Source: a virus. Taken from it: a DNA stretch of 22,579 nt. Made by a program: the position numbers and the translations under genes. Of the stretch, positions 1 through 22,579 are shown piece by piece. The notes beneath the pieces were generated by a model that saw only the letters and a program-made list of their open reading frames with translations, was not told the DNA's origin and did not search any database. Positions within the stretch are counted from its first letter, which is position 1. Every line of letters begins with the position of its first letter. The stretch spans positions 1-22,579 of IMG/VR virus record IMGVR_UViG_3300025769_000921; one strand, written 5' to 3'.

Positions 1-4
1 AGAA

Positions 5-223
5 ATGCGCTTGCTTTATCAAACGCTTAGAGTTGAAAAGAAACCGTTGAACGTTTCACAATCTAAAGAATTAATTAATGCTTTTATAACTAGCTTGTTT
101 GAGTGTGTGTCAACCGAGCAAGAACTTGCAACCCTAACTCGCATAATAGAAAGCGCACACGCGCGCGCTACATTATTGCATTCTGAGAAGCGACCTTGCC
201 CCCCTCCCCCCCTTGCCCTTTGA
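5..223 (+). CDS. Unknown small protein or C-terminal part of a larger gene
   Basis: I do not recognise this protein. The reading frame stays open to the left edge (the codon before the ATG is GAA), so it may be the end of a longer gene. No ribosome site can be judged. The middle is predicted-helical (around residues 17-58, including SQSKELINAF and TRIIESAHARATLL). The last residues are proline-rich (PCPPPPLAL) because a cytosine tract is translated there. It converges with the minus-strand gene whose stop lies 12 bases downstream. The helical part looks like real coding sequence, but the odd base composition near the stop lowers confidence. Confidence 0.4.
   Translation: MRLLYQTLRVEKKPLNVSQSKELINAFITSLFECVSTEQELATLTRIIESAHARATLLHSEKRPCPPPPLAL
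153..168. repeat. Alternating purine-pyrimidine tract (Z-DNA-prone)
   Basis: Sixteen bases, GCGCACACGCGCGCGC, alternate purine and pyrimidine without a break. This is the pattern that favours left-handed DNA under negative supercoiling. It lies inside the first reading frame. It is only a composition motif; no function is claimed. Confidence 0.5.
199..218 (-). other. Guanine-run motif, G-quadruplex candidate on the minus strand
   Basis: The plus strand reads C6-T-C7-TTG-CCC. The minus strand therefore carries GGG-CAA-G7-A-G6, which satisfies the usual pattern of four runs of at least three guanines with loops of 1-7 bases. It lies 17-36 bases beyond the stop of the minus-strand DUF1289-type gene, so it would be in that gene's 3' untranslated RNA. 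On the plus strand it encodes the proline-rich end of the first reading frame. It stands out strongly in this AT-rich window. Confidence 0.5.
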
Positions 224-234
224 CATGGCCCGTC

Positions 235-420
235 TCACTCAAATTTTTGCTGGTTTTTGAGCAATTTTAGTCTTAGTTTAGATTCTTTTATTTTGGCTTT
301 CTTTTGGAAGTCTGTAAGATATGCCCATTTTTCCAGGTCATCATAAGTTCGACCACAGCCTACACATGCTTGTGTGTCTTTATAAGCGATATAATGACAT
401 ACCCCGTTACAGACTTTCAT
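235..420 (-). CDS. DUF1289-type four-cysteine (putative metal or Fe-S) protein
   Basis: A 61-residue protein with cysteines at 4, 8, 19 and 22 and the signature CVGCGRTYDDLEKW, followed by a basic helical tail. This matches the bacterial DUF1289 family: an N-terminal C-x3-C, then CxGCgRt, an acidic pair and a tryptophan, often described as small iron-sulphur or metal-binding proteins of unknown role. The usual length is 50-80 residues, so it appears complete. AGAGG lies seven bases before the ATG. It is the only minus-strand gene supported in the window and sits on the far side of the control region from the main operon, so it is probably expressed separately, perhaps early. The biochemical role is unknown. 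Confidence 0.8.
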   Translation of the reverse strand: MKVCNGVCHYIAYKDTQACVGCGRTYDDLEKWAYLTDFQKKAKIKESKLRLKLLKNQQKFE

Positions 421-468
421 GTCTAAACCTCTTGAATTTTTTTATATAAAAAATAACATGTAGTTGTG

Positions 469-483
469 TTTAACGATGTTAAA
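469..483. promoter_or_regulatory. Palindromic operator candidate
   Basis: TTTAACGATGTTAAA is a perfect inverted repeat of 6-bp arms around GAT. It lies 49-63 bases upstream of the minus-strand start codon and close to its likely promoter. Related half-site-like words (TTAAGAT) occur at 596 and 613. A ribbon-helix-helix protein is encoded at 1018, and such proteins bind short inverted or tandem repeats, so it is a plausible ligand. That link is inference. Confidence 0.4.
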
Positions 484-499
484 AGTAAATAGAACCAGA

Positions 500-515
500 G
501 CCGTAGCTAGACGGC
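500..515. other. Short hairpin in control region
   Basis: GCCGT (500-504) pairs with ACGGC (511-515) across a six-base loop AGCTAG. It is one of three hairpins in this gap. There is no clear T-tract on the plus strand, so it is not called a terminator. Confidence 0.35.
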
Positions 516-554
516 ATTACTTTAAAAAAGCAGCTACTCTTGTTTATCGTTCAT

Positions 555-575
555 ACTAGGGTTATCATTCCTAGT
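555..575. other. Short hairpin in control region
   Basis: ACTAGG (555-560) and CCTAGT (570-575) form a perfect 6-bp stem around a nine-base loop. It could act in RNA or as a DNA inverted repeat. There is no adjoining T-tract. Confidence 0.35.
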
Positions 576-648
576 CCGTGTTTCACACTACCTGTTTAAG
601 ATAGCACAACAGTTAAGATCGTTTATACCCTTTGTCGTAGCAACATAC

Positions 649-677
649 GGGTGGGCTGGCTCACAAGCCCCATACCC
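649..677. other. GC-rich bulged hairpin
   Basis: GGGCT (653-657) pairs with AGCCC (666-670) around an eight-base loop. An outer GGGT (649-652) pairs with ACCC (674-677) across a three-base bulge. This is the most GC-rich part of the gap. No T-run follows on either side, so an attenuator or RNA structure is as likely as a terminator. Confidence 0.4.
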
Positions 678-756
678 CTATTGTATATGAACAAGCGTTG
701 TATTCAAGACATTTAATATAATATTTAGTTATATAGAACTATTTTAATATAACTTG

Positions 757-784
757 TTGCAATGATATATTTATGATATATAAT
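757..784 (+). promoter_or_regulatory. Sigma-70-like promoter candidate for the rightward operon
   Basis: TTGCAA (757-762) is followed after 16 bases by TATAAT (779-784), immediately before the first rightward gene. A second TATAAT lies at 717-722 without a good upstream box. The word ATGATATAT is repeated at 762-770 and 773-781, 11 bases apart, within the proposed promoter. If this promoter is used, translation must begin at the ATG at 791, only a few bases into the message. Confidence 0.4.
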
Positions 785-790
785 AAGACC

Positions 791-1021
791 ATGACCGTTA
801 AAGACTTTTATAAATACATTTGTGATTTGTTCAACAGCGGGCAACCTCTACCCGCAAAATTCACAAGAAAGTCTGACGGTTATTGGAAGATGACTAAGGG
901 TTATCAGCATTATGGTGGAGTTGAGATTCCCCTTCACCATTTTGCTGAATTAATAATAATAGACAACGAGTACAAAAAATTGTTGCAAAAAAAATCAAAG
1001 AAAAAAGGAGAAACCTTATGA
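791..1021 (+). CDS. Unknown small phage protein, first gene of the rightward operon
   Basis: Seventy-six residues from the ATG at 791 (MTVKDFYKYICDLF); not recognised. It has an amphipathic N-terminal part, an aromatic middle (GYWKMTKGYQHYGG) and a very basic end (KKLLQKKSKKKGETL) that could contact nucleic acid. An in-frame ATG at 773 would add six residues, but it lies inside repeated promoter-like sequence; neither start has a good ribosome site. The stop overlaps the next start as ATGA, so the two genes are probably translated together. The ribosome site of the next gene lies within its last codons. Confidence 0.6.
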   Translation: MTVKDFYKYICDLFNSGQPLPAKFTRKSDGYWKMTKGYQHYGGVEIPLHHFAELIIIDNEYKKLLQKKSKKKGETL

Positions 1022-1191
1022 CAGAGTTCACGCCGTTTTTAGTGAGATTAAGTCCGACCAACGTCGAGCTGCTAAATAAAGCTAAAGTAGATTTAGAAAA
1101 ATCTAAAAGTTCTATTATTAATGACGCTATTAAAGATTATTTATCAGGCAAAAAAGCAGACATTCACACAAGACTTAATAAAATTGTCTGA
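1018..1191 (+). CDS. Ribbon-helix-helix (Arc/CopG-type) DNA-binding protein
   Basis: A 57-residue protein. The layout is that of the ribbon-helix-helix fold: a short strand near residues 6-12 (PFLVRLS), a helix over about 13-30 (TNVELLNKAKVDLEKSK), then a second helix (SSIINDAIKDYLSG, about 31-44) and a short basic tail. Such proteins act as dimers, put the strand pair into the major groove, and repress or organise phage promoters. AAGGAG (1005-1010) lies seven bases before the ATG, one of the best ribosome sites in the window. It overlaps the preceding gene by four bases. It may regulate the upstream control region. The family call rests on pattern recognition of a short sequence. Confidence 0.7.
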   Translation: MTEFTPFLVRLSPTNVELLNKAKVDLEKSKSSIINDAIKDYLSGKKADIHTRLNKIV

Positions 1192-1561
1192 ATCATGGGG
1201 ATCAAACCTACCAATTACTATTATGTTGCCCTACCCACCGAGCGTGAATACGTATTGGCGCGCAAATGGTAAAAGACGTTTTATTAGTAAGGCTGGCATG
1301 GCGTTTTTAAATGAGGTTATTACGCGTTGTAAATTAGAAAAAGTGCCACAATTTGGAGATGTTAAGTTGCAAGTAGAGATTATTGTGTATCCGAGGTCAA
1401 AACGTAAGTTTGATCTGGACAATTGTTTAAAAAGTATTTTAGATGCGCTACAAAAAGCGCGTGTTTATGATGATGATTACCAAATAGACAAATTATATGT
1501 CGAAAGAGGAGAACAAATTAAAGATGGTGGATGCAAAATCACACTCTCCCGTAGGGGATAA
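1184..1561 (+). CDS. rusA: RusA-family Holliday junction resolvase
   Basis: RusA is a dimeric, metal-dependent endonuclease that cleaves four-way junctions; phage versions process recombination or replication intermediates before packaging. Seen here are an N-terminal strand with LPYPPSVNTYWR and the catalytic acidic cluster FDLDN followed by DALQKARVYDDDYQID. These correspond to E. coli RusA's LPWPPSNN, RDLDN and LDDAQ, with the aspartates near 77, 79 and 97/98. The TTG at 1184 gives 125 residues, close to the 120 of E. coli RusA, and overlaps the previous gene by only 8 bases. An ATG at 1121 would add 21 residues and a long overlap; an ATG at 1223 would cut into the first strand. No start has a clear ribosome site, so the start is uncertain and the family call firm. 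Confidence 0.85.
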   Translation: MSESWGSNLPITIMLPYPPSVNTYWRANGKRRFISKAGMAFLNEVITRCKLEKVPQFGDVKLQVEIIVYPRSKRKFDLDNCLKSILDALQKARVYDDDYQIDKLYVERGEQIKDGGCKITLSRRG

Positions 1562-1697
1562 GTTTTGCACTAACTGCTTTAAGTATCGCCCCGTTAAGGG
1601 TGGACGTTGGAAAGTTACCCGTGGCGGGAAATATAAAAGATGGCTATGTAATAGCTGTTATACTAAACGACAAGGAGATGCAAATGGCAGAAAATAA
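1524..1697 (+). CDS. Small four-cysteine zinc-finger-like protein
   Basis: Fifty-seven residues from the ATG at 1524. Two CxxC pairs (Cys15/Cys18 in FCTNCFKYRP and Cys42/Cys45 in WLCNSCYTKRQ) are separated by a basic, glycine-rich linker of 23 residues. This is a typical treble-clef or ribbon zinc-binding arrangement. Small proteins of this kind are common in phage genomes and usually have no assigned role; nucleic-acid binding is plausible from the basic charge. AGAGGAG (1505-1511) lies 12 bases before the ATG, rather far. An upstream in-frame ATG at 1497 lacks any such site. The gene overlaps the end of the resolvase by 38 bases. Confidence 0.6.
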   Translation: MVDAKSHSPVGDKFCTNCFKYRPVKGGRWKVTRGGKYKRWLCNSCYTKRQGDANGRK

Positions 1698-1983
1698 ATT
1701 AGAACTGCAAGTAGGTGATATGAAATTATTTACTAACCGAAAAAAGACAAACGATAAACAGCCTGACTTTCAAGGCCAAGCTATGTTACCAGACGGAACT
1801 TTGGTCTACGCTAGTGCCTGGAAGAATACTGCTCAAAGTTCTGGACAAGACTGGTTCAAGATTAAATTCGGTGATCCTGTTCGAGATCAGCAAGATGCCC
1901 CACGGCCAACACAGAATAACGACCAAACGCATCAACCTGTGGCAGAATCCATCGAAACCATTTCGGACGATATTCCCTTTTAA
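1684..1983 (+). CDS. Small protein with SSB-like acidic C-terminal tip
   Basis: Ninety-nine residues. It has a beta-rich N-terminal part (LFTNRKKTNDKQPDFQGQA, then LVYASAWKN and DWFKIKFGDP), a polar Gln/Asn/Pro-rich linker, and the last five residues DDIPF. An acidic tip ending in Pro-Phe after a disordered linker is the hallmark of bacterial single-stranded DNA-binding proteins, where it recruits replication and repair enzymes. The body is shorter than an SSB and I cannot confirm an OB fold; the pattern also recalls DUF736-like small proteins. AAGGAG (1672-1677) is six bases before the ATG at 1684, which decides the start. The stop is coupled to the next gene as TAATG. A role in ssDNA binding near the resolvase is inference. 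Confidence 0.6.
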   Translation: MAENKLELQVGDMKLFTNRKKTNDKQPDFQGQAMLPDGTLVYASAWKNTAQSSGQDWFKIKFGDPVRDQQDAPRPTQNNDQTHQPVAESIETISDDIPF

Positions 1984-2396
1984 TGACCGAAATTAAAAAT
2001 AAAAAACCAATACCTAAGCTGGCGGGTTACGGCGGTGTTCGTAATCTACAGCGCAGTATTGAGCGATCAGAAACTGTGGCTGCGAACCGCGAGGCCGTAG
2101 CCCATAGTTTAATCTGTATTGCAAACACAACACCTATGGATGTAATGAGTTGGGATAAAACTGGAGTTGAAATTAAAGATTCTAAAGATATACCACACCA
2201 TGCAGCTCAGGCAATTAAACGCGTTAAATTTAATGACCAAGGCCAAGTGACCGACATTGAGTTTCATGATAAACCCCAGATATTAAGATTACTTGCGAAA
2301 GCAAGTGGTTTATTAGATAATCCAGAACAATCTGATAAACCGTCCGTGATTGGAATTAATGTTAAAGCACCTGAGATTATTGACAATGACGAATGA
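1983..2396 (+). CDS. terS: Probable terminase small subunit
   Basis: One hundred and thirty-seven residues. The centre and C-terminal part resemble small terminase subunits: REAVAHSLICIANTTPMDVM, then the VEIKDSKDIP segment, a helix with HHAAQAIKRVKF, and FHDKPQILRLLAKASGLL (matching the DK-x-x-x-L-x-x-LAK-x-x-GL signature). Small terminase recognises the phage packaging site and loads the large subunit. The usual N-terminal helix-turn-helix is not obvious; the first 35 residues are short and basic. Position supports the call: the large terminase begins 364 bases downstream in the same operon. It starts in a TAATG overlap. Another phage DNA-binding protein cannot be excluded. Confidence 0.55.
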   Translation: MTEIKNKKPIPKLAGYGGVRNLQRSIERSETVAANREAVAHSLICIANTTPMDVMSWDKTGVEIKDSKDIPHHAAQAIKRVKFNDQGQVTDIEFHDKPQILRLLAKASGLLDNPEQSDKPSVIGINVKAPEIIDNDE

Positions 2397-2643
2397 CAAT
2401 GTAAATCAACCTAAACATTACACTCAAGGCAAAGTCGAGTGTATTGACGCTATTGAGTCTGCAACTTGCAGATTAGTTGGCATTATGGCTGTTTGTGTGG
2501 GTAATATTATTAAATATGTTTGGCGATTCGCACTTAAAAATGGCATCGAAGATTTAGACAAAGCGGATTATTATTTACAAAAACTACGTAAAAAAGCGAG
2601 GGAGCAAGATGGATATAAAAGCACAAATCGATCAATTACGTGA
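2386..2643 (+). CDS. DUF3310 family phage protein
   Basis: Eighty-five residues from the ATG at 2386. The match to DUF3310 is clear: VNQPKHYTQGKVECIDAIES, then GNIIKYVWRFALKNGIEDL and DKADYYLQKL. DUF3310 proteins are widespread in tailed phages of many hosts and sometimes lie next to nucleotide-metabolism genes; their function is not established. Length is normal. The start overlaps the end of the small terminase gene by 11 bases. A longer frame beginning at 2350 would add 12 residues unlike the family start (VNxPxHY near the N-terminus), so it is rejected. The ribosome site is weak, suggesting coupling to the upstream gene. Confidence 0.85.
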   Translation: MTNDNVNQPKHYTQGKVECIDAIESATCRLVGIMAVCVGNIIKYVWRFALKNGIEDLDKADYYLQKLRKKAREQDGYKSTNRSIT

Positions 2644-2770
2644 TGAATTTGAAATGGCACGCTTAAATAATTCTAGGGTAATGGAAGTTATTGATGCGTT
2701 GTATCAAGAAAATCAAGAACTCAAGCGTATGATGACAATGAAATTTAAAGACATCGACGATGAGCAATAA
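2609..2770 (+). CDS. Small coiled-coil protein
   Basis: A 53-residue, nearly all-helical, acidic protein (starts MDIKAQIDQLRDEFEMARLN; later VMEVIDALYQENQELKRMM). The spacing of Leu, Ile, Met and Val suggests a short coiled coil. AGGGAG ends four bases before the ATG. It overlaps DUF3310 at its start by 35 bases and the large terminase at its end by 11 bases, and fills what would otherwise be a 116-base gap. Function is unknown. Confidence 0.6.
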   Translation: MDIKAQIDQLRDEFEMARLNNSRVMEVIDALYQENQELKRMMTMKFKDIDDEQ

Positions 2771-4316
2771 AAAAGATCGAAGCCAAAAAGAATTACATGG
2801 CCCAGGCATTGACCTAGATTTTTCAACCAGCCCTGTTATTTATAAATTTTTACAGAGCAATGCGTTTGTAAGAGGTTTGCTTGGCCCTGTGGGGAGCGGC
2901 AAGTCTTACGCGTGCGCAGCTGAAATTATGATGCGCGCGGTAAGACAAAGACCGTCACCGCAAGATGGTATACGTTACACTCGCTTTGTTATTGTACGTA
3001 ACTCTTATCCTGAACTTAAAACAACAACAATTAAAACTTGGCAAGAACTCTTTCCTGAGAATACGTTTGGGCCAATGCTTTGGACACCTCCTATTACGCA
3101 TCACATTCGCCTCCCGTCCCGCGGTGATGCTGCGGGTATAGACTGTGAAGTAATATTCTTAGCATTGGATCAGCCAAAGGATGTAAGAAAACTTTTATCC
3201 TTAGAGCTGACTGGCGCATGGGTGAACGAGGCACGCGAATTGCCTAAAGCGGTTGTCGACGGACTCACCCATCGTGTCGGCCGTTACCCAACTAAAAAAG
3301 ATGGTGGCCCAACATGGCATGGTGTTTGGATGGATACCAACCCTATGGATGATGATCATTGGTGGTTTAGAATAAGTCAAAAAGAACCCATACGCGGTAA
3401 ATTTGCATGGGATTTTTTTCAACAACCAGGCGGAGTGACTGAAGTTAATGTTGATGATTTACCTGAAAATCCAGAAACTAATGACCATATGTTTGCATCA
3501 GGGCGTTGGTGGCGACTCAATGAAAAAGCTGAAAATGTTAAAAATTTACCCGCGGGTTATTATCAGCAAATGCTTGGCGGCAAAAATTTAGATTGGATAC
3601 GTTGTTATGCTGAAGGTAAATTTACTTATGTACAAGAAGGCAAACCTGTTTGGCCAGAATATGATGATCAATTAATGAGTTCACCTGAAGTTGAGTATGA
3701 TCCTGGCGTACCATTACAAATTGGACTTGACTTTGGTTTAACACCAGCCGCTGCAATAGGACAACGCTTGCAAAATGGACGCTGGATTGTATTACACGAA
3801 ATTGTTTCTGAAGACATGGGGCTCGAAAAATTTTCGCAACAGATGTTGGCAGAACTTAATGCTAGGTTTCCTAAAGCGCAACTGATGGTTTGGGGCGATC
3901 CCGCTGGAACACAACGCGATCAAGTTTATATGAAAACAGCGTTTGATCATTTACAAACAATAGGGTTACGCGCACAACCCGCAGCTTCAAATAATTTTCA
4001 AACAAGGCGCGAAGGTGGCGCTGCACCTATGCAAAGATTAATTTCTGGAAAACCAGGGTTAATTATACATACATCATGTAAAATGTTACGTAAATCATTA
4101 AGTGGTGGGTATCATTTTAAACGTATTAGTATGGGTTCTGGACAAGAACGATTTAGAGATACGCCTAATAAAAATGAATTTTCACACATTGGTGACGCAT
4201 TTGGCTATTTGATGTTAGGCGGTGGCGAACATAAGCGCATGACTCGTTCTGCATTATCTTTACCCACAACCATAGGGCAGACACTTGTCAACACGGACTT
4301 CGATGTATTTGCTTGA
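2760..4316 (+). CDS. terL: Terminase large subunit (packaging ATPase and nuclease)
   Basis: This 518-residue protein drives DNA into the prohead and cuts the concatemer. The N-terminal ATPase domain has Walker A GPVGSGKS (42-49), a Walker B-type segment with AWVNEARELP (153-162) and a likely coupling motif near MDTNP (191-195). The C-terminal RNase H-like nuclease has its three acidic sites at IGLDFG (Asp324), MVWGDPAG (Asp380) and HIGDAFGYL (Asp479). Length is typical. It starts within the end of the coiled-coil gene and has no clear ribosome site, so coupling is likely. Unlike T7, where terminase lies at the far end of the genome, here it precedes the head genes. Confidence 0.97.
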   Translation: MSNKKDRSQKELHGPGIDLDFSTSPVIYKFLQSNAFVRGLLGPVGSGKSYACAAEIMMRAVRQRPSPQDGIRYTRFVIVRNSYPELKTTTIKTWQELFPENTFGPMLWTPPITHHIRLPSRGDAAGIDCEVIFLALDQPKDVRKLLSLELTGAWVNEARELPKAVVDGLTHRVGRYPTKKDGGPTWHGVWMDTNPMDDDHWWFRISQKEPIRGKFAWDFFQQPGGVTEVNVDDLPENPETNDHMFASGRWWRLNEKAENVKNLPAGYYQQMLGGKNLDWIRCYAEGKFTYVQEGKPVWPEYDDQLMSSPEVEYDPGVPLQIGLDFGLTPAAAIGQRLQNGRWIVLHEIVSEDMGLEKFSQQMLAELNARFPKAQLMVWGDPAGTQRDQVYMKTAFDHLQTIGLRAQPAASNNFQTRREGGAAPMQRLISGKPGLIIHTSCKMLRKSLSGGYHFKRISMGSGQERFRDTPNKNEFSHIGDAFGYLMLGGGEHKRMTRSALSLPTTIGQTLVNTDFDVFA

Positions 4317-4797
4317 ACAACATATTATTGATAGCTATATGCCAAAAATGCCTAAATGGGGCTTTACTAACTTTCATCCGTCGCACTTAGACGGATATAA
4401 AGGGCTAGATGATTATGAGCTTTCGGAAATGTCGATTAATGATCGAAAACAGTTTTTTATTAATCAGTCTGAACATGGGCCTACTATTAGTGCAAGCTAT
4501 GATAATCACATTGTCGCTATTTATGGTGGCGTTATACTTTGGCGAGGAGTTGCTGAAGCGTGGTCTTTATTTGATTCAGAAGTAAGAATACATAAGCTAG
4601 GCATGTGCAAAGCAGCTTTAGCATTTTTTGATATGCTTTTGATAGCTTTTGACTTGCACCGAGTGCAAATAACTGTTAAAAAAGATAATGAGCGTGATGT
4701 TGCATGGGCAACGTATATGGGGTTTGAACCCGAAGGTTTAATGACAGCATATAGCGCAGACAAAGAAGATTATTATATGATGAGGATTCTACGATGA
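4303..4797 (+). CDS. T7 gp13-like protein, DUF2833 / GNAT acyltransferase-like
   Basis: One hundred and sixty-four residues from the ATG at 4303; a TTG at 4285 would add six. The pattern fits DUF2833, the GNAT-like family that includes T7 gp13: an acceptor-side strand (ATG start at MYLLEQHIIDSYMP), IYGGVILWRGVAEAWSLF, then the basic acetyl-CoA-side helix region HKLGMCKAALAFF and HRVQITVKKDN, and WATYMGFEPEGLMTAY near the end. T7 gp13 is needed for virion assembly and is absent or rare in the mature particle; enzymatic activity is not established. Here it lies directly after terminase rather than beside the ejection proteins. It overlaps the end of the terminase gene and ends in an ATGA junction. 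Confidence 0.8.
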   Translation: MYLLEQHIIDSYMPKMPKWGFTNFHPSHLDGYKGLDDYELSEMSINDRKQFFINQSEHGPTISASYDNHIVAIYGGVILWRGVAEAWSLFDSEVRIHKLGMCKAALAFFDMLLIAFDLHRVQITVKKDNERDVAWATYMGFEPEGLMTAYSADKEDYYMMRILR

Positions 4798-5042
4798 AAT
4801 TTGTTGGAAGTTTATTAGGTATAAAAGCCCCAGACACATCCGCACAAGAGCGTCAAATTGAAGAGCAACGCAAACAAATAGAAGAAGATCGAGCCATTGC
4901 ACAAGCTGAAACACGTGATGAAGCTGAAAAACGCGCAGCAAGATTAGCTGCCCGCATGAAAGGTGGTAAGCGTATGTTATTAGCAGAACGTGATGATGCA
5001 GAAGAAGGAATTAAATCAACAACATTAGGAGGAACACCTTAA
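4794..5042 (+). CDS. Small coiled-coil phage protein with LGG ending
   Basis: Eighty-two residues. Three parts can be seen: a short hydrophobic start (MKFVGSLLGIKAP), a charged helix over about 18-55 rich in Glu, Gln and Arg (QERQIEEQRKQIEEDR), and a C-terminal motif with GGKRMLLAERDD and TTLGG. Small proteins of this type are frequent between terminase and portal genes of podoviruses, without known function. The next gene has a similar beginning and end, suggesting an old duplication. GAGGA lies seven bases before the ATG, and the start overlaps the preceding stop as ATGA. Confidence 0.7.
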   Translation: MKFVGSLLGIKAPDTSAQERQIEEQRKQIEEDRAIAQAETRDEAEKRAARLAARMKGGKRMLLAERDDAEEGIKSTTLGGTP

Positions 5043-5305
5043 TGAGTAAAAAAGTTAAAAAAGTTATTAAAAAAGTAGGAGCATCATTAGGCGTTATTAA
5101 GCCTGTTCCAAAGCCAACACCAGCACCAGCAGCAGCAGCAGCAGCAGCAGAGCCTGCGGTAAAAATGGCAGCTACATCAAGTCAAGAAAAAAAAGATATT
5201 TATGATTCAGCAACTCGGCGTGTTCGTCGTGGTCGTGCTATGGGTTATCGCAGATTAATGACAGATCGAAGTACCTTAGGGGGCGAAGGCTCTAAATTGG
5301 GTTAA
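5042..5305 (+). CDS. Small Ala/Pro-rich phage protein, related to its upstream neighbour
   Basis: Eighty-seven residues. A lysine-rich start with VGASLGVIKP is followed by a Pro/Ala linker (28-38) encoded partly by seven GCA codons, then a basic C-terminal part (RRVRRGRAMGYRRLMTDRS) ending TLGGEGSKLG. The beginning and end resemble the upstream 82-residue protein (VGSLLGIKAP and KRMLLAER...LGG), with a different middle. AGGAGGA (5027-5033), a strong ribosome site, lies eight bases before the start, which also forms a TAATG overlap. Function is unknown; a minor virion or assembly role is guessed from position only. Confidence 0.7.
   Translation: MSKKVKKVIKKVGASLGVIKPVPKPTPAPAAAAAAAEPAVKMAATSSQEKKDIYDSATRRVRRGRAMGYRRLMTDRSTLGGEGSKLG
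5129..5149 (+). repeat. GCA trinucleotide microsatellite
   Basis: Seven consecutive GCA codons follow a CCAGCACCA lead-in inside the Ala/Pro-rich small gene. Perfect codon repetition, rather than mixed alanine codons, points to replication slippage; length variation here would stay in frame. Confidence 0.7.
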
Positions 5306-5323
5306 TAAGGATGGTCGATTGGC

Positions 5324-6181
5324 ATGAAATATATTTTGGCCCTGTTAATCTTTATACTGTTCATAGGACTCAATATGGCACAAGAACCTAAAAAAATTCC
5401 AGATACTATTAAAGGTATGGCGGAAGTTTATAAATTTGTAGAAAAGAATTTAGGCTTAAATAAAGAGCAATGGGATATGTATCGCAATTCGATTGCTTTT
5501 AAAGAAAGCCAAGGCAATGTATGGGAAACAGAATATAAAGATTATGCTTACACTTATAATGAAATTGGTGGTTCTAAAAATCATTATGATGGTCGTTATC
5601 AAATGGGAAAAGCTGCAAAATTAGATGGCGCAAGACTTTTCAAATTAAAAGATGTTGGTCATACAGATGCAGATCGTCTAGCTTTTAGAAATGATCCATT
5701 ACTTCAAGAAAAATTATTTGCGGGTTATACCGTAGCTAATCATGGGTATATAAGTAAAGATGACAGTAAATATAAATATACTGCTGACTTTTATAATGCT
5801 TTGCCAGGCATGAGACAAAAGTTAGGATTTTTAGCGTATGCACATAATCAAGGTCAAGGGCCAGCTAAAAACTGGATAATGCGCGGAACTGAATCAAGAG
5901 ACGGTTTTGGCACAGACGGCAAAGTTTATTACAATAATTGGAAAGCCCATAACGCACAGCATGGTGCTGGTTTATGGAAAACTAAATCAACATCACAAAA
6001 TGATATGTTTATGGATAAAAATAATTTATGGAAAGGTTATAAACCCATAGATGTAGATAAAGGAGAAACTAAAGTTATTTTAAGAAAAACTTACGAAGGT
6101 GAAGACAAAGATGGCGTAACAGGACGGTATAAAGTAAAAGAAACACATACATTAAGAAATGAGGATGGGAGAGATATATGA
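5324..6181 (+). CDS. Exported lysozyme-like / lytic transglycosylase-like protein
   Basis: Two hundred and eighty-five residues. The N-terminus (MKYILALLIFILFIGLNMAQ) is a short basic start plus one hydrophobic segment, fitting a Sec signal peptide or signal anchor. Residues 50-180 resemble a lysozyme-like or transglycosylase core: FKESQGN with candidate catalytic Glu61, GRYQMGKAA (90-98), and FLAYAHNQGQGPAKNW (169-184), which recalls the AYNxG motif. The expected role is cleavage of peptidoglycan glycan strands, either for lysis or during entry. The C-terminal 70 residues are basic, polar and unassigned. AAGGA lies 12 bases before the ATG, farther than ideal. The gene sits between small virion-associated genes, and no holin was recognised nearby. 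The active site assignment is by motif similarity only. Confidence 0.65.
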   Translation: MKYILALLIFILFIGLNMAQEPKKIPDTIKGMAEVYKFVEKNLGLNKEQWDMYRNSIAFKESQGNVWETEYKDYAYTYNEIGGSKNHYDGRYQMGKAAKLDGARLFKLKDVGHTDADRLAFRNDPLLQEKLFAGYTVANHGYISKDDSKYKYTADFYNALPGMRQKLGFLAYAHNQGQGPAKNWIMRGTESRDGFGTDGKVYYNNWKAHNAQHGAGLWKTKSTSQNDMFMDKNNLWKGYKPIDVDKGETKVILRKTYEGEDKDGVTGRYKVKETHTLRNEDGRDI

Positions 6182-6327
6182 GCGAAGTATGGGAAAAAAA
6201 AAGACCAAAAAACCTGGGAAAACCAAAAAAACTTACATCAGCTCAAAAACGTAATGCTATGAGAGCTGCTGCTAAGGCGGGCAGGCCTTATCCTAATTTA
6301 ATTGATAATATGAACGCTGCTAAATAA
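6178..6327 (+). CDS. Small basic phage protein with GRPYPNLIDNM motif
   Basis: A 49-residue, strongly basic protein. The first half is Lys/Arg/Pro-rich (KKRPKNLGKPKKLTSAQKR), the second contains AAAKAGRPYPNLIDNMNAAK. I recall the AGRPYPNLxDNM motif from many small marine-phage proteins of unknown function near head genes. GGGAG (6167-6171) is six bases before the ATG, and the start overlaps the previous stop as ATGA. The coding sequence contains an uninterrupted run of nine adenines (6194-6202) soon after the start, a possible slippage site. A DNA-contacting virion or assembly role would fit the charge but is inference. Confidence 0.7.
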   Translation: MSEVWEKKRPKNLGKPKKLTSAQKRNAMRAAAKAGRPYPNLIDNMNAAK

Positions 6328-6338
6328 AGAAAAAATAA

Positions 6339-6842
6339 ATGGAATTATACAAAGGCGCATATCCAACTCGAAATATTGAACAAGTTAGACTGATTGATGG
6401 TCAAGCTTTTTCGTTAGGATATACACAAACTTTTTTAGATCCATTGCCAGCTGGACAAAGCATTGAAATTGCACTTGCATTTCCAAGCGGTATGAATCCT
6501 ATTATGAGTATTTCAGGATTATGTTCTGGTAATGCGATTGGTTATTTATATGAAGGTTCAGTCGTTTCAGGTGGAACACCATTGACTATTATAAAAAGAA
6601 ATAGAGCAAGCACCATTACTAGCCAAGGTGTAGCGATTGTTAATCCAACGATTACCTCATTAGGAACTTTAGTATTGCAAGAAATTTTAGTAGGTGGTCT
6701 TGGTAAAAAAGGCGGTGGAGGTGAGGCGGGTGGTAACAATTTAATATTAAAAGAACTCACGACTTACTTGTTTAGATTAACCAATTCAGATACTCAGAAC
6801 AATGCTCATGCTACTGAGATTATATTAAGTTGGACTGAATAA
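6339..6842 (+). CDS. Probable virion surface / head-associated protein
   Basis: One hundred and sixty-seven residues, predicted mostly beta. Recognisable pieces are QVRLIDGQAFSLGY near residue 15, IGYLYEGSVVSGGTPL, the IIKRNRAST segment, a glycine-rich loop (GGLGKKGGGGEAGGNN) and TTYLFRLTNSD near the end. This order (YEG-x-x-x-x-GGTPL, then NRNR-like, Gly-rich loop, LK-x-x-T-x-YL-x-x-x-TN) is one I have seen in uncharacterised phage structural proteins between terminase and portal. No enzyme motif is visible. Only a weak ribosome site precedes the ATG. The stop couples to the next gene as TAATG. A decoration or head-fibre role is a guess from fold and position. Confidence 0.6.
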   Translation: MELYKGAYPTRNIEQVRLIDGQAFSLGYTQTFLDPLPAGQSIEIALAFPSGMNPIMSISGLCSGNAIGYLYEGSVVSGGTPLTIIKRNRASTITSQGVAIVNPTITSLGTLVLQEILVGGLGKKGGGGEAGGNNLILKELTTYLFRLTNSDTQNNAHATEIILSWTE

Positions 6843-7114
6843 TGGTCGCTAAAAAATATCAAAATCCAGAAGGGGGCTTGAATGAAGCTGGGCGAAAATA
6901 TTTCAAAAGAACAGAAGGGGCGAATCTTAAAGCTCCCCAAAAAACTGGCACTGGTGGTCGCCGCGTATCTTTTGCTGCTCGTTTTTCTGGCATGGGCGGC
7001 CCATTAAAAGACAGTAAAGGAAGACCAACAAGGTTAAAAAGAGCATTAACAGCTTGGGGGTTTAGTAATAAATCAAATGCTCGAGCTTTTGCAAACAGAC
7101 ATAAACAGACATAA
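6842..7114 (+). CDS. DUF6321-like small basic phage protein
   Basis: Ninety residues, very basic. The layout resembles proteins annotated DUF6321 in phages: GGLNEAGRKYFKRTEGANLK, then a Gly/Arg-rich segment (GTGGRRVSFAARFSG), PLKDSKGRPTRLKRALTAWG and a closing NARAFANRHK. Function is unknown; the repeated presence of this type next to terminase or portal genes suggests a role in assembly or DNA handling. The start overlaps the previous stop as TAATG. The last codons run through an exact 10-bp tandem repeat that creates the stop codon. The family name is from memory of the pattern. Confidence 0.65.
   Translation: MVAKKYQNPEGGLNEAGRKYFKRTEGANLKAPQKTGTGGRRVSFAARFSGMGGPLKDSKGRPTRLKRALTAWGFSNKSNARAFANRHKQT
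7093..7112. repeat. Exact 10-bp tandem repeat at a gene end
   Basis: AAACAGACAT occurs twice in direct succession. The second copy shifts the reading frame and gives the stop at 7112-7114. With one copy, the same gene would end four codons after RH in another TAA just before the portal start. The duplication therefore changes only the last residues. It looks like a recent slippage event. Confidence 0.7.
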
Positions 7115-7126
7115 AAAGGCATAACT

Positions 7127-8731
7127 ATGGCAACTATAATGAGATTAACAGCTGAAGAAGTTTTAACAAGACAAGAGCTTGCGCAGCGAAAAAAAGAAGA
7201 TTTTAGAAATCTTTATGAAGATTGTTATGAATACGCGTTGCCACAGCGTAATCTTTACGATGGATATTGGGAAGGTGGGGTTGGTGGTCAAAAGAAAATG
7301 AAGAGAGTATTTGACTCAACAGCTATCAATTCAACGCAACGCTTTGCTAATCGTATGCAATCTGGCATTTTTCCTCCACAACGTAATTGGTGTCGTTTAG
7401 AACCAGGTTCAGACATACCTAAAAATAGACATGCAGAAGCACAAGCAGCTCTTGATATGTATTCTGAGCGCATGTTTTCAAGTTTAAAACAATCTAACTT
7501 TGACATTGCTATTGGTGAATTTTTACTTGAGCTTTGTGTAGGCACAGCTGTCATGATGGTTCAACCAGGTGATGATATTAATCCTATTAATTTTATTCCT
7601 GTACCCTCTTATTTGGTATCATTCGAAGAAGGCTCAGACGGACAAGTTGATAATGTTTATCGGCGCATGAGAATAAAAGCTGAAAGTATTGAACGTCAAT
7701 GGCCTGATGCTAAAATTCCATCTGAATTAGCTGAAGCGATTAAAAACAAACCGACAGAAGATCATGAACTAATTGAAGCAACAGTTCTTGATGTTAAGCG
7801 CGGCGATTATTGTTATCACGTTATTCACAAAAAATCTAAAGCTGAGATTGTTTATAGACGAACAGAAGTTAGTCCTTGGGTAGTGTCACGTTATTCCAAA
7901 GTTGCTGGAGAAGTCTATGGTCGAGGCCCGCTTATTACTGCTTTACCAGATATTAAAACACTTAACAAAACAATAGAATTGCAACTTAAAAACGCATCAC
8001 TTAATATTGCTGGAATTTATACCGCAGCTGATGATGGCGTATTAAATCCAAACACAGTAAAGATTATACCAGGCGCAATTATTCCAGTAGCACGTAATGG
8101 TGGCCCACAAGGCGAATCACTTAAACCATTAGCAAGATCAGGTGATTTTAATTTATCACAAATTGTTATTAATGATTTACGTCAAAACATCAAACGTATT
8201 TTATTAGATGAATCATTGCCCCCAGATAATATGTCAGCGCGTTCTGCAACAGAAGTTGTAGAAAGAATGAAAGAATTATCACAAAATTTAGGATCAGCAT
8301 TTGGTCGACTAATTAATGAAACAATGATTCCTGTTGTTACTAAAATGCTTCAAGTATTAGATAAAAAAGGCATGATTAATTTGCCTTTAAAAATTAACGG
8401 TCTTGAAGTAAAAATTGCCCCAGTTGCACCATTAGCGCAAGCGCAAGCAATGGAAGATGTTGAAAGCGTATTAAAATTTGCACAAATCGCACAAGCAATG
8501 GGCCAAGCGGGGCAAATGGCAATTAAACAAGATGAGATGATTGACTATATTGCAGAAAAACTTAATGTTCCTCAACGCATTTTAAACTCACCTGTTGAAC
8601 GCGCAATGATGCAACAACAAGCAATGATGATGGCGCAACAAGCAGCACAAGAAGCGCCAGAAGAAGCTGCTCAAGTTGCTGGAGCTATGGCTGAACAAGC
8701 GGTAACAGAACAAGCAGCACAAGGAGAATAA
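7127..8731 (+). CDS. Portal protein (T7 gp8-like head-tail connector)
   Basis: This 534-residue protein forms the dodecameric ring at one capsid vertex through which DNA passes, and on which head assembly starts. Family features are YEYALPQRNLYD and KRVFDSTAINSTQRFANRMQ near the start, SGIFPPQRNWCRLEPG, a central SRYSKVAGEVYGRGPL and LKNASLNIAGIY, and a long helix with DESLPPDNMSARSATEVVER. Length is close to the 536 of T7 gp8. The last 50 residues are rich in Gln, Ala and Met (MMQQQAMMMAQQAAQEAPEE), as in many connectors. AAGG lies seven bases before the ATG. Order terminase, portal, scaffold, capsid supports the call. Confidence 0.95.
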   Translation: MATIMRLTAEEVLTRQELAQRKKEDFRNLYEDCYEYALPQRNLYDGYWEGGVGGQKKMKRVFDSTAINSTQRFANRMQSGIFPPQRNWCRLEPGSDIPKNRHAEAQAALDMYSERMFSSLKQSNFDIAIGEFLLELCVGTAVMMVQPGDDINPINFIPVPSYLVSFEEGSDGQVDNVYRRMRIKAESIERQWPDAKIPSELAEAIKNKPTEDHELIEATVLDVKRGDYCYHVIHKKSKAEIVYRRTEVSPWVVSRYSKVAGEVYGRGPLITALPDIKTLNKTIELQLKNASLNIAGIYTAADDGVLNPNTVKIIPGAIIPVARNGGPQGESLKPLARSGDFNLSQIVINDLRQNIKRILLDESLPPDNMSARSATEVVERMKELSQNLGSAFGRLINETMIPVVTKMLQVLDKKGMINLPLKINGLEVKIAPVAPLAQAQAMEDVESVLKFAQIAQAMGQAGQMAIKQDEMIDYIAEKLNVPQRILNSPVERAMMQQQAMMMAQQAAQEAPEEAAQVAGAMAEQAVTEQAAQGE

Positions 8732-8734
8732 AGT

Positions 8735-8998
8735 ATGGCTGGATGGGATGATTTAGAACAAGAATTACCTGTTGAAAATAATAATGTAGATCAAAAGCGT
8801 GACGATACTAATCGTTTATGCCTTAGAGTATTAGGTACAGAAGATGGAGAAAAACTTATGGAATGGTTACGCCAAACCATAGTTGAGCAACCTGTTGCTT
8901 TGCCAGGAAGCGATCCTAGTTATGCGTATTATCGTGAAGGACAAAACAGTATAATTAAGGATTTAGAAGCAAGGCTAATAAAAGCAAGGAATTTATAA
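8735..8998 (+). CDS. Bbp19-like small phage protein
   Basis: Eighty-seven residues between portal and scaffold. The pattern LCLRVLGTEDGEKLMEWLR, then a variable polar stretch, then YYREGQNSIIKDLEARL matches the Bbp19-like domain, seen in short phage proteins at this position (a first helix with GxxxLxxL and a later REGQRxxxxxI helix). Function is not established; the location suggests a head-assembly accessory. AAGGAG (8721-8726) lies eight bases before the ATG. The stop is coupled to the scaffold gene as TAATG. Confidence 0.7.
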   Translation: MAGWDDLEQELPVENNNVDQKRDDTNRLCLRVLGTEDGEKLMEWLRQTIVEQPVALPGSDPSYAYYREGQNSIIKDLEARLIKARNL

Positions 8999-9774
8999 TG
9001 GTCGATGAAACAATCGAGCCTAGCGCTCAAGAAAAGTTATCTTCTGAAGCTGGACTACTCGATACTGCAACTGAAGTAGCACCCGAGGAAGACCAGCAAC
9101 CAACAGAAATAAATCATTTAGAAGAACCTAAACCCGAAAAAAAAGACAGGCCAGAGTGGTGGCCCGAAAATTTTTGGAAAGCAGATGAAGAAGATCCTTA
9201 CGATAGAGAAGGTATTGTAAAGTCTTACAATCATTACAAGAAATTAGTATCACAAGGAAAGCATAAAGCACCAGAAGATGGTGTGTATGATGCTTCTGTG
9301 TTTGGTAATACGCCAGAAGATGACGGAATGAAAGCACACGTTATGAATTGGGCTGGTGAGTATGGCGTTAGTCAAGCCGCACTTGATAGTTTGGTGCAAG
9401 GTGTTATGGATATGGCTGGCGAACAAGAAGAAACCATTGAGGTTAGTGTTGCTGAAGAAAGAAAATTACTTGGCCCAAATGCAGATGCACGAATTAATAG
9501 CATGCGCCAATGGGCAGATGGTTTATCACAAAAAGGATTGCTTAATAAAGAAGAACGTGATGAATTTAATATTATGGCTGGCACAGCACGTGGCATAGCT
9601 ATCTTTGAAAAAATACGTTCATTTTCAGAGCCTAATATTCCTATTAATCCTACAATCCAAGGCGATCCTATTAGCGATGCAGAGCTTGATGCTATGGTTG
9701 CTGATGAACGCTATCAAACAGATGCAGCTTTTCGAGCTACGGTTCAAAAGCGATTTGAGGAAAGATATAACTAA
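8998..9774 (+). CDS. Capsid assembly scaffolding protein
   Basis: A 258-residue, strongly acidic protein lacking cysteines, rich in Glu, Asp and helix-forming residues, directly before the major capsid gene. The N-terminal part has RPEWWPENFWK (52-62), a motif frequent in podovirus scaffolds. The middle is helical (SQAALDSLVQGVMDMAGEQ), and the end is basic (RATVQKRFEERYN), the type of C-terminal helix that contacts the capsid protein in other phages. Scaffolds guide shell assembly and leave before packaging. The start is a TAATG overlap with the Bbp19-like gene. Two +1-frame open stretches inside it look like chance. Confidence 0.85.
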   Translation: MVDETIEPSAQEKLSSEAGLLDTATEVAPEEDQQPTEINHLEEPKPEKKDRPEWWPENFWKADEEDPYDREGIVKSYNHYKKLVSQGKHKAPEDGVYDASVFGNTPEDDGMKAHVMNWAGEYGVSQAALDSLVQGVMDMAGEQEETIEVSVAEERKLLGPNADARINSMRQWADGLSQKGLLNKEERDEFNIMAGTARGIAIFEKIRSFSEPNIPINPTIQGDPISDAELDAMVADERYQTDAAFRATVQKRFEERYN

Positions 9775-9785
9775 AATATTGCATA

Positions 9786-9820
9786 AGGCCTTGTTCTGTG
9801 GTAAAAAAAGAGCAAGGTCT
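9786..9820 (+). promoter_or_regulatory. 12-bp hairpin in the capsid leader
   Basis: AGGCCTTGTTCT (9786-9797) pairs along all 12 bases with AGAGCAAGGTCT (9809-9820), using two G-U pairs, around an A-rich 11-base loop. It begins 12 bases after the scaffold stop. No good T-run follows, so a processing site, mRNA stabiliser or partial attenuator is as likely as a terminator. Further small inverted repeats (CGAT/ATCG at 9856-9868 and CCAG/CTGG at 9887-9898) make the whole 176-base gap look structured. Confidence 0.55.
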
Positions 9821-9925
9821 ATTGCTTTGCAACCCTTGAATACAAGTAACCTTGTCGATCGGCTATCGTAAAAGGCAAGTCATGGCCCAGAGTTCTGGCA
9901 TACCATAGCGATTAATACATTTTTT

Positions 9926-9944
9926 TATTAATTTCTACAAGGAG
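9926..9944 (+). promoter_or_regulatory. Strong ribosome binding site with U-rich enhancer for the capsid gene
   Basis: TATTAATTTCTACAAGGAG ends six bases before the capsid ATG. The AAGGAG core (9939-9944) is near-consensus and is preceded by an AT-rich, T-run stretch that includes a 7-bp inverted repeat (9911-9917 with 9926-9932). The arrangement resembles the T7 gene 10 leader (TTAACTTTAAGAAGGAG), which boosts capsid translation. This fits the high demand for capsid protein. Confidence 0.6.
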
Positions 9945-9950
9945 ATCAAA

Positions 9951-10793
9951 ATGGCAATTCCTTTAAGTAATGCCTTTGTTCAACTCTTTGATCGTGAAGT
10001 CAAACAGGCCTATCAAGCGAAAGCCCAATTAGTAGGTGCAACACGTATGCGACGAAACGTCGAGGGTGAAGTAGTAAAATTTCCAAAAGTAGGTAAAGGC
10101 TCTGCAACATTAAGAGTGCCACAAACTGACGTTACTCCGTTGAATGTAAATTTCAGCCAAGTTAGCGTTACCCTACAAGATTGGAACGCCGCAGAATACA
10201 GCGACATCTTTATGCAACAGAAAGTTAATTTTGATGAAAAGAATGAGTTAGTTCAAGTTTTAGCTAACGCAATCGGTCGTCGTCAAGATCAACTTATTCT
10301 TGATGCATTAGCAGCTTCAGGCACATCATTGACCGTTTCTAACGACATTGGTGGTACTGATACAAACTTAAACGTAGCAAAACTACGTGAAGCTAAAAAA
10401 CTCATGGATAAAAATAACGTTCCTCCACAGGATCGTCATATGATTATTCATGCTAATTCATTAGCTTCATTGCTTTCAGAAACTAATGTAACATCATCTG
10501 ACTTTAACACAGTTAAAGCTCTTGTAAATGGTGAAATTGACACCTACTTAGGTTTTAAATTTCATACATTAGGTGATCGTTCAGAAGGTGGTTTAGCAAT
10601 TGACGGTTCTCTTGACAGAACTCTTTTTGCTTTCCACAAACAAGCTGTTGGTTATGCTGAAGGCCTAGCTCCTCGTACAGAGATCAACTATGTTGCAGAG
10701 AAAACTTCACACTTAGTGAACACAATCCTCTCTGCAAACGCAGTTGCTATTGATGACGAGGGTATCGTTAAACTCACATGTCGTGAATCTTAA
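9951..10793 (+). CDS. Major capsid protein
   Basis: Two hundred and eighty residues, placed after scaffold and before a small accessory protein. Features fit the short HK97-fold capsid proteins of podoviruses: an N-terminal helix (LFDREVKQAYQAK), GEVVKFPKVGKGSATLR, then DWNAAEYSDIFMQQKVNFDE, a spine helix with NAIGRRQDQLILDAL, a strand/helix region DRHMIIHANSLASLL, and IDTYLGFKFHTLGD before a C-terminal segment TLFAFHKQAVGYAEG. It forms the icosahedral shell. The ATG follows the strongest ribosome site in the window. Fold assignment is by sequence pattern and position; the exact capsid family was not tested. Confidence 0.93.
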   Translation: MAIPLSNAFVQLFDREVKQAYQAKAQLVGATRMRRNVEGEVVKFPKVGKGSATLRVPQTDVTPLNVNFSQVSVTLQDWNAAEYSDIFMQQKVNFDEKNELVQVLANAIGRRQDQLILDALAASGTSLTVSNDIGGTDTNLNVAKLREAKKLMDKNNVPPQDRHMIIHANSLASLLSETNVTSSDFNTVKALVNGEIDTYLGFKFHTLGDRSEGGLAIDGSLDRTLFAFHKQAVGYAEGLAPRTEINYVAEKTSHLVNTILSANAVAIDDEGIVKLTCRES

Positions 10794-10809
10794 GATAAGG
10801 AGATATTAA

Positions 10810-11091
10810 ATGGCTTATACTAAAGACAACCTACAACCTATCGGTGGTCAGTCTAAGGCTGGTAATGCTCCTCAGATGTGGAGTTATACAGCACCTGGTA
10901 CTGATGTTATTGCTGACATTAATACTGAAGGGTATTTCAATGGCGCTTCTACTGTATTAAAAGTAGGTGACTTAATTCATGTATGGGATGCTTCTGTTCC
11001 TACATCAACATTAGTTACTGTACTTTCTAATGCAAGTGGCGTTGTTGACGTTTCTGATGGTACAGCACTATCAGTAGCTGACGCAGACTAA
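10810..11091 (+). CDS. Small capsid-accessory (probable head decoration) protein
   Basis: Ninety-three residues directly after the capsid gene. It starts MAYTKDNLQPIGGQSKAGNA, then PQMWSYTAPG, a GYFNGAS turn, VLKVGDLIHVWDA and a closing GVVDVSDGTALS. This beta-rich layout recurs in small proteins after capsid genes of many podo- and siphoviruses and fits a decoration or cement protein, though direct evidence is not available from sequence. AAGGAG (10797-10802) lies seven bases before the ATG, and the gene has its own 16-base gap rather than an overlap, suggesting high, independent translation. Confidence 0.75.
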   Translation: MAYTKDNLQPIGGQSKAGNAPQMWSYTAPGTDVIADINTEGYFNGASTVLKVGDLIHVWDASVPTSTLVTVLSNASGVVDVSDGTALSVADAD

Positions 11092-11108
11092 GTAGTAAAA
11101 ATGCAGAT

Positions 11109-11135
11109 GACGGGGGTGTATGCTCCCGTCTATTT
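11109..11135 (+). terminator. Candidate terminator after the capsid genes
   Basis: GACGGGGG (11109-11116) pairs with CTCCCGTC (11123-11130), 8 bp with one G-U pair, around a six-base loop TGTATG, followed by TATTT. The GC-rich stem with a short, imperfect T-tract fits a leaky intrinsic terminator. T7 places its main terminator at the matching point, right after capsid gene 10, which would lower tail-gene expression relative to capsid. Confidence 0.6.
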
Positions 11136-11154
11136 GCACATTTGGAGATTATAA

Positions 11155-11769
11155 ATGGCAACGGGTGATACCGATATTAAAGTATGTTCTGATGCGCTAC
11201 TTATGTTAGGCGCAAGTCCAATTTCATCTTTTACAGAAGGCACAGACGAAGCAAATATTTGTGATCGACTTTATCCAGACATTAAAATTAAAACATTGGC
11301 CAGTTATCCCTGGTCTTTTTCATTTAAAAAAACGCAATGCGCAAGGCTAATTACAACGCCTACTAACGAATACAAATATGAGTATCAAATGCCATCAGAC
11401 ATGATTGGCTTACCTAGGGCGGTTTATGATACTGAAACAACTTATGCAGTTCCTAGACGTGCATACACAATTCAAGGCAGAAAGATATTAACGAATTATG
11501 AAAAAATTTATGTAGATTACCAGTACGCTGTTACAGAAAACGAAATGCCACATTATTTTGTGCAACTTTTAAAATATCAAATGGTATGGCATTTGGCCTT
11601 ACCTATTACTGAACAATTAGAAAAATCAGATTATTGGCGACAAGTAACACAAGGTATGCCGTCAGAAAATGGTCGTGGCGGTTATATGAGAACAGCCATG
11701 TCTATTGACGGACAAGGTAAACCTATAAATGCTATACAGGAATTTCCTCTTATTGATGTGAGGTATTAA
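11155..11769 (+). CDS. Tail tubular protein A (T7 gp11-like adaptor)
   Basis: Two hundred and four residues, close to T7 gp11 (196). The start (MATGDTDIKVCSDALLMLGA, then SSFTEGTDEANICDRLYPDI and LASYPWSFSFKKTQ) is diagnostic: these adaptors show an N-terminal helix with ALxxLG, an EAxxC/xxxYPxxR-like helix, and the hydrophobic HPWSFA-type segment. The middle has beta-strand pieces YEYQMPSDMIGLP and ILTNYEKIYVDYQYA. The ring joins the portal to the tail nozzle. GGAG (11144-11147) lies seven bases before the ATG. The stop overlaps the gp12-like start as TAATG, matching their joint assembly. Confidence 0.9.
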   Translation: MATGDTDIKVCSDALLMLGASPISSFTEGTDEANICDRLYPDIKIKTLASYPWSFSFKKTQCARLITTPTNEYKYEYQMPSDMIGLPRAVYDTETTYAVPRRAYTIQGRKILTNYEKIYVDYQYAVTENEMPHYFVQLLKYQMVWHLALPITEQLEKSDYWRQVTQGMPSENGRGGYMRTAMSIDGQGKPINAIQEFPLIDVRY

Positions 11770-13745
11770 TGGCCCGATTTGTAAATATACAATCAAACTT
11801 TACAACGGGTGAACTTGATCCTCTTATTCGCGCTCGCGTTGATTTAAAATCTTACAATAACGCATTAGAAACAGCCAAAAATGTTATTATTCAACCACAA
11901 GGTGGTGTTAAAAGACGGCCTGGCACACAATTTTTGTTTGAATTAGGCGGCACGCCAGAAAACGGTATTCGTTTTGTTCATTTTGAATTTTCTGTTGATG
12001 ACAGTTACATGCTTATTTTTACAACAAATCGCATGTATGTTATTAAAAACAGAACATTAATTACAAACATTAACGCCTCTGGAAATAATTATTTAGATAC
12101 TTCAGGAAATAATTTAACAGGCGCTAATATTAAAGAAATGTGCTGGACACAATCCGCAGATACACTTATTTTAACTCATAAAGAATTTGCTCCTGTTGAA
12201 ATTGTCCGCGGCGTAACCGATGCTGACTGGACAATATCCGCTCTTACGTTTGACTCAATTCCAAAATATGCTTTTACACCAGTATATAGCAATCCAGCTG
12301 GAACATTAACGCCCAGCGCAGTGACAGGAAATGTTACTTTAACTGCATCATCTGGTGTATTTAATAGTGGCCATGTTGGTCAGTATATTAATGTATCGCC
12401 ACAAGGCCGTGCAAAGATTATTAAATTTAATAGTACAACAGTTGTTGAGGCTGTTACAGAATATCCATTTTTTAATACAACAGCTATTGCAAACGGTAGT
12501 TGGGAACTAGAAACTGGCTACGAAAATGTATGGTCTGTTTCGCGCGGATGGCCAAGAACAACTACATTTCACCAAGGTCGTTTATTTTTTGGAGGCTCTA
12601 AGGCTAGGCCATCAACAGTATGGGGTTCTAAAGTAGGGTTATTTTTTGATTTTGAAGGTGATGAAGGGTTAGATGATGACGCGGTTGAAGCTACATTAGA
12701 TACTAATACTTTTAATGCTATTACAGACATTCAATCTGGACGTGATTTACAACTCTTTACAACAGGGGGTGAGTTCTATGTTCCGCAAGAAGGTTTAAAT
12801 CCTATTACGCCAGCAGATTTTTTCTTTAACAGCTCATCAGCTAACGGATCACGCGAAGGCATACGTGTTAAAAAATTAGAATCAGGCATGTTGTTTGTGC
12901 AAAGACAAGGTAAAACTATTAATGAGATTGCTTATTCTGATGTTCAACTGACATATATGACAACTAAAATTTCATTGCTTGCTGGGCATTTACTAAAAAA
13001 TCCAAAATCAATTGATTTACGCAAAGCTGTTGCAACTGACGAAAATGACTTGTTATTTATTATTAACGAAGATGACGGCACAATGGCTGTTTTTTCTTTG
13101 CTTAAAGCGCAAGACGTTATAGCAGCTAGTCAATTTACAACGACAGGTGATTTTATTGATGTTGGTGTAGATATTACAGATATTTATGTTGCAACTAAAC
13201 GAGATGATAATGGTGTAGATAAATATTATTTAGAAGTGTTTGATGACAATACTTTTACAGATTGTGCAAAACAAGGCGGCGCAGTAGCTAGTTTAGATAT
13301 GTCACATATTGATGGTGCGACTGTTAATGTTATTTCTGACGGTTATGTTGAATTAAATCAAACAGCAGACAATACTGTTACTTTTGTTAATACACCTACA
13401 ACATCTTGCGAGGTAGGATTGCCTATTGATGTTCAAATTGTCACGATGCCAGTTGATTTAGCTGTTGCATCTGGAACGCGACTTGGCTTCAGAAAACGTA
13501 TTGCTCAGGTAAATGCCTTGCTATATAAGACACAGAATATTAAAATTAATAACAATTTAGTGCCAATACGATCATTAGGGGCTGGAGCATTGGGATCGCC
13601 AGTTCCAGAATTTACTGGCACTAAAAAATTGTATGGTATTTTAGGATATAGCAACGAAGGTAAAATTACAGTTACACAAACTGCACCTTTAAAGCTGACA
13701 TTATTAGGGCTGGATTACAGAGTTTCAGTCACACAGGAGAAATAA
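11769..13745 (+). CDS. Tail tubular protein B (T7 gp12-like nozzle)
   Basis: Six hundred and fifty-eight residues; T7 gp12 has about 790. The N-terminus is typical for this class: FVNIQSNFTTGELDPLIRAR, then KNVIIQPQGGVKRRPGTQFL. A second signature region reads RGWPRTTTFHQGRLFFGG, WGSKVGLFFDFEGDE with DDDAVE, and LQLFTTGGEFYVPQEG. The rest is predicted beta-rich, consistent with a propeller-like nozzle that closes the tail tube and anchors fibres. It begins in a TAATG overlap with gp11-like and ends immediately before the gp14-like gene. Confidence 0.9.
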   Translation: MARFVNIQSNFTTGELDPLIRARVDLKSYNNALETAKNVIIQPQGGVKRRPGTQFLFELGGTPENGIRFVHFEFSVDDSYMLIFTTNRMYVIKNRTLITNINASGNNYLDTSGNNLTGANIKEMCWTQSADTLILTHKEFAPVEIVRGVTDADWTISALTFDSIPKYAFTPVYSNPAGTLTPSAVTGNVTLTASSGVFNSGHVGQYINVSPQGRAKIIKFNSTTVVEAVTEYPFFNTTAIANGSWELETGYENVWSVSRGWPRTTTFHQGRLFFGGSKARPSTVWGSKVGLFFDFEGDEGLDDDAVEATLDTNTFNAITDIQSGRDLQLFTTGGEFYVPQEGLNPITPADFFFNSSSANGSREGIRVKKLESGMLFVQRQGKTINEIAYSDVQLTYMTTKISLLAGHLLKNPKSIDLRKAVATDENDLLFIINEDDGTMAVFSLLKAQDVIAASQFTTTGDFIDVGVDITDIYVATKRDDNGVDKYYLEVFDDNTFTDCAKQGGAVASLDMSHIDGATVNVISDGYVELNQTADNTVTFVNTPTTSCEVGLPIDVQIVTMPVDLAVASGTRLGFRKRIAQVNALLYKTQNIKINNNLVPIRSLGAGALGSPVPEFTGTKKLYGILGYSNEGKITVTQTAPLKLTLLGLDYRVSVTQEK

Positions 13746-14420
13746 ATGGAAATTGTAGCAGCAGCAAAAACCGCATACGCAGCAGTTCAACCTTATTTTA
13801 GCTACATATCCGCTGCCAGCTCAATTATGAGCGGCTTACAATCGTGGCAGCAAGGATTAAACCAGTCTGCTGCAAGTAAAATTAGAGCTAAACAAGTTGA
13901 ATTAGAAGCTGATGTTAAAGCATTAAATAAAGAACAAGATGGCGTTCAACTTGCACGTAACCAACAACGTATTGCTGCATCACTTGTGGCAAGAGCAGCT
14001 GCTGGGAATACTGATCCATTTAGCGGTTCAGCTGCATTATTAGCACAATACAATGAATCACAACTTGGTAAAGATTTATACATGCTTAAACAACAAGCAG
14101 AGCGTTACAGAAGTTATGGCGACGTAATGAACGCGTTATTAACTGACGAAGCTAAGTCTTATGAAAAAGCTGGTTTTATGGGTTTTGTAGGCTCAATAGG
14201 TAAGGCTGCTTTTATTGTTGGACAAACTTCTACGCCAACTGACACGAATAGTTCTGATAGTTTAGTATCAGGGTATTACGAAGGGTATCCAACACAACGT
14301 CAATTACTTGATAATTACGAAGGCCCAACATCTATGTTTGAAACTAATATGTATGGCTTAACTAATACAGATTTAGAGGTAGGCCCAAGATTTGACAGTA
14401 ATGGATGGGGAGGCTACTAA
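13746..14420 (+). CDS. Internal virion (ejection) protein, gp14-like
   Basis: Two hundred and twenty-four residues; T7 gp14 has 196. The N-terminus is alanine-rich and hydrophobic (AYAAVQPYFSYISAASSIMSG, split here by turns), followed by a long charged helix (KIRAKQVELEADVKALNKE) and a region RNQQRIAASLVARAAAGNTD ending in PFSGSAALLAQYN. A second hydrophobic stretch is near 140-155 (GFMGFVGSIGKAAFIVG). This fits the small ejection protein that enters the outer membrane on infection. AGGAG (13735-13739) lies six bases before the ATG, which directly follows the gp12-like stop. Call rests mainly on size, composition and position. Confidence 0.75.
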   Translation: MEIVAAAKTAYAAVQPYFSYISAASSIMSGLQSWQQGLNQSAASKIRAKQVELEADVKALNKEQDGVQLARNQQRIAASLVARAAAGNTDPFSGSAALLAQYNESQLGKDLYMLKQQAERYRSYGDVMNALLTDEAKSYEKAGFMGFVGSIGKAAFIVGQTSTPTDTNSSDSLVSGYYEGYPTQRQLLDNYEGPTSMFETNMYGLTNTDLEVGPRFDSNGWGGY

Positions 14421-16795
14421 TGGCTAGATTACCTACCTATGAACGTCAAGTTATTAAAACCGATATTGGCCCAGCTGTTGGCACACAAAATCTTGAGGGC
14501 AATTTGCGTCAAAGCCAAGCTCTACAAAAATTATTTGACCAAGCAACTGCATGGGCTGGTGAAGAGGCCAATAAGTATGCAGTTGAAAAAGCCACACAAG
14601 ATTTTTTAGACCAGCCATTATCTGTTAAAGATTATGAAAACGCTTTGCGTAGCGGCACTGATCCCATTGAACAATTTAAACGTGGTGGTGTATCTTATAA
14701 TGACACTATTAAAAAACTACATGGCCATCAAGCTCGTATGGAGCTTGGTTCTCAAACACAAGCGTTACAAGAAAGCGTATTAGCGCGTGTAAAACGTGGG
14801 GAATTAACTGATCCAGTTCAAATTAAAAAAGAACTAGAATCTTCTGTTCGTGGTTATGGCAAAGCTGTGTCTGCTATTGATGTAGAACAAGGCATGAATT
14901 ATATTTCAACAGCTACCACACACTCTAAATATTATTACAAACTCGCTATGAAGGAGCTAGGTGATCAAGCCGAACTTCAAATGCAACTAACTGTTAATGG
15001 CATTATTGATCAATCTGCCCGTGGCTGGGAAACTTTTTTAGATGCAGAAAATGATCCAGGCATAATCTCCCTACACAGGCAATCGATTTTAAAAGAAGCA
15101 ATGGATACATTTAAGCTAACTGGCAAGGTGACAGAAAACTTAAATAAATTCAATGAAAAAATGGATAAAGTTTTGTTTGCTAAACTTGGCGACAAAATAG
15201 CTTTAGAAAATTTTCAAGACGGTACGACTAAAGATTCTTTAATGCAAGACATGCAATCAGGCAATAACTTTGGTATTTACACAAACTACTATAACAGTTT
15301 AACTGCTGATGAGAGAAATAAATTAGACACTGCTGTTAGCACAGCAATGAGCAATTTAGAACTGTCTAAATCAACGTCAGATGGTGTTACTACAAATCGC
15401 ATATCACTGGCGACCGAAGGGGTAAATCGAGGTGACGTTTTAGATTTAAGTGATTTAGACAAAATGCCTAAAACACAAACACAACAATTCAAATATGATC
15501 TAGCTGTTAAAAAAAATGACATAAACACACAATTACAAAGCACTACATTTGCAAGTAGAAAAGCCATTGAAGATGAAATTAATAAAACATATGAAGGCGC
15601 TGAAAACACAGAAATTAGAAATGAACTTATTAATCATTTTCGGACACAATTGCAAAATTTAGATAAAAAGATTGTTGATGATCCAGTTGCTTATGCAGCA
15701 AAACACCCCGCACTTAAAGGCCAAGTAAAATCTATTATGATTGATTCTAATAGGCTTAATGATCCAGATTACATTAGACAGCTTAAAGTAGATTTTGCTG
15801 ACCGACAAGCTGTAATACAAAAAATACGCACTGAGAATCAACTTCCTAATTTAACTTTATTTAGTAAAGATGAAGTTACTTATTACAAATCTCAATTTGC
15901 AGCTATATCTGCTGGCGAAGGATCATTAGATAGTAAAATAAATAAACAGATTGGATTGGCTACTACAATGGTAGACGCTTTTAAAGGCTCGTCTTATTTG
16001 TTGTTTAAAGAGTTTGATCCTAAATCACCTTACGCGCATATTGGTAATTTAGTATTAGACGCAATGGAATCACCTACACCTAACATAGAAGATGTTAAAT
16101 TGCTGGCAAAAGGCGATCTTATTGATCAAGGCTTGTTTGGTAAAATTAACTATGAGTTACCCGCAGAAGAGATGCGAGGCGTTAATGACGCTCTTGGCGA
16201 AGCATTTGATGGCCCAAATAAAGCTATTGTAGAAACCAATGCATTAAAAATTTATAAAGCGCTTAATGTACAAAATGCGGGAACATTTAACGACAAACTT
16301 TATGAAAAAGCTGTTGAGATTGCTGTTGGCACAAATGGTGAGTATGGCGGCATTGTTGAATATCAAGGCAAAAAAATGGTTATCCCGTCATCAATAAAAC
16401 GAGAAGATTTTACAAACGGGCTAATGAATTTTGTTAATTTGGAAGAATTAGCAATGCACCTTGTTGATAGTAACGGTGATCCTGTTGAAAATATTGGGCC
16501 AGGAAATTTACCTTACACACTTTCACAATTTAGAAATGCGCAAGTAGAATTTTATGACCGTAATACTGTAAAACTTACTGGTTCAAGAACTAGATTGTTT
16601 CAAGAAAACGATCAACTTGTTTTAACTAATCAAAACGGCGATCCACTTTATTTAGATATGGCTGGTTTATATCAATACATACTTTACAAAAACCCAGAAA
16701 TGGATCATGTTAGTTATGATCCAGTAAGACAAGACGTACCAGAGTCACAAGAAACAAATACAATGACCGACATGATTATTAGGTCAATGCAGTAA
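14420..16795 (+). CDS. Large internal virion (ejection) protein, gp15-like position
   Basis: Seven hundred and ninety-one residues from the ATG at 14420. GGGGAGG (14407-14413) lies six bases before it, and TAATG overlap with the previous gene supports this start over an ATG at 14405. The start MARLPTYERQV is one I know from internal virion proteins of marine podoviruses. The body is mainly helical, polar and without transmembrane segments or enzyme motifs, fitting a gp15-type core protein that helps form the DNA-translocation channel in the periplasm. I see no catalytic domain. Antisense open frames within it are not supported. Confidence 0.75.
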   Translation: MARLPTYERQVIKTDIGPAVGTQNLEGNLRQSQALQKLFDQATAWAGEEANKYAVEKATQDFLDQPLSVKDYENALRSGTDPIEQFKRGGVSYNDTIKKLHGHQARMELGSQTQALQESVLARVKRGELTDPVQIKKELESSVRGYGKAVSAIDVEQGMNYISTATTHSKYYYKLAMKELGDQAELQMQLTVNGIIDQSARGWETFLDAENDPGIISLHRQSILKEAMDTFKLTGKVTENLNKFNEKMDKVLFAKLGDKIALENFQDGTTKDSLMQDMQSGNNFGIYTNYYNSLTADERNKLDTAVSTAMSNLELSKSTSDGVTTNRISLATEGVNRGDVLDLSDLDKMPKTQTQQFKYDLAVKKNDINTQLQSTTFASRKAIEDEINKTYEGAENTEIRNELINHFRTQLQNLDKKIVDDPVAYAAKHPALKGQVKSIMIDSNRLNDPDYIRQLKVDFADRQAVIQKIRTENQLPNLTLFSKDEVTYYKSQFAAISAGEGSLDSKINKQIGLATTMVDAFKGSSYLLFKEFDPKSPYAHIGNLVLDAMESPTPNIEDVKLLAKGDLIDQGLFGKINYELPAEEMRGVNDALGEAFDGPNKAIVETNALKIYKALNVQNAGTFNDKLYEKAVEIAVGTNGEYGGIVEYQGKKMVIPSSIKREDFTNGLMNFVNLEELAMHLVDSNGDPVENIGPGNLPYTLSQFRNAQVEFYDRNTVKLTGSRTRLFQENDQLVLTNQNGDPLYLDMAGLYQYILYKNPEMDHVSYDPVRQDVPESQETNTMTDMIIRSMQ

Positions 16796-19233
16796 TGGGT
16801 AAGTTTTTTCCACAATACGAAGGGCGAGTTGCACCAGATAAAATGATGCCAGCTGGAGAGGCTGCTGAAGCGTTTGATACATCATTTGATTTTTCATACT
16901 ATCTTAATGCTTCAGATTCTAAAGCTAATTTAACTGCGCGGGTATTACAACCGTACCTTGATGAGATTCAATCTAAAACAGGGACTAAATTTGTCAATCC
17001 AGGCCATGTATGGAGGGGAGGACGAGATTTGCCTTTAGGCGGCGAGGCTGATATTTACCCTTCTCTTGCTTTTGACACCCCCGTTGATGTTGATCCTAGA
17101 AGTCAAGAGGAACGATTTGATTCTGCTTTTGACGAAATTGTTACTTACATACAAGAAACAAAAGACTTGTATGATTCAGACTCTAAAATTCATCACCTTA
17201 CTCCTATGAGACTACAAAGTTTGCTTGTAGAAGAAGCACAAAATATACGTAATGCTTATTTATTTAATGACGAAAGGGCGTTTGGCTGGGGAGATATTGG
17301 CACGGATGTAGCTGCTGGATTTACCGCTGCCGCTGTTGATCCAATTAATATGGCTGCTGTACTTACTCCTTTTGCATTAGGCCCTGGACTTGCACAAACT
17401 GTTATTCAGCGTCTAGGATCAGAGCTAGTATTAGCATTAGGCTCAGAAGTTGTTATTCAGTCAGACATTGAAAAACTTTACAAAGAAGTAGGTTTGGAAT
17501 ATACCGATGAACAATTTTGGACAAACGTATTTGCTGCGGGTGGTGGCTCATTATTATTAGGTGGAGCAATAGAAACATTATTAGCGTCCCCTAAAATTGT
17601 TAAAGACACAAAAATCAAGATTGTTAATTATTTGGATAAACGCCAACAACAAAAACAAGGAACACAATCAACTCGAGTAGAAGAAATTTTAGATGCTGCG
17701 GATACAGCAGACACTATAAACAAACAAACATTGGATCAAAACCCATTAGCAGACGATCCTAATGATGTTAAGTTTCAGCAACATATGATGGAGGCTAAAC
17801 AATCAATTATTAATGAAGATTTTTCAGAGCTTGAGTTTGCTGATCAAATGAAGATTATTGACGAGCTGCATCATGATAAAAATAACCTTGCTTTTACTAT
17901 TCTTAATCCAGAGGACATAGATTTTGATGCAAAGTTATTTCAGTTTAAAGCGGGTGCTGATGAAAAAGGATTGTTAGATACTCTTATGGGGGTAGAAAGA
18001 TGGGACAATACTTTTTCTGGAAATGTGGTTGTTTTTGAAAAAGCTGACGGCACACGAATTATTGCTGATGGGCATCAACGATTAGGTCTAGCTAAACGTC
18101 TATTAGCAGATAAAAATTACAAAGGGCCTAAGCCAAGACTGTCGGCTATTGTATTTAAAGAAAGTGACGGATTTACGCCAGAGTTTGTAAGAGTTCAAGC
18201 GGGTGCAAAAAATTTAGCCGAAGGATCAGGTTCTATTGTAGATGCAGCCAGATTGTATAAAGTTGCCCCAGCATTTTTAGAAAAAATGTTACCTCCCAAT
18301 TCAAGACTTCTTAAATATGGTCGTGGTATGGCTGCCTTACATGATGATGTATTAAGGGCGGTTGATGCTGGTGTTGTTCCAGGACGCTATGCAAGTTTTA
18401 TTGGCCAATATTTTACTGACAAAGCAGAGCAATTAGCTGTATTAGATGTATTAGCTAAAGCTAAACCCGCTAATCTAATGGAAGCTGAATCTATTGTTGC
18501 AAACGTAAAAATGGCTGGTTTTCAAAAAGCTGATCAAGCTGGTTTATTTAGCGACGACATGATTGCTGCTAGCTTATTTAAAGAACGTGCTAAAATTTTA
18601 TCAAGCACTTTAGGCGGTATGCAAAGTAATAAAAAATTACTCAATACACTTGTTGAAAAATCAAACATTATTGAGCAATATGGAAACAAACTTAACAAAC
18701 TTAATAACGCAGAGAAAAAGGATTTATATGGCCAAATTATCGAAACAATCAAACACAACGCAAACAACGCTGGCCCAATCGCAGACGAACTTACAGCCGT
18801 CACCGAGCGGTTTGGCCGTGGAGAAATCGATCTTGCCACAGCCACAAAACAATTTGAGCAAGCTGTCAGAAGACGAATTACATCAGGCGATCTTAGGGGG
18901 ATACCAGTTAGCCAAGCTAGAGTCTTTAATGACAATGAGGCGCAGACTAATTCAGCTACAAAACCAGGACAGCAGCTCAACAAAGAACAGCTAGATAAAT
19001 ATAACGATGATATTTTTGGCAATAAATTAGATGAAGATATTGAGGCGCTTAATAAAGAAGTTAAAGACATTTATGATGATCTTGACAAAAGTGGCTACAA
19101 AGACATTAAAAAAGAACAAATAATGGAAGTAGAAAATATAGACGGCACAATTGTACAGAAAAAATCTATTGATGAAATGACTGAAGAAATGGATTTTTCG
19201 GATGCTGCTATAAAAGAATTTAAGGACTGTTAA
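16795..19233 (+). CDS. Large ejection protein carrying a ParB-like domain
   Basis: Eight hundred and twelve residues, between two other large ejection-type genes. Residues 1-150 are polar. Hydrophobic segments lie at about 166-203 (AAGFTAAAVDPINMAAVLTP) and 245-264 (FAAGGGSLLLGGAIETLLAS). Residues 373-480 resemble a ParB/sulfiredoxin-type fold: a strand with DAKLFQFKAG, GNVVVFEKADGTRIIADGH, then HQRLGLAKRLL and KPRLSAIVFKE. A ParB-like helical follow-up (VQAGAKNLAEGSGSIVDAAR, about 467-486) comes next. Such domains occur in phage and plasmid polyvalent proteins including the DdrB type, thought to enter cells with the DNA. The C-terminal 200 residues are helical and charged. Starts and ends in TAATG overlaps. 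Ejection with DNA is inferred from position. Confidence 0.7.
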   Translation: MGKFFPQYEGRVAPDKMMPAGEAAEAFDTSFDFSYYLNASDSKANLTARVLQPYLDEIQSKTGTKFVNPGHVWRGGRDLPLGGEADIYPSLAFDTPVDVDPRSQEERFDSAFDEIVTYIQETKDLYDSDSKIHHLTPMRLQSLLVEEAQNIRNAYLFNDERAFGWGDIGTDVAAGFTAAAVDPINMAAVLTPFALGPGLAQTVIQRLGSELVLALGSEVVIQSDIEKLYKEVGLEYTDEQFWTNVFAAGGGSLLLGGAIETLLASPKIVKDTKIKIVNYLDKRQQQKQGTQSTRVEEILDAADTADTINKQTLDQNPLADDPNDVKFQQHMMEAKQSIINEDFSELEFADQMKIIDELHHDKNNLAFTILNPEDIDFDAKLFQFKAGADEKGLLDTLMGVERWDNTFSGNVVVFEKADGTRIIADGHQRLGLAKRLLADKNYKGPKPRLSAIVFKESDGFTPEFVRVQAGAKNLAEGSGSIVDAARLYKVAPAFLEKMLPPNSRLLKYGRGMAALHDDVLRAVDAGVVPGRYASFIGQYFTDKAEQLAVLDVLAKAKPANLMEAESIVANVKMAGFQKADQAGLFSDDMIAASLFKERAKILSSTLGGMQSNKKLLNTLVEKSNIIEQYGNKLNKLNNAEKKDLYGQIIETIKHNANNAGPIADELTAVTERFGRGEIDLATATKQFEQAVRRRITSGDLRGIPVSQARVFNDNEAQTNSATKPGQQLNKEQLDKYNDDIFGNKLDEDIEALNKEVKDIYDDLDKSGYKDIKKEQIMEVENIDGTIVQKKSIDEMTEEMDFSDAAIKEFKDC

Positions 19234-21764
19234 TGGCTAAAGACTTTTCATGTATTCAAAACAATAGTCGATTTTCTGATGCTGAGAAAAAACACGGCGA
19301 AGAACTTTATCAGCAGTATATGTTGCGTTTTGGTGGCGCATCTGACGAAGCTATTGAAGCTACTGAAAAAGCCTTAACTGTCCAGCAAAAAATGAGAAAG
19401 TTAGACAACCTTCGCGCAGCTAAAGTATTTGCAGAAAGATTGTTAGATATGGAGGAATTTGTTCGTGGCAACAATCGGTACGAAGCCGCTGTACTATCTT
19501 TTATTGCGCCAGATTATCAAGGCCACCGTAGATTTCTAAATTTAGAAAACGAACAAGACGCAATTAAAGGAATGCTTTTAGCTAATATGAGCGAATTTGT
19601 TATGCAGTATCGCAAGCGTGGTGTTACTGGCAAAACTGGTTCTGGGTTTCAAGGCTTTGGAAAAAATAAAGTGCCTATTGAGGATGTAATAAGAGAGTCA
19701 GCTGGTATTGATACTGGTAATCCACAAGCTAAAATGCTAGGTAAAATGTGGAATGAGACAGCGGAAATGGCGCGTTTATTAAAAAATAAATATGGCGCTC
19801 ATATCCCTAAAAATGAAAGTTGGTTTTTCCCGCAAAGTCATTCACAAGGACGAATAAGAGCATTACCAGGAAGTTTTGACGAAAAGTTTAGAACATGGCG
19901 TGATTTTATTTTACCTAAATTAGATACTGAACGTATTACCAGCTATAAAACTGGACAACCTATTACCGATTTAGAGTTAGAAGTTTTACTAAAAGATATA
20001 TTTGAAAACATTGTTAATGGATCACAAACACAAAGCAAAGGCTGGTTAAAAACCATGTCTAACCATCGGGTATTACAATTTAGGACTGCTGAAGATTTAC
20101 TTGCATACCATAAAAGATTTGGCGAAGGCGACATTGCTATTAATATGTTTAACTATTTAGACCAAATGTCGCATGATATTGCTGAACTTAAAGTATTAGG
20201 GCCTAAACCAGAACAAACATTACGCTTATTGCAAGAAAAAGCAATTAAAGGCATGCGTAGTCATGGTGGGTACAAAGAATCAAAAGTTACGTCAATGGCT
20301 GAAAATATTAGAAATCACTATGATGTATTTAAACGACGACAACTTATTCCTCAATATGAATGGTTAGCAGAGGGTGGATCAACTGTGCGTAACTATGCAA
20401 CCGCAGCTTATCTTGGCTCAGCTGTTTTATCAGCTATGGGTGATTTTGGCACACAAATGAAAGTAGCTATGCAATTAGGCGAAAGTAAATGGTCTCCACT
20501 TAAAAAACATTTAGCTTTCACATTAGACATTTTAGCCCCAATGAAACGTGCCGAACGTCAGCAATGGCTTGTTGATAATGGCATTGTTATAGATAGTTTT
20601 ATTAACTTTTCTCAAAAAAAAGCTAAGTTTACAGATGACCTTGGGGGATCACCATTATCACAGACAGTCTCTGACGTTGTGCTTAGATCGTCGGGACTTA
20701 CAGGATTTACTGATGGTGGTCGAGCAGCTAACGCAACACTTATTATGCAAACATTTGCTAGAAGCAACGGTCAGAAATTAGCACAACTTGATCCAGAGTT
20801 TGTCAAAATACTTAAAACTTATGGGTTAGATAAACACTGGGATGATGTATTGTCAAAAGTAACGCCAGAAACATTCCAAGGCTCTAAATATATAACTTAC
20901 AAAAGTATACAAAATCATCCTGGCAACGCCGATGAAATGTTTGAATTAGCAACAAGCTATTTAGCTATGATCAAAAATTTACAAAACGATGCTGTTATTA
21001 CTAATAGCATTAAAACTATGGCAAAAATGTATGGCTCAACCAAACGTGGCTCATTAATTGGTGAGTTAGGTAAATCAGCGTTTATGTTTAAAAGTTTTTC
21101 AGTTGGAATTGTAATACAACATCTTATGCGCATGCTTTTCGAATCGCCAGATATAATGAGAACAAAACATTTTGGCATTAACTGGAATTCTAAAATAGCT
21201 AGAACCTTAAATGTTGGAAAGTTTGTTGTCACCATGACAATTTTAGGGGGCATCGCAGAACAAATACATCAATTAAAATCTGGGCGCGATCCAAAAGATA
21301 TGAAGACGGGTGATTTTGCCATAAGCGCACTTACTCGTGGTGGCGGCTTAGGGTTTATAGGAGATATTATTACCAATAATGCTATGGGTTATTCCTTGCA
21401 GTTGCTTGGGCCGTTAGGTAATTTTGCTAGCGATGCTTTTAATATGGGCGTTGTTAATCCTTATAAGTCAGCATTTGGTGATGAAGATGTTCCTTACACA
21501 TATGATGCTTATAAAATGTTAAAAAAATATATGCCTGGACAATCATTGTGGTGGGGACAGTTAGCTTTTAATCGTTTAGTTTTAGAAAACATTGCAACTG
21601 CCATTGATCCTCAAATTAGTAGAAAAATTAGATCGACTACCAGACGGCAAGAGTCTAAGAACAAACAGAAGTATTGGTGGAAACCAGGCGATTTAGCACC
21701 AAAACGCGCTCCAGACATGACTAAAGCTAATTTGGGTGAATTATTGACAATAGATGGGGATTAA
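19233..21764 (+). CDS. Large internal virion (ejection) protein, gp16-like position
   Basis: Eight hundred and forty-three residues, last of the ejection cluster and just before the tail fibre, as T7 gp16 is. The first 370 residues are helical and charged. Hydrophobic or glycine-rich segments follow near 388-402 (YATAAYLGSAVLSAM), 664-675 (FVVTMTILGGIA) and 702-741 (including GGGLGFIGDIITNNAMGYSL). The end has WWGQLAFNRLVLENI, then AIDPQ, RKIRSTTRRQ and KYWWKPGD with APKRAPD, a closing pattern I recall from large podovirus internal proteins. No lytic transglycosylase motif is visible, unlike T7 gp16. Likely role: membrane-spanning part of the DNA-ejection channel. Confidence 0.7.
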   Translation: MAKDFSCIQNNSRFSDAEKKHGEELYQQYMLRFGGASDEAIEATEKALTVQQKMRKLDNLRAAKVFAERLLDMEEFVRGNNRYEAAVLSFIAPDYQGHRRFLNLENEQDAIKGMLLANMSEFVMQYRKRGVTGKTGSGFQGFGKNKVPIEDVIRESAGIDTGNPQAKMLGKMWNETAEMARLLKNKYGAHIPKNESWFFPQSHSQGRIRALPGSFDEKFRTWRDFILPKLDTERITSYKTGQPITDLELEVLLKDIFENIVNGSQTQSKGWLKTMSNHRVLQFRTAEDLLAYHKRFGEGDIAINMFNYLDQMSHDIAELKVLGPKPEQTLRLLQEKAIKGMRSHGGYKESKVTSMAENIRNHYDVFKRRQLIPQYEWLAEGGSTVRNYATAAYLGSAVLSAMGDFGTQMKVAMQLGESKWSPLKKHLAFTLDILAPMKRAERQQWLVDNGIVIDSFINFSQKKAKFTDDLGGSPLSQTVSDVVLRSSGLTGFTDGGRAANATLIMQTFARSNGQKLAQLDPEFVKILKTYGLDKHWDDVLSKVTPETFQGSKYITYKSIQNHPGNADEMFELATSYLAMIKNLQNDAVITNSIKTMAKMYGSTKRGSLIGELGKSAFMFKSFSVGIVIQHLMRMLFESPDIMRTKHFGINWNSKIARTLNVGKFVVTMTILGGIAEQIHQLKSGRDPKDMKTGDFAISALTRGGGLGFIGDIITNNAMGYSLQLLGPLGNFASDAFNMGVVNPYKSAFGDEDVPYTYDAYKMLKKYMPGQSLWWGQLAFNRLVLENIATAIDPQISRKIRSTTRRQESKNKQKYWWKPGDLAPKRAPDMTKANLGELLTIDGD

Positions 21765-21789
21765 AGTAAAAATAACATAGAGGATAATT

Positions 21790-22579
21790 ATGGCAATCGA
21801 CATATCAGCAACCACTAGACGTATTGTATACACTGGCTCAGCTGGCGTAGGCCCTTATGCATTTGCATTTGAGGTACTCGCACAAACTGACATTGCTGTA
21901 TATTTTGATAATACTGAATTAACACTCACTACCGACTATACCGTAGCTTTAAATCCAGACGGTACAGGGAGTGTCACTATTGTTGTTGGTACGAATGTTC
22001 CTACAACACCAACCGCTTCTAATCGTATTACCATTGTAGGTGATAGAACTATTCAAAGAACAACTGACTTCACTACTGGTGGCCCACTCTTTGCTACTTC
22101 ATTGAATGATGAGTTTGATAGCCAAACCATATTTACACAACAAGTATTAGAACAATCGGATCGCTCATTACGCGCACCGAACACTGATCCTACAACTGTT
22201 AATATGGTATTGCCTATTAATACGGTACGTGCAAACAAAACATTAGCGTTTGACGCGAATGGAGATCCAGTCATTGGTGAACAAATTGGTGATAACCGTG
22301 GTAACTGGGCAGCGTCTACAGTTTACAGTAAGCGTGATATTGTTAAAGATACTAGCAATAATAATATTTATCTTGCAAACACTGCGCATACTTCATCAGG
22401 ATCATTGCCAATAAGTACCAATGCTGATTCTGCAAAATGGGATTTACTTGTAGATGCAGCAAGTGCTGCGGCTTCTGCTGCCGCTGCTGCTGCAAGTGAG
22501 GCTGCTGCTGCTACCTCAGAATCCAATGCAGCAACAAGTGAAAGTAATGCCGCAACATCAGCAACAACGGCAACAACAA
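21790..22579 (+). CDS. Tail fibre protein, N-terminal part (cut by window end)
   Basis: The frame runs open from the ATG at 21790 to the right edge (263 residues seen). Residues 1-150 match the T7 gp17-type virion-attachment domain: TTRRIVYTGSAGVGPYAFAF, DIAVYFDNTELTLTTDYTVA, then RITIVGDRTIQRTTDF and LNDEFDSQTIFTQQVLEQSD. Next is LAFDANGDPVIG and a segment with GNWAASTVYSKRDIVKD to AKWDLL (171-220) that resembles a small carbohydrate-binding CBM5/12-like module. From 222 on comes an Ala/Ser/Thr-rich coiled-coil-like shaft with repeats of TSESNAA. The fibre recognises the host surface; the receptor-binding end is not in the window. AGAGGA lies five bases before the ATG. Confidence 0.9.
   Translation, partial: MAIDISATTRRIVYTGSAGVGPYAFAFEVLAQTDIAVYFDNTELTLTTDYTVALNPDGTGSVTIVVGTNVPTTPTASNRITIVGDRTIQRTTDFTTGGPLFATSLNDEFDSQTIFTQQVLEQSDRSLRAPNTDPTTVNMVLPINTVRANKTLAFDANGDPVIGEQIGDNRGNWAASTVYSKRDIVKDTSNNNIYLANTAHTSSGSLPISTNADSAKWDLLVDAASAAASAAAAAASEAAAATSESNAATSESNAATSATTATT
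22513..22554 (+). repeat. Protein-level heptad repeat in the tail fibre shaft
   Basis: TSESNAA is encoded twice in succession (22513-22533 and 22534-22554). The two copies use different codons for the same residues: the serines are TCA and TCC in the first, AGT and AGT in the second. The repeat is therefore kept at protein level and is not a fresh DNA duplication. It belongs to an alanine-rich shaft that continues to the window end. Confidence 0.7.

Follow-up and report, generated by a model that had tools for sequence, protein, structure and literature searches.

What might a ParB-like domain be doing within the ejection genes of a short-tailed phage? This question is raised by a stretch of 22,579 nucleotides from a marine short-tailed phage (IMG/VR record IMGVR_UViG_3300025769_000921; hereafter the window), in which four genes are closely packed and the third encodes an 812-residue protein, named protein A (Table 1). 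An earlier note had described a ParB/DdrB-type domain in this protein and suggested that it is delivered with the phage DNA. The reading favored here, to which we assign a probability of roughly 0.6, is that protein A and its downstream neighbor, protein B, are the two halves of a split gp16-type ejection protein, that the halves would be stapled together by cysteines on ejection, and that the ParB module of A would hold DNA.

The gene order in the late operon, consisting of gp14-like, gp15-like, A and B genes, is that of a gp16-type ejection module. Both the gp15-like/A and the A/B junctions are TAATG overlaps, with the start of A lying within the stop of the gp15-like gene and the start of B within the stop of A. 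Protein B is homologous to epsilon15 gp17 and phiV10 p20, and has no meaningful match in Pfam and no relative in the PDB; a suggestion that it carries the LPD38 domain of Ruegeria phage 45A6 was not supported, given the lack of a meaningful Pfam match. A promoter scan found nothing above shuffled sequences, and terminator-like sites were only slightly more numerous than in shuffles (9 versus 5.2, sd 2.6). An antisense open reading frame at 18534-19070 was rejected as a reading-frame shadow. Elsewhere in the window, a 285-aa protein encoded between the terminase and portal genes (5324-6181) matches only part of PHROG 5867, an endolysin profile of 1029 positions. The fibre gene (21790 onward) is cut by the contig end and starts like a 1379-aa fibre-like protein of a close relative (L007:12927-17066), in which NTAVG-type repeats occur by the dozen and a DRRLKKNI motif resembles that of intramolecular-chaperone (S74-type) C-termini.

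Table 1. Coordinates of the ejection genes of the window and of the predicted parts of proteins A and B.
Feature	Position	Strand	Remarks
gp14-like internal virion protein	13746..14420	+	PHROG 418; 224 aa; 0 Cys
gp15-like ejection protein	14405..16795	+	gp15 position; 796 aa; 0 Cys
Protein A, putative split gp16-type ejection protein with predicted ParB-fold module	16795..19233	+	812 aa; sole Cys C812
N-terminal core of A, ~aa 1-354	16795..17857	+	common to the ParB-less ejection proteins phiVC8 p18, HTVC100P gp45 and Vibrio phage 1.182.O
Predicted ParB-fold NTP-binding-type N-domain, ~aa 365-480	17887..18234	+	predicted structure match
ADGHQRL, aa 424-430, GxxR P-motif (ParB Box II)	18064..18084	+	Gly426 and Arg429 invariant; His427 at the Glu of GERR
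Asn473, at a site resembling that of the Asn in ParB Box III ENxxR	18211..18213	+	invariant in 46/46; placement inferred from the model
Predicted ParB/Noc-like helix-turn-helix DNA-binding-type domain, ~aa 481-574	18235..18516	+	structural matches 6y93_A, 4umk_B
Helical bundle after the helix-turn-helix, ~aa 595-692	18577..18870	+	family-wide conservation; no specific match
Short C-terminal tail of A	18871..19233	+	Zeta-kinase/Tas1-like cartridge of homologues absent
Codon of Cys812	19228..19230	+	only Cys of A
Protein B, PHROG 684 virion structural protein	19233..21764	+	E 7e-124; 843 aa; sole Cys C7
Codon of Cys7	19251..19253	+	only Cys of B

Searches of Pfam, NCBIfam and PDB sequences returned no significant or meaningful match for protein A, and its one significant match among Pfam, PHROG and NCBIfam was PHROG 10691 (1.5e-40), a 3925-position profile of giant proteins of unknown function. 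A PDB profile match to Adhesin A (E 0.012) was dismissed as a coiled-coil chance match in the helical bundle of A. Pfam ParB_N (PF02195) matched neither the window nor any of 36 family members, among which no other Pfam ParB-type model matched either. Structure prediction gave a different answer. An AlphaFold2 model of residues 353-692, built from an alignment of 46 loci (mean pLDDT 86.8), comprises strands at 367-370, 410-415, 421-425 and 449-455, followed by helices. Foldseek searches of the PDB with this model ranked Noc first (7nfu, E 4.9e-5), followed by ParB (6t1f, E 4.0e-4; 6sdk) and then KorB and Spo0J; the top matches were all of the ParB fold, with sulfiredoxin weaker. Alignment to 7nfu with VIA-align 2 covered 194 residues (Z 9.9, rmsd 4.8), and the helix-turn-helix (HTH) part gave separate matches with Z 7.5-8.3, one to 6y93_A over 97 residues at rmsd 3.5 and one to 4umk_B over 94 residues at rmsd 3.3. 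An independently built full-length model of A recovered the same top PDB matches, and in BFVD the module matched phage Spo0J/ParB proteins and polyvalent proteins. Long-helix matches from VIA (CHMP4B, XaxA, receptors) reflect the helical bundle of A only and were discarded. The ParB-like domain of the earlier note, with ADGHQRL at residues 424-430 and a strand-rich segment preceding a helical region, is hence corroborated by Foldseek, VIA and invariant motif residues, and the model has the ParB/Srx fold at 373-450 whose absence, according to that note, would have told against it. That note had missed that the predicted match covers the ParB HTH in addition to the NTP-binding domain, and that the ejection-protein family also exists without a ParB module.

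Residue conservation was consistent with this assignment while also marking a departure from canonical ParB, for which GERR and ENxxR motifs have been described (PMC12704722). Residues D425, G426, H427, Q428, R429, N473 and D483 are invariant across all 46 aligned homologues; R429 is the arginine of GxxR, and in the model N473 appears to be placed like the asparagine of ENxxR. Conversely, the glutamate of GERR is replaced by His427 in 46/46 homologues, and the glutamate position of ENxxR (472) is occupied by lysine in 37 of them. Given the replaced glutamates, NTP binding is plausible but CTP hydrolysis doubtful; NTP hydrolysis may thus have been lost, and we do not class A as a canonical CTP-hydrolysing ParB. 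What the module possesses, as predicted, is the fold of the NTP-binding N-domain, the GxxR P-motif and a following HTH, as in ParB/Noc-type proteins, and the HTH domain may bind DNA. Compared with Noc, ParB and KorB (7nfu, 6t1f, 6sdk, 8qa9), protein A therefore shares a predicted domain arrangement, GxxR and a Box III-like Asn at ~15-19% identity, but is embedded in an ejection protein, with neither a ParA partner seen nor a ParB C-terminal dimerisation domain recognised.

A scan of IMG/VR identified 377 viral-contig stretches encoding a relative which, together with the invariant motif and the exclusively ParB-fold top matches, argues that the resemblance to ParB is more than chance. Full-length orthologues of A in IMG/VR share 47% and 31% identity, and among 104 unique loci, 76 possess both a gp15-like gene upstream and a PHROG 684 gene downstream, most others ending at contig ends. 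In GTDB genomes the module turned up in 43 contigs, chiefly from Alphaproteobacteria and probably representing prophages. Among GenBank phages, tblastn located the module (aa 350-692) in Dunaliella-associated virus SI2, which encodes a 792-aa homologue of A in the same gene order as the window, in the P-SCSP1 cyanophages (within a 2563-aa chain), in S31-C1 (1484 aa), and in Ruegeria phage 45A6. The 45A6 giant, which corresponds to PHROG 10691, shares the module at 35% identity over 39% of A, but is a single 3912-aa chain that also bears LPD38, helicase, methyltransferase and GNAT domains and has neither a cysteine nor a separate B. The polyvalent-protein theme raised in the earlier note is in this respect supported. 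The ParB module additionally matches the C-terminal part of a long portal family (PHROG 21, profile positions ~1017-1349; E down to 1.5e-34), and would thus appear to be joined to the portal protein in some other phages.

The N-terminal core of A revealed what kind of protein carries the module. An HMM of A, mainly through profile positions ~70-330, picks up the protein encoded upstream of PHROG 684 genes in phages lacking the ParB module, including phiVC8 p18 (390 aa, 59 bits), HTVC100P gp45 (489 aa, 36 bits), gene 16 of Vibrio phage 1.182.O (34 bits) and the corresponding protein of scaffold_308. Epsilon15 gp16 and phiV10 p19 were not recognised by the A-core HMM, and their equivalence to A rests on position, homology of B and the cysteine described below. 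The module was absent from 49 pelagiphage- and phiVC8-type A-B pairs. Since the A core is common to ParB-less ejection proteins, the ParB module looks to have been inserted into a split gp16-type ejection protein. Within the core, residues ~172-264 comprise Ala/Gly-rich hydrophobic stretches (best 19-residue mean hydropathy 1.52). Epsilon15 (gp16/gp17), phiV10 (p19/p20), phiVC8 (p18/p19), Skadi-4 and HTVC100P all share with the window gene position, a homologous B and a pair of single cysteines at the chain ends, with A-core homology extending to phiVC8 and HTVC100P; the A proteins of these phages differ in being shorter (390-634 aa) and in lacking a ParB module. T7 gp16 resembles A and B in its position after gp14 and gp15, its large size and its freedom from internal cysteines, but is one 1318-aa chain without a ParB module, and its HMM signal to B is only marginal (E 8e-4, from a small set). 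As the earlier note stated, T7 encodes nothing comparable between gp15 and gp16, and the position given there for A is right, whereas its view of A as an additional gene gives way to that of a modified, split gp16-type protein.

Behind the module, homologues fall into two length classes of 127-190 or 406-662 aa, with the window representing the short form (143 aa). The long forms carry one of two enzyme folds in a common slot. A Zeta toxin kinase domain (PF06414) was found in 12 of 36 scanned homologues (best 5.6e-36), lodged after the ParB module and ahead of the C-terminal Cys tail (e.g. L128:5984-9415, L096:5867-9253, L019 and L145). A RelA/SpoT-fold cartridge occupies the same slot in others (L009:10200-10814, L010, L023, L163, L105 and L027), with Tas1 as its closest structure (6ox6, E 1.3e-15) and no match to Pfam RelA_SpoT. 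Several effector domains are thus found in the chains of relatives, either in 45A6 or as Zeta-kinase or Tas1-like cargo, whereas protein A of the window carries the ParB module only.

This company suggests a serious rival for the role of the module, namely that it acts early as a DdrB-like effector, an NTP-regulated nuclease or NTP sensor directed against host defence or host DNA, with the ejection protein being only the ride. DdrB-like ParB domains of polyvalent proteins have been described by Iyer et al. 2017 (PMC5512222), who proposed for them NTP-regulated DNase activity or NTP sensing, and the module of A occurs both in polyvalent giants that include helicase, methyltransferase and GNAT domains and beside Zeta-kinase and Tas1-like cargo in close relatives. 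With the P1 DdrB-like domains it shares the ParB/Srx superfamily, occurrence in phage polyvalent proteins and the conserved Arg in GxxR. The features defined in PMC5512222 comprise an Asp/Asn that closes a core strand plus a conserved Arg, and an extra helix with a conserved Tyr; D425 of A ends strand 421-425 before GHQR, a strand that may or may not correspond to strand 2 of that description. Protein A departs from the DdrB-like domains in its clearly present HTH-type domain and in its gp16-type carrier. The module is not SPECIFICALLY DdrB: its predicted structural match takes in the HTH as well, which is the arrangement of Noc and ParB. An hhalign comparison of family alignment A7 with P1 DdrB yielded a probability of 1.7, but R751 KorB, a true structural relative, failed likewise, so that this sequence comparison is without power and carries no weight. 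Of the ParB/DdrB-type assignment in the earlier note, the ParB fold hence stands, while the match is to Noc/ParB with an HTH, with no specific P1 DdrB kinship shown. The retained ParB-type HTH suggests the holding of DNA and not a free enzyme, no nuclease motif was identified in the module, and nearly every member keeps the module, whereas the cargo that follows it differs, as would be expected of a structural or positioning part. We therefore regard the effector role as on balance unlikely. Delivery of A with the phage DNA is plausible, given gene position and family; the nuclease, CTPase or anti-restriction role also raised for the module would be conjectural. Our preferred reading, with the module holding DNA as part of the ejection apparatus, is further shaped by an unexpected feature of both A and B.

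Each of these long proteins possesses exactly one cysteine, and the two cysteines lie at the ends that face each other in gene order: C812 is the last residue of A, and C7 is near the start of B. Exactly one cysteine, within the last 5 residues, was found in 84 of 91 unique complete A proteins, and exactly one within the first 12 residues in 73 of 82 B proteins, while 91 of 92 gp15-like family members have none. The pattern extends well beyond the ParB-bearing phages. In epsilon15 it is represented by C629 of the 634-aa gp16 and C5 of gp17, and the same end pair occurs in phiV10, phiVC8, Tr60_Ab31, Skadi-4, HTVC100P and Vibrio phage 1.182.O. The C-terminal cysteine is present in 44/44 A proteins of pelagiphage- and phiVC8-type contigs, and the end pair in six further divergent prophage pairs and in every intact split pair of the GTDB contigs, where some A proteins have an extra N-terminal cysteine. 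Pooling these sets, cysteines near both ends were found in 161 of 168 A-B pairs, and in 13 of 15 clusters at 35% identity. In S31-C1 the end pair consists of C1484 in A and C3 in B, the latter protein being missed by the PHROG-684-type HMM, which suggests that this pair may represent a second, independent split.

Seven pairs lack one or both end cysteines. One (L265:6759-15197, from the alphaproteobacterial MAG Dive100_bin2.65) is a natural fusion, the only clear one found in the A/B family, combining the A core, ParB module, further domains and B in a single 2812-aa chain with no cysteine; no relatives of it were found in viral contigs. Two have shortened B reading frames (L040, L203), two have another reading frame between A and B (L278, L145), and one has a short upstream reading frame and six cysteines in B (L291). 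The last, L288, encodes a divergent 830-aa B with no cysteine, preceded by a reading frame that is no recognisable A. Cysteines are also absent from the fused giants of P-SCSP1g (2563 aa) and 45A6, and from the control ejection proteins T7 gp15 and gp16, phiKMV gp36 and gp37, P-SSP7 gp15 and gp16, P22 gp7, gp20 and gp16, and LUZ24 gp50 and gp51; some other fused giants (L263, L279, L282) have scattered cysteines. The presence of end cysteines in split pairs, and their absence from fused or single chains, fits a bond that only split chains would require, and we infer from this distribution that C812 of A and C7 of B would form an inter-chain disulfide. As the virion is assembled in the reducing cytoplasm, such a disulfide would have to form late.

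The end cysteines might serve purposes other than an A-B bond, such as contacts within homodimers or homo-oligomers, attachment of a metal or lipid, or a signal for export or proteolysis, and a single cysteine per chain would indeed suit homodimers as well. Homodimer, metal or lipid roles, however, predict neither the placement of cysteines at facing ends nor their joint loss, which is what was observed in the natural A-B fusion and in single-chain gp16s. Furthermore, the end pair is kept across families below 35% identity, and the B of L288, without a recognisable A upstream, has no cysteine. We consider these other roles unlikely, and retain the disulfide between A and B as the preferred reading of the end pair.

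A function of the ParB module in genome maintenance, such as partition or a plasmid-like prophage state, with its location among ejection genes due to chance, would accord with a ParB fold with HTH and with the many relatives in alphaproteobacterial genomes (probably prophages), but is extremely improbable, given that the module always lies within an ejection-type gene of the late operon without a start of its own, that no ParA was noticed beside it, and that placing the module within a virion-type protein would be an ill-suited way to obtain a partition factor.

The reading of A and B as stapled halves would operate as follows. A gp16-type ejection (internal virion) protein would be split in two, with A representing the upstream half and B, encoded immediately after it, the other. 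Both would most likely leave the capsid together with the gp14- and gp15-like proteins, and cross the tail poorly folded and free of stray cysteines. In an oxidising place, either the periplasm or the matured virion, C812 of A and C7 of B would then form a disulfide, restoring one gp16-like chain. The ParB module, on the far side of this chain and at or behind the inner-membrane exit, could hold DNA, which may be the incoming phage genome, with the module acting as a nucleotide-gated clamp or ratchet, or may be host DNA. The versions of this chain in sister phages, bearing Zeta-kinase or Tas1-like cargo, would serve as carriers of effector domains. A more general formulation, to which we give an even chance, is that a large class of podoviruses, including epsilon15, has a gp16-type protein that is split, with one cysteine at each facing end and a disulfide rejoining the halves during infection, while fused or single-chain versions are cysteine-free, and that the class represented by the window has made the upstream half a carrier of a ParB/Noc-type DNA-clamp module and of exchangeable Zeta-kinase or Tas1-like effectors.

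Of the two features, we regard the cysteine end pair as the more interesting result, ahead of a ParB-bearing ejection protein. It appears to be undescribed in the searchable literature: the words "cysteine" and "disulfide" are absent from a review of ejection proteins (PMC8954989), from papers on the PhiM1 ejectosome, PhiGT1 and epsilon15 (PMC12391199), and from the Peru-2 preprint, and a literature search on podophage ejection proteins and disulfides, which did not extend to subscription papers, returned nothing relevant. A fixed cysteine staple makes a sharp prediction about how the ejection proteins of podoviruses, once outside the capsid, come together again as a trans-envelope channel; sequence searches of the PDB gave no relative for ejection proteins of the A/B type. 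The presence of a ParB-type, putatively DNA-binding module on an ejection protein suggests how incoming DNA might be retained where it emerges from the membrane, and through the cargo slot, with its Zeta kinase or Tas1-like alarmone-synthetase fold, enzymes of bacterial toxins become part of the injection apparatus in common aquatic phages.
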